A DNA stretch of 64,000 nt from the IMG/VR virus record IMGVR_UViG_3300026484_000087, positions 124,001-188,000 of that record; one strand, written 5' to 3'. Source of the stretch: a virus. Made by a program: the position numbers and the translations under genes. The notes under the pieces are model-generated. The model was not told the DNA's origin, did no database searches, and saw only the letters and a program-made list of their open reading frames with translations. Each line of letters opens with the position of its first letter. Positions within the stretch are counted from its first letter, which is position 1. Below are positions 1-64,000 of the stretch, piece by piece.

Positions 1-6
1 AAGACT

Positions 7-735
7 ATGAATAGTACTGATAAGTTATCACTTGCTAAAAATGCTTTAAAGACATTGGATAAGAATAAATCAGTACTTGGTGGTAGTATTGGGTCTAAAA
101 ATATGACGGATGCTATATTCGGAGATTGTCCAGATATGCATGGTGCGTTCGGTCCAGATTCAGCATTCTTTGAAAGTTTATTCTTAGGTTTAAGTTTGGA
201 TATGGAATGTTCTGATGGACTTATAAGTGATTTATTGTCTGCTACAAATATTGGCGAGGTTACATCAGCTATAACTGGTGCATTAAGTAAGGTTGTTGGC
301 AATAGTAAAACTGGTTTAAAAGCTACAAATATGTTAAGCGAAGTTGGAGGAAAGGGTTTAAAATTTGGTTCTAATAATACAAGTATAGTTAGTGGTTTAA
401 TTTCTAAAACAGATTTGAATTCTAGTAAGAAACCAAAAGATGCATTCGGCTTAATAGATACTGCAGTGGGTAATACTGATAGTTATAACTTTAAAAATAA
501 TAAAGTAGCAACTGATGTGGCTGTAAAGAATTCATTGTCTAAAACTCCTGATGTAAATTTGGGAAGTAAACCATCTGAACCAAGTAAAAGCGATGTGCTT
601 AGCTCATATAGTAAAAATCCAGGTACTGGTCCAACGGTTGATGAGTATTGTAAAATGGGATGGTTCGGAAGAAAAACATCTGGTGCGACAAAATGCGTTA
701 AAGATGCTTGTGATGATATTGAAGAATTTGGATAA
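7..735 (+). CDS. Hypothetical protein, possibly 5'-truncated by the window edge
   Basis: Unrecognised 242-residue protein. The frame is still open at base 1, so the true start may lie upstream and no ribosome site can be judged. The protein is rich in Ser, Lys and Gly, with low-complexity stretches and no membrane segment. Its C-terminal 40 residues hold three cysteines (around YCKMGW, TKCVKD and DACDD) and end in an acidic tail. It runs rightward and converges with the next leftward gene on a long palindromic hairpin. Its place beside virion genes suggests a virion or head-associated protein, but that is only context. Confidence 0.7.
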   Translation: MNSTDKLSLAKNALKTLDKNKSVLGGSIGSKNMTDAIFGDCPDMHGAFGPDSAFFESLFLGLSLDMECSDGLISDLLSATNIGEVTSAITGALSKVVGNSKTGLKATNMLSEVGGKGLKFGSNNTSIVSGLISKTDLNSSKKPKDAFGLIDTAVGNTDSYNFKNNKVATDVAVKNSLSKTPDVNLGSKPSEPSKSDVLSSYSKNPGTGPTVDEYCKMGWFGRKTSGATKCVKDACDDIEEFG

Positions 736-760
736 TGGTATTAATAATCGTATGTAAATA

Positions 761-798
761 CTACTACACTGTATCATATATATGATACAGTGTAGTAG
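761..798. terminator. Bidirectional terminator hairpin
   Basis: A 38-nt perfect palindrome lies between two convergent genes (stops near 735 and 811). It can form a long stem on either transcript, so it probably ends both. There is no strong U tract on either side. Confidence 0.75.
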
Positions 799-810
799 CT
801 AATAAAAATC

Positions 811-2883
811 TTAATTTCTATCAGCTAGTGCTAATGAATGATCTGCAAGAAATCCACCAACATATCCCATAGAAAAATTACCTGTTCTAAATCCCCAATA
901 TGCAGGTGACATAACGCTATCAACACCATATTTTAATTTAGATAATCTCATTTTAGCTTTAGGAAGCGTATACATATCCGTTAAGAGGTCTCTAGAGGCT
1001 AAGGTAGATATATATCTACCAAATACACTATCATCGTCTATACCACTCTTAAAAGCCCCAAAAAGACTAGCGTCCACAGGAGCGACCATTAACTGGCTAA
1101 AATCAGTAATAGAAAATGATACATCCAACGCCAACGCTCTCTTTTGTTTATTAAAAGCTAGATTTGATGTCCCTCTAGTTATGCTTAGGTCTGTAATCAT
1201 ACCTAATTTAACATTATGTACTCCTTTAAGAAAAGCTTTACAGATAAATGGGGAAGTATATGAAGCTTTACCTGCAGCTAGTGGCAATGTTCCAGCCATA
1301 ATCATTGCTAATGGTATATAGATGTTCTGTATTTGAGATATAGTATTACCATATGGCGATATAAGTTTCATATTGTAAGTTAGTTTTGGCAAAGATGCTG
1401 AACTGTCTTCCCACATCTTTGGTATATCTATATAGGCTCCACCGAATAATGTCGGTATGATATTGCTTAATCCAAAAGACAAACTATCTAATGCTCCTGC
1501 TGCTAAATCTTTAGCTGCATTAACAACATTACCAACTCCATCAGCAACATTACCTCCTGCGAATGAGAAACTAGCCTGTCTTGCCCCCTTAGCTATGCTT
1601 TTAATCTTATCCCCAGCTGGTACATCTGTAACGCTATTACTAAAACTTTCAGTAACACTACCTACGTACTCTACTTTGAATATAGCATGACCACCACCAC
1701 CTTTTACCGCACTTTTAAAATATTCAGTGGCATTTGGTATCGGAGCATTCTTCTGTTCAGTTGCAGTTGTTTTATATGTACCATCTCTTAAGGCTTGTAG
1801 TTCTTTTGGGTCCTGTTTAGTTGCTGGTGTAGGATCATCTTCTTTACCTTTCTTTTCATCACCATTAAATAAATCCCCAGCACTTGTAAGAACATCCTGT
1901 AACCATGATGTAAAATCATTATCTGGTTCTTTTATTATTGGACCAGTAACAGCCTGATGAAAACTTTCTTCATCGCTAAATGACTCATGTGCTAAACGTT
2001 GTAATTCTAATTGTCTATTAGCCATTAATTGTGCTCTTGTAGCTATAGCAAAAACATCTATGTAATTATCATCACCTATTATGTCTGGCATTAGTTTATG
2101 CATCTCAGCCATATCAGCCTGGTTTATTCTAACAGGAACACCTATTTGTCCCTCACCGCCACCTGGCATAAATTCTGGTATTAAAACTCCCAATTCCGTG
2201 GCCATACTACTTACAATAGTATTAACCGTTGCCCAATAAGTATGCATTGTTGGATTTAAATAATAAAAGTTAAAAGAGTCGTCACCAAGTATTACATTCT
2301 TTAATCCTTTTAACATCCAGATGCTAACACTAATTACAGGTAACATTAAGAAAACAGCAACATTTCCAACTACTTTACCGAGATCATACCATATCGGACT
2401 TCTACCAGTAGAAGCAACAATTGTTGTTTTATAATCCATACTTCTTGTAAAGAATGTAAATAAACTATTAAATTTGGGAACGCCAAATTCTAGATAAAGA
2501 TTTTGTTCATTATCATCTATAGCTTCTGAGTAATATCTACCCATCCCTATGTTTCCTTTGGTAGGTAAAGTAACCTCATTTCTATCCATACGCCTACCCT
2601 GTACTCTAATATCGGCATATCTTGTAAACTGCGGTTTACTATTTATTCCTATATTACCACCCATGCTTGTATCTGTAAATTTTATATCAGCACTACTAAA
2701 GTATCTATTCTTAGCATGTAATGGATCCAGATCAGCCCCTGAAATCATGAATACAGATTTAATCCATGATCTATCTATTTTATCAACTTTATCATTAATA
2801 TTTTTATTAGCAGTATTATTTTTAAATATAACCTTATCTTCCAGGGTTATTAATTTTGAATATTCAATTGGTTTTTTTGCCAT
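811..2883 (-). CDS. Large virion structural protein, probable
   Basis: A 690-residue protein starting at ATG 2883 behind AAGGATTTACT. The N-terminal third contains beta-rich stretches (ADIKFTDTSMGGNIG, YADIRVQGRR). A hydrophobic segment follows (VAVFLMLPVISVSIWML, about residues 175-192), then a low-complexity Lys/Asp/Thr linker around residues 340-380. The C-terminal part, with KLGMITDLSITRG and ALDVSFSITDFSQLM, looks like a beta-structured assembly domain. It lies directly downstream of the prohead protease gene in a leftward virion cluster. By position it could match the structural gene next to the protease in phiKZ-like phages, but I do not recognise the family. Confidence 0.7.
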   Translation of the reverse strand: MAKKPIEYSKLITLEDKVIFKNNTANKNINDKVDKIDRSWIKSVFMISGADLDPLHAKNRYFSSADIKFTDTSMGGNIGINSKPQFTRYADIRVQGRRMDRNEVTLPTKGNIGMGRYYSEAIDDNEQNLYLEFGVPKFNSLFTFFTRSMDYKTTIVASTGRSPIWYDLGKVVGNVAVFLMLPVISVSIWMLKGLKNVILGDDSFNFYYLNPTMHTYWATVNTIVSSMATELGVLIPEFMPGGGEGQIGVPVRINQADMAEMHKLMPDIIGDDNYIDVFAIATRAQLMANRQLELQRLAHESFSDEESFHQAVTGPIIKEPDNDFTSWLQDVLTSAGDLFNGDEKKGKEDDPTPATKQDPKELQALRDGTYKTTATEQKNAPIPNATEYFKSAVKGGGGHAIFKVEYVGSVTESFSNSVTDVPAGDKIKSIAKGARQASFSFAGGNVADGVGNVVNAAKDLAAGALDSLSFGLSNIIPTLFGGAYIDIPKMWEDSSASLPKLTYNMKLISPYGNTISQIQNIYIPLAMIMAGTLPLAAGKASYTSPFICKAFLKGVHNVKLGMITDLSITRGTSNLAFNKQKRALALDVSFSITDFSQLMVAPVDASLFGAFKSGIDDDSVFGRYISTLASRDLLTDMYTLPKAKMRLSKLKYGVDSVMSPAYWGFRTGNFSMGYVGGFLADHSLALADRN

Positions 2884-2928
2884 AGTAAATCCTTATTTTA
2901 TGGTATATCAATTAAATGTAGCTATCAT

Positions 2929-2954
2929 AACTACTGGTATTTAAACCAGTAGTT
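2929..2954 (-). terminator. Hairpin between leftward genes
   Basis: A 26-nt inverted repeat with a 10-bp perfect stem (AACTACTGGT / ACCAGTAGTT) sits just downstream of the prohead protease stop codon. It probably terminates or attenuates the leftward transcript before the next gene. No U tract follows. Confidence 0.55.
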
Positions 2955-2957
2955 ATG

Positions 2958-3728
2958 TTACCAATTATGCAGTATACAGCTATTGTCTTTTTTACAATCA
3001 AATAGATCTATAACTGATTGTAACATTTCTCTACTGTCTTCAGTAGCAACATTTTCATCCTCTTTTAAACTCTCACTTATCTCATTCTTTGTTTGGTTAT
3101 CATCTAAATCAATAGATAATAAATCAAGGGATTCAATACTCAAGGTTTTATATTTAGTAGCATGTTTTATGCCAGGTTCTATAACAAAATCCCATGTAAC
3201 CACTTGACTAAGGGTTTTAACCACTACACCATTTATAATAACATCTTTAGTTAAAGATCTTATAGAGAATGCAACATTAGCATCACTGTCCTCAAGTAGT
3301 TCTTTTAAGAACTCAGCTTTAGGACCATTAGGTTTTACTTTGCCCTTTATAAGAACTAAATTCTCATTACTACCTGGTTCTTTCTCATTAGTTTCTTCTA
3401 ACCAGATTTCTTTTATGTGTGCACATACGTTCTCTGGATTTATAGTTAAGATTCTAGTCATATAATCATTCATCGTCATAGATGGCTGCTTCTTAGGATG
3501 ACCTACTTCAGCTTTTAAAAAACCATTCTTAATTCTACGCATAAGTATAGAACTGCTTTCAAATAATTGTCTGGCACCATCTAATTTGTAGAAAGCCCCA
3601 GCGGAGTTAAAAGTATTTAACGCCCCAAGGTTAATTGTATAGTAACCATCAGCATCTACTTCTAAATCTTTATTCTTTATATTTTTAGTAGTTTTGATAC
3701 TACTAAAAACTATTTTATTATTACCCAT
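2958..3728 (-). CDS. Prohead protease (gp21/S80-like maturation protease)
   Basis: A 256-residue protein, start ATG 3728 behind AAGGAGCTGAT. The sequence has the layout of T4 gp21-type prohead proteases: a beta-rich N-terminus, the catalytic His in KAEVGHPK (H77), then a Ser in AFSIRS (S155) followed by a VTWDFVIEPG strand. Known members of this family mature phage heads by cleaving scaffold and structural proteins; in phiKZ-like phages the protease (gp175) is reported to cleave after S/A/G-X-E. The acidic C-terminal 50 residues may be a removable tail. It is followed upstream in the operon by genes leading to RNA polymerase beta, the order seen in phiKZ. Not verified by alignment. Confidence 0.8.
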   Translation of the reverse strand: MGNNKIVFSSIKTTKNIKNKDLEVDADGYYTINLGALNTFNSAGAFYKLDGARQLFESSSILMRRIKNGFLKAEVGHPKKQPSMTMNDYMTRILTINPENVCAHIKEIWLEETNEKEPGSNENLVLIKGKVKPNGPKAEFLKELLEDSDANVAFSIRSLTKDVIINGVVVKTLSQVVTWDFVIEPGIKHATKYKTLSIESLDLLSIDLDDNQTKNEISESLKEDENVATEDSREMLQSVIDLFDCKKDNSCILHNW

Positions 3729-3737
3729 ATCAGCTCC

Positions 3738-4469
3738 TTAAGCTTTTATCATGTCTTCAACAGCATTTGATTCTGTTTCTTTATTAACTAGTGCACTAGT
3801 TATACCATCTTTAAAATAACTACCAGATAACTTGGACATTGTACTAGTAAAACTATAGTAAATGTTAAGTAATGCGATATATGCAGGCATATTCTTTTTC
3901 ATAGCATTTATATCTTTAGATAGTTTTCTATATAGCATAGTTTTATCATCTTTGTTTCTAGCTACAATAGAAGCTAATAGTTCCATACCTAATGGATTGT
4001 CTCCTATGCTTGTACCAGCATATTTGCTAGATAGTTTAAATAGATTAGAAACATCTTCATAATTTAAGAACCATGGTATATTACCATGTATTAAAAATTC
4101 ATCGAATAAATCATAAATATTACCATTACGAATTATAAGATTAACATTATGTGTAAAGATATCACCTTTTGAAAACTCTAATACTATATACTCTTTTCCA
4201 TCAATAAGAACTTCATCGGTCATGTTTGGACTAAGCTCTATACTTACAGGAGCGTTAACAACAGCATAGTTATTATTTTCATCAATTATAGCATATATAG
4301 ATAATACTGTTACAGTATCACCCATAATAGCTAATTTTTTATTTATGTATCTAGATGGAAACATAACTATTATATTTTCTTTTGTAACCATACCGCCATT
4401 AGTTTCTTTAAAATAAGATCTAACAATATCAGGTTTTCTTTTTAAATTTTTAGTTATGTATGTGTTCAT
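3738..4469 (-). CDS. Conserved-position hypothetical protein upstream of the protease
   Basis: A 243-residue protein of unknown family. Start ATG 4469 follows an AGGTTGG-like site, 8 bases after the stop of the larger upstream gene, and it ends 9 bases before the protease start; all three are probably co-transcribed. The N-terminal half is beta-rich (NIIVMFPSRYINKKLAIMGDTVTVLSIY) and the C-terminal half is helical, ending in a Glu/Lys-rich tail. No catalytic motif, signal peptide or membrane segment is seen. The position suggests a virion or head-assembly protein. Confidence 0.65.
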   Translation of the reverse strand: MNTYITKNLKRKPDIVRSYFKETNGGMVTKENIIVMFPSRYINKKLAIMGDTVTVLSIYAIIDENNNYAVVNAPVSIELSPNMTDEVLIDGKEYIVLEFSKGDIFTHNVNLIIRNGNIYDLFDEFLIHGNIPWFLNYEDVSNLFKLSSKYAGTSIGDNPLGMELLASIVARNKDDKTMLYRKLSKDINAMKKNMPAYIALLNIYYSFTSTMSKLSGSYFKDGITSALVNKETESNAVEDMIKA

Positions 4470-4477
4470 AGACCAAC

Positions 4478-5800
4478 CTAGATTATTTCTATCTGAGTTA
4501 ACAAATAATCTACTAGTAGATCAACACTTGCATACTTAGCAGCTTTCTCTGGAGTCAATGATGGATCCATTTTAGAGTAGCTTTTCATATATCCAATAAA
4601 ACTTGAAGCATTTGTTTCATGATACATAACATCACATACAAATTCCTCTACAATAGCGTTAACATCAAAAAGATCCATATAGTTCTTTTCATTCATGAAC
4701 TCAATTATAATCATGCCAATATTGTCTAGCAGTGTCTCATTAACTTTAGATTTACTAGCCGTATCCATAAAGTTAGTAACTACATTTTGAATACCTAATC
4801 TATAAGCCATTCTGTATTGTTCTAAAGTGGCCATTTTGTTTTTCATTGTTTCTGCACTAACATATTTGTTCCACTCTTTAAGATAAGTTTCTTTATTGTT
4901 GGTAAGAGTAGTCATTCCTGCTGTTTTAGCACCAGCTAATACTGCACCATATATAACTTCAGGTTCTCCACCATTATTAAGGAATTTATCATAAGCTTCT
5001 TTAACTACAACTATAGTTTTTAAAGTATCTGCTTTAAGGATAACTTTCCCTATTTTAGCATTTGAGTTTATAAGTTTAACTAGATTACTAATCTTAGCAT
5101 CTAAAACGATGTTTAAGGTACCTATAACGTCATTATACATACCAGCAGTAGCTCTAACGCCTGTAGGCATTTCATGTATAAGATTCTTAGCTATGATAGA
5201 AAGAACAAAAAGATCTAAAGCATATCTCCCATCAGTTACTTTTGTACCAAGACCAATATAACTTGTATTGTCTGCAGTTATTCTATTTAAATATGTAGTC
5301 CATATTCTTTTAAGATCTGCATCAGAGATAGTCATAGCAAAATCTTTAACCATTTTATCCATTTGACCACCACCAGCTTTAATGTATGATCTAATAACTT
5401 CTACTTCAGGAGTAGGCAAAAGAACAGCATTATTACTAAGCTTAGTATTCATAACGCCATTTATATTAATGATGTTTCTACTAATAAGTTCCTCAATAAC
5501 TTCAGGAACTTCAGCAGTAATAATATTGATATCTGTAAATAAAGATTTGTTTATTTTATCACCAAGAATAGTGTTTACCTCTTTACCAAACTCTTTCATA
5601 ACTGGAATGATAGAATCTTTAATATAACTAACTTCATTTCCAAGTACGTTAGCAAGTTTAACATCTATACCCTGAAAATCGCTTCCTTGTATACCATAAA
5701 CAGGATTTATGCTACTAAGAATACTACCAGCATATACATTTATCGTTTGATTATTTTTTGTAAGCTCAGCAGCTACGTTTTTAATAATTTCATTACCCAT
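4478..5800 (-). CDS. Hypothetical virion protein
   Basis: A 440-residue, mostly helical protein that I do not recognise, starting at ATG 5800 behind AAGGATTTTAAATT. It has repeated Ile/Asn/Lys-rich helices, no cysteine-rich motif and no membrane span. It lies between a 70-residue gene and the gene preceding the prohead protease, in the leftward block that also carries RNA polymerase beta. In phiKZ-like phages the two genes between the protease and the polymerase beta gene encode head proteins (gp176 and gp177, from memory), so a head protein is the best guess from context alone. Confidence 0.65.
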   Translation of the reverse strand: MGNEIIKNVAAELTKNNQTINVYAGSILSSINPVYGIQGSDFQGIDVKLANVLGNEVSYIKDSIIPVMKEFGKEVNTILGDKINKSLFTDINIITAEVPEVIEELISRNIININGVMNTKLSNNAVLLPTPEVEVIRSYIKAGGGQMDKMVKDFAMTISDADLKRIWTTYLNRITADNTSYIGLGTKVTDGRYALDLFVLSIIAKNLIHEMPTGVRATAGMYNDVIGTLNIVLDAKISNLVKLINSNAKIGKVILKADTLKTIVVVKEAYDKFLNNGGEPEVIYGAVLAGAKTAGMTTLTNNKETYLKEWNKYVSAETMKNKMATLEQYRMAYRLGIQNVVTNFMDTASKSKVNETLLDNIGMIIIEFMNEKNYMDLFDVNAIVEEFVCDVMYHETNASSFIGYMKSYSKMDPSLTPEKAAKYASVDLLVDYLLTQIEII

Positions 5801-5819
5801 AATTTAAAATCCTTATTTT

Positions 5820-6032
5820 TTAGTTTTGTACTAAACTATTTTTTAGTTTAAGTGCAACTATATTGCTTATAGTGCTAGTATTTTCCTCAAGTTCAGATAT
5901 ATTTGTTGGATTGTGAAATATATCGCTTCTATCAGAAGACATTTTATTAACAGTACTTGTAGCGATGGCATGTATCGCCTTTAACATAACTTCATTTTTT
6001 GTGCCGTGAGCACTAACCTTTGATACAGTCAT
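5820..6032 (-). CDS. Small hypothetical protein
   Basis: A 70-residue protein, start ATG 6032 with AAAAAAAGGATAATAA upstream. It is Ser/Thr/Asn-rich (TVSKVSAHGTKNEVMLKAIHAIATSTVNKM...) with one predicted amphipathic helix in the first half. It sits 19 bases before the 440-residue gene and reads in the same direction, so it is probably translated from the same message. No family recognised. Confidence 0.6.
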   Translation of the reverse strand: MTVSKVSAHGTKNEVMLKAIHAIATSTVNKMSSDRSDIFHNPTNISELEENTSTISNIVALKLKNSLVQN

Positions 6033-6052
6033 TTATTATCCTTTTTTTAATA

Positions 6053-6092
6053 GCATTTCAATAAAATGCGTAAGCTAGGGCAGTAAGCCCCA
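6053..6092 (-). terminator. Possible hairpins after RNA polymerase beta
   Basis: Two short stems lie between the beta stop codon and the next gene: GCATTT/AAATGC (6053-6069) and GGGC/GCCC (6078-6090). They may attenuate the leftward transcript. The stems are short and no U tract is seen, so the call is weak. Confidence 0.3.
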
Positions 6093-6104
6093 ACTAAGTT
6101 AGTA

Positions 6105-9100
6105 TTATTTAAAATACATCTCAACAGCCCTATCTCTAAGGAGATCTAAGACGGTATTAGTGGTACCAATAATATTTGGGCTATTCACTATTCTGGCAGC
6201 GATGCTTCTTGTGCTGAATAAAGCCTCTACATCCCTACCACTTTCAGTTTTGATATCGTAATCATAAACATCACCTACTGTAGATTTCAATTGATTTGCT
6301 ATAACGGCTTTATCACCTATGCCCATACCAACATTATCTTTAATGCTTATTTTTATTTCTACGTTACCTTCAGTTAATGGTTTACCTTTTATAGAGTAAC
6401 TACTATTTACTTTACCAGTTAAAGAGCTGTTAAGGTTATCTTTACCTAAATCTTTATCAGTCTTATCGGTTATCTCTTTTATACTTTTACTCATATCTTC
6501 TTTTTCGCAATTATAATAAACAACTATCTTAGTTATAACTCCTCTCATTTTAGCTTTAGGACTTCTGTTCTTTATATTTTGTAATATAGATAAAGATTCT
6601 TTATCTAATTTAGAATCAGTTCCTGGAACTAGATTATCAGATATTGTAAATAATAAATCATTTGGTTCTACTTTATCACCGATATTAAGTAAGTTTATGA
6701 TATTATCACTAGCTTTAACTATAAAACTTTTTGATTTAATTATAGACGTACCCAATTTATCGGATATTTTTTTGGAGATAGTACATGAATCTTCATATGT
6801 TTCAGTATTCTCCATCAAAGCTACTTTAATAGTATTACCTGTTTTATAGATAACTCTTGTCTTATCGAAGATATCTGGTTCGAAGAAATGTTTATCGTAA
6901 GATATGGTATTACCTTTTTTAAACTTATCACCTTTATCTAAATCAGTTATAAGTATATGTTCATAAGATACTCCTGCCTCTTCTTTAGTAAACCAAGATC
7001 CAAGTTTAACTGTTTTCTTCTTACCATTTTTAAAGATAATTTTTATATTACTTTTACTAACAGATTCTACTACTCCATCATCTTCGGCCATGTAACAGTA
7101 GTTCTCATCTAGTCTATACGGCAATACAGCTTCATAACCTGTTCTAACTGGTGGAACTCTCATTTCATTTATAGCTATACTATGGCTGTTTTGAATATTA
7201 ACAAAGTTAAGTCTTTTAGGATCGTCACTTGTACTAGCTGGTGCTAATAAGCCACTTGTGCTTAAGTAGTTATCAGGTTTAAGATCCTTCTTTTCAGTAT
7301 CAACCATACCTCTAACAGTTTTTATCTTTGGATTAGCAGACATATATGCAGAAACACCAACATCACCACTGTCCTTAACTCCTTCAGATATAACACCTAT
7401 CTCACTGCTGTGTATAACCCTTGTATCCATAGACATTGATTCTTTAGATCTACCTCCAGAACCAAGGTAAGTAACATCCTCATTTTGTTTAAGACTAGCT
7501 ATTGGATTAAGATTATCTACTAGTGCAGAAGTACTATCATTATTTATATCTCTCCATACTGCATAAGGATCCATAATCAACTTTGATTTAGAGAAAACAT
7601 TTTTATTTTCATATTCTCTAATGCTCTTAACTAATTCAGTATATAACATACCAGAAACTCTTTCATAACCTTTTATAAGCATACCATTAGCGTTATTTGG
7701 ATCTATATAGTTGTTGTCTAGTAATAATTCAGATGCTTTTATAAGTAATCCTTTAAAAGTTTCTGGTTCCTTCATTGTGTTAAGTATAGACTTGGTTACA
7801 GGATCTACGAACATGTTTTCCATAAGTTTAATTTCAGTAACATATAGAGGAGGGAGGTTCATACTGTTAAACAGCACTGGAAAGTACTCTCTTTTATTTA
7901 AAAGAACTAACTCTATATCCTTAGTATAGTTTCTTAAACCAGCAATACCTGCCAATATCATTGTAGCTAGTTTATCACTCTTATTTAAAATAACCTTTTT
8001 ATCTTTAAAGGTTAACATATATTCATCATCGGTTAACTGATAACGTTTAGTTCTATCCATTATAACATGTTTTGCTTTTAATAGTTTTAATAAATTGGTA
8101 AAACCAATATAATAAGATAAAAGTATTGCAACCGGTATTCTCTTTTTAAAGATCTTTATAAATGCCGCTTCTATAGGCATATTGTTTTTATTTATGTTAA
8201 GTTGTGTATAAATATCATCCATAGGTTTCTTTTTACTTCCACTACCTATATAAAGGTTATTATCGAAATCCATATAGATTAACTCCATACTATTTTCAAC
8301 TCTACCAACTAGTACATATTTATCTTTTTCTTCAAGAATACTAAGTAGGGTTTTTATATCCGACTTAAGTTCAGCTCTATTCTTATAATCAAAACTATAT
8401 TTTATATTTCCAAGTTTAAACATTTTAACATATCTACTTATCTCAGAATATAAATTAGGTAATTTAAAATCCATTAATTTAACTGGCATTAGAACAACAT
8501 TTTTTATTTTTTTATTTGTTTCACTAGCTTCTATAAGTTTCTTTCTAAACCAAAAACCAACATCATCTTTTTTCATATCAGCTTTAGTAACGAATGATTT
8601 ACCAAAATAAGATGTAAGTGCCACTTTATTGTAGTCTATTTTTCTTATTGGTTTATCTGTACGTTGTTTTCTAAGCTTATACGTATTGCCGGATACAGTA
8701 AACTCACCATTTTCTTTTATAACTGGTAGGTTAAAGAATATTTTAGATGGCTTACCAGATAAGGGTTTAACCATTATAGTATGTGTTTCAACCCCACCTA
8801 GAATAGATTCAGTTGTTTCAACAGTATGGTCTTTTATAACAATATCATTGTTTTGTATACTATAGATAGTTGCAAGTATATCCTTCTTATAAACAGTATT
8901 TATATAATGTTTATCCATAGCTTTAATTGGGTCTTTAAGCATATCTTTATTTTCTATAATATTTATATCTGGTATATCTCCAAGATCCTTAGGTACCTCT
9001 AAATCTGCTTCAGTTATGCTAAGCATCTCCTTCAATGTAGCTTCATTGCCATATGGGGACTTAGCTGTTTCCTGATAATTTAATGCATCATCTATATCGT

Positions 9101-10274
9101 CTTTTTCTTTTTTAGTTATAAGTTTACTTTCTTTTAGTTTTTCAGCCCTTTCTCTAAGAGTTTTATTGCTGTCCATTTTTTCATTTATAACATCATTTAT
9201 GCTTTTATAAGTGCTTTCTATGTCATCCATTAATTCATTAGATTCATCATCATCCATAAGATTATCAGATAACTTATCATAATTGATATCTTTGTCTCCT
9301 TCTAAATCATCAAGAACCTCATTAACATCTACTTTCTTAATATCACTATCATCATTATCTGTTAGTTTTGTAATATCTATTGTATTTATAACATTCTTAC
9401 TGTTTCTAAGTTCACCTATAGACATTGCACCATTTACCATAATGCTTTTAATATATATTAGAAATAGTTTTCTAATTGTTTTACTGTCATTATCTTGTAT
9501 GTTTGTTTTTACATCATATTCCTTAACAGTAGACATTAAAGTCTTAAGATTTAATAAAGTTAACTTATTATTAAAAGAAAATATAAATGTTATGTTTTCT
9601 AATGTTGAATTCTTTATACTCCCAAAAAGGCTATCTTTAAATAACCTAGGTGTAAGCAATTTATAAAACTCTAATATTGTTAAGTGTTTATACGTTGGAA
9701 AGTAGTCTAAAACTTTGTGGTTCTCTATACTGCTATATGTTTCAAATTTACTTCTAGTCGGTAAGTTAGATGGCAACTCTATTAGAACATATGTATGTCT
9801 ACCATTATGTGCTAGATTATTAAAACTATCAGTCATTGTTTTAAACGCATTTCTCCATTTATAATATTCTACCATAGGATTAGCTACATATTTATTAACA
9901 GCAGTTATTACCCCATAGTTATATATAACTAATGTGTTCTTAGGAACTTTAAGACTTCTAACCCCTACAGGTATAAACTTAACATCAGTATTCTTCTTTT
10001 TCATTTTATTTATAATTTGCTTAACTAAACTATGCTTAGCATTTATTTTACCAATAGGCGAACTATATTCAAATTTGGTAACTACCGCTGGTTTCTTAAC
10101 ATTGGATAGATATCCTATACTAGTATTTGGACTAATAGCTAAATCACTAAGTTTAAACCATAATAGTTCAGAACCTTTTGGAAAGAACATTTCTGTATCC
10201 ATTACTATATTTGGATTTAAGAATTGATTAATCTTACGTAACCCAATGTCTTTATATAATTGATCATGGTTCAT
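6105..10274 (-). CDS. Virion RNA polymerase beta, N-terminal part (phiKZ gp178-like)
   Basis: About 1389 residues. I choose the second ATG (10274) because AAAGGA lies 9 bases upstream of it, while the first ATG (10292) has no ribosome site. The C-terminal 400 residues carry RNA polymerase beta features: a VGMGIGDKAVIAN loop equivalent to GDKMAGRHGNKG, followed by GRDVEALFSTRSIAARI and a terminal helix. The protein stops where the last 200 or so residues of a bacterial beta subunit would begin. That missing part appears to be the separate gene at 54191-54880, the split known for phiKZ virion polymerase (gp178 + gp149). A long acidic, Asp/Asn-rich linker lies around residues 320-400. The product would be packaged in the virion and transcribe early genes after injection. 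Confidence 0.85.
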   Translation of the reverse strand: MNHDQLYKDIGLRKINQFLNPNIVMDTEMFFPKGSELLWFKLSDLAISPNTSIGYLSNVKKPAVVTKFEYSSPIGKINAKHSLVKQIINKMKKKNTDVKFIPVGVRSLKVPKNTLVIYNYGVITAVNKYVANPMVEYYKWRNAFKTMTDSFNNLAHNGRHTYVLIELPSNLPTRSKFETYSSIENHKVLDYFPTYKHLTILEFYKLLTPRLFKDSLFGSIKNSTLENITFIFSFNNKLTLLNLKTLMSTVKEYDVKTNIQDNDSKTIRKLFLIYIKSIMVNGAMSIGELRNSKNVINTIDITKLTDNDDSDIKKVDVNEVLDDLEGDKDINYDKLSDNLMDDDESNELMDDIESTYKSINDVINEKMDSNKTLRERAEKLKESKLITKKEKDDIDDALNYQETAKSPYGNEATLKEMLSITEADLEVPKDLGDIPDINIIENKDMLKDPIKAMDKHYINTVYKKDILATIYSIQNNDIVIKDHTVETTESILGGVETHTIMVKPLSGKPSKIFFNLPVIKENGEFTVSGNTYKLRKQRTDKPIRKIDYNKVALTSYFGKSFVTKADMKKDDVGFWFRKKLIEASETNKKIKNVVLMPVKLMDFKLPNLYSEISRYVKMFKLGNIKYSFDYKNRAELKSDIKTLLSILEEKDKYVLVGRVENSMELIYMDFDNNLYIGSGSKKKPMDDIYTQLNINKNNMPIEAAFIKIFKKRIPVAILLSYYIGFTNLLKLLKAKHVIMDRTKRYQLTDDEYMLTFKDKKVILNKSDKLATMILAGIAGLRNYTKDIELVLLNKREYFPVLFNSMNLPPLYVTEIKLMENMFVDPVTKSILNTMKEPETFKGLLIKASELLLDNNYIDPNNANGMLIKGYERVSGMLYTELVKSIREYENKNVFSKSKLIMDPYAVWRDINNDSTSALVDNLNPIASLKQNEDVTYLGSGGRSKESMSMDTRVIHSSEIGVISEGVKDSGDVGVSAYMSANPKIKTVRGMVDTEKKDLKPDNYLSTSGLLAPASTSDDPKRLNFVNIQNSHSIAINEMRVPPVRTGYEAVLPYRLDENYCYMAEDDGVVESVSKSNIKIIFKNGKKKTVKLGSWFTKEEAGVSYEHILITDLDKGDKFKKGNTISYDKHFFEPDIFDKTRVIYKTGNTIKVALMENTETYEDSCTISKKISDKLGTSIIKSKSFIVKASDNIINLLNIGDKVEPNDLLFTISDNLVPGTDSKLDKESLSILQNIKNRSPKAKMRGVITKIVVYYNCEKEDMSKSIKEITDKTDKDLGKDNLNSSLTGKVNSSYSIKGKPLTEGNVEIKISIKDNVGMGIGDKAVIANQLKSTVGDVYDYDIKTESGRDVEALFSTRSIAARIVNSPNIIGTTNTVLDLLRDRAVEMYFK

Positions 10275-10672
10275 GATTATATTCCTTTTCATTATATTAA
10301 TATTTTCAATTAAATCACAGTAGTATAACCTTTATTTAAATAAAAAATAAAAAAGAGTACATTAGGTGAAATAAATACTTTTGGTTTATAAATAAAATAT
10401 AAACGGGTTCACTATGCGATTAATTCGTAGCTTTTCTCAATTGTAGTACAAATCCTTTTAAATAAGGAAGCCTATACTAAGACCAATGACTTTTTCATTG
10501 GAGGTAGGTAACTGTAGCGACGGTAGGAGATAGAGTGTGTACTATAATGAGTTATAGCTAATAGAAGAAAGAAAATATTAATTATATGTATAAGGGGGGC
10601 GTTAGCCCCTAATAATAGAAAAAAATATAATTTCTATCTTAGTTATATCAATGATAAAAAAATAAGGATAGA
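10275..10672. other. 398-bp intergenic region with structured-RNA character
   Basis: This divergent region lies between RNA polymerase beta and the M16 protease and holds no convincing ORF. The AT-rich 10300-10400 stretch may carry promoters. From about 10410 to 10610 the composition is less skewed and holds two clear hairpins: a 7-bp stem CCAATGA/TCATTGG at 10483-10501 and GGGGC-GTTA-GCCCC at 10595-10610. TCCTT/AAGGA at 10452-10467 could form a third stem. It could be a small non-coding RNA, a long leader of the protease gene, or both. It has no tRNA signature and no group I core sequence. Confidence 0.4.
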
Positions 10673-11986
10673 ATGATGAACAAAACATTTAAAAGAATAA
10701 AATCAGTTAATGGTAACTATAACTTTAATCTATTAGCTTTACCAGATACAAAAGCATTTAAGATAGAAGTGGTTTTTGATTATGGAGCTAACCTAGAAAG
10801 ACATTACTATAATAAATATGGTAAAAAGGTTTATGGTATAAGTCATTTAACAGAACACTTGTGTTTTAAATCTCCAGTAGGATACAGTAGTGATGCATTA
10901 TTGGCTGAACTTAAGAAAAAAGGTAATCGTAATGCTAGTACAGGCAGTACACATATTAATTATTTCTTTAAATCTATAATGGAGAACATGGAGTTTGGTA
11001 TAGATGCTGTTGTTAAAATAGCATTTAATGATTTTAGTAGAATTACCGATGAGGAATTTGAATCTGAAAAGAATGTTGTTATTTCTGAGGTAGGTAGATA
11101 TTGGGATGATAAGCAAACTATGTTTTCTTTAAATACTAAGAATACTTTATTAGGGTTAGATAAAGATGATAATATTCTTGGTAGTGTGGATATACTTAAA
11201 GAAGTAACTCTTGATGACTGTAAAAAAATAAGAGCATTAACATTACAAGAAGCTAAAGTATGGTTTAATATTACTTATGATCCTTTAGAACATGTTGATG
11301 AAGATGATATAATTGAATGCATAGAAAGAACATTAGATGATATTAACTTAGTAAAGCAAGACGTTAATATAGGTAGATATGAATATTATAAACCCTTAAA
11401 ATTAATAAAAGAACCGTTAACTATCCCATCTGAAGCAGATAGAACTATTATAAATATGATATTTGAAACGGATACGAATATATTTGTTAGAGGATTAATA
11501 AACAATTATATAGCTAGTCTTGCCAATGAAACATCTTTATATAATATTATAAGAGATAAACATGGACTTACATATGGTGTAACCTTTGGTAAAGATGATA
11601 TAATGAATATTGATCACACCAGACTAATTGTTGATGTTGAACCAGATAAGGTAGATCTTACATTAGAACTTATAGAGGAATCTATAGTTAAGAGTACAGA
11701 GAAGTTTACCAGAGAAATATTTAATGATCTTTTAGACAATAGACATCTAATGACTACTATGACTAGATGCGATCCAAGAACTTATGAGTATCTTTACGGT
11801 GTTGAAATAGACCATGAAGAGTTACTTAAACCGTTTGATGATGTTTTGGAAGATAATATTTCATCAATAGATGAGATTTTAGATATGAAATATCTTACGT
11901 ATGAGGCAGCTAAAGAATATCTCGTGGATTTATCTAATATTATTATAGATAAAACATATTCTGTGGTTATGAGTGAGAAAAAATAA
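10673..11986 (+). CDS. M16-family zinc metallopeptidase (inverzincin)
   Basis: A 437-residue protein starting at one of two adjacent ATGs (10673 or 10676) behind AAGGATAGA. It has the inverted zinc motif HxxEH as SHLTEH (H58, E61, H62) and a distal glutamate E139 in VVISEVGRYW. The H62-E139 distance of 77 residues equals that of E. coli pitrilysin as I remember it. The C-terminal half has IIRDKHGLTYGVTFG, matching the R...Y substrate-binding pair of the second M16 domain. Length and layout fit a complete M16B-type single chain of two domains, so it should be active. It sits alone rightward between polymerase genes. Targets are unknown; phage precursor processing or attack on host proteins are both possible. 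Confidence 0.85.
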   Translation: MMNKTFKRIKSVNGNYNFNLLALPDTKAFKIEVVFDYGANLERHYYNKYGKKVYGISHLTEHLCFKSPVGYSSDALLAELKKKGNRNASTGSTHINYFFKSIMENMEFGIDAVVKIAFNDFSRITDEEFESEKNVVISEVGRYWDDKQTMFSLNTKNTLLGLDKDDNILGSVDILKEVTLDDCKKIRALTLQEAKVWFNITYDPLEHVDEDDIIECIERTLDDINLVKQDVNIGRYEYYKPLKLIKEPLTIPSEADRTIINMIFETDTNIFVRGLINNYIASLANETSLYNIIRDKHGLTYGVTFGKDDIMNIDHTRLIVDVEPDKVDLTLELIEESIVKSTEKFTREIFNDLLDNRHLMTTMTRCDPRTYEYLYGVEIDHEELLKPFDDVLEDNISSIDEILDMKYLTYEAAKEYLVDLSNIIIDKTYSVVMSEKK

Positions 11987-11990
11987 AAAA

Positions 11991-12026
11991 AAGTATATAG
12001 TATAGCGAGAGCTATACTATATACTT
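11991..12026. terminator. Bidirectional terminator hairpin
   Basis: A 16-bp perfect stem with a GAGA loop lies between convergent genes. Read leftward it is followed by a run of T bases (the A run at 11980-11990), giving a classical intrinsic terminator. It also ends the rightward M16 transcript. It overlaps the stop codon of the leftward gene. Confidence 0.8.
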
Positions 12027-12558
12027 AACATATGCCAAGTAAAGTATTTAACTCTACCTCGTTTGATTCCACACTTACAATATAATGTAATTGTCTTGGG
12101 TTAACATCTTTATTTTCCTCATAGAACTTAACTATAGCCTTATGCAAATCAGTTGTACCTTTTAGCTCATCTAAACTATTAGTATAATCATTCTGCTCAC
12201 CAGTTAAGGGTAGTTGTCTATACTTTTTAGTATATGCACAATCATCTACAATATTTACTACATTTGTTTCCCCTCTACGCATAACTTTGCCCTTTTCGGT
12301 AGTCATCTTATGCCAATCAGGTCCCTGAATCTTAACATTAGTTAAAGTTTCCATTTCTGAATTGTCCAATTTAAAAGGTTTCTTACTTTCAACGATAGCA
12401 ACAATTAAGTCATAATCTATGTTCTTATGTAATCTGATCATAGAATTATCAGATAGTTTAGAAGCTATTTCTTCACTATCGATATTTTCTAAAGGATAAC
12501 CATTAAAATTAATACCTAAGTTTTCATGATGTATAATTAGTTCTTTTAGTCCTGCCAT
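12025..12558 (-). CDS. Hypothetical protein
   Basis: A 177-residue protein of unknown family, start ATG 12558 behind GGAGTAAAGT. It is acidic and soluble, with no membrane segment or recognisable catalytic motif; KGKVMRRGETNVVNIVDD and YTKKYRQLPLTGEQ are its most distinctive stretches. It follows the 143-residue gene by 3 bases and is last in a leftward operon that begins at the promoter near 14505. Its stop codon lies inside the terminator hairpin. Confidence 0.65.
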   Translation of the reverse strand: MAGLKELIIHHENLGINFNGYPLENIDSEEIASKLSDNSMIRLHKNIDYDLIVAIVESKKPFKLDNSEMETLTNVKIQGPDWHKMTTEKGKVMRRGETNVVNIVDDCAYTKKYRQLPLTGEQNDYTNSLDELKGTTDLHKAIVKFYEENKDVNPRQLHYIVSVESNEVELNTLLGIC

Positions 12559-12561
12559 ACT

Positions 12562-12993
12562 TTACTCCTCATCTTCGCAATTATAACCTTCATTTACAAT
12601 ATGAAATTTCATATTACCATCAGCAACACCCCATTCTTCATTGATAGGTCTGCTATCGGTACAACCTGCATCAATGGTTCTGTATTGATTATATAATCCA
12701 AACTCATGATAGTATTTATTATTATCCTTATCTACAAGTATTACTCCTGTTTCTAATACTTCTGCCATTTCATCCGCATCTTTTAAAATTATTTCATCTT
12801 TAACTTCCATCTCTTTTACAGTATTATAGATATTACTGTCCTTAGGTAAATAGTCTAAGATAATATCTTTTTCTAAAGCTACTATTTCAGGATTTGTTCT
12901 CATTACATATTCTTCAACCAGTTCAGAATCATGATACTCTGCATTATTATATCTTTCTAAGATATCCATTTTTAAATCTTCTCTAACACTCAT
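12562..12993 (-). CDS. Acidic hypothetical protein
   Basis: A 143-residue, strongly acidic protein of unknown function, start ATG 12993 behind AAAGGATTAAA. The first 80 residues are helical and Glu/Asp-rich. The second half has HEFGLYNQYRTIDAGCTD and GYNCEDEE, giving two cysteines. Its acidity could mimic nucleic acid, but there is no direct support for that. It belongs to the leftward small-gene operon downstream of the deoxyribosyltransferase-like gene. Confidence 0.6.
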   Translation of the reverse strand: MSVREDLKMDILERYNNAEYHDSELVEEYVMRTNPEIVALEKDIILDYLPKDSNIYNTVKEMEVKDEIILKDADEMAEVLETGVILVDKDNNKYYHEFGLYNQYRTIDAGCTDSRPINEEWGVADGNMKFHIVNEGYNCEDEE

Positions 12994-13026
12994 TTTAATC
13001 CTTTATATATACATGATTGAGAATCC

Positions 13027-13515
13027 TCAGTCTGTTCTCCAATTAGTTATGAAAGATGAAAACATTCCACCATTTGCTACAATGATATCCAACATACGTT
13101 TTATTTCAATAACAATTGTACATTTTTTCATTATATCCTTTCTATAGCCAATTGAATAATCTGTTACAATAGTATCCTGCATTAATGCTTGATTGTATAT
13201 TGGAGCCTGTACGGACGCTGCATGTACGTACAATTCAAATGGTGTTGCTTTACATACGTCTATTAAGAATCTTTCACCACCATTGCCATTTTTATCTTTC
13301 TTATATTCTTCCTTTAATTTATAGTTATTGTCAAAGATTCTACTTAATTTATTATCAGAAGCAATAAAATCTTTAACTTCCTCTAGATCTATAAAATCAA
13401 CTACAGTTCTACCACAACAATTGCATTTAATAAATGATTCAGTACTAATAGGGTTATTGATGCCCTCTTCACTTATATCATCACTACAACATACTGGACA
13501 TACTAAATATTTCAT
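13027..13515 (-). CDS. Zinc-ribbon-like hypothetical protein
   Basis: A 162-residue protein with two Cys pairs near the N-terminus: CPVCC at residues 6-10 and CNCCGR about 22 residues later, a typical four-cysteine zinc ribbon. The remainder is mixed alpha/beta without a recognised domain. Start ATG 13515 uses AAGGAA inside the end of the 18-codon ORF just upstream, so translation of the two may be coupled. Zinc ribbons of this kind usually bind nucleic acid or protein partners; the actual role is unknown. Confidence 0.65.
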   Translation of the reverse strand: MKYLVCPVCCSDDISEEGINNPISTESFIKCNCCGRTVVDFIDLEEVKDFIASDNKLSRIFDNNYKLKEEYKKDKNGNGGERFLIDVCKATPFELYVHAASVQAPIYNQALMQDTIVTDYSIGYRKDIMKKCTIVIEIKRMLDIIVANGGMFSSFITNWRTD

Positions 13516-13517
13516 GT

Positions 13518-13574
13518 TTATTTCCTTGCTTTTGCTAATTTTTTCTTAAACTTACGTTTACCAATAAGTCCCAT
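13518..13574 (-). CDS. Putative 18-residue basic micropeptide
   Basis: A very short ORF (MGLIGKRKFKKKLAKARK) starting at ATG 13574 with AGGAGA 8 bases upstream. It ends 2 bases before the start of the zinc-ribbon gene. Half of its residues are Lys or Arg. It may be a real basic peptide or a leader that couples translation to the next gene. Too short for any composition test. Confidence 0.4.
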   Translation of the reverse strand: MGLIGKRKFKKKLAKARK

Positions 13575-13579
13575 TATAA

Positions 13580-13939
13580 CTACTCTCCTTTTTCAATAGA
13601 CAAATTCTTTTTTGATTTTGTAGTAGGTCCCTTTTTAGAAAACATATATAAATTAGGTTTTGATCTTAGTGTTCTAATTTCACTTTTAGTATACCATACT
13701 GTATTGTAAAAATAACTCCAATTCATTTCTACCCACTTTATTTTCTTCTTAGTACTATAACCGCCTAATAAACCTTTCTTTTTACTTAGTTTAATTGGAA
13801 CTATCTTAGAGTCAATCTGATATAATGTTTTACCGTTTAGTAAACGTTTAAGATTCTTAAAAATTCTTTCATTTTCAGTTAAGACGGATGGTACTCTAAC
13901 TGCTGATCTATCTATCTCTGTTATAAGTATCTTAGACAT
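13580..13939 (-). CDS. Basic hypothetical protein
   Basis: A 119-residue, strongly basic protein (Lys-rich KKKGLLGGYSTKKKIKW and TKSKKNLS). Its start overlaps the stop of the deoxyribosyltransferase-like gene in a TAATG arrangement, so the two are translationally coupled. It has aromatic-rich NWSYFYNTVWYTK and no membrane span. Charge suggests nucleic-acid or ribosome contact, but no family is recognised. Confidence 0.6.
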   Translation of the reverse strand: MSKILITEIDRSAVRVPSVLTENERIFKNLKRLLNGKTLYQIDSKIVPIKLSKKKGLLGGYSTKKKIKWVEMNWSYFYNTVWYTKSEIRTLRSKPNLYMFSKKGPTTKSKKNLSIEKGE

Positions 13940-14481
13940 TACGAACTCAATCCATCATGACTATCATAAACTATATCTTTAAATTCTGGATCAGTTGCTA
14001 TCTGTACGTGTCGATCATCTTCAATCTGACATGGTTCTAATTCTATTTTAATCTTGCTATCAGAATTAATTTCATTATCCAATTTAAGAATGTCTAATTG
14101 TACAAGCAATGCTTCAGTATTCTTAACGTACGTTATGTCATCACCATGTATGAACATACTGGTGTTTTTAACATCATGACCTAATACAAAGATCTTCTTC
14201 AACTTACCTTGTCTTAATCTTGCAGTAGCATATCCTAATTCATAGAACATCCCAACGCCTCTAATGTCGTTATAGAACATAATAAATACATCACTATTAT
14301 CGATGGCTTCAATATCTTCCATAGCTTGTTTCTTACAAACTTCAGCATGTTCGCTAAATGGTTTACAGCCTAAATGTTTAGTCCAATCAATACTGCATTC
14401 ATGACCATTCTCTTCTAATGTTTCTTTCAAGACATGAAATACTGATGTGTCCTGAAACTTAGTTGCTAAATAAAACTTCAT
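13939..14481 (-). CDS. Nucleoside 2-deoxyribosyltransferase-like protein
   Basis: A 180-residue protein beginning MKFYLATKF, with IDNSDVFIMFYNDIRGVGMF and then YELGYATARLRQGKLKKIFVLG. That is the layout of the nucleoside 2-deoxyribosyltransferase / DUF4406 fold: an Asp-containing strand, a Gly loop, the ELGYA helix carrying the catalytic Glu, and a following strand. Family members cleave or transfer the base of deoxynucleosides, so a role in nucleotide salvage or host DNA breakdown is likely. Some relatives are inactive or act on other nucleotides. It is the first gene of a leftward operon behind a promoter-hairpin element at 14505-14537. Confidence 0.7.
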   Translation of the reverse strand: MKFYLATKFQDTSVFHVLKETLEENGHECSIDWTKHLGCKPFSEHAEVCKKQAMEDIEAIDNSDVFIMFYNDIRGVGMFYELGYATARLRQGKLKKIFVLGHDVKNTSMFIHGDDITYVKNTEALLVQLDILKLDNEINSDSKIKIELEPCQIEDDRHVQIATDPEFKDIVYDSHDGLSS

Positions 14482-14504
14482 CTTCTTTTCCTTAAATGTT
14501 ATTT

Positions 14505-14537
14505 GATACTACCAAGTATCTAATTAAATAATATATA
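14505..14537 (-). promoter_or_regulatory. Leftward promoter with 5' GATAC hairpin
   Basis: Read leftward: TATATATTATTTAATTA followed at once by GATACTTGGTAGTATC, a 5- to 6-bp hairpin, then the leader of the deoxyribosyltransferase-like gene. The same arrangement recurs at 34189, 43516 and 51333. The AT-rich block looks like a promoter core and the hairpin would lie at or near the 5' end of the transcript. Confidence 0.65.
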
Positions 14538-14559
14538 ATTAAATAAAAATAGAAAGTCA

Positions 14560-14579
14560 GTAAGGAAATTAATCCTTAC
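14560..14579 (-). terminator. Terminator after RNA polymerase beta'
   Basis: A 7-bp stem GTAAGGA/TCCTTAC overlaps the beta' stop codon. Read leftward it is followed by a T-rich stretch (CTTTCTATTTTTATTT), consistent with an intrinsic terminator. Confidence 0.6.
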
Positions 14580-16858
14580 CAACTTAATGTCTTTGTAACC
14601 ACATCAATAACTGTATTACTACATGAATATGTTAAGGTACCCTCTGGGGTTATATAGAAACTTCTTTTACCTAGAGCTTCATTTATTTCCTTTATAGATT
14701 CTTCTGTATATAAAACAGTATAACTACATTTATCTCCATCAACGTTGCCTTCACATAGGTCGTTACTCTATGCAGTTCTCTTATGAACTTCCCCAGCTTC
14801 CACTGGGAGACGAGACTATATCATGTTCTTCTGACACCATATCAGTAAGAACCAAACCACTTCGATTTAAGCACTAGGTACGTGCACCCACTTGGGCCCT
14901 ACTCCCCGCTACAGGATAGTCGTTGAACATTACCCATATTATATATATATATATAGTAACTTAGGGTCTTAGCTGCTAAAGGGAACCTTAGGTTCCACGG
15001 TTGCCTATTATACTATTATAGTGCTGATATTTATAAACGTTTAGTTGGTTACTCTAAACTGAAATATCGAGGCTATATTAATATTGATCACTTAAGATCA
15101 TCCATACAAGATACATTATTATATCCCAGTAGTTTTGCAACTACTCTTGTTAAACCGTCATAGACTAGTTTCCTGTCTATTGTGGTGGTACAGCTTTAAG
15201 GTTTTCCAGCAATTCAATTTGTTATTCGACATGCTTCTCAGCATGAAGGATCAATTTATTTTTTAACTTAAATTTAACAACATCTTTTGGCCTTTTCTAT
15301 AAAGGCGTTAGTTTTTGTTGTTTTTATTTTAAATCCTATTAGTTTATATGTATAATTAATATATGTTTACTATCTATTTCATCCTAATAGTACCAGTAAA
15401 AAAAAATTAATCTGCTCCTAATCTATCCAGTTTTGAAAAATGGGGACTTAAGGAATTGAAATATGCCTCCGTTAATATAGGATACTCATATACTTTATCT
15501 TCTTCCTCCCAATCAAAACCAAGGATACTAACTGTTCTGGCTTTAACTGTCGTTTTAAGATAAGGTATGCTTGGATATATACCACCTAAACCAGCAACGG
15601 GGTATCTAGTTAAGAAACCAGGATATTTTTTAACATCTTTATATATTGCTAGATATATAAGCTCAGCATATGTTATTGGTCTAAGGTATCTTTTATCTAC
15701 ATCGTCTGGTATATCTAAAGTATTCTTTATAAGTTTTACTTTTTTACCATCATCATAGATAAGGGCAAGATAATAACCCTCAACTTCTATAGGTTCAGAT
15801 CTAAGTTCATCTTGTGCTAATTTATTTATAACACTATTAAGACCTTCATCAGATGTCCACATATCCTTAGTTTTTGGTTTTATATCAACGTTAACAGTTG
15901 TTAAGGTTTTCTTATCAACTAATCTGGCAGTATTGCTATGGATATCAAATACGTCACCAAGTATCTTTAAATTTAATTGGTACTTAGTTATAGGGTTAAT
16001 AGCCTTAGAATATTGGTATAAACCTATAACGGTATTATTAAAAGATATTCTATTCTCACTGTTAGTTAAATCATGTATTACCGATGGTATTGGCGTAATT
16101 ACATTTCTAGTAGAATCTCTTATTGCCCTTTTAGTCCATTTGTTCTGTATGAACTTTTTCTTTCCATCCATCAAAGATATAAAATGATCATATATTTCAG
16201 TTATGATAGTTTGTATTCTAAATCTTATAGGATCTAATATCGTAGCATCATTAGATGATGTAGATATATTCTCAAGAGCATTTGTTGTAGTTAGTAGCTT
16301 TCTATAGATAGCGTTAACTTCATCTTCACTTGGTTTACCTGCATCATCTACTATATAATCTCTCAAACCAGCTGGAAGTACTAAAAATCTATCTATTAAA
16401 ATATCTTGACTTTTATATTTCTTAATAAGTTTAATTTTAAATTCCCTAGCATCACTATTTCTAGTTTCTAATTTAAGTTTATCATATTTAGACATAAAGA
16501 ATTCAAAACCTGTTTCACCGTCATTAGCATTTGAGAGAACAAAATCAGAACTTTTACTATCCCACTTGGCAAAAGCTTTGCCTGACATAATGTCTGAGTA
16601 TAGTTTTTTTAAGCTAGCTATATGTTTATATATTAAAGGGTGTAATACTTTTATATGTAAATTTACATAACCGAATCTTTTATTTCTTTCTTCACTTCCA
16701 ACTCTACCAAATATTTCAGTAGAGAATAATCCATCTGGATTGAAGTTTTTACTAGATGATTCGAAGATGCTAAGATCTTTAACTTCACCTATCATTTTTA
16801 TTTGGTCTCTATTAAGTATTAATAAATCTATATTAAAAGGTTCCATTTTTTCTAACAT
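14576..16858 (-). CDS. Virion RNA polymerase beta', N-terminal part (phiKZ gp180-like), split by a group I intron
   Basis: Two exons: 16858-15409 and 14742-14576, giving 538 residues. Exon 1 (start ATG 16858 behind AAAGGA) has the beta' opening GLFSTEIFGRVG and LHIKVLHPLIYKHI, and ends LDRLGAD. Exon 2 encodes 55 residues starting in the same motif. Joining after T15409 reads GADFDGDK, the universal DFDGD loop whose three aspartates hold the catalytic magnesium. Without splicing the protein stops one codon before the FDGD block. Position between polymerase beta and the lysozyme-bearing tail gene matches the phiKZ order gp178-gp180-gp181, so this is probably the virion enzyme. The C-terminal beta' part (gp80-like) is not in the window. 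Confidence 0.9.
14743..15408 (-). ncRNA. Group I self-splicing intron in the RNA polymerase beta' gene
   Basis: 666 nt. Read leftward it has the landmarks of phage IA-type introns: a P4-P5 region AATTGCTGGAAAACC with CTTAAAGC, the P7 strand GTTCAACGACTATC, GGGGAGTAGGGCCCAAGTG after it, the returning strand GATATAGTCTCGTC, and an end AACGACCTATGTGAAGGC. These resemble the T4 td intron closely. The last base is G (14743) and the upstream exon ends in U (15409). GATTT about 75 nt into the intron can pair with exon AGATT, placing a G opposite that U, and adjacent CTATTAG/CTAATAG extends the helix. No homing-endonuclease ORF lies inside. Confidence 0.93.
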
Positions 16859-16933
16859 CGCTTTTCCTTTGATAAATATTTTGAATGTTCAATTAAACTA
16901 CAAGAGTATAATAAATTATATAAAGGATAAACT

Positions 16934-19900
16934 ATGGCTGATGATACAGAAATCGACTTAGATGACGATATAGGATTAGATGACGATGATATGGATTTCG
17001 GTTTCGAGGATCCTTTTTCTGAGCCCCCTCCTCCTAAGGATACTAGAGAAGCTGTTAGTAGAAGCATAAGTAAAGTTGGTAGTAGCTTCATGGATGAATT
17101 TACCGATGATAAAGTTGAAGTTGCTTCTGAAATGGTTAAAGCAAGTATTCCTAAAAGATTATCTACAGAAGCTAGCGGGTATGGATCAGTTGTAGACTCT
17201 TTTAAAAAGGATTTAAATACATCTGGTACAGAGATAAAGAATGCTGCTATACCTATGATAAAAGCAGTAGAATCATTTGTTCCAGAAGGAGGTCGTTTAG
17301 AATCGTTTATGAACCTAGCTAAAGAAAAGTTAGGTATGAATGAAGAAGAACGTACAAGTGAAGATATTGCAGCTGATGCAGCTGCTAGGGCTGCTGGTTC
17401 GGTAGCAGAAGTACTTGGAGAATTTCAGGATAAAGAAACGGCTAAGGATGCTATCAATTCCGTAATACAAAATAAGAAAGATCTTTCTAATATAGAACTA
17501 CAAGCTGGAATGGCCGGGCATCTTGAAGCAATGTCTAATTTTAACATAGATGTAACTAATGCATATTATAGAAAATCTTTAGAGTTACAATATAGACATT
17601 TATTTACTGCTAATGAGCAATTGGATATAACTAAACAAGGTTTTGAAACATTTAAGAACCAATTAGAATCTATTGTTGCTAATAGTGCTTTACCGGATTT
17701 AGTTAAAACTAAAAATTCTGAGTTTATGAAGCACAGACTATTAGAAAGAGCTGGAGAGAGTCTATTTGCTAGAACAGGGGTATTTGATAGTCTTAAAAAG
17801 AAATTAAGTGCTGAAGTACAAGGTGTAACTAGTATCATAGCTAATGGTATGACCGGTTTAGGTGATGCTGCAGATATGGTTAAATCTACTGCCGAAATGT
17901 CTGAGATGGCTGGGGGTAAAGAGGGCATGCTTGGTAGCCTTATGGCTGGTGGAGTTAAGGGCTTTGTTGGTAATAAGATAGGCGACATATTCGGTAAAAC
18001 TGCTATAGGCAAAAAAGGTATAGATTTAGTTAAAGATTTAACTATGGATATGTCCGGTACTTTTGACAATTTAGCAGAAAATAGAGAAGACGGATTGCTT
18101 AAGAATATATTTAGTGGTCTAAGTAGCTTTACATCTAATGAAGATGAAGAGCGTTCGTTTGGTATAAATAAAATAGATAGAGATGGAGTTGCATTATTTG
18201 ATGGTAAAGTACATACGTCTATAACTAAAATAATACCATCTTTATTATCTAAGATACTTAAAGAAGTAAGTTCTAGTAGATCAGGTAATGAGGAAGAAGA
18301 ACTTAGATTTGATTATGATACAGGTTCTTTTAAAACAAAATCAGATATATCTGATAACTTAACAACAAAGCTGGATAATAAGCTTTTGGATTCTGGTACA
18401 ACATTTAGTATCGATAGAATATTAAACGATATAGATAAAGAAATAAAACTTAATCTATCTGAAGAAGAATTAGCAGACATTAAAGAAAATATTTTAATGT
18501 ATACTATAAATGGTAAATCTTTAAATCCTAAAACTCTAGAGAAAAATGGTTTTTACGACGATCTTAATCCAGAGTTGGCAGATAAATTCAAAACAGCTAT
18601 AGATAAATACCTAAATGTTGAGGACGATAAATTAAGAGATACTAGGGTTAGTTTCCTTAATAAAGAATTAAATAACATTAAAACAAATGCTCCAAGTCCA
18701 CAAGATATACTTGAAAGCTATGATTCATCTGGAAGTATGGATGTTCTGGTAGATAAAGGCTTTGTTAAACTTGATGAGAAAACAGGTGACTATAAATTAG
18801 ATAAGGATAATTATAGAGAGTTACTTGGTAAGTCTGTTAGAAACATTAAGGATAAAGAAGAAGTAAAAGATAAAGAGTATAAATCTTTTGCTGAAAAGTT
18901 ACTAGCTGATAAAATGAAGAAAGCTGGAATATCTAAGGACGAAGAATCTGTTACAAATGAACCATCTAGTAATACAGGTAAGTTCTTTAAGGGTATTGCC
19001 ACAAGTGTAAAAGGGTTTAGTACAAATCTTGAACAAAATGCTATAGATCTAGTAGATGGCAAAAAAGATATAAGTGGTAAAATATCTGAATTAGGTAAGG
19101 GTACAAAAGAGTACATCACTGGCAAAAAAGATTTATCAAATCTTAGTTTTAGTACAGAAGCCAGCGATGACTTTAATCCATTAGCACCTATAAAAGTTAA
19201 GAGGTCTTTACTTACCGATTTTAAAACTGGTAAGGATTTTGTTAGTGGAATACATTCTATATCTGATGTTAAAAATATACTGGAATCTACTGATAAATAT
19301 AAAACAATAGAAAGTAAAATAAAAGCTGTTAAGAAATTGGCAGAAGAATCGGAAAATCCTAAAGAGTTTGTAGAATCTTTTAGGAAAACTGATGAATATA
19401 AAAAACTATCAACTAGCGGTAAAGCAGCGATAGATAAAGTTAGTGGTACTATAAGTACTGTTGGAAAAGCCATTAAGGAAGATGTAGAAAATACAAAAAC
19501 TTTTAAAACAGCTGAAACGGCAGTTACTAGAGGTAAGAAATTAGCATCTGATGTTGTTAATAGTAAGCCAATTAAAAAGATAACTGAATCTAAGATAGTT
19601 ACAAATGCTATTGAAGACTTAGATGGAATAAAAACTAAAGTTACTAATTTAGCTAATCTATCAGATATGTCTACAGTTGTAGAAGAGTTATGGGTAAAAG
19701 TTGAAAGTAAAATAGAAGAGCTAGAAGCATTAGATAAAAATGATGTTATAAATAAAAGAATAGAAGCTCTTAGAAATTTATCTTCAGATATAGAAAAATT
19801 TGAAGTAGATGAAAATAATATAAATGAAAGTAGAAAAACAGTATTAGGTTTTATAAGTACTTTAAGTAAATTACTATCAACAGCTATTGCCACGGATGTT

Positions 19901-22900
19901 AAAGATACTATAGTTAGTAAAGTATCTCCTATTAGTAAGAAGATAAGTCATGTTACTAATAAGTATACATTTAAGAAACCTACAATCGATGAAAAAGATA
20001 CTAATGCGGAAGAAGTTAGTAAGAAAGTAGAAAAGAAAACTACTAAACAAACTTATAAACCAAAACCGAGTAGAAAATATATTAAGAAAGAAGCAGGTGA
20101 AGTAATACCTGGTAAACCTACTATTATAGCTGGTAAGGCTTCTAGTTATAAATCTGCAGTAGTTCCTGATAGAAAACCTACATTTGATTTCAGCGATAAC
20201 AATGCTAAACAGGCTATAATTGATAAATTGAAGTTTACTAAAGGTGGACAGTATAAGTTCAGTTCTTCAGCGGATGTAGAGCAATTAAAAGATATACTTA
20301 AGTTACCGGCTATACCTGTTAAAATAGTTAGATTGTTATTAGATTTTAATTTTATAGGAACAATAGGTTCTGATAGCACAATGCCAGCATCATTTAGTGC
20401 AGCATTCGTAAAAGAGGTACCTGGTCTAAAAGATGACTATCTATTCTTAATAACTAAACAAACTTTAGATATGGCAGAGGCTAATCCAGAAGTACTTATA
20501 GAAATGATATCTCATGAACATGAGCATTTGGTTCAAACTACTGATGGTAGATTAAGATTTCCTCAACAGGATGAAAGTATAGCTGGTCACTACTACAGTG
20601 AAATAGATTTTGATAAAGATAAATTCAAAACAGCTACACATTTAATACCGTTTAAACATTACTTAGATTCTCCATGGGAAACAGAAGCATATAGAGAAGG
20701 TTACTCTAATGTATATGATTACTATATAGAGAATGGTATAATACCTGAAAAGACGACTAGAGAAGAGTTTATAAAACAAGCTCAAGACACTAACTTCAAA
20801 CAGATAAGAGACCAGAACAAAGTAATACTTAAACAATATGAGGATTTATTTAAACAGAATAATGCTCCATGGTATTATGATAAAGAAGGAGATATCGATT
20901 ATGATAAAATACCTTCTTTAAAAGCTATGCAAGAAACGCCTACAAGTTTCACATACGAAAGTCCAAATGGGCCAGATGACGGTGTAGTAGATGTTAATGC
21001 GGAACAGATTGATATTGGAGGCGATCCAAAAGTTGCTGCCGGTATAAAAACTGATAGAAAAGAAACCTTAAAAGATAAGCTATCTAGACAAAAAGATAAA
21101 CTTGTAAATACTGGAAAAGATATAAGTAAAAAGGTTACTGCTAATAAAACAGTAGATAAACTATTACATAAAAATAAAGATCTTACTAAGATGTCTTTTA
21201 GTACTGAAGATAATAGCTTTAATAAGTTAGCTCCGGTTAAAAGAGAAAATAGAATAGATAGTTTTATACAAAGTACTAAGGATACTGTTAAGGATACAAA
21301 GGATACTGTTGTAAACAGTAAACTATATAAAGACAGCATTGAAAAAATAAAATATATAGAAACATTCTTATCTAATAAAGTAGATAAAATAGTAACTCCA
21401 GATATTAAGAGAACAGTTATAGATAAAATAGATTCTTATGTTCTTGATAAAATGACAGCTCTTGGTAAGATAGATACTGATGATAAACGTAAAACATATG
21501 ATGGATTACAGAGTGCTAGGGATAAACTAAAAGCTATAGATGTAAATAAAAATACAACTAAGGATTTTATAAATAGTACAAAATCGGTATATTCAGATAT
21601 AAATAAATTTGGTCCGAATGAATTTAAAGAACTGGTATCTGATATAAAAACTAAATCTATAGATAAGCTTACTGAATTTAAAGGTAGGGTTGAAGATAAC
21701 GTTGCTATAAACAATATAAAAGATGATGTTATTGAAAGAGCTACTGACGTTAAAGAGTTTGTAGACAATAATGAAACAGTTAAAAACATAAAAAACTCTG
21801 TTAGTAATGTTGTTAAAGTTAATGATATAAAAGATAGTAAAGCTGGTAAGTTAATTAAAAAACATATTCCTAAAAGTTTTACTGATAGTATAGCCAACAT
21901 TAAATCTACTGTATTTGATGCTCCTAAGGATGAGAGAGTACATGAGTTCGATGTTAATGAAGAAGATAAAACTGAACAACAGGAACTAAAAGATATTCTG
22001 TTTAAGATAACTGATAGTTCTGATTCAGATAGTCTTAGATTAAATCTAAAAATATATTTGGAAAAAGTAAATAAAGAGATAGATAAAGTAAGTGACTTCA
22101 TTTCTAAAGATAAAGAAAGAGAACTTAAGTTTAGAGGAAGAGTAGATAAGTTAAAGAACATTAGTGAAAAACTATTTAATATAGACATTAATGAAAGTTC
22201 TACTATAAAAGATCTATCTAAAGAACTTAATGAGGGATTAGGTACTCTTATATCTGACGTTACGCCATCTAAGTTTAAAACTAGTAGCGGTCCAACGAAA
22301 GAAGAAGAGGATAAAGCTAAAGAAGAAAGTAAAGAAGATTCATTATTAGATATACTTGATTCTGATAATCCTATAGATGCATTACAAAGTAAAATTAAGA
22401 ATGCCGTTAAGTCTAAAATAAAAGGCTTATTAAAATCTGGAGTTAAAGGTGCTTTTAACTTAGGTAAAGGTATTATTCAGAGAGATATTGAACGTGGTAA
22501 AAAACTTAGAGCGTTCCTTAAAAAGAAACTATTTGATAAAAAGGATGGTTCACCTGGATTTGTTAAAACTAAACTAAATAAAGGTTTAAACTTTGCTGGT
22601 AAGGTTTTAAGAAAAGGTAAAGATCTAGCATCTGATATAAATGATAAAAGCATAAATGTAGTTAAAGCTGATATCAGAAATGGTGAACGTCTTAGAGGCA
22701 TGCTCTTTAAAAGTAAATCTAAAGATAATGAAACAAAACATGAAGAAGCTAAAACTACAGTAGAACCTATTGTCAAGATATCTAGTGCTACAAAAGATGA
22801 AAAAGTAAAAGAGATATCCGATAATGCTAAGGGTACAGTCAAAAAGAAAAAACCTATTAAATCTAAGAAATCTCATAAACAAAAAAGAGGAATAATAGAT

Positions 22901-25864
22901 CCTTCTACTATTATATATACTAGAGGAGAACATGGACAACGTGTACTTAAGAAAACTAGTATAGCTGGAAGTTCTAATAAACTTAGTACTAGTGCTGACA
23001 GAGATGGTGATGGTAGACGTGATGGTTCTTGGTTGGATAAGGTCTCTAAAACAAAAGATGATAAGGTAAAAGCATCTAAGAAAACAAAACAAGTAAAAGG
23101 TATATCTGGTAGTGCCAATGTAGTTAAATCTGCTTTCGATAGAGATGGTAGCGGTAGACGTGATGGTTCTTGGTTGGATAGACTTAAAAAGAAAAAAGAT
23201 ACTGCGATAAATAGTGGAAAGAACATATTAGCTAAGGCTAAAGAAAAAGGTTTTTCATGGTTGCCTATGTTAATTGGTGCTTTTGGTTTCTTAAAACCAT
23301 TGTTGGGCAAATTAATTGGTGGCGTAAGTAGTTTAGGTAAATTTATAGTAAATGGTGTTGGAAGTGCTTTTAAATCTGTTGGTAGTTTCTTATTAAATGG
23401 AATTAAAGGAATCTTCGGATCATTGGGTAAAATGTTATCTGGTCCATTAGAGGCTGTTAAGGGTTTTGTTTCTAATGGTATAGACAAAGCCAAGGCTGTT
23501 GCTGGAAAAGCTCTTGATGCTGCTAAGAATGCCGGTAGTAAGGTATTAGAAGTAGCTAAGAATTCTAAAGCTGGCAAAATTGTTGCTAACGTTGCAAGTA
23601 AGGCAAAAAATGCCATTGTATCAGGTGGATCTAAATTATTAAACGGAGTTAAGAATTCTAAGGTGGGTGGTGTAGTTGCTAAAGTAGCTAAGAAGATACC
23701 TACTGATGGAATACTTAAACTTCTTAAATCTTTTAAAGGTTTAATATTTAAGAAACTAGGTAAAAAAGCAGGGGCCACAGTTGCTGCTAAATTGGCTGGT
23801 AAAGTTGCATCTAGAATTGTTCCATTTGCCGGAGCAGCATTACTTGCTTATGATGCTGCTAAAATAGGTTATGATGTCTTCCATAATGGTACTAGTCTTA
23901 AGAGTGCCATATCTAAACAGATTCTTGGATTTGATTTATTTAGTAAAGACGATGTACCTAAAGATGAGGATGGTAATCCTATAAAACCAGATGAGCAAAC
24001 CTCGGAAGCTTCTAAAGGTAAAAAAGATAATTCAGCTAAAGTAGAAGCAGTTGTTAAAAAGAAAGTTAAACAAGCTGGATTCATAGATGTTGACGGTAAG
24101 AAAGTAAGGGTTTCTACTAAACAAATGGCTATGATAAAGGATTTAATGGATAAGGGTGAAAGTCAAAAAGCCTTAATGTTATTAAATACTTTAAAAGAAC
24201 AACAATATAAAGATAAAGATAATGATGCTAAAAATAAAGCGTTAGAAGAAGAGAATAATAAAATAGACGAATTTAATTCTAAGATAGATGAAAATAAAAC
24301 ACAATCTAAAAAAGTAATCAAAAAGAAAAGTAAAAAACTTAATAAAGTTATTTCTATTCTTAATGGCGATAAAAAGAAAATAAGCAAGAAAATAGATAAA
24401 GTATTTGAAGATAAGAATATTAATATAAAAGAAAAAAGAAAAAGAATAAGTAAATTAACGTATATAATAAACAGCATAAATACGATAATTCATGAATTAA
24501 AAAATAGTTACGATATAAATGATCCTGAGGATATTGAAGAACTTGTTAGTTTATATGGTAAAGGCTATAAATATGCTTTAAGTAAATCATTATTAGATAC
24601 TCTTAATGGCATAGATAAAAATACAAAAGATATAAATACAAAGGTAAAAAGTAAATATTTAAAAGATCTTAAAGAAGATAAGGATAACAATATAGAAAAA
24701 CCTAAGGAAGAAAAAGGTTTACTTAGTAGAGCTGCAGATAGCATAAAGAATTTCTTTGGATTTAGTAGTAAGAGAGAAGAACCTACTACAATGACCCCTA
24801 GTATTAATAGTGCCAGTACAAACAGTGGCGGTAAGATAGCAAAACTTAAACCTATGACCGCTACTGATAGTGATCTTATCTCGGACCTTAAACGTGATGA
24901 GGGAGTTGTATTACATACATATAAAGATCATCTAGGTTATAAAACCATAGGCACAGGACATCTTACTGATGAACGTAAAGGAGGCATTCCATTACGTAAA
25001 ATAATTGGTGAAGATAAAGATAATATCACTATGGATGAAAATGATACTATATTGAAATATGATATAGATAGAACATCTAAAGAGGTAGAATCTAAAATAC
25101 CATGGTTAAAGAAAAAACCAGAACCGGTTAAAAAATCTATTATTAACATGGCGTTTAACTTAGGTACTAATGGATTACTTAAATTCAAAAATACTTTAAA
25201 ACATGTTAAGAATGATGAGTACAATGAGGCTGCTCATGGCATGCTTAATAGTAAATGGGCAAGACAAGTTGGTAATCGTGCTACAAGAATAGCTAGTACC
25301 GTTGCTTCTGTAGATTATGCTACAGCAAAACAACATGATAATAAAGTTACTGAAAAGCCTTCTGTATTTAATACAGATAAAGCTATAAGTAATAGTAGAA
25401 AAGTTGTTCCAGTAGCTAATAATGTTACCTATAAACCAAGACCTAAAACTGAAGTTAAATCAGTTGCTAAAGTTGAAAGTGTAGCAGCTCCTGTTAGTAC
25501 TACAAATACTAGTATAGGTAAAACTATAACTAAGAATACTACCAAAATAAAAGATCCAGCTAAAACTTTAGCGGTTGAAAGTAATAAAAAACTATCTGCT
25601 GTTGGAGAAGTTAGCGATAAATCATTAAGCGAATTAAAAACACTTAATAAGACAATGACTGATTCTCTAGATATACAGAGACAAACATTAGAAGCAATGA
25701 CTCAAATGTTAAATTTGAATCACGACATGCATAATAGAAGTTTAAGTATGGATAAAGATATAGTGGATGTAGAGGTATCTAAAACAAAAAAAATAGCTCC
25801 TCCGCAAATGCAATCTATGCCTAAACCAGCTATGGGACTTGAAAAAAGAAGTTTCGCAAGTTAA
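16934..25864 (+). CDS. Giant tail protein with metalloprotease, calcium-loop and T4-type lysozyme modules (phiKZ gp181-like)
   Basis: 2976 residues, start ATG 16934 behind AAAGGATAAACT, divergent from beta'. The first 2000 residues are mostly Lys/Asp/Ser-rich helices. Around residue 1194 is HEHEH (an HExxH zinc motif) followed by WETEAY, suggesting a gluzincin-type protease. Two DxDxDGxxD loops (about 2021 and 2069) resemble calcium-binding dockerin loops. A hydrophobic, Gly-rich stretch at about 2105-2180 may span or perturb membranes. A T4-lysozyme domain starts near 2650 with RDEGVVLHTYKDHLGYKTIG, carrying E2656, D2665 and T2671 at the exact E11/D20/T26 spacing. S-T-E sites at 77-79, 740-742 and 1423-1425 may be cut by the prohead protease. 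It probably acts as a tail-associated cell-wall hydrolase during injection. Confidence 0.85.
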   Translation: MADDTEIDLDDDIGLDDDDMDFGFEDPFSEPPPPKDTREAVSRSISKVGSSFMDEFTDDKVEVASEMVKASIPKRLSTEASGYGSVVDSFKKDLNTSGTEIKNAAIPMIKAVESFVPEGGRLESFMNLAKEKLGMNEEERTSEDIAADAAARAAGSVAEVLGEFQDKETAKDAINSVIQNKKDLSNIELQAGMAGHLEAMSNFNIDVTNAYYRKSLELQYRHLFTANEQLDITKQGFETFKNQLESIVANSALPDLVKTKNSEFMKHRLLERAGESLFARTGVFDSLKKKLSAEVQGVTSIIANGMTGLGDAADMVKSTAEMSEMAGGKEGMLGSLMAGGVKGFVGNKIGDIFGKTAIGKKGIDLVKDLTMDMSGTFDNLAENREDGLLKNIFSGLSSFTSNEDEERSFGINKIDRDGVALFDGKVHTSITKIIPSLLSKILKEVSSSRSGNEEEELRFDYDTGSFKTKSDISDNLTTKLDNKLLDSGTTFSIDRILNDIDKEIKLNLSEEELADIKENILMYTINGKSLNPKTLEKNGFYDDLNPELADKFKTAIDKYLNVEDDKLRDTRVSFLNKELNNIKTNAPSPQDILESYDSSGSMDVLVDKGFVKLDEKTGDYKLDKDNYRELLGKSVRNIKDKEEVKDKEYKSFAEKLLADKMKKAGISKDEESVTNEPSSNTGKFFKGIATSVKGFSTNLEQNAIDLVDGKKDISGKISELGKGTKEYITGKKDLSNLSFSTEASDDFNPLAPIKVKRSLLTDFKTGKDFVSGIHSISDVKNILESTDKYKTIESKIKAVKKLAEESENPKEFVESFRKTDEYKKLSTSGKAAIDKVSGTISTVGKAIKEDVENTKTFKTAETAVTRGKKLASDVVNSKPIKKITESKIVTNAIEDLDGIKTKVTNLANLSDMSTVVEELWVKVESKIEELEALDKNDVINKRIEALRNLSSDIEKFEVDENNINESRKTVLGFISTLSKLLSTAIATDVKDTIVSKVSPISKKISHVTNKYTFKKPTIDEKDTNAEEVSKKVEKKTTKQTYKPKPSRKYIKKEAGEVIPGKPTIIAGKASSYKSAVVPDRKPTFDFSDNNAKQAIIDKLKFTKGGQYKFSSSADVEQLKDILKLPAIPVKIVRLLLDFNFIGTIGSDSTMPASFSAAFVKEVPGLKDDYLFLITKQTLDMAEANPEVLIEMISHEHEHLVQTTDGRLRFPQQDESIAGHYYSEIDFDKDKFKTATHLIPFKHYLDSPWETEAYREGYSNVYDYYIENGIIPEKTTREEFIKQAQDTNFKQIRDQNKVILKQYEDLFKQNNAPWYYDKEGDIDYDKIPSLKAMQETPTSFTYESPNGPDDGVVDVNAEQIDIGGDPKVAAGIKTDRKETLKDKLSRQKDKLVNTGKDISKKVTANKTVDKLLHKNKDLTKMSFSTEDNSFNKLAPVKRENRIDSFIQSTKDTVKDTKDTVVNSKLYKDSIEKIKYIETFLSNKVDKIVTPDIKRTVIDKIDSYVLDKMTALGKIDTDDKRKTYDGLQSARDKLKAIDVNKNTTKDFINSTKSVYSDINKFGPNEFKELVSDIKTKSIDKLTEFKGRVEDNVAINNIKDDVIERATDVKEFVDNNETVKNIKNSVSNVVKVNDIKDSKAGKLIKKHIPKSFTDSIANIKSTVFDAPKDERVHEFDVNEEDKTEQQELKDILFKITDSSDSDSLRLNLKIYLEKVNKEIDKVSDFISKDKERELKFRGRVDKLKNISEKLFNIDINESSTIKDLSKELNEGLGTLISDVTPSKFKTSSGPTKEEEDKAKEESKEDSLLDILDSDNPIDALQSKIKNAVKSKIKGLLKSGVKGAFNLGKGIIQRDIERGKKLRAFLKKKLFDKKDGSPGFVKTKLNKGLNFAGKVLRKGKDLASDINDKSINVVKADIRNGERLRGMLFKSKSKDNETKHEEAKTTVEPIVKISSATKDEKVKEISDNAKGTVKKKKPIKSKKSHKQKRGIIDPSTIIYTRGEHGQRVLKKTSIAGSSNKLSTSADRDGDGRRDGSWLDKVSKTKDDKVKASKKTKQVKGISGSANVVKSAFDRDGSGRRDGSWLDRLKKKKDTAINSGKNILAKAKEKGFSWLPMLIGAFGFLKPLLGKLIGGVSSLGKFIVNGVGSAFKSVGSFLLNGIKGIFGSLGKMLSGPLEAVKGFVSNGIDKAKAVAGKALDAAKNAGSKVLEVAKNSKAGKIVANVASKAKNAIVSGGSKLLNGVKNSKVGGVVAKVAKKIPTDGILKLLKSFKGLIFKKLGKKAGATVAAKLAGKVASRIVPFAGAALLAYDAAKIGYDVFHNGTSLKSAISKQILGFDLFSKDDVPKDEDGNPIKPDEQTSEASKGKKDNSAKVEAVVKKKVKQAGFIDVDGKKVRVSTKQMAMIKDLMDKGESQKALMLLNTLKEQQYKDKDNDAKNKALEEENNKIDEFNSKIDENKTQSKKVIKKKSKKLNKVISILNGDKKKISKKIDKVFEDKNINIKEKRKRISKLTYIINSINTIIHELKNSYDINDPEDIEELVSLYGKGYKYALSKSLLDTLNGIDKNTKDINTKVKSKYLKDLKEDKDNNIEKPKEEKGLLSRAADSIKNFFGFSSKREEPTTMTPSINSASTNSGGKIAKLKPMTATDSDLISDLKRDEGVVLHTYKDHLGYKTIGTGHLTDERKGGIPLRKIIGEDKDNITMDENDTILKYDIDRTSKEVESKIPWLKKKPEPVKKSIINMAFNLGTNGLLKFKNTLKHVKNDEYNEAAHGMLNSKWARQVGNRATRIASTVASVDYATAKQHDNKVTEKPSVFNTDKAISNSRKVVPVANNVTYKPRPKTEVKSVAKVESVAAPVSTTNTSIGKTITKNTTKIKDPAKTLAVESNKKLSAVGEVSDKSLSELKTLNKTMTDSLDIQRQTLEAMTQMLNLNHDMHNRSLSMDKDIVDVEVSKTKKIAPPQMQSMPKPAMGLEKRSFAS

Positions 25865-25871
25865 AACATAT

Positions 25872-25906
25872 CATATAGTACATAGGTTAAACCTATGTAC
25901 TATATG
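25872..25906. terminator. Terminator hairpin between convergent genes
   Basis: A long near-perfect palindrome (CATATAGTACATAGGTT and its complement) sits between the stop of the giant tail gene and the stop of the leftward gene at 25908. It can form a hairpin of about 17 bp in either transcript. Confidence 0.75.
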
Positions 25907-25907
25907 T

Positions 25908-26513
25908 TTATATGTCTTTTATTTCTATTTCAAACGGTACGCCATCAAACATAGATTTATTTTTATCCACTTTGGACTCTTTTATTAAATCCAATATTAG
26001 GTCATCCCATTTGCTTTTGTCATTATTTCTTATAATATTATATACATCATTAATTATGCTAACATAACTAGTAGCTGATGTATTGTAATCGGTAACAGTG
26101 GATTCTAATCCGCATGAACTAAATTTACTTATATTAAAAGATGTAAATTTTATATCTCTATCTAATTCTAAAAGATCTTTTAATAAAGTTTTATCACCAA
26201 TGATTCTACTGTAAGCTAAATGGATAACTATCGACCAGTAGTTTATAACACTTGCTTTCTTACCTTTAGGTATCTTAGCTATATCCTTTGGAGATAGTTT
26301 GTTTTTGCTAATAAACTTTTTAGGATAATCCGGAATGAGAATATAATCCATTGCAGTTCTTAAACAGCTAATTTTACCGATTAAAGTCATAACGGGGTTA
26401 AATGTAGCAGTATATGCTAAACGTCTACCTATCTTACTTGCAGTCTGTGAACTAACGTTAATGTAGTTTATTTCTTCTACATCTTCTGGTTTTACTTTAT
26501 ATAGTTTACGCAT
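25908..26513 (-). CDS. Hypothetical protein
   Basis: A 201-residue, mainly helical basic protein with start ATG 26513 behind AAAGGATATTT. It carries TASKIGRRLAYTATFNPVMTLIGKI and KKFISKNKLSPKDIAKIPKGKKA, with no metal site or membrane span. It is the last gene of a leftward set of four small genes (25.9-28.2 kb) between the tail protein and a rightward set. No family recognised; a virion-assembly role is possible only by position. Confidence 0.6.
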   Translation of the reverse strand: MRKLYKVKPEDVEEINYINVSSQTASKIGRRLAYTATFNPVMTLIGKISCLRTAMDYILIPDYPKKFISKNKLSPKDIAKIPKGKKASVINYWSIVIHLAYSRIIGDKTLLKDLLELDRDIKFTSFNISKFSSCGLESTVTDYNTSATSYVSIINDVYNIIRNNDKSKWDDLILDLIKESKVDKNKSMFDGVPFEIEIKDI

Positions 26514-26528
26514 AAATATCCTTTAATA

Positions 26529-26954
26529 TTATAAATCTTTTGTTACATCATAAGCATATAGTTTAATTATAAACATTATACCCATACTACTATTAAGTTC
26601 ATCTTTATCTGGTTCAACTAGATCTTTGAAACTACTTGGCATATGTAAACTGTCCACAGTTGCATTTAAAGATGTAAATAGTTCTTCAGCTAAGTCATCT
26701 ACATATAGTTCATTTACTATAAGTTTCAATTTAAGATTTAGAATAAATTCTAATTTTAAATCCTGATCATCCTTACTCTTCTTTATGTTATCCATAATGG
26801 TATCGATACCACTCTTATTAAAGAACATAATAATATTAACTTTAGATAAGAAGTTTATAAAATCCAGTATTGTTCTAGTATCCTTGTCGCAAGTACAGAC
26901 GTCCCTAATAACGCTTTTCATAGTTCTAACTATGATATCTTGTCTATTTTCCAT
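26529..26954 (-). CDS. Hypothetical protein
   Basis: A 141-residue, helical, acidic protein of unknown family. Its start (ATG 26954) overlaps the end of the upstream gene by 11 bases, indicating coupled translation. It has a Leu/Lys-rich central helix (DLKLEFILNLKLKLIVNEL). It may share a helical style with the duplicated protein encoded just upstream, but no clear sequence match is seen. Confidence 0.6.
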   Translation of the reverse strand: MENRQDIIVRTMKSVIRDVCTCDKDTRTILDFINFLSKVNIIMFFNKSGIDTIMDNIKKSKDDQDLKLEFILNLKLKLIVNELYVDDLAEELFTSLNATVDSLHMPSSFKDLVEPDKDELNSSMGIMFIIKLYAYDVTKDL

Positions 26955-27624
26955 TGTCTAAATCCTTCAAAACAGTTATCTCATGCTGGCTTTCTCTATT
27001 GCTAGCATGTTTTATATCTGTTACTAATCTTAACTTTGTTACATTTAATAAGTTAAATATAACATCCACAAAGACACTCCATGTTATTTCTTTGGCGTTT
27101 ATATTGCCATTCATAGATGATTTTGTCTTTTTCTTTATACCTTTGTCAGATTTTATATATTCGTCTAACAATTTCTTTCTAGAATCTTTATCGTCAAGTT
27201 TTAAATCCACTAACACTTTTTTTAATAGTTTAGCTAACAATCCATCCATATCTTTAACGGATGATTTTTTATTTACGGTAACAGAATGTAATGTCGTTAC
27301 TTGTTCTTCAGATTCGCTAGGTTTTCTAGTTATCTGTATGGATAAAACAAGTTCCTTTATATTAAGCAGGTTAAATAGAATATAAATAAATGTCTTCCAC
27401 GTAATTTCATCAGCAGTGATGTTATTAAACATAGTTGACCTAGTTATGGTTCTATCTACATTAGTCTTATTATACTTGTTAATTCTAACGTACCTATCTA
27501 CTAAATAGGTAATGCTTTTTATTAAGTTTAACTCCATAAACATTTTATGTAGTAATTTAGCTAAAACAGAATTTTCTTTATTGTTAGAAGATTTATCTGT
27601 GATCTTCTTTAACTTGTTCTTCAT
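26944..27624 (-). CDS. Hypothetical protein with an internal tandem duplication
   Basis: About 226 residues. I prefer ATG 27624 (residues MKNKLKK...) because AAGGA lies 8 bases upstream; ATG 27642 has no such site. The protein consists of two similar halves of about 100 residues. Each has LAKLLHKMFMEL or LAKLLKKVLVDL, then a basic linker, then ADEITWKTFIYILFNLLN or AKEITWSVFVDVIFNLLN, followed by a beta strand. This is a clear internal duplication. Function unknown. Confidence 0.65.
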   Translation of the reverse strand: MKNKLKKITDKSSNNKENSVLAKLLHKMFMELNLIKSITYLVDRYVRINKYNKTNVDRTITRSTMFNNITADEITWKTFIYILFNLLNIKELVLSIQITRKPSESEEQVTTLHSVTVNKKSSVKDMDGLLAKLLKKVLVDLKLDDKDSRKKLLDEYIKSDKGIKKKTKSSMNGNINAKEITWSVFVDVIFNLLNVTKLRLVTDIKHASNRESQHEITVLKDLDNGK

Positions 27625-27709
27625 TTGTTTTTTCCTTATCATATCTCTTATTTTTAAGATATCAGTTGCCTACCCGTTGTTTGAACATCCATTATTTTTT
27701 ACATGTTTT

Positions 27710-28189
27710 TTATTCCTCCTTAACTTGGTTATTAATTATACCATCAATGATATTTTCTATATTAATAATATATGGCTGTATCTTCATCGATATCCAGTAT
27801 TTCTTTGTATCTTCAATGTTACTGTGGTAGTTATTGTATAATGTAACAAATTCTATTGCTATTGTTAGAAAGTCCAACCATTTCTTGTTACCATCTTCAT
27901 AAATTACATTATCCTTATTTGTATACCACATACTAAAACGCTTATTTTTTAATTTATTTTCTGTAATGTTATTAGCGTTAAATTCATCTATCTCTATATC
28001 ATTTATCATATTTGTTATAAGATCTATATACTCACCTATCGTGGGTTCTAAAGAATTTATTATAATGCTAGAGTTTGTTTTATATGGGTCCACTTTTACA
28101 TACTTATGTACACATATTAATTTTTTTATTAATGTTTTGCAGTTATAGCATTCTTTATTATAGAAAATCTTTTTAAATATATTTAACAT
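27710..28189 (-). CDS. Hypothetical protein with CxxC motif
   Basis: A 159-residue protein starting MLNIFKKIFYNKECYNCK at ATG 28189 behind AAGGATTATAT. It has a CYNC pair near residue 14 and another Cys in LICVHKY, followed by acidic helices. It heads the leftward four-gene set and is divergent from the gene at 28277, so the 87-bp space between them must hold both promoters. Function unknown. Confidence 0.6.
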   Translation of the reverse strand: MLNIFKKIFYNKECYNCKTLIKKLICVHKYVKVDPYKTNSSIIINSLEPTIGEYIDLITNMINDIEIDEFNANNITENKLKNKRFSMWYTNKDNVIYEDGNKKWLDFLTIAIEFVTLYNNYHSNIEDTKKYWISMKIQPYIINIENIIDGIINNQVKEE

Positions 28190-28276
28190 ATATAATCCTT
28201 ATTTATCTTTTCTCATCTATTAGTATGTCGTATAAATGATATTTTAATGAAGAATACAAGTTTATAAGGATTTGAT

Positions 28277-28684
28277 ATGGAAAATAATGAAGCAGGTCTA
28301 TTAAGTCAAGAAGACTTAGATCTATTAAGAGAAACCAGAAAGGTAAGAATGGATCTTATAAAAGATATGACCGTTGATGGAGTACCTACAAGAAGTGGCG
28401 ATATTAGAGTACTAAATGAAACTTTAGATGCCACTGATAGACAAGTTATGGAGTTAGCTAAATTAAAAGCTAAACAACAAGAGAATGATACTAATAATGC
28501 TGCAGTTGGTCTTGTTGTAGAGATACTTAATAAAGTTGGTGCTAGTGGACATAAGCAATTAACAAATGTTGAGGTGGAGCTACCAGATGACTTTATACCA
28601 GTTGATATAGTTCCAGGTGAAACGGATATAAACGCAGAAGAATTAGATTTAAGTAATTTTATAAGAGGTGGAGACGATGAATAG
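28277..28684 (+). CDS. Small acidic hypothetical protein
   Basis: A 135-residue acidic protein, start ATG 28277 after ATAAGGATTTGAT. It is helical in the first 80 residues (SQEDLDLLRETRKVRMDLIKD; RVLNETLDATDRQVMELAKLK), with a negatively charged, Pro-containing C-terminus ending RGGDDE. It overlaps the next gene by 8 bases. A small helical oligomer such as a packaging or head-assembly factor would fit, but no family is recognised. Confidence 0.6.
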   Translation: MENNEAGLLSQEDLDLLRETRKVRMDLIKDMTVDGVPTRSGDIRVLNETLDATDRQVMELAKLKAKQQENDTNNAAVGLVVEILNKVGASGHKQLTNVEVELPDDFIPVDIVPGETDINAEELDLSNFIRGGDDE

Positions 28685-29504
28685 TACAGTAAAGACTATA
28701 TATAATATTGATTTGTCGCTAGCTAATTTTAAAAGAAAGGATTATAAGCCATTACCAAATACTACGCTAAATGAAAAATTCAATGTTTTAATGGATGTAG
28801 ATAGTATGAATGTTGACAATCCAATACTTAAGGGTTATTGTTTAGGTAATGGCAATATAAAAACAATAGGTCAGGATTCTAAAACTTTTCTTCATTATGG
28901 CAATCATAGATCTATAGATGGTGCATTATATTCGCATATACCATTTTTGATTAGAGAGTTAGATAAAGATCTTGGTGTTACTGATAAAATGAAATATCGT
29001 TTAAGAAAAGAGATTCGCATTGATAATATTGATTATGTTGTTTACTATATGAAGGTTATAGAGGATGTTTCTGTGACTAATCAGATTTTGAACATAACGT
29101 CTAAAGATGGTACTTTGCCTAAATTAAGCGTATTTAATAGTAATGATGTGAGTATATTAAATCCAACTCCTAAAGAATATACTGATACCGTAACATCTAT
29201 AAAAGATGAATATGTTACAGTATCTGATCAAATAGCTTTAATACTAACTATGGATGAACTTAATGAAATAAAGAATGCTATGAGTATAATGGGTTTAGAT
29301 TCGGTAAGTACTAAAATAAATGAGTTAGCTATTTGTAGTGGAGTTGATGTTGTTAATCCAGAAGATATGACTATAGAATCTGCTTACAGTCAAGTTATGA
29401 TGTTTGTTGATTTGGATTATGATATTGAATTAGCCATTAATGAAAATAAAGGTTTTTATCGTGAGATAGAAATAGGTGGTATGGAGCCAATAAGTTTAAG
29501 GTAG
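28677..29504 (+). CDS. Probable virion structural protein
   Basis: About 275 residues from ATG 28677, which overlaps the stop of the previous gene and has GAGGTGGAG just upstream; the in-frame ATG at 28668 is less well placed. The middle has MKYRLRKEIRIDNIDYVVYYMKVIEDV, a beta-hairpin style common in jumbo-phage virion proteins, and the C-terminus is acidic and helical. It is followed by a rightward terminator. The family is not recognised with certainty. Confidence 0.6.
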   Translation: MNSTVKTIYNIDLSLANFKRKDYKPLPNTTLNEKFNVLMDVDSMNVDNPILKGYCLGNGNIKTIGQDSKTFLHYGNHRSIDGALYSHIPFLIRELDKDLGVTDKMKYRLRKEIRIDNIDYVVYYMKVIEDVSVTNQILNITSKDGTLPKLSVFNSNDVSILNPTPKEYTDTVTSIKDEYVTVSDQIALILTMDELNEIKNAMSIMGLDSVSTKINELAICSGVDVVNPEDMTIESAYSQVMMFVDLDYDIELAINENKGFYREIEIGGMEPISLR

Positions 29505-29516
29505 TTTAAGTATCTG

Positions 29517-29549
29517 ATATGGAGGCGACTTTTTTGGTTGTCTTCATAT
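29517..29549 (+). terminator. Rightward terminator
   Basis: A 13-bp stem (ATATGGAGGCGAC / GTTGTCTTCATAT) with a T-rich 7-nt loop. Three of its pairs are G-U and would only form in the rightward RNA, so this terminator is directional. It closes the two-gene set 28277-29504. Confidence 0.65.
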
Positions 29550-29605
29550 GTTATATAAATACATATAAACGTATTTTAATGATAATAAAGCATAAGGTTT
29601 AAAAA

Positions 29606-30166
29606 ATGAATAACAATACTATAAATATTCTGGCTATAGATCCAGGAACAACAACTATAGGTGTTTCAATATTTACTATTAATGTAATAGATTATAGTAT
29701 CGTAGCAATAGAAACCATTTTAGTTGATACCAGTATACGTTTAGTGTCATCAGATACAGCATCAGATCTTTTATTAAGATTAGAACGATTATACCATCGT
29801 GTTGTAGAGCTTATAAATTATTATAAACCATATATAGTTAGTTTAGAGAATGGTTTTATAAATAGATTACGACCAGCAGCATATGGGCCATTATCACAAT
29901 CAATAATGGCAATAGAGTTAGCTGTTAGAAATACTAATCCATATATAAAGATTTTTAAATTTGCACCTAAAACTATAAAGAAGGTTACTACTACAGCTGG
30001 TACAGCAGGTAAAAATGATATGTTAGCTGGTATAAAGACCATACCAGAGATATCTAATAAGATCAATCCAGATCTTATAAGTGAACATGAGGTTGATAGC
30101 TTAGGTGTTAATTACACTATGCTTGAATATATAAGAGAGAACCCAATAATTCTCTTAATGATATAA
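29606..30166 (+). CDS. ruvC: RuvC-like Holliday junction resolvase
   Basis: A 186-residue protein with the RNase H-fold layout of RuvC: the first catalytic aspartate in ILAIDPGTTTIGVS (D12), a glutamate in PYIVSLENGF, a helix with RPAAYGPLSQSIMAIELAV, and the C-terminal acidic site in SEHEVDSLGV. Length fits bacterial and phage RuvC. It would cut four-way DNA junctions left by recombination or replication so that concatemers can be packaged. Partners here are the UvsX-like recombinase (51459) and the SbcC-like ATPase (34297). It starts a rightward run that continues with the spanins. Confidence 0.88.
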   Translation: MNNNTINILAIDPGTTTIGVSIFTINVIDYSIVAIETILVDTSIRLVSSDTASDLLLRLERLYHRVVELINYYKPYIVSLENGFINRLRPAAYGPLSQSIMAIELAVRNTNPYIKIFKFAPKTIKKVTTTAGTAGKNDMLAGIKTIPEISNKINPDLISEHEVDSLGVNYTMLEYIRENPIILLMI

Positions 30167-30178
30167 AAGGAAAAACAA

Positions 30179-30703
30179 ATGATTAATTTAGCAATATTTA
30201 GAAATAAATATGTTTTAGCTGGAGCTATAGCTTTAGTTATTGGTTTAATTATAGCTATCGGTTATACAGTTACATCTATAAAAGATTTATTTAATCCAAA
30301 TAACGATCAACAGATCATACAAGCCTCTAAAGCTAGAAAAGTTATAACTGATCAAGTCATAGATACAAATGAAAAACTTAAAACTGCTATAGAAGATAAA
30401 ACTAAAAGTAATAAAGTTGACAATCAAGTTGTTGTTGCATATATTAAGAAAGAAACTAAATCTAATAATAAAATAAACAGTATTGTTAATGATTTAACAG
30501 TTAAACAAAGTAAAATAAAAATTAAGATTGATAAGATAAAAGATGATACTATAAGTTCTATAACTGATAGGAATGAAACGTCTGATTGTTCTTATGTTAT
30601 TGATGCCATAGAAATGCAATATGATGCAGAGACTAAATCAGCTGAAGCAAATATAGATGCTTTGTTTGGAGTATATAATGAAGTAAGTAAGGAAGTAAAA
30701 TGA
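30179..30703 (+). CDS. Inner-membrane spanin subunit (i-spanin-like)
   Basis: A 174-residue protein, start ATG 30179 behind AAAAGGAAAAACAA. One transmembrane segment (VLAGAIALVIGLIIAIGYTV, about residues 12-31) is followed by a long Lys/Asp-rich helical periplasmic domain. That is the layout of an i-spanin. It overlaps the following lipoprotein gene by 4 bases, as i-spanin/o-spanin pairs usually do. With its partner it would fuse the inner and outer membranes at lysis, which implies a Gram-negative host. Confidence 0.75.
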   Translation: MINLAIFRNKYVLAGAIALVIGLIIAIGYTVTSIKDLFNPNNDQQIIQASKARKVITDQVIDTNEKLKTAIEDKTKSNKVDNQVVVAYIKKETKSNNKINSIVNDLTVKQSKIKIKIDKIKDDTISSITDRNETSDCSYVIDAIEMQYDAETKSAEANIDALFGVYNEVSKEVK

Positions 30704-31020
30704 TTAAATATGTACTAATGGCAGTCATAGCGTTCATGTTTAGTGGTTGTTTTAGATGTCAACCAGTTATAGAAACAAAGGTAGTTTATAAAGATAAAGT
30801 TATTCTTGTAGCTCCTCCGAAAGAAGTACTTAACGATATCAGTATCCCAAGACCACCAGATAGGGAGTTATTTATTCAGTCTAGTTCCATAGATAGATTA
30901 AATATGCTTACCAATTATAGCATAGATTTGATGAAAAGACTTAACTCGTCTAATAATAGATTCAGAAGTCTTAGAGAATGGGTTGATAAACAAAAGAAAA
31001 TATATAAGGAAGATAAGTAG
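30700..31020 (+). CDS. Outer-membrane lipoprotein spanin subunit (o-spanin-like)
   Basis: A 106-residue protein with an N-terminal lipoprotein signal: MIKYVLMAVIAFMFSGCFR, where FSGC is a lipobox and Cys17 would be lipidated. The mature part starts with a Pro-containing linker (VAPPKEVLNDISIPRPPDRE) and continues as a helix, as in o-spanins. It starts inside the end of the i-spanin gene (ATGA overlap). It would anchor in the outer membrane and pair with the i-spanin. Small phage lipoproteins can have other roles, but the overlap makes spanin by far the best call. Confidence 0.75.
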   Translation: MIKYVLMAVIAFMFSGCFRCQPVIETKVVYKDKVILVAPPKEVLNDISIPRPPDRELFIQSSSIDRLNMLTNYSIDLMKRLNSSNNRFRSLREWVDKQKKIYKEDK

Positions 31021-31043
31021 TTAGAGGCAATACCTCTAACTAC
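31017..31043. terminator. Terminator hairpin between convergent genes
   Basis: A perfect 11-bp stem GTAGTTAGAGG/CCTCTAACTAC with a 5-nt loop. It lies between the o-spanin stop and the leftward gene ending at 31044. Confidence 0.75.
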
Positions 31044-31856
31044 TTATTTGTATGCCTCTAATCTGCTCTTTATTCTGGCATATGCTATTTTGGTATCGTT
31101 GTTTGGATCTGATGTAGTGCCATTAGGTGTTATATAAACCGATTCGTCCAAAACTTTTAATAGATCGGTTAATACCGACAATAGGTTTTCTGTACCATTA
31201 TTGATGTTAAAATGTGAAGCGTTCAGTGTTACTGAGTTGCTTGCTGTCATTGTAAGATCACTAGCTTCTAAATTAAATGACTTAGTTTTCAACTTTATAT
31301 CGTTATTAAATACCATACTAAGTAATTCAGCAGCACTGTCAAACCCAATTTTATTACCTTTATCATCAAATATTTCAAATAGACCTACTTTAGTATCTAT
31401 TTTCATATCCCATGTAGTTTCTTCTCCATCATTCTTGGCAGTATGTAAGCTTACCAACTTTTCAATATTGTCAAATAGCATACTATATGAATTATCATTG
31501 GTTAATTCTTTTGCTTCATCGTCATTACTAAATCTAAAATAATGAGTACCTTTTGTATGTATCGCAGATTTATCTAATGTGCTAAATACAAAGAACCAAT
31601 AATAAACACCAGTATCTCGATGTCTAAATATAATTACCTCTTTACCAGCATTTAACGGTGGTACCTCATCATGAATATTCTCTAATAAACCCAGCCATGT
31701 AGCGTTTAGATTTTGTGGCGGTGCTTCATCTGCAGGAAAGAATATCTTTATGTCTTCGTTGTCTATTCTAATACATTTTACCGTATCGTTTCCAACAGAA
31801 GTATCTTCAGTAAGTCTGTATAATCCTATAGTCTTTAATCTAGTTAACGGTTTCAT
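31044..31856 (-). CDS. Baseplate spike-like protein, paralogue without the metal tip
   Basis: A 270-residue protein, start ATG 31856 behind ATAAGGAGAATAA. The N-terminal half looks like the OB-fold of T4 gp5 / P2 gpV baseplate-spike proteins (AGKEVIIFRHRDTGVYYWFFVF). The middle repeats strands typical of a triple beta-helix (KVGLFEIFDDKGNKIGFDS, LTMTASNSVTLNASHFNI). It is clearly paralogous to the next protein (31866-32729), sharing the HTAKNDGEETTWDM-type segment. Unlike that protein it lacks the His-containing C-terminal tip and ends in a helix. It may form a shaft or hub below the piercing tip. Confidence 0.65.
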   Translation of the reverse strand: MKPLTRLKTIGLYRLTEDTSVGNDTVKCIRIDNEDIKIFFPADEAPPQNLNATWLGLLENIHDEVPPLNAGKEVIIFRHRDTGVYYWFFVFSTLDKSAIHTKGTHYFRFSNDDEAKELTNDNSYSMLFDNIEKLVSLHTAKNDGEETTWDMKIDTKVGLFEIFDDKGNKIGFDSAAELLSMVFNNDIKLKTKSFNLEASDLTMTASNSVTLNASHFNINNGTENLLSVLTDLLKVLDESVYITPNGTTSDPNNDTKIAYARIKSRLEAYK

Positions 31857-31865
31857 TTATTCTCC

Positions 31866-32729
31866 TTATCCACATTTAGGTGGTGATGTATCTATTCCTA
31901 AGTTACCACAATGTACGTGAGTTTTATCAATACAGATATCGTCATGGGTAATTGTACCACCAAGATATTTAACGCTACCAATGTTATGAGTATTATCGCT
32001 ACTCGTAGTAGTCCATTTATTTGCGTTCATTGTTAGGTTTGGTGTAGTTATTGTCATTTTGTTTGTAGCATTATATTCTATGATTTTAGTATTGAATACT
32101 ATTTTATCAATTATGTTAGCAGTGAGAGTATTTATAGAACTATCAAATAATAATTCATTGCCTTTACCATCTATAATCGAAATAACGCCCTTTTTAGTAT
32201 TTATCATAATATCATATGTCGTATGTTCTCCATCGTTATCTGATGTATGTATACTTACTTCTTTATTAATTGTATCTACTTTAGTCCAATAGGTATTATC
32301 ATCATGTAGATTTTCCATGAAAACATCTGTATTACTATAATAATGTATTACCTTCTCTTTTCTTCTAAGATCAAATTCATTATACATTGTCATCCAATAA
32401 AATTCATCTTCATTGGCATATCTAAATAACATTACTTGTTCACCTTTTTTAACCATAGGTGCAGTTTTACGGTTACTGTGTCCAAGTGCTAACCATTTAG
32501 CTTTTATAGTAACGCTTTTATTTAAAACTATTACTTCGGCTTCATTATCTATATCTTCGTTAGATACAGTTATGCCTTCTACATAAGCTATATCGCCATC
32601 AACATGTGTCATGTTTTCTATTGGAAAACATTCTACAATAAAACCATCTTCCTCAATATCCTTGGCTACTATAGCCACTGAGTACATGTGAAATCTACTA
32701 ATATCATTAAGACGATTATTATTATTCAT
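31866..32729 (-). CDS. Baseplate membrane-piercing spike protein (gpV/gp5-like)
   Basis: About 287 residues. I place the start at ATG 32729, since AAAGGA lies 6 bases upstream; ATG 32735 abuts the ribosome site. An OB-like N-terminal domain with KGEQVMLFRYANEDEFYWMTM is followed by beta-helix strands (KKGVISIIDGKGNELLFDS, MTITTPNLTMNANKW). The C-terminus has THDDICIDKTHVHCGNLG and DTSPPKCG. HVH matches the HxH iron-binding tip of P2 gpV-like spikes. It would trimerise and pierce the outer membrane. It follows a TTACCCATAA leader element and sits 9 bases before its paralogue. Confidence 0.75.
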   Translation of the reverse strand: MNNNNRLNDISRFHMYSVAIVAKDIEEDGFIVECFPIENMTHVDGDIAYVEGITVSNEDIDNEAEVIVLNKSVTIKAKWLALGHSNRKTAPMVKKGEQVMLFRYANEDEFYWMTMYNEFDLRRKEKVIHYYSNTDVFMENLHDDNTYWTKVDTINKEVSIHTSDNDGEHTTYDIMINTKKGVISIIDGKGNELLFDSSINTLTANIIDKIVFNTKIIEYNATNKMTITTPNLTMNANKWTTTSSDNTHNIGSVKYLGGTITHDDICIDKTHVHCGNLGIDTSPPKCG

Positions 32730-32748
32730 CACCATTCCTTTCTTTATC

Positions 32749-32774
32749 TTTAATCAGATAAATGTTATGGGTAA
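32749..32774 (-). promoter_or_regulatory. TTACCCATAA leader element
   Basis: Read leftward: TTACCCATAACATTTATC followed by TGATTAAA, 20 bases before the spike-gene start and just after the terminator of the upstream gene. Near-identical copies occur at 37398 and 40064, with a weaker one at 45097. Probably a promoter or regulator site. Confidence 0.5.
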
Positions 32775-32795
32775 GAAAAAGAAATAGACTTTATC

Positions 32796-32825
32796 TTACA
32801 TATGATACCATGGTATCATATGTAA
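32796..32825 (-). terminator. Palindromic terminator
   Basis: A 30-nt perfect palindrome (TTACATATGATACCA and its complement) lies directly downstream of the gene ending at 32838. In the leftward direction a T-rich stretch follows. Confidence 0.7.
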
Positions 32826-32837
32826 ATATTATTTAAA

Positions 32838-34133
32838 TTATAATAAAAGATTAATAATATATGAGTACTCTTCCACTAAGTTATCAAAATTGTTTTCACT
32901 AATCAATATTGAACTATAAGTACTGGTACCAAAAGTGGGAAGTTTATAAGCAATATATTCGCCATCATCAATACCTATACTAAAAATACTTTCACCGAGT
33001 AAATTCATTTTGATTTTTGCTTTAACTCTAACATAATTGTTATTAGTTATACTTGGTATAATAATAGATTTAAGCATTAATAATAACTCATCTACATGAT
33101 ATAAATCACCAAAGAAACCTTTTATGTTATTAAGCGTTATAGCATGGTCTCTAGTATCAAAATCAATATCTAATGATCTAATCGATGTCTCAAACATTAA
33201 ACTTTGTAACGTTTCATTTAAGGCATATGCTATTTTACTATTTTTACTACCATCTTTTAAAGTTGAGAAGGAACCATGAAATAATGGAGCAACATCAATT
33301 ATTTCAACTATATCTTTAATATCAGTGTTTATGTTATTTAGTAAATCTAAAGTTAATGTGTTTACTATTATTGTTCCACTTAATATGCCTAAGGTATTTA
33401 GAAAATGATTTTCAAAGATCTGTCCCTCTACTAAACTACATATAGCTGTATTTAAATTATCTATTGAACCCATACTTATTTTATTCATTTCATAATCAAG
33501 TATAATGGCATTTAATAACTCAGACGTACTGTGTGATAATATGTTATTCCTAAATTTAGAATTTATTGGAATAATGCTAGAATCGTTTCTTATATCGGTA
33601 TAGTCTGCAGTAAATGTGTTTTTAGCATTTATAGCTCTTATGATATCTTCTGGTCTACATGTTTTTAATTTTGTTTCTTTATCTGAACTACTTATTATCT
33701 GATAATTCTTCATATTGCGAACATGTGTGGGTTCTTTAAAATTATCTACAGTATACTCTGCCACGCTATTTATGTATAGTAATGTTCTATCATTTATTGT
33801 GTTGTCATCAGTAAACCCTAATACTATTGTAACTATGTTAATACCATTGTGCGAATGTTCAGTTTTAATCATAAAGCTGTAACGTTCACTTTCCCAGCCA
33901 TTGTCAATGACTGCATCTCTAGTCTCTTCAGAATACCTAAGTACATCAGGGTTTATTTTACTTACGCAAAATGGTTCAACCAGTGTACCTTTATTTATAA
34001 TTGTATCTATTTTGTCTATGTTTTCATATGATATATTTCCTACTACATCCCTACTACATATGTCACTGTAACTGTTCATCTTAAAGAATTTTATTTCCTT
34101 TATTATAGGACTATTTTCTGGAATTTTAAACAT
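32838..34133 (-). CDS. Hypothetical protein, possibly virion-associated
   Basis: 431 residues from ATG 34133 (MFKIPENSPIIKEIKFF), chosen because ATAAGGAGTACATA precedes it. The frame stays open further upstream, but that extension overlaps the divergent SbcC-like gene and the promoter and is not real coding. The protein is soluble, with beta-rich central parts (YSFMIKTEHSHNGINIVTIVLGF) and no recognised motif. It is transcribed from the promoter-hairpin element at 34189-34228. Function unknown. Confidence 0.65.
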   Translation of the reverse strand: MFKIPENSPIIKEIKFFKMNSYSDICSRDVVGNISYENIDKIDTIINKGTLVEPFCVSKINPDVLRYSEETRDAVIDNGWESERYSFMIKTEHSHNGINIVTIVLGFTDDNTINDRTLLYINSVAEYTVDNFKEPTHVRNMKNYQIISSSDKETKLKTCRPEDIIRAINAKNTFTADYTDIRNDSSIIPINSKFRNNILSHSTSELLNAIILDYEMNKISMGSIDNLNTAICSLVEGQIFENHFLNTLGILSGTIIVNTLTLDLLNNINTDIKDIVEIIDVAPLFHGSFSTLKDGSKNSKIAYALNETLQSLMFETSIRSLDIDFDTRDHAITLNNIKGFFGDLYHVDELLLMLKSIIIPSITNNNYVRVKAKIKMNLLGESIFSIGIDDGEYIAYKLPTFGTSTYSSILISENNFDNLVEEYSYIINLLL

Positions 34134-34188
34134 TATGTACTCCTTATTGTTAGAGGTATCATCTAGGATACTTAACCGACATAACTTT

Positions 34189-34228
34189 GATACTGCCACG
34201 TATCTACATATATTATATATGGTTGAAA
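34189..34228 (-). promoter_or_regulatory. Leftward promoter with 5' GATAC hairpin
   Basis: Read leftward: TTTCAACCATATATAATA, 6 bases, then GATACGTGGCAGTATC (hairpin). This site carries both recurring elements of the window: the TTTCAACC box shared with 38234 and 41745, and the GATAC hairpin shared with 14505, 43516 and 51333. It drives the gene 32838-34133. Confidence 0.7.
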
Positions 34229-34296
34229 ATAAGTGGAAAGTTAGATGTATAATTATTAAACGCAATATAAATAATTGAATAATTAAAGGATATGAT

Positions 34297-36747
34297 ATGT
34301 ATATAGAAAATTTAACACTTAGCAGATATAAAAGATTATTTTTGGCATATATAAATAAATTGGAATATACCCCAGAAAAAAGAATAAATATAATTGTTGG
34401 TAAAAATGGATCTGGTAAGTCCTCCACTTTAAAAGAACTTACTCCGTTGCCAGCTAATTTAACTAAAGACTATGATGAAGATGGTTATAAAAAAATAACT
34501 ATAAAACATAAGGGTAGTAAATATGTGTTGACTTCTGGCATAGTAGGTAAGAATAAACATAGTTTCATGGTAGATAATGAAGAGCTTAATCCAGCTGGTA
34601 CAAGAAAAGTACAACTTATGTTAGTTAAAGAACACTTTAATTTAACACAAGATATACACGATACTCTTATAGGACTAAAGAACTTTACATCTATGTCAAC
34701 CGTAGAAAGAAAAAATTGGTTTACAAATATATCAACAGTAGACTACACTTATGCTATAGGCGTATATAATAAGATAAAGCAAAGACATAGGGATATAGTG
34801 GGAGCATTAAAGATATCTCAAACAGAATTAACCAAAGGTAGCGATAGTATTAAAACCGAAGAGGAAATAAATTCTATAAAGGGTGAAATAAAAATACTTA
34901 AAGAGATATTGGATCTGGCTATGTCTTCTAAAGAACAATTTAGATCACCAGTAGATATTGATGAAACCAAACTTATGATGCTTGTTGATATGGGTTATAA
35001 AGTATTGTCAGAACTCAATAAACCAGATCTAGATGTAGATATAGATGTTGCTATTGGATCTATTAGTAATGAAATTACTCTTTTAAAGAATGAGATAGAA
35101 AAACAAAATAAAATATTGAAAGATCTAATGTTTATGGAAGATACTAAAGATAGTTCTGATGCCAAACTTATAGATGAAACAATACTTGAGTTGCAAAAAA
35201 AGATAAGTACACTAGAAGATTCATTTATAGTGAAAATACCAAGAGATGATCTTCCTGAATTTATAAACTCTTTTAATTATAGATATCAAGACATCATAGT
35301 TATATTAAATGAAATTTCTATTAGGAATGATGCTGATTATGATATAGACCTATATAAAAAGAATTTAACAGATATTGATGTTATAAATGCAAATATAAAT
35401 ACATTTGTAAATCTTAGAGAGACTTTATTTAAAACGAAGGATTCTATGGAACATAATAGAGATCATAATGAAGTTGAATGTGTTAAGTGTGGTAATATTT
35501 GGTCTATAGGTTATGACGAAAAAGAGTATAAGATAGTTATTGATAAGATAGATAAATTAAGTGTTAAAATAGAGAAACTTAAAAAAAGACTTGATGAACT
35601 TAATGAAGTAGTAAGTACTTTTAAAGAGAAAATAACCTATACTAAACAGTTGTTATCTATTAAAGACAATGAAACTAATTTATACAATAAACAGGTTTTA
35701 GAACATGTTCTTGATAAATACAATGTTCTTACCGAAAGCAAAGCTATTATAGACTATATGTATAAAGTTAAGAATAATGTAGCAGAGCTTGAAAAGATAC
35801 CTATTTATGTAAAAGAATATGAAATGCATCTTAAAGATAAAGAGATATTAGAAGTAAAACGTAAAATGGAGGTTGAATACTTCAATACTAATAAGGATAA
35901 CATAGAAGAAGAGTTAAGTAACAACAAGGTCAGATTAAAAGAACTTGATAATAAGTTAAACTCTGTTAAATCCTATAAATCCAATTTATCTATACTTACA
36001 AAGATATCTGATACTCTTATAGATAGTATTAAGAAATTGAACTCTAATAAACAAGTAGAGATATCTATGGCCAGAAATAATAGTCTTAACGAATCCATTA
36101 AAGTTATAAATCTTGAGATAAGTAAATTAGAATCTATAATATCAGATTCTTTATATAACTCTAAACTTATAGAGAATAACAAAGAGAAAGTTATAGAGTT
36201 GGATAAAAGAAAGAAAGCCACCGCTTTATTATTGGAAGTAATGTCTCCTAATAACGGTTTAATAGCTAAATCGATAACACAATTTCTTGATATGTTCATA
36301 AACGATATGAATTCTATAATAAATAAGGTATGGAATTATAGTATAGATGTTCTTCCTTGTAAGATAGATGATGGAGTTGATTTAGATTATAAGTTTGAGG
36401 TTAGGGTAGATGGTAGAAACGTTATGGAGGATGTTAGTAAGACTAGTTCATCTATGAAGGAGATAATTAATTTAGCTTTTAAAATAGTGAGTATGAAATA
36501 TCTTAATATGGAAGATTATCCATTATACTTAGATGAGTATGCTGCATCATTTGACGCACATCATGCTATAAAAGCATATGACGGTATAGAGACGTTAGCT
36601 TCATCCAGCTTTAATCAAATTTTCATGATATCGCATTATGAAAGTACATACACCAGGTTCAGTGATTGTGATATATCTGTATTAGATGCAGAGAATATAT
36701 TGCTTAATGGAGATATGGAAATAAATAGAGTATTAAAACTTAGTTAG
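34297..36747 (+). CDS. sbcC: SbcC/Rad50-like nuclease ATPase subunit
   Basis: 816 residues, start ATG 34297 behind AAAGGATATGAT. The N-terminal Walker A is GKNGSGKS (residues 35-42). Two long coiled coils flank a zinc hook ECVKCGN near residue 395. The C-terminal ATPase lobe has KTSSSMKEIINLAFKI (signature region) and Walker B PLYLDEYAASFD, where the usual DE pair is present. T4 gp46 is the best-known phage relative. With a nuclease partner (SbcD or gp47) it would process DNA ends and hairpins for recombination and host DNA degradation. No SbcD-like gene is visible in the window. Confidence 0.85.
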   Translation: MYIENLTLSRYKRLFLAYINKLEYTPEKRINIIVGKNGSGKSSTLKELTPLPANLTKDYDEDGYKKITIKHKGSKYVLTSGIVGKNKHSFMVDNEELNPAGTRKVQLMLVKEHFNLTQDIHDTLIGLKNFTSMSTVERKNWFTNISTVDYTYAIGVYNKIKQRHRDIVGALKISQTELTKGSDSIKTEEEINSIKGEIKILKEILDLAMSSKEQFRSPVDIDETKLMMLVDMGYKVLSELNKPDLDVDIDVAIGSISNEITLLKNEIEKQNKILKDLMFMEDTKDSSDAKLIDETILELQKKISTLEDSFIVKIPRDDLPEFINSFNYRYQDIIVILNEISIRNDADYDIDLYKKNLTDIDVINANINTFVNLRETLFKTKDSMEHNRDHNEVECVKCGNIWSIGYDEKEYKIVIDKIDKLSVKIEKLKKRLDELNEVVSTFKEKITYTKQLLSIKDNETNLYNKQVLEHVLDKYNVLTESKAIIDYMYKVKNNVAELEKIPIYVKEYEMHLKDKEILEVKRKMEVEYFNTNKDNIEEELSNNKVRLKELDNKLNSVKSYKSNLSILTKISDTLIDSIKKLNSNKQVEISMARNNSLNESIKVINLEISKLESIISDSLYNSKLIENNKEKVIELDKRKKATALLLEVMSPNNGLIAKSITQFLDMFINDMNSIINKVWNYSIDVLPCKIDDGVDLDYKFEVRVDGRNVMEDVSKTSSSMKEIINLAFKIVSMKYLNMEDYPLYLDEYAASFDAHHAIKAYDGIETLASSSFNQIFMISHYESTYTRFSDCDISVLDAENILLNGDMEINRVLKLS

Positions 36748-36770
36748 TATAACCATATGGTTATACTAAC
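36743..36770. terminator. Palindromic terminator
   Basis: A 28-nt perfect palindrome (GTTAGTATAACCAT and its complement) overlaps the stop codons of the convergent genes ending at 36747 and 36766. Confidence 0.75.
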
Positions 36771-37380
36771 AGTTACATTTTATTTTTTTTATATAAGATT
36801 CTAGGTTTCTTATATGGGTATCTTTTTTATCTAATAGCGTTAATGTTTCTTGGTATCTAGTTCTAAAACTTTTCTTAACAGATGATTTGTTCTCTCTAAG
36901 TAATTCCATTTGCTTACTTGTAGTATCATCTAACAATACTTTAGCAGAGGTAGGGATCTCTTTTAAGGCAGCTTCTACTCCGAGATTGTCGTATATAACA
37001 TTAATCAAATCATCTTTCAACGTTGTAAGATCTAAATCCAATGGTAATAAGCCTAATGAAATAGCCAGCATCCTTTCTTGATGTTGTTTACCAACTATAA
37101 CAGGTATACTTAATATTTTATTAGCTGGTACATAAAGATATTCGTTACCAGTACTTAATAGAACTACTATAGGTACTTTATTTTCAAGATCTCTTGCTAG
37201 GTCTTCTTCAGTAAGACCTACTGGTTTATAGATATTGTCAAGAGGTTTATCTGTAGCAAGTTCATCTAGACTACGTATAGCTGTAACAAGGTATTCTTCT
37301 AAACTACTTAATACATTATCAAATGGGGCTGCTAACACAAACTTACCTTTTGAATTTATTGGTGGTACTGTATATTCCAT
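36766..37380 (-). CDS. Hypothetical protein, possible virion component
   Basis: A 204-residue protein starting MEYTVPPINSKGKFVLAAPFD at ATG 37380. The first 130 residues look globular (VPIVVLLSTGNEYLYVPANKILSI), and the last 60 form a Lys/Glu-rich coiled coil ending in CNC. It follows the TTACCCATAA leader element at 37398-37423. No family recognised. The globular-plus-coil layout fits a virion or scaffolding protein but is not proof. Confidence 0.6.
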   Translation of the reverse strand: MEYTVPPINSKGKFVLAAPFDNVLSSLEEYLVTAIRSLDELATDKPLDNIYKPVGLTEEDLARDLENKVPIVVLLSTGNEYLYVPANKILSIPVIVGKQHQERMLAISLGLLPLDLDLTTLKDDLINVIYDNLGVEAALKEIPTSAKVLLDDTTSKQMELLRENKSSVKKSFRTRYQETLTLLDKKDTHIRNLESYIKKIKCNC

Positions 37381-37397
37381 TATTATTCCTTTATTTA

Positions 37398-37423
37398 TTT
37401 AATCAATAAAATGTTATGGGTAA
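37398..37423 (-). promoter_or_regulatory. TTACCCATAA leader element
   Basis: Read leftward: TTACCCATAACATTTTATTG then ATTAAA, 18 bases before the start of the gene at 37380, and preceded by a run of T bases. It is a close copy of the elements at 32749 and 40064. Confidence 0.5.
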
Positions 37424-37450
37424 TAATTGAAAAAAAAAATAAACATGATA

Positions 37451-37735
37451 TTAGATATCATGCTCATCCAGATCAACTGACAGTCTGATCTTATTTGGTG
37501 TCATAGACACAACTTTAATGTTGAATTTTGTGTAGATATTAACAAGATCATTGAAATTATCAATAATATCAGTATAACAAAATCCACCACATACTAGTTC
37601 ATCGAACTCTCCAGAGCTTGAAGCTATTGGAAATGTTCTTTCCAACAACTCTTTATGTACTGTATCAAATCTTACGATAACTACCATAGTTCTTGGATCT
37701 ATATTTTCTAGTTGTTCTTCAGTTAGTTTTTTCAT
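37451..37735 (-). CDS. Small hypothetical protein
   Basis: A 94-residue protein of unknown family. Its start (ATG 37735) overlaps the end of the upstream gene by 17 bases, so translation is coupled. Beta strands such as TMVVIVRFDTVHKELLER and NIKVVSMTPNKIRLSVDL suggest a small alpha/beta domain. It ends the leftward operon that begins at the promoter near 38234. Confidence 0.6.
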   Translation of the reverse strand: MKKLTEEQLENIDPRTMVVIVRFDTVHKELLERTFPIASSSGEFDELVCGGFCYTDIIDNFNDLVNIYTKFNIKVVSMTPNKIRLSVDLDEHDI

Positions 37736-38117
37736 TGTCTTCTCCTATTTCCTTAATATAGTCTTTGAATCTATTTAGCTCATTAAGACTCATATTACAT
37801 TCGAACTCTTCAGTCCATTCTAATGTACAAAGCTCAGCGATGCTTTTACCAGCATCTTTATAATCCTGAACAGTTCCAGGACTAACTTGATCTTTTAATA
37901 CATCAACCACTATTTTGTTATTATCATTGTATTCAACAACAACTCTAACTGTTCCTACGTATATAAGATCTACTTCTCTTTTATTGTCTTGTCTTATTCT
38001 ACTAGCGAAAGCCATACTATCTTTTGGATAGTTTCCTCTATTGTCAAAGTTTCTTGTTAGAGGACTAACCCCAGTAGTAGTAAAATTATTAGAAAAGTTT
38101 TGTGGATTAAATGACAT
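37719..38117 (-). CDS. Small hypothetical protein
   Basis: A 132-residue protein of unknown family, start ATG 38117 behind AAGGAGACATT. The N-terminal 40 residues are Asn/Thr/Arg-rich and probably disordered; the rest has beta strands (DLIYVGTVRVVVEYNDNNKI) and an acidic C-terminus. It is first in a two-gene operon behind the leader with TTTCAACC promoter (38234) and TTACCCATAA-related element (38175). Confidence 0.6.
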   Translation of the reverse strand: MSFNPQNFSNNFTTTGVSPLTRNFDNRGNYPKDSMAFASRIRQDNKREVDLIYVGTVRVVVEYNDNNKIVVDVLKDQVSPGTVQDYKDAGKSIAELCTLEWTEEFECNMSLNELNRFKDYIKEIGEDNEKTN

Positions 38118-38174
38118 AATGTCTCCTTCCGTAATAGACCATTGATTATAGGTTCTAACTTTTGTTAGATTATT

Positions 38175-38191
38175 TTAAATTACCCATAATA
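38175..38191. promoter_or_regulatory. TTACCCATAA element, reverse orientation
   Basis: Top-strand TTAAATTACCCATAATA. The core matches the leader element at 32749, 37398 and 40064 but lies in the opposite orientation, about 60 bases upstream of the gene starting at 38117. A second copy in this orientation is at 40731. Confidence 0.4.
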
Positions 38192-38233
38192 AAAGAATCA
38201 TTAGCTATTTGATTCTTCCCCTATTACTACTTT

Positions 38234-38251
38234 TATTATATATGGTTGAAA
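38234..38251 (-). promoter_or_regulatory. Leftward TTTCAACC promoter
   Basis: Read leftward: TTTCAACCATATATAATA, identical over 18 bases to sites at 34211 and 41745, with a further TTTC about 8 bases upstream. TATAAT within it resembles a -10 box. It would drive the two small genes 37451-38117. It also lies within the space divergent to the RNase H gene. Confidence 0.65.
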
Positions 38252-38322
38252 TATATTCGAAACTCAATTTTAACAGTTTTTATAGACTAAGTAATTTTAT
38301 GATAAAATATAAGGAAATTAAT

Positions 38323-39762
38323 ATGTTAGATAATGAAAAACAATATGCTGCTTGTGTGTATACTGATGGTAGTGCTAATAATATGTTGAAGATATGGGGA
38401 TGGGGTTCTCACGGTTATATATATGACATTAATGAAAAGCCTAAGGTTACTAAAAATAAGCCAGTTAATATGGTAGTTACTGACATAGGATATTTAGAAC
38501 CAGGAGAGTTGAAGATCAAACCAAATGAATTAGTTAATCCAGTAGTTTATTTAGATTGGTATGGATCTTACCGTAGAGCTGGTACAAATAATGTTGGAGA
38601 ATTATTAGCTATAATAGAAACAGTAAAAAAATTACTAGAACATAATGTTACTAAGATAACTTTATTCTCAGATTCTACATATGCTATTGGTGTATTTAAA
38701 TCTAGCAAAACTAAAACAAAAGAATCTATAATTAAAAACGTAGAAGCTAATCAGGACTTATGGTTACTTGCTAAAGATATAAATGATACTGTAGAAAAAA
38801 GTAATATAGAGTTAACTATAGAAAAGATAAAAGCACATAATGGACATCTTGGTAATCATACGGCAGATGATATGGCTATGCTTGGTAGATACAATTCTAC
38901 TAAAATAATGAATGATGAAGAGATTGATTTTACATTAAGGGAACCACAAGGTTATTGGAAGCCTAAAAATGAAAGACATCCTTTCTTAACAGCTAAACAA
39001 ATATTCTTTACCAATAACGATAAGAATCCAAATGAGTATTCTTTATTAGGTTATAAGGAAGAAAACGAGATAGGTAAAAAAATGCATATAGCCAACTTTG
39101 GTTTAGTTGTTTTAAAAGATAAAGATGAGACTATAGACCTTATTAAGAATACATATAATGAGTTACTGGGAGAACACTCAGTAGTGTCTACTGTTAGAAT
39201 GGATCTTTTATTTAAACCAGATAACTTTAAATATGTAGAAAGATATGGTAAGAAATGTTTAATGCCTTTAAATAAAAATAGAAGGGGTATAAGTATACTA
39301 GAAAAAGAAATAGTGGCTAACTCTATAAATCCTCCAGCGTTAGCTTATACAGCCTTAAATAACCTAGACAACCTAAGAGTTGTATTAAATGATTTTAACG
39401 CTCTGAAGGCAGATAAAGGCTATATAACAGGCAAAGAATTTATTGACATTACAGATATGTATTATACTACTAATGATAAAGGTAAAAATGTATTTAGACA
39501 GGAATTAGGTAATGATATTAAAAGTTTAAAATATGTCTATGAAGTAGATGATAAAAAAGCAGATCTTATAATTCAATTTGGTAAAGACATACTTGCTAGA
39601 AATCCTATGAAGAAACTAGAAAAATTAGAACCTAAAGTATATTTAGTTATAGTAAATAGTAACAATGTAAAGTTGGACTATTATACCATAGTTGATATAG
39701 AAAGTACAGGCGATCAATCTGTATGGAGTAATTTTTATGCAAAGACAGTTTTTATAAAGTAA
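38323..39762 (+). CDS. rnhA: Ribonuclease HI with an extra C-terminal domain
   Basis: About 479 residues from ATG 38323 (MLDNEKQYAACVYTDGS) with AAGGAAATTAAT upstream; the hydrophobic upstream extension of the frame to 38209 overlaps the promoter region and is not coding. RNase H catalytic residues are all visible: D15 in VYTDGSANN, E in NNVGELLAII, D in LFSDSTYAIG, and H/D in KAHNGHLGNHTADDMA. It would cut RNA in RNA:DNA hybrids, for example to remove replication primers. The RNase H domain ends near residue 190; the remaining 290 residues are of unknown family and are unusual for this enzyme. Confidence 0.85.
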   Translation: MLDNEKQYAACVYTDGSANNMLKIWGWGSHGYIYDINEKPKVTKNKPVNMVVTDIGYLEPGELKIKPNELVNPVVYLDWYGSYRRAGTNNVGELLAIIETVKKLLEHNVTKITLFSDSTYAIGVFKSSKTKTKESIIKNVEANQDLWLLAKDINDTVEKSNIELTIEKIKAHNGHLGNHTADDMAMLGRYNSTKIMNDEEIDFTLREPQGYWKPKNERHPFLTAKQIFFTNNDKNPNEYSLLGYKEENEIGKKMHIANFGLVVLKDKDETIDLIKNTYNELLGEHSVVSTVRMDLLFKPDNFKYVERYGKKCLMPLNKNRRGISILEKEIVANSINPPALAYTALNNLDNLRVVLNDFNALKADKGYITGKEFIDITDMYYTTNDKGKNVFRQELGNDIKSLKYVYEVDDKKADLIIQFGKDILARNPMKKLEKLEPKVYLVIVNSNNVKLDYYTIVDIESTGDQSVWSNFYAKTVFIK

Positions 39763-39791
39763 GAGTAGTATAGCATATGCTATACTACTCT
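39762..39791. terminator. Palindromic terminator
   Basis: A 30-nt perfect palindrome (AGAGTAGTATAGCAT and its complement) lies between the convergent stops of RNase H and the gene at 39780. It overlaps both coding ends. Confidence 0.75.
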
Positions 39792-40052
39792 ATACCTCAT
39801 ATTTAACATATGAATGTTATCTGCTATATTTTTAAAAAGATTAAATTCTCTTGGATCTTTTTTACGATTAACTAAATTTTTTCTATAACCTTCATAATTC
39901 AGTTTTATTAAATGTTTGGCATAAGAATCAATATCTTTAAAATCTATAATGTTATAGTTTAAGTTATATAATTCAACAATGTCTAATAATAAATTATCTA
40001 GATCATCCTTAGTGAATGTTATTTCACCAAATTCAATTTTATCTGTTGTCAT
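39780..40052 (-). CDS. Small hypothetical protein
   Basis: A 90-residue protein, start ATG 40052 behind AAAGGAGAGAAAAT. Acidic N-terminus (EFGEITFTKDDLDNLLLDIVE), basic helical C-terminus (GYRKNLVNRKKDPREF). It is a single gene preceded by a TTACCCATAA leader element at 40064-40089. No family recognised. Confidence 0.55.
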   Translation of the reverse strand: MTTDKIEFGEITFTKDDLDNLLLDIVELYNLNYNIIDFKDIDSYAKHLIKLNYEGYRKNLVNRKKDPREFNLFKNIADNIHMLNMRYRVV

Positions 40053-40063
40053 ATTTTCTCTCC

Positions 40064-40089
40064 TTTAATCAGATAAATGTTATGGGTAA
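40064..40089 (-). promoter_or_regulatory. TTACCCATAA leader element
   Basis: Read leftward: TTACCCATAACATTTATC then TGATTAAA, identical over 26 bases to the element at 32749. It sits directly between the terminator of the membrane-protein gene and the ribosome site of the gene at 40052. Confidence 0.55.
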
Positions 40090-40098
40090 AAAAATAAA

Positions 40099-40117
40099 TA
40101 GAGTAGAAACTACTCTA
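40099..40117 (-). terminator. Terminator of the membrane-protein gene
   Basis: An 8-bp stem TAGAGTAG/CTACTCTA with a 3-nt loop lies just downstream of the stop at 40123. Leftward it is followed by TTTATTTTTTT, a good intrinsic terminator. Confidence 0.7.
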
Positions 40118-40122
40118 TCTTA

Positions 40123-40719
40123 CTATCTAAGGTACTTGAACCAAAGATAGTAGTCATACATATTTTGTATAACGTTTAATATTAACATAACCATGGTAAA
40201 TTGTATAATATCTATATGTAGAACTGATATAGATACTACTGCTATACCTGAACCAATAGCTCCACCAATAGTTATAGTTAAGTCAGCTGCTTTTCTAATT
40301 AACTTAAGTGCTTTGTTTCCAGAATCTGTATTAAATTCTTTTTGCTCATAGGCTCTAGATGTTTCCCCAGTTATTTTTCTAATAATAGCAGATCCTATAA
40401 TAACGCCATATACGATATAACCAGCAGTGGCTAAATCACTCGTATATATAAGACTTATATATAATGCTATTAAGAAGATGGTTTCCTGTGTTATAGATGC
40501 TAACTGTCCACCTTTTAATGTAACCCAATTAGTATGGGCTACTTTGATTCCTACTAGAGCAGTTATAAATATAAGCATCTCAAAGATAGGTATCACATCA
40601 TTACCCATTGCATTCTTAGCCATAATCATGAATGTAGTTAAAGCCATCCATGTTGTAGTTCCTAATAAATCACTTAGTATCATTGCTCTTGACCATTTTA
40701 TATAATTTGTTCTTTTCAT
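40123..40719 (-). CDS. Multi-spanning membrane protein
   Basis: A 198-residue protein with at least four hydrophobic segments: LLGTTTWMALTTFMIMA, IFEMLIFITALVGIKVA, TIFLIALYISLIYTS with AGYIVYGVIIGSAII, and IGGAIGSGIAVVSISVL with IIQFTMVMLILNVI. Start ATG 40719 follows TTAAGGAGAACATA. It is a lone gene between two terminators. It could be an inner-membrane protein for superinfection exclusion, a holin-like factor or a transport helper; length and number of spans do not suit a simple holin. Family unknown. Confidence 0.65.
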   Translation of the reverse strand: MKRTNYIKWSRAMILSDLLGTTTWMALTTFMIMAKNAMGNDVIPIFEMLIFITALVGIKVAHTNWVTLKGGQLASITQETIFLIALYISLIYTSDLATAGYIVYGVIIGSAIIRKITGETSRAYEQKEFNTDSGNKALKLIRKAADLTITIGGAIGSGIAVVSISVLHIDIIQFTMVMLILNVIQNMYDYYLWFKYLR

Positions 40720-40730
40720 TATGTTCTCCT

Positions 40731-40747
40731 TAAATTACCCATAATAT
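40731..40747. promoter_or_regulatory. TTACCCATAA element, reverse orientation
   Basis: Top-strand TAAATTACCCATAATAT, ending just before the ribosome site of the membrane-protein gene (read leftward: ATATTATGGGTAATTTA). It matches the copy at 38175 over about 15 bases. Confidence 0.45.
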
Positions 40748-40770
40748 ATTTTGTTACTTAAAACTAAAAA

Positions 40771-40799
40771 ATAACAGATACCAAATTGGTACCTATTAT
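40771..40799 (-). terminator. Imperfect terminator hairpin
   Basis: An inverted repeat of about 12 bp with two mismatches around GGTACC/GGTATC, placed immediately after the stop codon of the gene at 40799. Confidence 0.5.
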
Positions 40800-41050
40800 T
40801 AAAGATACTTAGACAATCTGTCTAACTCTTTTCTATATGACTCGATCTTAGCTGCTTTCTCTCTAGCGTCTTCAATAACCCTTTCCATATTTATGCCAAC
40901 TATATGTTTGGCTGACAATAATGATTGAGTATTTATTGAAAATATCTCAAACATATATTCACTATTTATCCTAGAATAAATTCTAGAATATACATATTTG
41001 CGTCTATCTTTTTTATTTAATCTAACTCTTTTATTTAATTTAAGCATCAT
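40799..41050 (-). CDS. Small basic hypothetical protein
   Basis: An 83-residue, Arg/Lys-rich protein (MMLKLNKRVRLNKKDRRKYVYSRIYSR...) with a helical C-terminus. Its start overlaps the upstream gene by 4 bases. Third of three small overlapping genes, probably one message. Function unknown. Confidence 0.55.
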   Translation of the reverse strand: MMLKLNKRVRLNKKDRRKYVYSRIYSRINSEYMFEIFSINTQSLLSAKHIVGINMERVIEDAREKAAKIESYRKELDRLSKYL

Positions 41051-41262
41051 AATACCTCATTAGCTTTTACAATACACTCGATATTATTTCTAATATCAGT
41101 TGCTTGTATTGGTTCATCTTCATAGTTGAATACTATTTCACCAATATTAAAACCCATACCGTTAAAATGCGTGCTAGCCATTCTAGCATGATCAGTTAAT
41201 AGCGTTAATGTTTCTAGATTAAACACTGTATCTTCTTCCACGTCCATTCTGATATTATACAT
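41047..41262 (-). CDS. Small acidic hypothetical protein
   Basis: A 71-residue protein (MYNIRMDVEEDTVFNLETLTLL...) whose first base overlaps the stop codon of the 60-residue gene upstream (TAATG type) and whose end overlaps the next start. Translation is probably coupled along the three genes. No family recognised. Confidence 0.55.
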   Translation of the reverse strand: MYNIRMDVEEDTVFNLETLTLLTDHARMASTHFNGMGFNIGEIVFNYEDEPIQATDIRNNIECIVKANEVL

Positions 41263-41444
41263 TATCTTTCCTCCACTTTAACTATAATGTTACTGCATTC
41301 GGTATTTGACCATATTGTAACTGAACCATTCTTTACTTCCCAACAATGACCTGTTCTTGTTTTACTTAAAGGCATTATTTCATATGCCCAACCATTACAA
41401 ACCTCTACCATTTTCTCACATCCGTCTACTGTTATAACTTGCAT
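41262..41444 (-). CDS. Small hypothetical protein
   Basis: A 60-residue protein (MQVITVDGCEKMVEVCNGW...) with four cysteines and beta-strand character, start ATG 41444 behind AAGGAACTAAA. It follows a leader of about 300 nt with a putative 29-residue ORF and a strong hairpin, running from the promoter at 41745. Function unknown. Confidence 0.55.
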   Translation of the reverse strand: MQVITVDGCEKMVEVCNGWAYEIMPLSKTRTGHCWEVKNGSVTIWSNTECSNIIVKVEER

Positions 41445-41477
41445 TTTAGTTCCTTATTTATTTTTTAATAATTACCA

Positions 41478-41567
41478 TTAATTGATATAGGAAATTATTT
41501 CTTTTAGAATATCTTTTAATAAAGATATCAACACAGTTCTTAAAAGAGATATTAAAAACTTTCTCAT
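41478..41567 (-). CDS. Putative 29-residue amphipathic micropeptide
   Basis: A short ORF starting MRKFLISLLRTVLISLLKD at ATG 41567, with AGGAA six bases upstream, ending 33 bases before the next gene. The peptide alternates Leu/Ile with Lys/Arg and would make an amphipathic helix, a pattern shared by small membrane-active peptides and toxins. It lies in the 365-bp space 41445-41809, which otherwise has a hairpin, a promoter and a terminator. No homology is known to me. Confidence 0.4.
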   Translation of the reverse strand: MRKFLISLLRTVLISLLKDILKEIISYIN

Positions 41568-41588
41568 GTGGATTCCTAGTCAAATTTT

Positions 41589-41617
41589 ACAGTATGGTAC
41601 CGTCAGTACCATACTGT
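41589..41617 (-). promoter_or_regulatory. Strong hairpin in the leader of the small-gene operon
   Basis: A 12-bp perfect stem ACAGTATGGTAC/GTACCATACTGT with a 5-nt loop, about 130 nt downstream of the promoter at 41745 and 22 nt before the micropeptide start. No U tract follows, so it may be an RNA processing or stability element rather than a terminator. Confidence 0.5.
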
Positions 41618-41744
41618 AGTCATTTGTTTATTTCTAGTTAATCCATCGAACTAAATCGATCCACCATATTAAATGGTCCATTCACTAACGATACGTATAC
41701 CGTAAATGATGGTTCACAGTAATTACAACTGCAAACTCTAATTA

Positions 41745-41762
41745 TATTATATATGGTTGAAA
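41745..41762 (-). promoter_or_regulatory. Leftward TTTCAACC promoter
   Basis: Read leftward: TTTCAACCATATATAATA, identical to 34211 and 38234, with GTTGAGTTTCC further upstream as at 38234. It would transcribe the 300-nt leader and the three small genes 40799-41444. Confidence 0.65.
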
Positions 41763-41775
41763 AAAAATGGAAACT

Positions 41776-41804
41776 CAACTTAGAGCATTTAATGCTCTAA
41801 GTTG
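41776..41804 (-). terminator. Palindromic terminator
   Basis: A stem of about 13 bp (CAACTTAGAGCAT / ATGCTCTAAGTTG) immediately follows the stop codon of the P-loop gene at 41810. Leftward it is followed by the T run of the promoter region. Confidence 0.7.
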
Positions 41805-41809
41805 TTAAA

Positions 41810-42475
41810 TTACCTTTTTTTCTCTGTACCAGATAACAAAGCCACAGAATTAAATTTAAAATCCAATAAAAGTTTATCTTGTCTATGGTAGTAGTATTCT
41901 GTTTTCTTAACAGCTAATATGTTACTTTCACGACTAAAATGATCTTCATTGAAATCTACACCTAGATACTCTGCTCGATTTTTCTCAACTTCCATGTTTA
42001 AGAAATATATTTTTCTATAGATTTCGTACCTAGTCAATTTTGGTTGTTTATAGTAGATGCTGTTTGATTTAGATCTGGTCCATATAATATCCATTTCATT
42101 GTTGGTTTTTATACTTGGGTAGATATCTACGAACCTTTCAGCCAATTTACCAAAATTATCTAAATGAATCTCTGGCATATCTATATAGAATCTACAGTTA
42201 TTCTCTAGAATAAAACTATTTATTATCTTAACTATGTCATCTTTTGATCTGGCTTCAAGCACAGTATAATTTACATTTTTAAGCTTACCAAATGTTCTTA
42301 TATCATCAGCTTTGGCACATGCTTGCTTTATGGCTTCTGCTGTTTCCTCACATGTTATGAAGATGGAGTTATAACTTGTACCACTGGTTTGTTCTGTTAT
42401 AAATAACCTAATAAGCTCGGTTGTTTTACCGCTTCTTGCTTTACCTACTATACATTTTATTTTATTCTTTTCCAT
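41810..42475 (-). CDS. P-loop NTPase of unknown role
   Basis: A 221-residue protein with an N-terminal Walker A GKARSGKT (residues 11-18), preceded by KIKCIVG and followed by ELIRLFITEQ. A possible Walker B is CRFYIDMPEIH (near residue 97). The fold resembles the thymidine-kinase or RecA-like P-loop group, but there is no zinc site or lasso motif of thymidine kinase, so no enzyme name is given. Start ATG 42475 follows AAAAGGAAATACT. It is last in a three-gene leftward operon from the promoter at 43516. Confidence 0.65.
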   Translation of the reverse strand: MEKNKIKCIVGKARSGKTTELIRLFITEQTSGTSYNSIFITCEETAEAIKQACAKADDIRTFGKLKNVNYTVLEARSKDDIVKIINSFILENNCRFYIDMPEIHLDNFGKLAERFVDIYPSIKTNNEMDIIWTRSKSNSIYYKQPKLTRYEIYRKIYFLNMEVEKNRAEYLGVDFNEDHFSRESNILAVKKTEYYYHRQDKLLLDFKFNSVALLSGTEKKR

Positions 42476-42493
42476 AGTATTTCCTTTTATATT

Positions 42494-43087
42494 TTAAATT
42501 TCTACCATTAATGCTTTATCTGTATCTTTAAAATACACTTCAGCTCCATTAAACCACTTATCTATTAGATCTATTTCTTCACATATATCATCATATGTTA
42601 ATATAAGATCTTTATCACTAAACATATTAGTTTTATATAGCCCAATATCATTCATGAAGAATGTATCACCTCTAGCGTTAATAACCTTAGCATAGATTTT
42701 ATCATTCTTTCTAAGGTAAGACTCTGAATAATAATAGATTCCATAGATGTTAAATTCATTTACATTTCTGGTTTGAGGTTTAACCTTAATGTATATGTTA
42801 TCAAAACTGGTTTTAGTAATGGATGCTATGCTACATTTAACTTTAGCCAAATTACTACCACCACTACCTATGACATGTTTTATTTCAATAGTAGGTACAT
42901 AAATAGTAAAATTCAACTTAGGTCTGCCAATAAACTTTGTTGGTAAAAATACATAACCATCAAATTGTGCCAAATGTACTTTAAATGCTCTAAGTTCCTT
43001 TTCAGCCAACTCAAGGTTTCTATCCTCATGGACAGGATACGAATTAAACATTCGTATATCGTCTTTATCTTTTAAAATGTTGGACAT
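42494..43087 (-). CDS. Hypothetical protein
   Basis: A 197-residue protein of unknown family. Its start shares bases with the stop of the upstream gene (TAATG), so translation is coupled. It is beta-rich in the middle (KLNFTIYVPTIEIKHVIGSGG) and acidic at the C-terminus. VIGSGGSNLAKVKC looks like a glycine loop, but there is no following nucleotide-binding signature. It lies between a coiled-coil protein and the P-loop NTPase. Confidence 0.6.
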   Translation of the reverse strand: MSNILKDKDDIRMFNSYPVHEDRNLELAEKELRAFKVHLAQFDGYVFLPTKFIGRPKLNFTIYVPTIEIKHVIGSGGSNLAKVKCSIASITKTSFDNIYIKVKPQTRNVNEFNIYGIYYYSESYLRKNDKIYAKVINARGDTFFMNDIGLYKTNMFSDKDLILTYDDICEEIDLIDKWFNGAEVYFKDTDKALMVEI

Positions 43088-43491
43088 TATAAGTACTCCA
43101 TCTTTGTATTTTCAGATATAGTTATGCCTTTATGCTCATATATGTTTTCTAATGTATCTGTAAAATCTGTATCAATATATGCTAAGTTATCGATATGCGA
43201 TTCCTTAAGTTCAGCAACAACATCTGCATCTAGAACGATGATCTTTTTATCCTCATCAACTTTATATGTAATATCATGGTTCTTAAAGTATTTAATAAAC
43301 CATACAAATATACTTTCACTTTCTTTAACATAAAGTTCGCCTAATTCATTCTCTATTTCTTCTAATCGCTCATCGATATCATCAAGTCCATTTACATGAC
43401 TCTCATCTATGTCTAAACCTTTACATCTGATAACTTCAGCTTGTGCAAGTAACTCTTCTTCTTCTTTTCTTAAACTTTCTATTCTAGTCAT
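43087..43491 (-). CDS. Hypothetical coiled-coil protein
   Basis: A 134-residue acidic protein with an N-terminal Glu-rich coil (RIESLRKEEEELLAQAEVIR) and a small alpha/beta C-terminus (DEDKKIIVLDADVVAELKE). Start ATG 43491 behind AAAGGAGTCGTT. First gene of the operon controlled by the promoter-hairpin at 43516-43549. Function unknown. Confidence 0.6.
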   Translation of the reverse strand: MTRIESLRKEEEELLAQAEVIRCKGLDIDESHVNGLDDIDERLEEIENELGELYVKESESIFVWFIKYFKNHDITYKVDEDKKIIVLDADVVAELKESHIDNLAYIDTDFTDTLENIYEHKGITISENTKMEYL

Positions 43492-43515
43492 AACGACTCC
43501 TTTATATTTATATCT

Positions 43516-43549
43516 GATACTGCCATGTATCTATATTAATAATATATAA
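43516..43549 (-). promoter_or_regulatory. Leftward promoter with 5' GATAC hairpin
   Basis: Read leftward: TATATATTATTAATATA directly followed by GATACATGGCAGTATC, then a 24-nt leader and ATG 43491. One of four such elements in the window (14505, 34189, 43516, 51333). Confidence 0.7.
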
Positions 43550-43565
43550 GTAAAAAAAATTAGAT

Positions 43566-43595
43566 AACTACTTAGGACATATGTCCTAAGTAGTT
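43566..43595 (-). terminator. Palindromic terminator
   Basis: A 30-nt perfect palindrome (AACTACTTAGGACAT and its complement) overlapping the stop codon of the HNH gene. Leftward it is followed by CTAATTTTTTTT, a good U tract. Confidence 0.8.
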
Positions 43596-45075
43596 ACATC
43601 TTAACGATTTTTATAAGGTTATTAACCATGCCTATTTGATGGTTTATTAAACTATAATTAGTCATTGCTATAGATATCAAACTAGCATTATTATCTAGAC
43701 CAGTAGATAATGCATGTAATGTAGATTTAGTTATTTCAAACTTATTATCTTTACTAACAATATGTTCATGTAGCATATTAGTTTTTTCAGCTATCTCTTT
43801 AACTAAGCTATCTATTTTACTAAAATTAACCTTACCAAGTTTATTTCCTAGAATGGCAGTATCTTCAGCAAGCTTAGGCAATGAAGTTAAATTTGGTACA
43901 AGTTTACCAACTGGCATTCTATCGTTGTTAGAGTTAACATCTATAACCCCAGATAGATTATTTTTTATCTCATAAGCAACTTCTTCGGTTTTTTCAAAAA
44001 GTGTTTTCTTAGGTTTAAAAGATTTTCTGTAATCTTCATCAGACATTATCTTACTTAAGATGACATTTAACTCACTAAGAGAATCTATAATTAAAGAACC
44101 TAACATATGTTCATTTTTACTAAGTTTATTTTCAAGTTCTATTAGGTTAGTGTTTAAACCAATAACGACTGGGGTTTCTCTAGATTCTATACTAGCATAA
44201 CTTTTATTCTTAATAATTCTCTTAAGAGAACTAATATCACTTCTAAGTTGTCTAAGTTCTTTATTGCTTTCACCAGATATACCACTTATGGTTTCTGTAA
44301 CACCAGAGAATAATTCGCTAATAGAATTTAATCTATTTAAAACAAAGTTATTTATATTACTAATTAAACCATTTTCATTACTAAGCATATTAACCGCTTC
44401 ATCTACTGATTCAAAACTAAGAGTTTCTTCTAACGTTACTAACTGATTAACTTTTTCCATATTCTTTTTCCTTTTATCCCATACATCTTGTATGTTCTGT
44501 GATTGACTACCCCATTTAAGATTGGTAGCATTACAATTCTCTTTATTATCGTCCTTATGCATAACGACAAAACCTTTTGGACCAACTCCATGAAATGCAG
44601 TACAAACCAATATATGTACATACTCCATTTTACTTTTGGTGCTACCATCTTTAAAAATAGATACTTTAAGATAGTGTCCAGCACTAACACCTTTAGTAAA
44701 ATTACCTGTTTTCAATGTAAGTATTTCTCCAAGGTTACTCGCCAGATACTTACTAAATCCAGGTATAGGTTTCCATATTCTATCCATAGCATTTAATGGG
44801 ACAGGTATCCTATTTGATACATCTACATTAACTGGCAACTCAATTGGTATTATGTTTTTATGTATATAAGGAGCTTCCTCATCTACATATAGGCCATCAT
44901 CTGATAGACTAAATACTTTATAGTACCATCCATCAAGTTTTCTATGTTTTTTCTTAATAGCTTTAACAAGGTCTTTTAATGTCTTATACATTTTTATATA
45001 ACCAGTGCTATTTACCTTAATTTCTATTTTTTTATTAAGTATATCTGTTTTATAAATTGGTAAATATAATACCAC
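43594..45075 (-). CDS. HNH homing-type endonuclease fused to a long helical C-terminal region
   Basis: 493 residues, with a GTG start at 45075 behind AAGGAGTAATTA. A NUMOD4-like motif IWKPIPGFSKYLASNLGEI (about residues 98-116) precedes an HNH core: VHILVCTAFHG, VVMHKDDNKENCNATNLKW, SQSQNIQDVWDKRKK. These are typical of phage free-standing homing endonucleases. The remaining 290 residues, about 60% of the protein, are long helices and coiled coils, which is unusual. It might move itself or a linked intron, and could be the cognate enzyme of the ORF-less intron at 14743, but there is no sequence evidence for that. Confidence 0.8.
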   Translation of the reverse strand: MVLYLPIYKTDILNKKIEIKVNSTGYIKMYKTLKDLVKAIKKKHRKLDGWYYKVFSLSDDGLYVDEEAPYIHKNIIPIELPVNVDVSNRIPVPLNAMDRIWKPIPGFSKYLASNLGEILTLKTGNFTKGVSAGHYLKVSIFKDGSTKSKMEYVHILVCTAFHGVGPKGFVVMHKDDNKENCNATNLKWGSQSQNIQDVWDKRKKNMEKVNQLVTLEETLSFESVDEAVNMLSNENGLISNINNFVLNRLNSISELFSGVTETISGISGESNKELRQLRSDISSLKRIIKNKSYASIESRETPVVIGLNTNLIELENKLSKNEHMLGSLIIDSLSELNVILSKIMSDEDYRKSFKPKKTLFEKTEEVAYEIKNNLSGVIDVNSNNDRMPVGKLVPNLTSLPKLAEDTAILGNKLGKVNFSKIDSLVKEIAEKTNMLHEHIVSKDNKFEITKSTLHALSTGLDNNASLISIAMTNYSLINHQIGMVNNLIKIVKM

Positions 45076-45096
45076 TAATTACTCCTTATAATACAT

Positions 45097-45122
45097 TATT
45101 TCATATAAATGTTAGGTGGTAA
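45097..45122 (-). promoter_or_regulatory. Degenerate TTACCCATAA leader element
   Basis: Read leftward: TTACCACCTAACATTTATATG, a weaker match to the elements at 32749, 37398 and 40064. It is placed the same way, between an upstream terminator and the ribosome site (here of the HNH gene). Confidence 0.35.
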
Positions 45123-45139
45123 AAGAAAAATACCATTAG

Positions 45140-45165
45140 GTTAGATGTGCCATGGCACATCTAAC
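45140..45165 (-). terminator. Palindromic terminator
   Basis: A 26-nt perfect palindrome (GTTAGATGTGCCA and its complement), about 80 bases downstream of the HAD-like gene stop. Leftward it is followed by a T-rich stretch. Confidence 0.65.
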
Positions 45166-45246
45166 ATTATTTCTTAAGTTAATAAATATTGCATGACAAT
45201 AGTGTATTGCTATCATTATCAATTTGATATTTAAGCTTATACTTTA

Positions 45247-45900
45247 TTAGACACCCACATTTTCATCTTCCTTCCTAATCATATGCAAGGTTAAGTTTTT
45301 ATTATCTACTTTAAAATACTTAAAAGGATTACTTTCTTCAGTTACATAGCCAGTAACTACATGTGGTCGATACCCCTTTCTAACAAAGATACCAACATTC
45401 TCCATAGAGGCTAAGTACTCTTGACCATCATACTGATCTAAATTATTTAATTTAGTTATGATATTAATTACATTAGCATTACTTAAACCTTCATTCATGT
45501 CTATCATAACAACATTTTCTTTTGGTATCTTATTGCATTTGTTACCACAGATATCGTCAATTTCATCATCTATAACTATATATGTTTCCACATTGTGTCC
45601 AAATTCAAACAGGTAATCCAATATCTGTTCGCCTCTAAGATTCTTCTTCCTAGGAGTTGAACCAATTATGCGATCTAGATATTTAAATCTCTGTTTCTCT
45701 AATTTTCTTTTAAGTTGATTTTCAAACCATGATGACGAAATAACTATTTTTAAATCAGGCACTCTTTCAAGTATAAATTCTAATCTTACCATAAGATGAT
45801 GTTCAATTGGATCATTTCCAATATTATTAAAGCCATGACTGTAGTAACTTGGACCCATGATATTAAGTACACCATCTACATCTAAGAATAATATTTTCAT
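45247..45900 (-). CDS. HAD-like phosphatase domain protein
   Basis: A 217-residue protein with the haloacid dehalogenase motifs: FLDVDGVLN (nucleophile D7 and D9), IVISSSWFE (motif II Ser), a Lys-rich loop, and IVIDDEIDD (motif IV acids). The C-terminal 60 residues are extra. This resembles the HAD_SAK family linked to RNA or nucleic-acid end repair, so a 3'-phosphatase-like role is possible but not shown. It starts directly after the preceding stop (TAATG). Confidence 0.75.
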   Translation of the reverse strand: MKILFLDVDGVLNIMGPSYYSHGFNNIGNDPIEHHLMVRLEFILERVPDLKIVISSSWFENQLKRKLEKQRFKYLDRIIGSTPRKKNLRGEQILDYLFEFGHNVETYIVIDDEIDDICGNKCNKIPKENVVMIDMNEGLSNANVINIITKLNNLDQYDGQEYLASMENVGIFVRKGYRPHVVTGYVTEESNPFKYFKVDNKNLTLHMIRKEDENVGV

Positions 45901-46103
45901 TACTGACCACCAATATAAAAAACAATGGTACCATCATCTAAATTTTTTAAACCGTGCTTAGTATTAGTAAAGCGAGCTGGGTGTTCATGTAAGCTTCCAT
46001 CAAGATCTTGTTGTACGAACCCCTTTCTATCAACAATAATAATATTACTAGTAGTTCTAGATATTGGTTCGAGAAACGACTTTTCAATATTGTAATTCTC
46101 CAT
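45900..46103 (-). CDS. Small hypothetical protein
   Basis: A 67-residue protein (MENYNIEKSFLEPISRTTSN...) with start ATG 46103 behind AAAGGGGATTATT and its stop overlapping the HAD gene start. IIIVDRKGFVQQDLDGSLHEH suggests a small beta domain. Probably co-translated with the HAD-like protein; function unknown. Confidence 0.5.
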   Translation of the reverse strand: MENYNIEKSFLEPISRTTSNIIIVDRKGFVQQDLDGSLHEHPARFTNTKHGLKNLDDGTIVFYIGGQ

Positions 46104-46114
46104 AATAATCCCCT

Positions 46115-46885
46115 TTATTCCATTACAGATTCACCAGTAGACTTAAAATACTTTAAGTCTACTGTAGCATCGTGTTCTAAATACTTAGCTGTATTATAAA
46201 CACACATTGTTTTATCTATTTTATGTTTTACGTTCATGCTACTTAGTAAAATAGAATGTCCTTTAACACATTGATTATAGTATTCACCAAATAAAGTTAT
46301 CTCAGTATCCTCACCAATTTCAATATGTTTGTAAAAATGTTCTGCAAACTTATTTACATATGGAATGCTACCATGACTAAATTGCATAATATTTATATTA
46401 TTAATCTCTAAAGATTTAAATTTATTCATATGCTGTTCGAACTTATCCATAAAACTATAATCGCCATCAAATAGAATTCCAGAGAACTCTGTAGCCATTA
46501 AATCTTCTATATGTTTACTCCTAAATAATTTATTTAAACGATGTTCTAAATTAAATTTTCCTAACGCAATATTATTTTTATATCTTTTAGGAGTTTTTAT
46601 CTTAGTTGTTAACATATCTAAGAAAATCTTTATACCTTGTTTACGAATAGGACATGCTATGCCATCTACAATAAACTCTTTACCATATAGGTAATACTTA
46701 ATAATATCACTACTAAACGCTTTAATATATATTAAACGTAGTTTAATGTCAACGGTACATTGGTATATAATAACTGTATCAAAACGTTTAATGTATTCTA
46801 TATATTCATCCATCATCTTAGCATTATTGTTGTTGCCAATAGTGGACCATCCTGGATGAACCAGGATACCTACTTTAGTTTTCAT
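46115..46885 (-). CDS. Hypothetical protein
   Basis: A 256-residue protein, start ATG 46885 overlapping the upstream gene by 4 bases. It begins KTKVGILVHPGWSTIGNNNN and has FDTVIIYQCTVDIKLRLIYI, an alternating strand/helix pattern like a Rossmann-type domain, but without an identifiable active site. A 26-nt hairpin (46138-46163) lies inside its 3' end and may influence the transcript. Family not recognised. Confidence 0.6.
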   Translation of the reverse strand: MKTKVGILVHPGWSTIGNNNNAKMMDEYIEYIKRFDTVIIYQCTVDIKLRLIYIKAFSSDIIKYYLYGKEFIVDGIACPIRKQGIKIFLDMLTTKIKTPKRYKNNIALGKFNLEHRLNKLFRSKHIEDLMATEFSGILFDGDYSFMDKFEQHMNKFKSLEINNINIMQFSHGSIPYVNKFAEHFYKHIEIGEDTEITLFGEYYNQCVKGHSILLSSMNVKHKIDKTMCVYNTAKYLEHDATVDLKYFKSTGESVME

Positions 46886-47172
46886 TGTTCCTCCTCAATA
46901 GGATCCAGATTATACTTAGGTATGGAATATGCTTTCTTTTCTTCTTTTATTTTGTCAAGTGTTCTTTGCGTTTTTCTAACCTTTTCTAATAATGTCCTGT
47001 CTAGAGGCGTTTGTATCGCATCTTGTAAATCAACAATACTTACTTCAAACCCATCAGTACCCGTGGTTGAAGCTATGGCACTTTTAAGTTCTTCCATAAA
47101 TTCATCTGGAGTTTGTTTAGATTGTGAAACTATCTTTATATCACCAACTATCTTCTGTTTAAAGTTGTCCAT
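46882..47172 (-). CDS. Small hypothetical protein
   Basis: About 96 residues from ATG 47172 (MDNFKQKIVGDIKIV), which has GGAA seven bases upstream; the earlier ATG at 47184 lacks a ribosome site. Helical, with a charged C-terminal stretch (KVRKTQRTLDKIKEEKKAY). It overlaps the genes on both sides. Function unknown. Confidence 0.55.
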   Translation of the reverse strand: MDNFKQKIVGDIKIVSQSKQTPDEFMEELKSAIASTTGTDGFEVSIVDLQDAIQTPLDRTLLEKVRKTQRTLDKIKEEKKAYSIPKYNLDPIEEEQ

Positions 47173-47174
47173 GA

Positions 47175-47894
47175 CTAATTCCATGCATAAAGATGATCAC
47201 TAACATACCCGCATGTAGCAATAATCTCTTTTTCCATAACCGCTCTACCAGCTATCATCTCAAGACTTGTTGCATCTACATACATATCGTTCTCTTCAGC
47301 AAATTCCATAAGGTCATCTGGTAAAGGTATATGGTCTATCCAACCATCGAACCCTTCAAGTATCTCAACTTTACGATCTGGATGAACTACATATAGCCTA
47401 TACCATTTACATGTATTTTCTATAGTGATAACTGGTTTATCAGCTTTAGTATGTCTATATACTAATGGTACGTTTCCTTTAGTACTATAGTATGTAGTAT
47501 AGTCATCATCTATAATAGTTAAACCAATTAACAAATCTAAAGCTTTGAATATATTGAATTTAATATCGTCTGTAGCATCTTTAACTGCTTCAGGGATGCT
47601 GCAATCTAATGGTGTTAGCATGTGTAGGTTAGAGAAATCATTTATAACTTCACCAGTACTTATATTAACTACTTTATAACACCTATATTCAGGAGATTCA
47701 TTCTCAAATCTAAAGTATCCTGGTTTTATGACTACAATCATATCGCCATAGTAAGGCATGCTGTTGTGCTTATCTTGCTTATAAACTACATGGCCGAATT
47801 TAATAACTTCCCCATTAGCATCTAGATGACTTAAACATTTTTTACCATCGTAATATAAATATCCATCTCTTATTTCAATATTTGATTTTTTCAC
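47175..47894 (-). CDS. Hypothetical protein with GTG start
   Basis: About 239 residues. The best start is GTG 47894 because AAAGGAG lies 5 bases upstream and the previous gene stops at 47909; the longer ATG frame to 47954 would overlap that gene by 46 bases. The protein is alpha/beta with aromatic-rich strands (VIKPGYFRFENESPEYRCYKV) and acidic C-terminal helices. Function unknown. Confidence 0.6.
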   Translation of the reverse strand: MKKSNIEIRDGYLYYDGKKCLSHLDANGEVIKFGHVVYKQDKHNSMPYYGDMIVVIKPGYFRFENESPEYRCYKVVNISTGEVINDFSNLHMLTPLDCSIPEAVKDATDDIKFNIFKALDLLIGLTIIDDDYTTYYSTKGNVPLVYRHTKADKPVITIENTCKWYRLYVVHPDRKVEILEGFDGWIDHIPLPDDLMEFAEENDMYVDATSLEMIAGRAVMEKEIIATCGYVSDHLYAWN

Positions 47895-47908
47895 AATATC
47901 TCCTTTTA

Positions 47909-48214
47909 TTAAATATTGCCTGTCTGAATTAACTCTATTTGCCCAGTACCCCAATCTTTATTAATGTCATGTATTTCTGGATTAAAACGGATCCTACCGT
48001 CAGCTTCTGGTAAACCAAGAGCGTATGAGTTTTTACCATTATCCTCATTCGGATAGTATTTTTCATGATTTCCATTTTTCTTAAGAAATTCAATCGTTTC
48101 CGATAAAGGAATGTTATTATTTCCAACATTTATTTTATGTTCAATACCATATATAGAAACTATGTTGTTAGCAGTATCTACAATATGAATATTGGGTTTA
48201 ATCATTTTATTCAT
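47909..48214 (-). CDS. Small hypothetical protein
   Basis: A 101-residue protein, start ATG 48214 behind AAAGGAGAATAA, one base after the previous gene. It has KPNIHIVDTANNIVSIYGIEH and a Gly/Asn-rich middle. No motif. It is part of the run of small leftward genes from about 50.1 to 45.2 kb. Confidence 0.55.
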   Translation of the reverse strand: MNKMIKPNIHIVDTANNIVSIYGIEHKINVGNNNIPLSETIEFLKKNGNHEKYYPNEDNGKNSYALGLPEADGRIRFNPEIHDINKDWGTGQIELIQTGNI

Positions 48215-48550
48215 TTATTCTCCTTTTTCAATTTTGGTTGTTAATATTTTACATATTTCATCCGTATTTAAATTCGGACCTATAAGCAAGTCACCTGTTT
48301 CAATTGTCTTTTCTACATTTACATAATCCGTAGCCCATATTTCGATACCAAGAATTCTTGATATCATAGTCATAACTTTTGTTCTACGTTCGTTTGTAAG
48401 TAGTTCCGATATTGGTTTAAAGCTATTAAACTCAACTCTTCTCCGTGTTGTACGTCCAAGCATACCCTTTTGTTCTATGTGGACATCTACATTATCTCTT
48501 ATTAGAGTAGTTATAATATCAGCAATCATTATACTTGTTTCTAATTTCAT
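48215..48550 (-). CDS. Small hypothetical protein
   Basis: A 111-residue protein, start ATG 48550 behind AATAGGAGATAGA. Alpha/beta, with RTTRRRVEFNSFKPISELLTNERR as a basic middle segment. It is adjacent to the next gene with no spacing. Function unknown. Confidence 0.55.
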   Translation of the reverse strand: MKLETSIMIADIITTLIRDNVDVHIEQKGMLGRTTRRRVEFNSFKPISELLTNERRTKVMTMISRILGIEIWATDYVNVEKTIETGDLLIGPNLNTDEICKILTTKIEKGE

Positions 48551-48558
48551 TCTATCTC

Positions 48559-48831
48559 CTATTTACTAAATGTCAATGGTCCTAGATTAATAGGATTATT
48601 AAAACCATCTATTATATGGTTATGTCCATGTATAATAATTTGATCTTTTAGATCATGATGATCGCTTCTCACTAGATTCATATCACCAATGTGTCCATCT
48701 ATTATATCTGCGATTTCATCGTTGCAGTATATAGTATAATCAGCACTATAATTAGTAGTATCAAATTTCTTTTTTAAACCTTGGTCTATCTTTTTAAGAA
48801 GGGTAAACAGAGTTTCAGATTTATTTGTCAT
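48559..48831 (-). CDS. Small hypothetical protein
   Basis: 90 residues from ATG 48831 (MTNKSETLF), with GGAGA eight bases upstream; the frame extends further upstream but only over the exonuclease gene. It overlaps the exonuclease gene end by 11 bases. IIIHGHNHII recalls the GH-x-H end of metallophosphatases, but the other four motifs are missing, so no enzyme is called. Confidence 0.55.
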   Translation of the reverse strand: MTNKSETLFTLLKKIDQGLKKKFDTTNYSADYTIYCNDEIADIIDGHIGDMNLVRSDHHDLKDQIIIHGHNHIIDGFNNPINLGPLTFSK

Positions 48832-49483
48832 TATTTTTTCTCCCAAACATACTAGATAAAACCTCATGTAATAGTTTAGTATCATCTACACAGAAACTCA
48901 TCATTTCATCGGTAGATATATTAAAACAATCTTCAGGTTTACCGACATATTTAATTGTTTTACCTAATTCAGCCTTAGCCATATCATTTAATGTAAAAGC
49001 ATGTTCTTTTTTCTTATTGTTGTTATAGAAAGTAACCATGTCTAAGAATTTAAAGTTAATAGGCAATTCAACTGTATAAGTATACTTCCATACATCCAAT
49101 GGTTTTATTTTATCACCATCCATAGTTGTTCTTTCTACAACTATATTGACATTCTTATCAGGATACTTATTATCAGGGTCCACAAGTTCTCTTAAAGGAA
49201 CTCCTAAAGCTTCAGCACGATGACTGATGAGACTTAAGAATGTATCTAAGAAACTTATTAAAACATAGTCATAATTAAGAGAATCTAAACTTCTAAAAAA
49301 ACATTGTATCATTGATTTCTCATCTGGAAAATCGCTAATATTAAATGTGAGCGTGCTACCGCATGGGTTGTTATCTTTTACGATAACAAACCCAAACATT
49401 GGACCATAGCCCATATTTTCTTTTAAAAATGAATACTCAAAATCTATAACAGCTATTTTACTGTGTCGATTTACATTATACAT
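48821..49483 (-). CDS. Stand-alone DEDD-type 3'-5' exonuclease (family B polymerase-like)
   Basis: A 220-residue protein. Exo I is AVIDFEYSF (D14, E16). Exo II is a FLDTFLSLISHRAEALG segment resembling the FDxxYLxxRAxxLG region of family B DNA polymerases. A substrate helix follows (FTLNDMAKAELGKTIKY), and Exo III is MSFCVDDTKLLHEVL. The size is that of the proofreading domain alone, with no polymerase domain attached. It may be a proofreading partner of a separate polymerase or a nuclease for host DNA. It overlaps the preceding 66-residue gene by 8 bases. Confidence 0.75.
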   Translation of the reverse strand: MYNVNRHSKIAVIDFEYSFLKENMGYGPMFGFVIVKDNNPCGSTLTFNISDFPDEKSMIQCFFRSLDSLNYDYVLISFLDTFLSLISHRAEALGVPLRELVDPDNKYPDKNVNIVVERTTMDGDKIKPLDVWKYTYTVELPINFKFLDMVTFYNNNKKKEHAFTLNDMAKAELGKTIKYVGKPEDCFNISTDEMMSFCVDDTKLLHEVLSSMFGRKNNDK

Positions 49484-49676
49484 GGTTAAACCCTATAAAA
49501 CAATTAGGCATTTGATACTCTGGAAATTCCTTAACGAATTTATCTTTAAGGCGTCTAAACGTATCTACATCATCATCTTCAAACGATACCAACATTAACT
49601 CAAGACCATCAGCTATTGCTTTCTTGTCTAACTCTCTTAATTCAGCAATGTCCGCTCTTAAATCATCTACGCTCAT
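49476..49676 (-). CDS. Small acidic hypothetical protein
   Basis: A 66-residue helical acidic protein (MSVDDLRADIAELRELDKK...), start ATG 49676 behind AAATAGGAGTAGAAA. It overlaps the exonuclease start by 8 bases, so the two are co-translated. Could be a small partner of the exonuclease; no direct evidence. Confidence 0.55.
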   Translation of the reverse strand: MSVDDLRADIAELRELDKKAIADGLELMLVSFEDDDVDTFRRLKDKFVKEFPEYQMPNCFIGFNHV

Positions 49677-49722
49677 TTTCTACTCCTATTTTTTTATTTA
49701 CATTATACATAATACATTATCT

Positions 49723-50127
49723 TTATTCTATAATGAATGCATCATCTAATGATTTGAACTCCATCTCACTAATTTCTGAACGGATGCTATTACTATTGCC
49801 AGATAATGAGATACATGAAAACGACCCATCAGTTTCATGTACTGATACGTTATAATTGTCACATTTTATATCCTTAACAGTTTTACCAGAAATCCATTTT
49901 TCAAAGAATATATCATTATCCATATCAGGATCTTTATCCACGTGTAATGTTAGAACATAAAGATTACCATGACAAAGCACCCATATCTCTTGTTCAGTTA
50001 TAACCATTTTATCTACATCAGTAGCACTGCCAATAAAAGTCTTATTACCATCAATAACTGTAAAGTTAACTGAATATTTAGTCTTTTCTACTTTTACTTT
50101 AAAACCATTTTTATTAAATTCTTGCAT
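49723..50127 (-). CDS. Hypothetical protein
   Basis: About 134 residues from ATG 50127 (MQEFNKNGFKVKVEKTKYS), which has GGAGA six bases upstream; the first ATG at 50145 lacks a site. Beta-strand-rich and acidic. It heads the long leftward run of small genes ending near 45.2 kb. The 93 bases between it and the next gene may hold its promoter, but no copy of the recurring promoter motifs is seen there. Function unknown. Confidence 0.55.
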   Translation of the reverse strand: MQEFNKNGFKVKVEKTKYSVNFTVIDGNKTFIGSATDVDKMVITEQEIWVLCHGNLYVLTLHVDKDPDMDNDIFFEKWISGKTVKDIKCDNYNVSVHETDGSFSCISLSGNSNSIRSEISEMEFKSLDDAFIIE

Positions 50128-50238
50128 CTTATATCTCCATTTCATTTATTTAAATACTGCTTATTGTCAGTATGTCTTATTTTACGCCAAGTTTACTATT
50201 ATACCAATGATTGTCATTTTTTTATTTTTCACTAGATA

Positions 50239-51300
50239 TTATAGTTCCTTATTTAAAATCTTAGTTACAATATTAGAACCAACCTCACCTTTTTTATCAT
50301 ATACTGATCTAGTAAACACATCACCAACTGTTTCAGCCTGTAAGTAATCATTAGTTAAAATAAGACTGCCTGCATGTTTAATCTTTTTTATATCACCAGT
50401 AAAGTAAACTGTCTTCTTATCCTTATGAAATAAAGCATACGTTGCAACAGATACCCATGCATGAGACCTATATTTAGGTATGTATATAATTACCACTTTA
50501 GCATTGTCTACTTTAGCAAGTATATCATTCTTAATCTTTTCTGAACTATCAAGATCATATGTTAACAATCTACGCTCCATTTGAAGTTTAGAATTGTATG
50601 TATATTTAGCCATGAAGTCTTTCTTATCATCAAGACGTTCTTGCATCTCTTTTCTAATAGCTAAGACTTTACCACATGCTTTCATAAACATATTATTAAC
50701 AGATACTTTACCTTCTAAATCAGCTCTCTTAATCTCAGCTTCAAGTTCTTCCATTCTAGAAACAGTACTATTTCTAATTGACGTTTGGCCATAGTAGAAT
50801 ATAATGGCATCTTTAAGTTCTTTCTTTCTAAGAACCTCATCACGCTGTTGATTTAGTTTAATAGCAAAAGCATCTACGCCCGCATTACTAATAATACTCT
50901 TAGCTCTAAATGTCAATACCGTACCATGACTATTGCTTAATCCAGTTGGCATCATACCAGTTACTAAATAATTCATTCCATAATATCCCTCAATAAGCAA
51001 TATTATTTCAAAATCTGATGGTTTTGTTTCAGGTTTAAGTGGTACATTGAAAGTTTCATATAGCTTAGTATATGCATCTATAAACTCAGTACCGCCAGGC
51101 AATGTCATTAGATCTGTGTAATCTAAATCTAAATGTACGGAACCAATCATTTTTTTAATATTATCAAATGTAACCCCACCACTAACTAATGAATCGCCTA
51201 TCTTAATAACATTAACTAAACATCTACCCGTGATCTCTTCCATACGTCTATTGCTATGCGTAGGTACCATAAAGTAATTTTCTGTTAAATCTAGTTCCAT
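50239..51300 (-). CDS. Hypothetical protein
   Basis: A 353-residue protein, start ATG 51300 behind AAGGAGTTCATT. N-terminal part alpha/beta (DFEIILLIEGYYGMNYLVTGMMP), middle coiled coil (SRMEELEAEIKRADLEGKV ... KDFMAKYTYNSKLQMERRL), C-terminal alpha/beta (NAKVVIIYIPKYRSHAWVSV). It is a lone gene behind the promoter-hairpin at 51333-51366 and is the largest protein under this signal apart from the gene at 32838. Family unknown. Confidence 0.6.
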   Translation of the reverse strand: MELDLTENYFMVPTHSNRRMEEITGRCLVNVIKIGDSLVSGGVTFDNIKKMIGSVHLDLDYTDLMTLPGGTEFIDAYTKLYETFNVPLKPETKPSDFEIILLIEGYYGMNYLVTGMMPTGLSNSHGTVLTFRAKSIISNAGVDAFAIKLNQQRDEVLRKKELKDAIIFYYGQTSIRNSTVSRMEELEAEIKRADLEGKVSVNNMFMKACGKVLAIRKEMQERLDDKKDFMAKYTYNSKLQMERRLLTYDLDSSEKIKNDILAKVDNAKVVIIYIPKYRSHAWVSVATYALFHKDKKTVYFTGDIKKIKHAGSLILTNDYLQAETVGDVFTRSVYDKKGEVGSNIVTKILNKEL

Positions 51301-51332
51301 AATGAACTCCTTGTTTATTGTTATATTTATTC

Positions 51333-51366
51333 GATACTGCCTAGTATCTATTTTAATAATATATAA
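51333..51366 (-). promoter_or_regulatory. Leftward promoter with 5' GATAC hairpin
   Basis: Read leftward: TTATATATTATTAAAATA followed by GATACTAGGCAGTATC, then a 32-nt leader and ATG 51300. TTTTCAAC lies further upstream. One of four copies in the window. Confidence 0.7.
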
Positions 51367-51458
51367 CTATAATAATGTTGAAAATAAAACTTTAACAGTT
51401 AGCATATGTTTGATAATAAACATCTATAAAGATATGATGATAAACAAAGGATAAAATA

Positions 51459-52901
51459 ATGGCTATTAAATTTAATGTACCAAAGCCTAGACAGGCTAGA
51501 ATATTAATAAACATCGGTGCCTCATTTGACATCCCTACAGGTTTCCCTGTAACTGGTGCAAAAGGTGAAACAATATGGAATGGTGGTATTGGTTTAACTA
51601 CAGGTATCATTGGTAGAAGCAATAACTTTAAATCTTCTATTATGCATTATATGATGTTATCTGCAGCAGATAAGATAGCATATACTCATGAAACATCTAT
51701 GCATCTTTATGATACAGAGGTTACAGCTATACCTGAAAGATTGGATGCTTTAGGTAATCAATTCGAACATCTTGGTAAGGATGTAGCTACTAGGGAAGAT
51801 CCATCTTTAGTCATAACTGATAAATCGCAATACGCTGCTGATGAATGGGGTAGTCTTTTAAAAGCGTTTCTATCTGAAAAAGAAAATGATAAGAATTCTA
51901 TTATTGATTATACTGCATTCAGAGATCCAAATACTAAAGGTATGCTTAGAACACAGGTTCCCACATTTGTAGAGATAGATTCATTATCTGAATTTGAAGC
52001 AGGTACTACTATAGAGATGCTTAATAAGAGTAAGTTAGATGATGGTTCTACAAATACTTTATTCATGAGACAAGGTTTATACAAATCTAAATTCTTAGCA
52101 GAACTACCTAGACTTACCACAAACAGTAATACATTCTTTTTTATGTCGGCTCATCTTGGCGAGGAGATAGCTATGGGTTCTAGTCCTTATTCTCCTGGAC
52201 CAACTAAGAAATTACAATTTTTAAAAGTCGGCGATAAGATTAAGGGCGTATCTGATAAGTTTTTATTCTTAATGTCTAATGCATGGTATGCTAGTGGAGT
52301 ATCTGTACTCAAAAATCAAACAACTAGACAAGCTGAATATCCACTAGATAATAAAGCTGATTCTGCAGAAACTGAGTTGCAGGTAGTTAGATTAACGCAA
52401 CTAAGAAGTAAGTCTGGTATATCTGGATATACATTAGATATAGTTGTTTCTCAAAATGAAGGCGTTCTACCGACACTTACAGAGTTCCACCAAATAAAAA
52501 CAAATGGTAAATTTGGTATATCTGGAAGTAACCTAAGTTATAACTTAGATCTTTTACCAGATGTTAAACTTAGTAGAACTACGGTTAGAACTAAAATAAA
52601 TACAGATCCTAAACTTAGAAGAGCTATAAATATCACTAGTGAGCTAGCACAAATGTATAAGTTCCATCCGAAGTTAAATGAAGATGGCTTATTATGTAGT
52701 CCAATGGAATTATATGAAGATATAACTAAAATGGGTTATGATTGGGATTTATTATTAAATACAAGAGGTTGGTGGACTCCTAATAACTATGAAACTGAAA
52801 TACCGTTTCTAAGTACTATGGATTTACTTAAAATGAGAAAAGGTTTATATAAACCATTCTGGTATCCAAAAGATAAATTAAAAGATATAAAGGAATTATA
52901 A
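51459..52901 (+). CDS. uvsX: UvsX/RecA-like recombinase
   Basis: 480 residues, start ATG 51459 behind ACAAAGGATAAAATA. Walker A is GRSNNFKSS (residues 52-60), the non-canonical form seen in T4 UvsX (GPSKSFKS). HLYDTEVTAIPERLDALG matches UvsX YDSEFGITPAYLRSMG and holds the catalytic acid. PTFVEIDSLSEF is the Walker B strand. It would pair homologous DNA during recombination-dependent replication together with RuvC and SbcC. It is first of four rightward genes ending with RNA polymerase beta C-terminal part, an order similar to phiKZ gp152-gp149 as I remember it. Confidence 0.8.
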   Translation: MAIKFNVPKPRQARILINIGASFDIPTGFPVTGAKGETIWNGGIGLTTGIIGRSNNFKSSIMHYMMLSAADKIAYTHETSMHLYDTEVTAIPERLDALGNQFEHLGKDVATREDPSLVITDKSQYAADEWGSLLKAFLSEKENDKNSIIDYTAFRDPNTKGMLRTQVPTFVEIDSLSEFEAGTTIEMLNKSKLDDGSTNTLFMRQGLYKSKFLAELPRLTTNSNTFFFMSAHLGEEIAMGSSPYSPGPTKKLQFLKVGDKIKGVSDKFLFLMSNAWYASGVSVLKNQTTRQAEYPLDNKADSAETELQVVRLTQLRSKSGISGYTLDIVVSQNEGVLPTLTEFHQIKTNGKFGISGSNLSYNLDLLPDVKLSRTTVRTKINTDPKLRRAINITSELAQMYKFHPKLNEDGLLCSPMELYEDITKMGYDWDLLLNTRGWWTPNNYETEIPFLSTMDLLKMRKGLYKPFWYPKDKLKDIKEL

Positions 52902-52902
52902 A

Positions 52903-53322
52903 ATGGCAATCGGACATAACTTTGGGACAGCAGACTTATCTGCTGGCAATGTAAAAAATACTGAAAAGAAGATCTCTGCATTAGAGATGTTTAATACTAA
53001 AAGAGTTGCAGGTGAACCTGATTTAGTAGCGATAGTAGCTAGAGATATAGCTACTACTTATGGTGATGTAGCATCTGCTATGTTCTTAAATGATAGTGAA
53101 ATTAGTAGTGTTAAAGAGCTTAATCCTGTTAGTCAGAGAATAATCATTAATAAATGGTTTACTAGTAGTTTGTTAATCTACAGATCACATACTGACAATA
53201 AAGATGTTGCTGAGATCATGATGCATGTTATTAATGATGGTACAGTAGATCAATGGTTTGAACATCTTAGGGATGTAGTTATTTTATTCTTTAAAAAGAA
53301 TAACGTTCTTGGTATAGCATAA
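52903..53322 (+). CDS. Hypothetical protein in the UvsX operon
   Basis: A 139-residue helical protein starting MAIGHNFGTADLSAGN, immediately after the UvsX stop (AAGGAATTATAAA serves as its ribosome site). It has no recognised domain, and ends LFFKKNNVLGIA. The tight spacing suggests co-translation with the recombinase. It may be a virion or recombination accessory protein. Confidence 0.6.
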   Translation: MAIGHNFGTADLSAGNVKNTEKKISALEMFNTKRVAGEPDLVAIVARDIATTYGDVASAMFLNDSEISSVKELNPVSQRIIINKWFTSSLLIYRSHTDNKDVAEIMMHVINDGTVDQWFEHLRDVVILFFKKNNVLGIA

Positions 53323-53359
53323 GCTATTTACTTTGATAATTAAATAAAAGGAAACAGAT

Positions 53360-54181
53360 ATGAAAGAATCTACATTCGAGATGAGATATGCTAAAGTTCT
53401 TAATAATGAAGATGATAAAGAATGCAATAATAGAAGAGTAGCCATAAACATTATAGGTACTCTTCCTATTTTAGCTGGTACATTTATGGATAGAATAAGT
53501 GGTGATGATGGTGCTAGTTATGGTCTTATAGATAGCATTACTACGGATACTCCGCATGGAAAGAAAGACAACAAGAATTTCTTGTATGACGATGAAAAAG
53601 ATACCGATGGTAATCTAGTTAACCCTGATAGATATGTATTCTTAGGAAATGCACAAAGTATGGTTAGCAAATTATTTGCTTCTATATATTACGATGCGTT
53701 ATTTAATGACATTATAGTTATCCCTGATATTTATTCTTTAGGTATTGAAGATGAAAATATAGATTTCTATAAGGACAATGAGATGACCTTAAATGCATAT
53801 AGTGTTGGTAGAGGTCAGTTCAAGGATAGACCTTTTAAAGAACTTACTATACCTATAGATCAAATAGATAGCGACGGTATGCCGCAACCGGATAAGTTTG
53901 ATAAGACTAAAACATTATTAGTTACTACATATGGTTTAGCTATAAATTCACTATGTACATCGAATACTACAGTTGTTAACGATGGTGGTGAAACAAGCTA
54001 TATCGGTGCTGATAAAGTTGTGCCTTTACAATATATTCAGTTTCCAGATAATTCTGATATTTATGATGAAGTACCACCATTAAATACCCATAATCTAATA
54101 CAGCAAACACATGCTGGATTGTCTGTAGATTTCGTTGGTAAAAGACTCATTACTAAAATGATGATTCCTTTAAACTTCTAA
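53360..54181 (+). CDS. Probable virion structural protein
   Basis: A 273-residue protein, start ATG 53360 behind AAAAGGAAACAG. Acidic and soluble, with GDDGASYGLIDSITTDTP and a Thr/Asn-rich C-terminal half (LCTSNTTVVNDGGETSYIG). No motif of an enzyme. Its place between a UvsX-like gene and the polymerase beta C-terminal part fits a structural gene in phiKZ-like phages. Family uncertain. Confidence 0.6.
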   Translation: MKESTFEMRYAKVLNNEDDKECNNRRVAINIIGTLPILAGTFMDRISGDDGASYGLIDSITTDTPHGKKDNKNFLYDDEKDTDGNLVNPDRYVFLGNAQSMVSKLFASIYYDALFNDIIVIPDIYSLGIEDENIDFYKDNEMTLNAYSVGRGQFKDRPFKELTIPIDQIDSDGMPQPDKFDKTKTLLVTTYGLAINSLCTSNTTVVNDGGETSYIGADKVVPLQYIQFPDNSDIYDEVPPLNTHNLIQQTHAGLSVDFVGKRLITKMMIPLNF

Positions 54182-54190
54182 GGATAAGTT

Positions 54191-54880
54191 ATGGATAAAA
54201 AAAGAAAAGAAGTTCAAGATTTTATCCTTAAGTATGTAGACAAAATAGCTCCTGGTGGATATAACCATGGGCTATATGTCGATCTATTTAAGAAAATGTC
54301 AGATAAAGATTTTAAAGAGTTTATGATAAAGCTTAGAGATAAAGATTTAACCATATCTATAATAGCTCCTGTTAGCGGTAAAGTAAAATTAGATACTAAA
54401 CGTAACTTTAAGATAGGTAAAGAATTAGGCTACGATTTCTTTCAACCTCTTATTATAGGTCCAAAAGGTAATAAAAAAGATGGTACTTATATACCTAAGT
54501 TTAAAACTAATATAAAATATCTTACATACGATCTTCCTATTAGAAGAACTGCACAGTTACTTATGAAAGGTGTTTCTGTTGGTACGGATAATAAAGTTAT
54601 AGATTTAACTACTGGACAAGTTACTGGTGATTCTAAATCTGCTAAACTAACAAAACCTGAGCTTGAATTATTAGTTGGTATGGGATTAGATAAAAGTATA
54701 AAAGAGCTAATGAAAGTTAGGGGTGGTGATTTAGGTTCAGCAAGAGCAGCTGAAGCTTCTATAAGTAGAACAGGACAAGTTAGTCAAGACGCTATAGAAC
54801 CGTACGGCACTGGAGTTGTATCTACTAAAACATTAAATACTATGTTCAATGCAGCACATTTAAAAACGACATTAAAATAA
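54191..54880 (+). CDS. Virion RNA polymerase beta, C-terminal part (phiKZ gp149-like)
   Basis: A 229-residue protein, start ATG 54191 behind AAGGATAAGTT. APGGYNHGLYVDLFKKMSDK and DLPIRRTAQLLMKGVSVG, then DSKSAKLTKPELELLVGMG and TGVVSTKTLNTMFNAAHL at the end, read like the C-terminal clamp/switch part of a split RNA polymerase beta subunit. The big beta gene at 6105-10274 stops just before this part, and phiKZ has the same split (gp178 + gp149). The match is from my reading of motifs, not an alignment, so confidence is moderate. It would assemble with beta and beta' in the virion enzyme. Confidence 0.65.
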   Translation: MDKKRKEVQDFILKYVDKIAPGGYNHGLYVDLFKKMSDKDFKEFMIKLRDKDLTISIIAPVSGKVKLDTKRNFKIGKELGYDFFQPLIIGPKGNKKDGTYIPKFKTNIKYLTYDLPIRRTAQLLMKGVSVGTDNKVIDLTTGQVTGDSKSAKLTKPELELLVGMGLDKSIKELMKVRGGDLGSARAAEASISRTGQVSQDAIEPYGTGVVSTKTLNTMFNAAHLKTTLK

Positions 54881-54881
54881 C

Positions 54882-54915
54882 TACTATAGATGATGGAAAT
54901 CCATCATCTATAGTA
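54882..54915. terminator. Palindromic terminator between convergent genes
   Basis: A 15-bp perfect stem TACTATAGATGATGG/CCATCATCTATAGTA with an AAAT loop, between the polymerase C-terminal gene and the repeat protein ending at 54922. Confidence 0.8.
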
Positions 54916-54921
54916 TTGCCG

Positions 54922-57900
54922 TTATTTTATCTCAGTAGTATCTTTAGTAACCACATTAGGTTTATCTACAGTTTCATCTTCATAAACTATAGTTTTTAGT
55001 TCATTTATATTAACTAAACCATTTATATCTATTTCATTATTTATAGAAATAGTATCTTTTGTTTTATCTAAACTACCTTTAAGTTTAGGACTATACATAT
55101 CTACAGGAGTTCTATTATCGCCTATCACATTAGGTTTACTAGATTTATCTCTATCCATATCATACATAATTGTTCTTGTTGTACTAACATTTATTTCACC
55201 TATTACTACATCCGTATTTATATTAGATGTTTTATTTGTTTCAATATCTTTTGTTCTACTTAACTTAGGTTTAAACATTCCTACATCTACTTTACCATCA
55301 GTAGCTATTAAAGCTGGTGTACTATCTACCCCATCCTCATTACTATATATAATAGTATTTAACTCGCTACTTATAGCAAGACCAGTAAGATCATTAACAT
55401 TTATAACTTCAGTATCCTCTAATTCTAAAGTTTCTGTTTTTGGCATAACTGGAACAAACATGTTGTCTAATTCATTATCTATAGAACCAACAAGTTCAGG
55501 TACTATAGTTTTAGCCAAATTGTTTTCCTCTACCCTACCAATACCAGTAACATCCTTTTTGGTTTTACTACCTTTAATTGTATTGTCAACAACATATTCA
55601 GTATCTTTGAAAACAATCTCTACTGATTTATTTATTTTAGGTTTAAACATATCTACATTAGAACTCATATCACCTATTAATTCAGCATCATTGTTTGTAT
55701 TTAAATCTTTACTATATAATAGGGCTTTAACAAACTTGCGATTATATGTACCAGTGAATGTATCTGTAGTTAAAGTATATGTTTCATTTAACTTATATCC
55801 TTTAGCTGTACTAGTTGGACTAAACATATCATCTAGATCACTATTTACAGAACCATATAGTACGGGGTTAAGGTCTCCCGCTATAACTGGTGACATATTA
55901 AGAAGTATACCATTGGTAGTTTTAACTCTTTTACTACCAACAATAGTCTCAGTAATTATGCCATCTATATCATCGGCTCTATTGCTAATAACGTCTGTTA
56001 CTAAAGGTTTGAATAGGTTAAGTGCAACATCATTGTTTCCTATTAAAGATCCAACTTCATATTCACTTATCTCACCATTTTCACCATACATTATTATTTT
56101 ATTTATATCTTGTAGAACGTTACCTTTATAATTTATACCTTTAGGTATAGAATCAAGGATATCCTTTTCATCTACAGAACCTGTTTTAAAATCAGGTTTA
56201 AATAATGTTAATGTTGATAAATTAGTATTAAATTTACCTATAGGAGCAACATCTACCCATATATCTTTACTATTTATATCCATAGTAATTTTATTGGCAT
56301 CACTTCTACTTGTACCAGAGACAGTACTCGTATTAATTGTAGTATCCAAACCATCAACTTGTTCATTGGAGTTAACTCTAAACTTAGGATGATACATCTC
56401 TATTATGTTCTTAGTAGTATTGAAGTAAACATTAGGTTCTATATCACCATCTATAACATTACTTGTATTATAGAACATCATTTCATTCTTACCAGTAACA
56501 CTACCCATAGGAACATAGTTTTCACTGTAAGGATTTCTTACAACTTCATCTATACCGTAAGTTATACCGTCAACTTTTGGAGAGAACATATCTATGGTTT
56601 TATAGTTTCTACTACCTCTAAGTACTGGCTTGCTTCCATCATTAGGTCTATTATCTATATCTTCTAATAATACTTCCATATGATTATTGATATATCTACC
56701 TTTACTAGTATCAAAGCTGCCAGCCACTATTCTATATGATTCATTTATACTAAATACTTCAGATCTAGGCTTATAAAGTTTAGTATCAGCTTTTCTAACA
56801 GAACCGTATACGTTTGGTTTATTAGAGCTTTCTATATCCATTGTTTCATTAAACATAGTAAGTACATTATGATCATTATTTAAAGAACCATTGTATCCAT
56901 AATTATTTTTCATTGGAACAAGATCTTCTGCTAATGGGTTATAGATATTTGAAACATTTGGTTTAAAGTAATCCAAAACTCTCATACCAGTATCTATGAT
57001 AGCAGTTGGTTTATTATTTTCTAAAATATCATCTGTATACATTCTAAGTTTGGTTGTATTTATTTGTACTCTACCAAAACCTTTGGTAAAGTTACTTACG
57101 AATGCTAATGTAGTATCCTCTACACTAGTATTTAAAGCTACAATAGGATTAAACATATTTATAATACTATTATTAGTAGATACCTTAAATGTAGAAATTT
57201 CACTAGACCACAATTCTTTACTAATAACAGACATACTCACCATATTTCTATGGTTATTAGTTTTACCCATAACAACCGTTTTGGATGCTGAATAATTTAT
57301 ACTAGATACTTCATCATTAGTTATGCCGCTAACTATAGGACTAAACCAATTAAGTACGTCTTTATTAACGTGTCCTAGAACATTAGGTATGGTACTAAAA
57401 TCCTCATATAGTTTAACATCCGTAACGCCTTTACCAAGATTACCATACATACTTACTCTATATTCTATTTCAGAATTAAGTACTTCCCTTTCTTTCTTAT
57501 CCATGCTAATATTAGGAGAATACATATTCACTGTACCAAATTCACTAACAAAAGATAATACTGGAAGGGTGCTGTTTTCAAGATCATGATGTAATTGCAT
57601 ATCCATTTTAACAGGAGTATTTAAAACAGTACCTGATAATTTATTTACGGTATTTATACCATCTATAAACGTTCTATCAAAACCACCATTGGATAACAGG
57701 ATAGGACTATACATTGTTATAGAGGCTTTTTTGCTCCTACTTATCATAGTTGTCTGTTCTACAATAATATCAGTTTTATCAACATGCATTGTAATAATAT
57801 TATCATCAGTTCTAGATGAACCATGAATAAACTCATTTTCTGTTTTATCTATAACATCTACAATATCATTTATGTTTCCACTAACTATAGGAGAGAACCA

Positions 57901-60900
57901 TTTAAGTAGTCTCTTACTTGTATTCATCACTAATGTAGGCATAGCATTATCGGTATTTAATCCAGTTTCCCCACTAACTATAAGTTTGGTTTCACCTCTT
58001 TTTATGTTAACGTTACTATTAAACTTATTACTTATGAATTTTAAATCAAGAGTAATATTTAAAGTATCTGTTGTAAATGTTGGTTTAAAGAAATCAATGC
58101 CTTTTAAAGGAACATTGGCTATAAGAGTACTTGTCTCTTGATACATTTCAGAATCATAGTTCTCGATTCTTGTTTTTAAAGTATGGTCTTTAGCTATACC
58201 TTTAATATATGTATCTTTAAAATACTCAGTACTTTCTTTATTGTTTTTATCTATAAACGATCCTATTTTAGGAGAGTACATATTTAAACTAGACTCTATG
58301 TTTCTTATAAGATTAATAGAAGTCTCTCCAGTTATAGAATGTATTCCATCAGACATAAGTAATTTAACCTTAGCCTTTTGTTTACCATAAGGAATCATGC
58401 TAGCGTTAAATACGTTGTCTATTGTTTTATAATAATCTTCATCATTTTTACCACTATCTAAGCTAGGTCTAAACATATCTGGTATACCACCAATACTATA
58501 AGTAATATTAGGCATACTATAATTGAAAATACCTAAAGGCGTTTCCATAGTTATGTTTATACTATCTTGTTTAATGTAACCTGTTTGACCTCTATCTATA
58601 GTTAAAGAATCACTTTTGTTCATGGTCTTATCTGACATAGATTTAACTGTAGGTTTATACCAATCTAATAGTCTTCTGTTTGTACTCATAACCATTTCTG
58701 GTTTGCCATTTACTTCAACATTACTTGATATATCATAAAGCTTAAATTTGGTAACATCATTTATAAAATTACCATAACTTAAGTTAAATGAATTAGAACC
58801 TATGGTCTGAATTATATTATCAGACTTACTGTTAACTATCGGACTAAATAGTCTAAAAGACAATGGTCCAGCAGTTGTGGTAATCGTAGGTGTATTAGAA
58901 TAATCCAATTCTTTACTATACCACTCCATAGCAGTTTGGATGTATCTTTTAACAACTCTACCAACTTTACTAGTCTCACTACTAGCTAATTGGATAATAT
59001 CTTTCATATCATTTATTTTAGTACCTATATAAGGTCTAAACATAGTTAGATATGATTTATTGCTAAATACAACATCAGGCATTTCATTTTTAACATGTAG
59101 TACATTGGTTAACGCTAAACGTTCTTCAGGTTCGTATAACATTAATTTAGGAGGATTTATTCTGGTATAACCTCTTGGTATCATCAATTCTATATCAGAC
59201 TTTAAGAAGCATCCATAAGGAGCATCTCTGGCGGCCATATAACCATAAAAGTCTTCAAGTGCTCTAAATGTACCTTCATGAATATCAATGATACCAGGAG
59301 TACTTATTGACATATTTGTATTATATCTAGTAGACATAACATCTAAACTATTTGTACTATTCATAAACTGTATTGTGCTAGAAGATAAGTTTTTAACTAT
59401 CTTAATATATTTGTCAACCATTTCATTAACATCATCTTTATCAAAATAGAATCCAGTAAATGCATAAAGAACCTTATTTAATGTTTCTTTATAATCATAT
59501 ACGTCTGTAAAATAGAAATCCACAAATTGGTTAGCCATTAGTTCGTCTATAGTACTATCTCCTTGATTGAAGATAATAGTCTCTTTCATATGTAAACGTT
59601 TATACATTGTTTTTATAGAATTGTTTATGAGCATATCGTTAGAGTTTGTTGCTATATTCCAAATTACTGAATTAAAACTATTCAAGTCTTTTAAATATTG
59701 ATTAAATATATCTCTATCTAAGTATGTTAGTCTATCTGGTCTTAATTCTATAAGTTTTTTAGCTATGTCATATGTTATAGTAGGGTTTATCATGTTATAA
59801 TTAAGGGCATCCACTGTTATAACGCTATTTAAAAGTTTATTTGCAGTATAAGATGGAATCTTTGGATTAACATTGCCACTAATAACTGCTAGTAACTTAA
59901 GAATTAAGAAAGCTGCTTGCTTAGCATCTAAGTCATAAGTAAATCCAGTATTATTATCTATAAATGTTATTGATGTTTTATAAATATCTCTAAATGCCAT
60001 TTGTATAAAGTTATCTAGAACCATTTTTAGTTCTATCTTATTCTCAACTACATAAGATCTATTCACTTTTATCTTAAATGTTTTAGTTTTTTGTTTATTG
60101 AATTTATTTTTATCCAATTTATATTCTAAGGTATTGTCGTAAAAATTCGTATCTTTTATAACCATATCGTTATCTACAAATGCTTTACTAAATTGTCTAA
60201 GCAATAAAGCCTTACCACTTGTATCATCATTATCATCTATTAGATAATAATCATTTCTTCTTTTAGATATGAACCTATTCTCTTTTTTATCATATATTGG
60301 CTTAGTTATATCTGTTAAATTCAATAAGTCTTCATCTGGTAAACCGTTTAGAAGTTCTACCTCAGCTACGCCTATACCATTTTCAGTAAGTATCTTTTCT
60401 ATAAGTATATCAAGAGTTTTGTTTTTACCTATATTATTCTTGATATATCTAAGATTCTTATATAACCAAAACCTAGTTTCTTTACTAAGAACCTTAACAT
60501 CTACATCTATACCATAATTAGATCTAAAAAATTCATAGATATGAAAACTGTGTGCTTCAGATGTAAAGATATAATCCTGTCTTATATTCAATGTTTTTAA
60601 AACCATTTTAGTATAGAGTGTTGCTAATAGTGACGGTATATAAAGATCATCAATTATGCCATAATCTCTAATATGCCAACGTAGAAAATAGTTCTTAGAG
60701 AACTCATTAAGTCTATGTATTAAATTGGTTTCCTGCTCTTCAACTAGATAAGGACTATGTGCAACTAATTCTCCATTAGTGCAGTTAATGACATCGTTTA
60801 TATCAAGTCCATATATAATACCCTTTATAAGCAATTCATCTTCAGGATACTCTGCTACTAAATCATTATAGTATGTATCAAATTTCTTTAATTCATTTCT

Positions 60901-61179
60901 AGTAGTCTTATATTTATCAAGGAGTTCTTTAGTTAGTTTTTGAACAGAACCATCTTCAATGATAGTTATATTTATTCGATGGTCTAATTTATGATATTCT
61001 CCAGATATGTTCATAAAGTATTTCCAGGTAGTACGATCCTCTGGTTCATCTCCTAGAATACTTGTGCCGTATATTTTAACAAGTTCATTGTTAATTTGTA
61101 TTGCTGTATCTATACTGAGAATGATTAAACTTTTAATCAATCTTACAGTATCTTCAATATATTTTGTAGTTGTAATCAT
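54922..61179 (-). CDS. Giant virion protein with about 23 short repeats
   Basis: 2085 residues, start ATG 61179, divergent from the portal gene. The first 650 or so residues are a unique, mainly helical region. From about residue 680 to 2030 a unit of about 61 residues recurs some 23 times, each marked by an aromatic-x-Pro turn such as DMFSPK, NMYSPK, WFSPIV, FFKPTF or LFKPDF, usually after N/K-rich strands and before a T/N-rich loop. This is the pattern of a beta-solenoid or fibre-like shaft. It probably builds part of the baseplate, a tail fibre or a head-tail structure. The exact family is not recognised. Confidence 0.7.
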   Translation of the reverse strand: MITTTKYIEDTVRLIKSLIILSIDTAIQINNELVKIYGTSILGDEPEDRTTWKYFMNISGEYHKLDHRINITIIEDGSVQKLTKELLDKYKTTRNELKKFDTYYNDLVAEYPEDELLIKGIIYGLDINDVINCTNGELVAHSPYLVEEQETNLIHRLNEFSKNYFLRWHIRDYGIIDDLYIPSLLATLYTKMVLKTLNIRQDYIFTSEAHSFHIYEFFRSNYGIDVDVKVLSKETRFWLYKNLRYIKNNIGKNKTLDILIEKILTENGIGVAEVELLNGLPDEDLLNLTDITKPIYDKKENRFISKRRNDYYLIDDNDDTSGKALLLRQFSKAFVDNDMVIKDTNFYDNTLEYKLDKNKFNKQKTKTFKIKVNRSYVVENKIELKMVLDNFIQMAFRDIYKTSITFIDNNTGFTYDLDAKQAAFLILKLLAVISGNVNPKIPSYTANKLLNSVITVDALNYNMINPTITYDIAKKLIELRPDRLTYLDRDIFNQYLKDLNSFNSVIWNIATNSNDMLINNSIKTMYKRLHMKETIIFNQGDSTIDELMANQFVDFYFTDVYDYKETLNKVLYAFTGFYFDKDDVNEMVDKYIKIVKNLSSSTIQFMNSTNSLDVMSTRYNTNMSISTPGIIDIHEGTFRALEDFYGYMAARDAPYGCFLKSDIELMIPRGYTRINPPKLMLYEPEERLALTNVLHVKNEMPDVVFSNKSYLTMFRPYIGTKINDMKDIIQLASSETSKVGRVVKRYIQTAMEWYSKELDYSNTPTITTTAGPLSFRLFSPIVNSKSDNIIQTIGSNSFNLSYGNFINDVTKFKLYDISSNVEVNGKPEMVMSTNRRLLDWYKPTVKSMSDKTMNKSDSLTIDRGQTGYIKQDSINITMETPLGIFNYSMPNITYSIGGIPDMFRPSLDSGKNDEDYYKTIDNVFNASMIPYGKQKAKVKLLMSDGIHSITGETSINLIRNIESSLNMYSPKIGSFIDKNNKESTEYFKDTYIKGIAKDHTLKTRIENYDSEMYQETSTLIANVPLKGIDFFKPTFTTDTLNITLDLKFISNKFNSNVNIKRGETKLIVSGETGLNTDNAMPTLVMNTSKRLLKWFSPIVSGNINDIVDVIDKTENEFIHGSSRTDDNIITMHVDKTDIIVEQTTMISRSKKASITMYSPILLSNGGFDRTFIDGINTVNKLSGTVLNTPVKMDMQLHHDLENSTLPVLSFVSEFGTVNMYSPNISMDKKEREVLNSEIEYRVSMYGNLGKGVTDVKLYEDFSTIPNVLGHVNKDVLNWFSPIVSGITNDEVSSINYSASKTVVMGKTNNHRNMVSMSVISKELWSSEISTFKVSTNNSIINMFNPIVALNTSVEDTTLAFVSNFTKGFGRVQINTTKLRMYTDDILENNKPTAIIDTGMRVLDYFKPNVSNIYNPLAEDLVPMKNNYGYNGSLNNDHNVLTMFNETMDIESSNKPNVYGSVRKADTKLYKPRSEVFSINESYRIVAGSFDTSKGRYINNHMEVLLEDIDNRPNDGSKPVLRGSRNYKTIDMFSPKVDGITYGIDEVVRNPYSENYVPMGSVTGKNEMMFYNTSNVIDGDIEPNVYFNTTKNIIEMYHPKFRVNSNEQVDGLDTTINTSTVSGTSRSDANKITMDINSKDIWVDVAPIGKFNTNLSTLTLFKPDFKTGSVDEKDILDSIPKGINYKGNVLQDINKIIMYGENGEISEYEVGSLIGNNDVALNLFKPLVTDVISNRADDIDGIITETIVGSKRVKTTNGILLNMSPVIAGDLNPVLYGSVNSDLDDMFSPTSTAKGYKLNETYTLTTDTFTGTYNRKFVKALLYSKDLNTNNDAELIGDMSSNVDMFKPKINKSVEIVFKDTEYVVDNTIKGSKTKKDVTGIGRVEENNLAKTIVPELVGSIDNELDNMFVPVMPKTETLELEDTEVINVNDLTGLAISSELNTIIYSNEDGVDSTPALIATDGKVDVGMFKPKLSRTKDIETNKTSNINTDVVIGEINVSTTRTIMYDMDRDKSSKPNVIGDNRTPVDMYSPKLKGSLDKTKDTISINNEIDINGLVNINELKTIVYEDETVDKPNVVTKDTTEIK

Positions 61180-61230
61180 TGTTTTTCCTCAATATGTAAA
61201 CTGAAATAAAATAAGTAAAAGGACTTTATT

Positions 61231-63882
61231 ATGTCAAAGAAAACAGAAGCTAAGATTCCATCTGTCATTAACGAAAATAAAAATCTGGCAGCAGTAGTTA
61301 GTAAGCTAAATACTGACGATAGAACTAGTGCTCCTAAGCAATTAAAGACTGCTAATCTACCAGACATATCTGAATCTATAAAAGATAAAATAACAAACAA
61401 TGAAACCATAGTTAGATTATTTCCAGATATAGAGCTTAGCATACAGATAATGGTGTCGTCTATCTTATCACCTAATGATATGTCTAGTACCAGCATCATC
61501 TATGGAATAGATGGTTTAGAGTTACCAACAGACGTTAAGGTAGGGTTATTAGAGAACATTAAATCTTATGTATCAAATAACTACAAGCTGGAAGATAAAT
61601 TGTCAACTATTATAAGAGAAGCCTTATTTACTAAAGGGGCATACATAGAAACAATTATACCCGAATCATCTGTTGATGCTATGATAAATGGTAATGGTGA
61701 AGTAACAAGTTTAGAAACATTTGTTAATGATAATTTAAGGACTTCTAAACTAAAGATACTTGGTGATAATGAAAAAAGCGTAACTACATTTTCTTTAGAA
61801 GATATGGATTTAAGCTTATCTAAAGATAAAACTGTAAAATCACCGATATCCGTAGAAATATCGGATGAAGATTTAGGTATTGATATAACTGATAATTATT
61901 CTATATTGGCAGCAACTAGTCAAATGTCTAAAATAGTAAGTAACAAGATAAGTACTGAAATGTATAAAGAAGATACGGTTACTGATGATGATGATGACTT
62001 CTTTAATAACTTATTTAAGCCAACTACAGTTAATAATAAAAGTGGTTCAGTTACAGTTCTTACTGAAGATGAAACTAATAGAGAAAGCATTGGTATGCCT
62101 TTAACTATGAAATTACCAGTAGAATCAACCATACCCGTTTATGTTAGTGGTGATGTTACTAATCATTTGGGTTACTTTGTATTGTTAGATGATAAAGGGG
62201 TTCCTATTACTAATAGTTCTGACTTTACTGTATCTAACGATGACTTTAAAAATAACTCTAATATAAAAGCCAAGTCTATTATAGATAAAGCATCTACTGC
62301 GATCAATGGTTATTCTAAAGCCGTTCCTAAAGTTGAGAATATAGAGGAGATCTATAGTTATGTAGTTAATCAAAAACTAAAGAATAAACTTAAAAACGGC
62401 TTACTAGGTGATTTAGCAGATTTTAGTAAAGACAATAGTGAAATATATAGAACTATGCTTAGTAGAGTTTTATCTAAACAAAAAACCAAAATACTATTTG
62501 TTCCAAAAGAACTGGTTGCATTTTATGCTTTTAAATTTAGAGATAATGGTACTGGTGAATCTTTATTAGAAACCATATCAGTATTGTCTAGTATTAGAGC
62601 TATTCTCTTATTCTCTAGAATAATGGCAAATATTAAGAATTCAATAACTACAACTGAAGTATCTGCTACATTAGATGAAAATGATTTGGATCCATCTAAA
62701 ACCATGGATAAAATAGTATCTGAAGTTATGCGTAGTAGAAGCACACAAATGCCTATTGGTGTTACTAGAGTAGAAGATCTTGTTGACTGGACCAAGAAAG
62801 TAGGTTATAAATTTAATTTTAAACATGATAGTTTACCAGATATGGAAATAAACACTAGTGAAGAAAATACGAGTAAGGTAATTCCTGATTCAGATCTAGA
62901 TGAAGAAATAAGAAAACAAATACTTATGTCTTTTTCTTTGCCACCAAAAGCAGTTGAAGATGGTTACGACAGTGATTTTGCAACTACTATTGTACAGAAC
63001 AATGTTTTATTTACCAAACGTGTTATGGTGCATCAAGACATACTAGCACCTTTAGTTGCTAACCATATTAAGATTATTCTTAAAAATGATATGGTTATTT
63101 TTAATGAAATTAAAGATACTATTAGTAAAAACATAACTGCTATTATTAGAGAACTTAAAAAAGAAAAAAATGATCTTGTGTCTAGTAAAGATATAGATAA
63201 AGACAAACTTACTATATGGCTTACAAATGCATATATAGATAAAATAACAATAAGTTTTCCTAGAATAGAAGAACATGAAACTGATAATATGAAAGAATCT
63301 TTTGATAATTATAAAGATAGCCTTGATGATTATATAGAAACATTCTTTAGTACAGATGCTTTACCAGACGAGTTAGCTGGTCAATTAGTAGATAAAATGG
63401 ATGACTTTAAGTTGGCTATACAAAATAGTTTACTTAGAAAATGGATGAGTGATAATAATTACTTACCAGAACTACTAAATGCTACTACTGTTGATAAAGA
63501 TGGGAAACCTATTTATGATGTTCTTGGCGAATACGAGACTTATCTTAAAACTCTTAGTGAGATTATTGTTCCATTTATGAAACAAAATAATAGTGACGTA
63601 GAAAAAATAGATGCTAAAGTTGATAAAGCAGAAGGAAACGATGAAGAAGAGGAAGAAGATATGGATAACGATGAAACATCTACTGATGATACAGGAAACA
63701 CTGATGTAGATAATGATGACAACACTGAAGGCGGTGATGATACAGAAGAAGCAGATGATGCTGAAACCAATGATGGTGATCCAACAGATGATCTTGAGCC
63801 AAATAGTGGAGACACTGATGGTGATGATGATAACAATGAAACAGATGATGGTACTGAACCACCTGAACCAAGTTTTGATTAA
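61231..63882 (+). CDS. Portal protein, probable
   Basis: 883 residues, start ATG 61231 behind AAAAGGACTTTATT. The central part has the portal layout: MSKI-type helices, KILFVPKELVAFYAFKFRDNG, LETISVLSSIRAILLFSRI, then DEEIRKQILMSFSLPPKAVEDG, DFATTIVQNNVLFTKRV and HQDILAPLVANHIKIIL, as in T4 gp20 and phiKZ-like portals. The last 120 residues are an extremely Asp/Glu-rich tail, which may be flexible or removed. Twelve copies would form the ring through which DNA is packaged. It lies divergent from the repeat protein. Confidence 0.75.
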   Translation: MSKKTEAKIPSVINENKNLAAVVSKLNTDDRTSAPKQLKTANLPDISESIKDKITNNETIVRLFPDIELSIQIMVSSILSPNDMSSTSIIYGIDGLELPTDVKVGLLENIKSYVSNNYKLEDKLSTIIREALFTKGAYIETIIPESSVDAMINGNGEVTSLETFVNDNLRTSKLKILGDNEKSVTTFSLEDMDLSLSKDKTVKSPISVEISDEDLGIDITDNYSILAATSQMSKIVSNKISTEMYKEDTVTDDDDDFFNNLFKPTTVNNKSGSVTVLTEDETNRESIGMPLTMKLPVESTIPVYVSGDVTNHLGYFVLLDDKGVPITNSSDFTVSNDDFKNNSNIKAKSIIDKASTAINGYSKAVPKVENIEEIYSYVVNQKLKNKLKNGLLGDLADFSKDNSEIYRTMLSRVLSKQKTKILFVPKELVAFYAFKFRDNGTGESLLETISVLSSIRAILLFSRIMANIKNSITTTEVSATLDENDLDPSKTMDKIVSEVMRSRSTQMPIGVTRVEDLVDWTKKVGYKFNFKHDSLPDMEINTSEENTSKVIPDSDLDEEIRKQILMSFSLPPKAVEDGYDSDFATTIVQNNVLFTKRVMVHQDILAPLVANHIKIILKNDMVIFNEIKDTISKNITAIIRELKKEKNDLVSSKDIDKDKLTIWLTNAYIDKITISFPRIEEHETDNMKESFDNYKDSLDDYIETFFSTDALPDELAGQLVDKMDDFKLAIQNSLLRKWMSDNNYLPELLNATTVDKDGKPIYDVLGEYETYLKTLSEIIVPFMKQNNSDVEKIDAKVDKAEGNDEEEEEDMDNDETSTDDTGNTDVDNDDNTEGGDDTEEADDAETNDGDPTDDLEPNSGDTDGDDDNNETDDGTEPPEPSFD

Positions 63883-63898
63883 AAGAAAAAAGTACAGT

Positions 63899-63931
63899 AT
63901 ATACTATATAGCATAACGCTATATAGTATAT
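63899..63931. terminator. Palindromic terminator
   Basis: A 14-bp stem ATATACTATATAGC/GCTATATAGTATAT with a 5-nt loop, 17 bases after the portal stop and 5 bases before the stop of the next leftward gene. Confidence 0.75.
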
Positions 63932-63935
63932 GTAT

Positions 63936-64000
63936 TTAAATTTGCTCTATAGTATAGCTGTTAGTTAATTTAGATTTAATTAATCTAAATATATCACCTT
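63936..64000 (-). CDS. C-terminal end of a leftward gene cut by the window edge
   Basis: From the right edge a frame stays open leftward for about 20 codons (ending ...KSKLTNSYTIEQI) and stops at 63936. It begins right after the portal terminator in the convergent arrangement seen elsewhere in the window, so it is probably the end of a real gene. The product cannot be named. Confidence 0.4.
   Translation of the reverse strand, partial: GDIFRLIKSKLTNSYTIEQI

Follow-up and report, generated by a model that had tools for sequence, protein, structure and literature searches.

The window, a 64,000-nt stretch of viral DNA (IMG/VR record IMGVR_UViG_3300026484_000087, positions 124,001 to 188,000), contains a virion RNA polymerase (vRNAP) β′ gene whose magnesium-binding codon block is divided by a 666-nt insert. 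On the evidence of the restored reading frame, a match to Rfam family RF00028, covariation and a sister intron at the identical position in another phage, this insert (14743–15408, minus strand) is very probably a group I self-splicing intron. It starts with AAUUUUUU and ends with GGCAACG. All gene and RNA elements described below lie on the minus strand unless stated otherwise.

The split gene and its predicted product

The ORF at 16858–15407 encodes 483 residues and ends with LDRLGAD, directly followed by a stop codon. Joining 16858–15409 to 14742–14576 gives a single open frame of 538 amino acids, translated as ...KLDRLGADFDGDKCSYTV...VTKTLSW before the stop codon. The exon junction in this frame reads GADFDGDKCSYTV, and GADFDGDK is intact, as a first-pass annotation of the window had proposed. 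That annotation gave the intron range correctly but wrote the junction as U15409|G14743, which is one base off; G14743 is the last base of the intron and the exons meet at U15409|U14742. Exon 1 (15409–16858) comprises 483 codons and one further base, which opens the Phe codon in ADFDGD. Exon 2 (14576–14742) supplies the rest of that codon and 55 more residues, DGDKCSYTV and onward to the stop codon. The DFDGD motif is split between the exons and restored only in the joined frame, in agreement with the earlier proposal that the catalytic loop requires splicing.

Exon 1 matched phrog_2986 (E = 1e-166, profile positions 3–484 of 539) and showed 38% identity to phiKZ gp180 across the annotated length of the latter. 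The joined product can be aligned over residues 1–537 with relatives that have no intron, among them Phabio and PhiPA3 gp212. By these alignments it is assigned as a homologue of phiKZ gp180, the N-terminal β′ subunit of the vRNAP. A PDB sequence search with exon 1 returned nothing useful. Phage phiKZ Gp180 is a middle-gene product of which about 10 copies are packaged per virion (PMC10612078), and by analogy the window's β′ subunit is presumed to be packaged as well.

A second intact vRNAP β′ N-terminal gene, which the first-pass annotation had named as evidence that would count against its reading, was not found in the 206-kb contig. A non-virion β′ paralogue is present there and is uninterrupted. 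A search of the contig with PhiPA3 chimallin, run without a positive control, gave no match. Elsewhere in the window, an ORF on the plus strand at 10673–11986, opposite to its neighbors, resembles by eye an M16-type zinc peptidase (HLTEHLCFKSP...).

Structure of the intervening RNA

The insert has the ends of a group I intron, with U15409 preceding the 5′ splice site and G14743 closing the intervening RNA, and its fold has a z-score of −5.5 relative to dinucleotide shuffles. A covariance-model search, as the first-pass annotation had suggested, matched 14791–15274 to the full RF00028 model (1–253) with 34 bits and E = 1e-6. This match was obtained in a 1-kb search at a lax E-value, and its alignment has about 200 nt inserted at P5. 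The 206-kb contig has no other match of this kind. The Rfam scan of the whole window at the gathering score gave no match because 34 bits is under the 50-bit gathering score.

The predicted core helices could be assigned individually. The 5′ strand of P7, GACUAU (14916–14921), is paired with the 3′ strand AUAGUC (14814–14819) in 17 of the 18 family members with full P7. A P7.2-like hairpin, CCC-AAGU-GGG (14887–14896), follows, in which relatives show two-sided changes at each of the three pairs. The P9 hairpin (14791–14808) has two-sided changes in four of five counted pairs and also shows double changes between the window intron and that of its closest relative, L002 (described below). In P9.2 (14753–14773) five of six pairs have both bases exchanged in L002 with pairing kept, while P9.1 (14775–14788) is invariant in the family, an invariance that provides no covariation evidence. 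The P8 hairpin (14825–14853) was found by per-sequence folding in all 18 members and includes a U-A to C-G change between the window and L002; a fixed-column test of P8 was dropped, as the joining strand varies in length and the MAFFT alignment slips. A candidate internal guide (P1), GGUACU at 15389–15394, may form five pairs with the end of exon 1 around one bulged A. This pairing is weak, and the same arrangement of five pairs and one bulge is common to the window and L002 introns. No P10 pairing was identified.

A 3′-end scan of IMG/VR gave 22 stretches. Across the alignment of 18 family members, the 24 named pairs were formed in 97.5% of cells, and two-sided changes were seen in 12 of the 24 (P7, P7.2-like, P9, P9.1 and P9.2). 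When the partners were slid by 1–3 columns, only 28–46% of cells were paired and 0–3 pairs had two-sided changes. The slid control is the better guide here, the shuffle control ignoring relatedness. The Rfam score below the gathering cut-off and the bulged, five-pair P1 count against the reading as a self-splicing group I intron.

Loss of the endonuclease from the window intron

The sister intron is found in L002 (IMGVR_UViG_3300026484_000105), a metagenomic phage whose exon 1 is 79% and whose exon 2 is 68% identical to that of the window. It is inserted at exactly the same base, and the 3′ 553 nt of the two introns are 91% identical. Nevertheless, the L002 intron is 1999 nt long and retains an intact ORF of 482 amino acids of the DUF723 / phrog_559 endonuclease type; the compensatory changes in P9.2 are a second difference from the window intron. 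A PDB sequence search with this ORF returned nothing useful.

Alignment with the L002 ORF revealed a relic of the homing-endonuclease gene in the window intron at 15286–15327. It consists of the first 14 codons, with ATG changed to ATA, and ends at a deletion junction marked by CCAAA (15286–15290). The window sequence skips from the first of the two CCAAA repeats in L002 to the other, which removes 1343 nt, puts the endonuclease out of frame and leads to a stop. An intact endonuclease ORF, as a homing intron would have, is thus replaced in the window by an ATA start, a deletion and a frameshift; the deletion and the ATA start are read from one metagenomic assembly. As judged from this comparison, the window intron is a degenerate derivative of a mobile intron that has lost the endonuclease ORF and kept the ribozyme. 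Third codon positions in the exons are 57–61% identical between the two phages. The 91% identity of the introns may reflect stronger constraint on the RNA than on silent sites, or else later lateral movement of the intron.

The phiKZ gene 180

In GenBank, phiKZ gp180 (NC_004629) has 490 amino acids and ends with LGAD. The 1443 nt after it contain gp179; FDGD resumes beyond, and together with the last ~60 residues it is unannotated (L042:2347–5259). In phage KTN4 the same gene is uninterrupted and represents the empty allele. When the predicted phiKZ exons are joined (...GGGGGCGGAU/UUCGACGGGG...), they are 96% identical to KTN4 over 1650 nt with no break at the junction. The vRNAP β′ gene of the archetype phiKZ is therefore predicted to be intron-split, with an annotated protein that stops before the catalytic FDGD. 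The full-length insert is present in ten phage records, and the insert also occurs in U5, Wadjak 1/2, T2P and others.

The phiKZ and window inserts occupy the same gene, and both are group I RNAs by covariance-model score (90 bits in L036 for the former). The phiKZ insertion (AD|FDGD) is one base upstream of the window site, retains an HNH_3 endonuclease, unlike the window intron, and is not annotated as an intron in GenBank; sequence similarity between the two is confined to short patches. In a 2025 paper (PMC12571901), phiKZ gp179 appears solely as a homologue of the PhiPA3 endonuclease. In the open literature, with subscription papers outside the search, no paper was found that reports introns within the DFDGD block or phiKZ gene 180.

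Interruption of the DFDGD block across phages

Among 80 IMG/VR loci with the β′ gene, some of them on near-duplicate contigs, 11 are interrupted directly after AD of ADFDGD or the equivalent residues and 69 are not. KTN4 (L123) is outside this set; L089 and L091 were counted as uninterrupted, since they were flagged as broken by pattern but aligned through residue 537. By the reading of their junctions, most insertions are at two adjacent bases. The expectation of the first-pass annotation that the insertion site is conserved is supported. The first-pass annotation had missed how common introns at this site are, phiKZ included, as well as the endonuclease relic and the intact endonuclease of L002.

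Group I matches above the curated Rfam score were obtained for seven of the IMG/VR loci (L054, L058, L063, L065, L081, L086 and L096) and for L036, L038 and L005 of the phage collection, with sister-site introns scoring 52–91 bits. DUF723-type endonucleases are encoded in the introns of L002 and L045, and HNH_3-type endonucleases in those of L096, Vibrio phage 2 TSL-2019 and the phiKZ group. The introns of L054, L058, L065, L081 and L086, at 350–590 nt, are too small for a full-size endonuclease. Taken together, these comparisons show that group I introns have entered the catalytic codons of RNA polymerases in giant phages again and again.

Proposed mechanism and alternative explanations

In the proposed mechanism, the intron separates the first base from the other two bases of the Phe codon in the metal-binding motif ADFDGD. 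With the chemistry assumed from the family, splicing would begin with the attack of a P7-bound guanosine on the transcript just behind U15409; in the second step, the U released in this way would attack behind G14743 and link the exons into a message for the 538-residue protein. The ancestor is proposed to have been a mobile intron with a DUF723-type homing-endonuclease ORF, as still seen in L002. The 1343-nt deletion between the two CCAAA repeats would have removed this ORF, and the intron should therefore no longer move alone. The core would remain under selection because splicing is required for the catalytic loop. Moreover, the occupied site should immunize the gene against a rival endonuclease of the same specificity. 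A wider proposal, which we put forward only tentatively as a minority possibility, is that the DFDGD motif of virion and non-virion polymerases is a homing hot spot in conflicts between phages, with endonuclease-free introns persisting as site protection.

The same sequence could in principle belong to a broken gene, in a defective phage or assembly, whose insert no longer splices, and the weak P1 and the Rfam score under the curated cut-off would fit this. Nevertheless, both exons and all of the core helices are conserved, and compensatory changes separate the window from L002. Exon 2 keeps its frame although it has no start codon of its own, and the contig offers no second copy of the gene, so a broken gene is highly improbable. 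A genuinely split subunit, in which a β′ polypeptide ending in LGAD would work with a separate short DGDK... peptide and no RNA splicing, has a precedent in that giant-phage RNA polymerases are already built of split subunits (PMC7598289), and the annotated end of phiKZ gp180 at LGAD could be taken the same way. However, the exon boundary falls inside the Phe codon, no start codon precedes DGD in exon 2, and the protein is continuous in relatives that lack the intron. The known natural split, moreover, lies after the double-psi barrel, downstream of the intron site (PMC7598289). We consider this arrangement hardly credible.

The first-pass annotation had instead assumed splicing and seen in it a special gate on the packaged enzyme. 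In such a scheme, splicing efficiency would set the dose of active virion polymerase, and unspliced message would yield a catalytically dead β′ ending in LGAD. Retention of the core after loss of the endonuclease, and the several other endonuclease-free introns at the same site, are compatible with a regulatory role. Nevertheless, an intron without its endonuclease is expected to persist anyway, because a working enzyme is left only by exact removal, whereas an imprecise deletion would ruin the active site. An intron is missing from most relatives, and neither a sensor nor an alternative fold was found. The subunit is produced like any virion protein, and nothing points to regulation; a gate is very unlikely. 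As had been stressed, splicing must take place in the previous infection, but the same holds for the synthesis of every virion protein, so there is nothing special in it. An endonuclease-free group I intron that is still spliced therefore remains the preferred reading of the window.

Introns in other phage RNA polymerase genes

Group I introns are already known from RNA polymerase genes of giant phages. The window intron adds to these and has a clear history of endonuclease loss; it has been caught after this loss, with a sister still carrying the endonuclease. A close described case is the group I intron with gp210 in the vRNAP β gene gp211/209 of PhiPA3, whose endonuclease gp210 was shown to act on the empty site of a rival, phiKZ gp178 (Birkholz et al. 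2024, PMC11620839). Like the window intron, it lies in strictly conserved codons of a giant-phage vRNAP gene. In contrast, it concerns the β subunit, encodes an HNH endonuclease and has been tested in the laboratory, whereas the window intron lies in the β′ magnesium-binding motif and has lost a DUF723-type ORF. An intron is also reported in the non-virion polymerase region of PhiPA3 (PMC10449902).

The intron of Vibrio phage vB_pir03 (L005) occupies the same D|FDGD site and is 89% identical to the window intron in its last 76 nt, but it lies in the non-virion β′ paralogue (phrog_2987). In GenBank, g189 of AR9 is in six pieces, an intron in it is mentioned in the literature (PMC5312081), and record notes for Staphylococcus phages Madawaska and MarsHill predict exon junctions in the vRNAP β′ gene. 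As in the window, these vRNAP genes have introns and endonuclease ORFs, here annotated in GenBank. Nevertheless, AR9 g189 is a different subunit and the Madawaska and MarsHill insertions are at other bases, exon 1 of Madawaska reading through ADFDG.

With phiKZ gene 180 among the invaded catalytic blocks, annotation, cloning and knock-down of β′ subunits must allow for introns. The pair phiKZ/KTN4 provides natural filled and empty alleles at the neighboring base, where homing is directly testable.

Several further arrangements were observed. At L063:5428–6330 (IMGVR_UViG_3300046328_000321), a 6-nt micro-exon, TTCGAT, encoding Phe-Asp of DFDGD apparently lies between two group I introns in tandem, which score 76.5 and 63.9 bits in Rfam (GCTGAT|intron 1|TTCGAT|intron 2|GGTGAC); both insertion points are occupied singly in other phages. 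In Elvirus IR-QUMS-PaBa1-GHS-2021 (L040:5449–7300) a gp180-like gene is broken at another base of the motif, behind DHD in DHDGD, by an insert that scores under the Rfam gathering cut-off and has an HNH_3 endonuclease ORF. Serratia phage KpGz_1 (L006:4001–4082) has a related intron 3′ end followed by ADFDGDALGG, which suggests that another RNA polymerase β′ gene has an insertion immediately upstream of the motif. In addition, several IMG/VR contigs among L011–L032 (e.g. 3300035497_000279 and 3300035498_000371) look intron-rich, carrying at least three close relatives of the window intron in different genes; one of these relatives precedes a YPSII motif typical of DNA polymerase.
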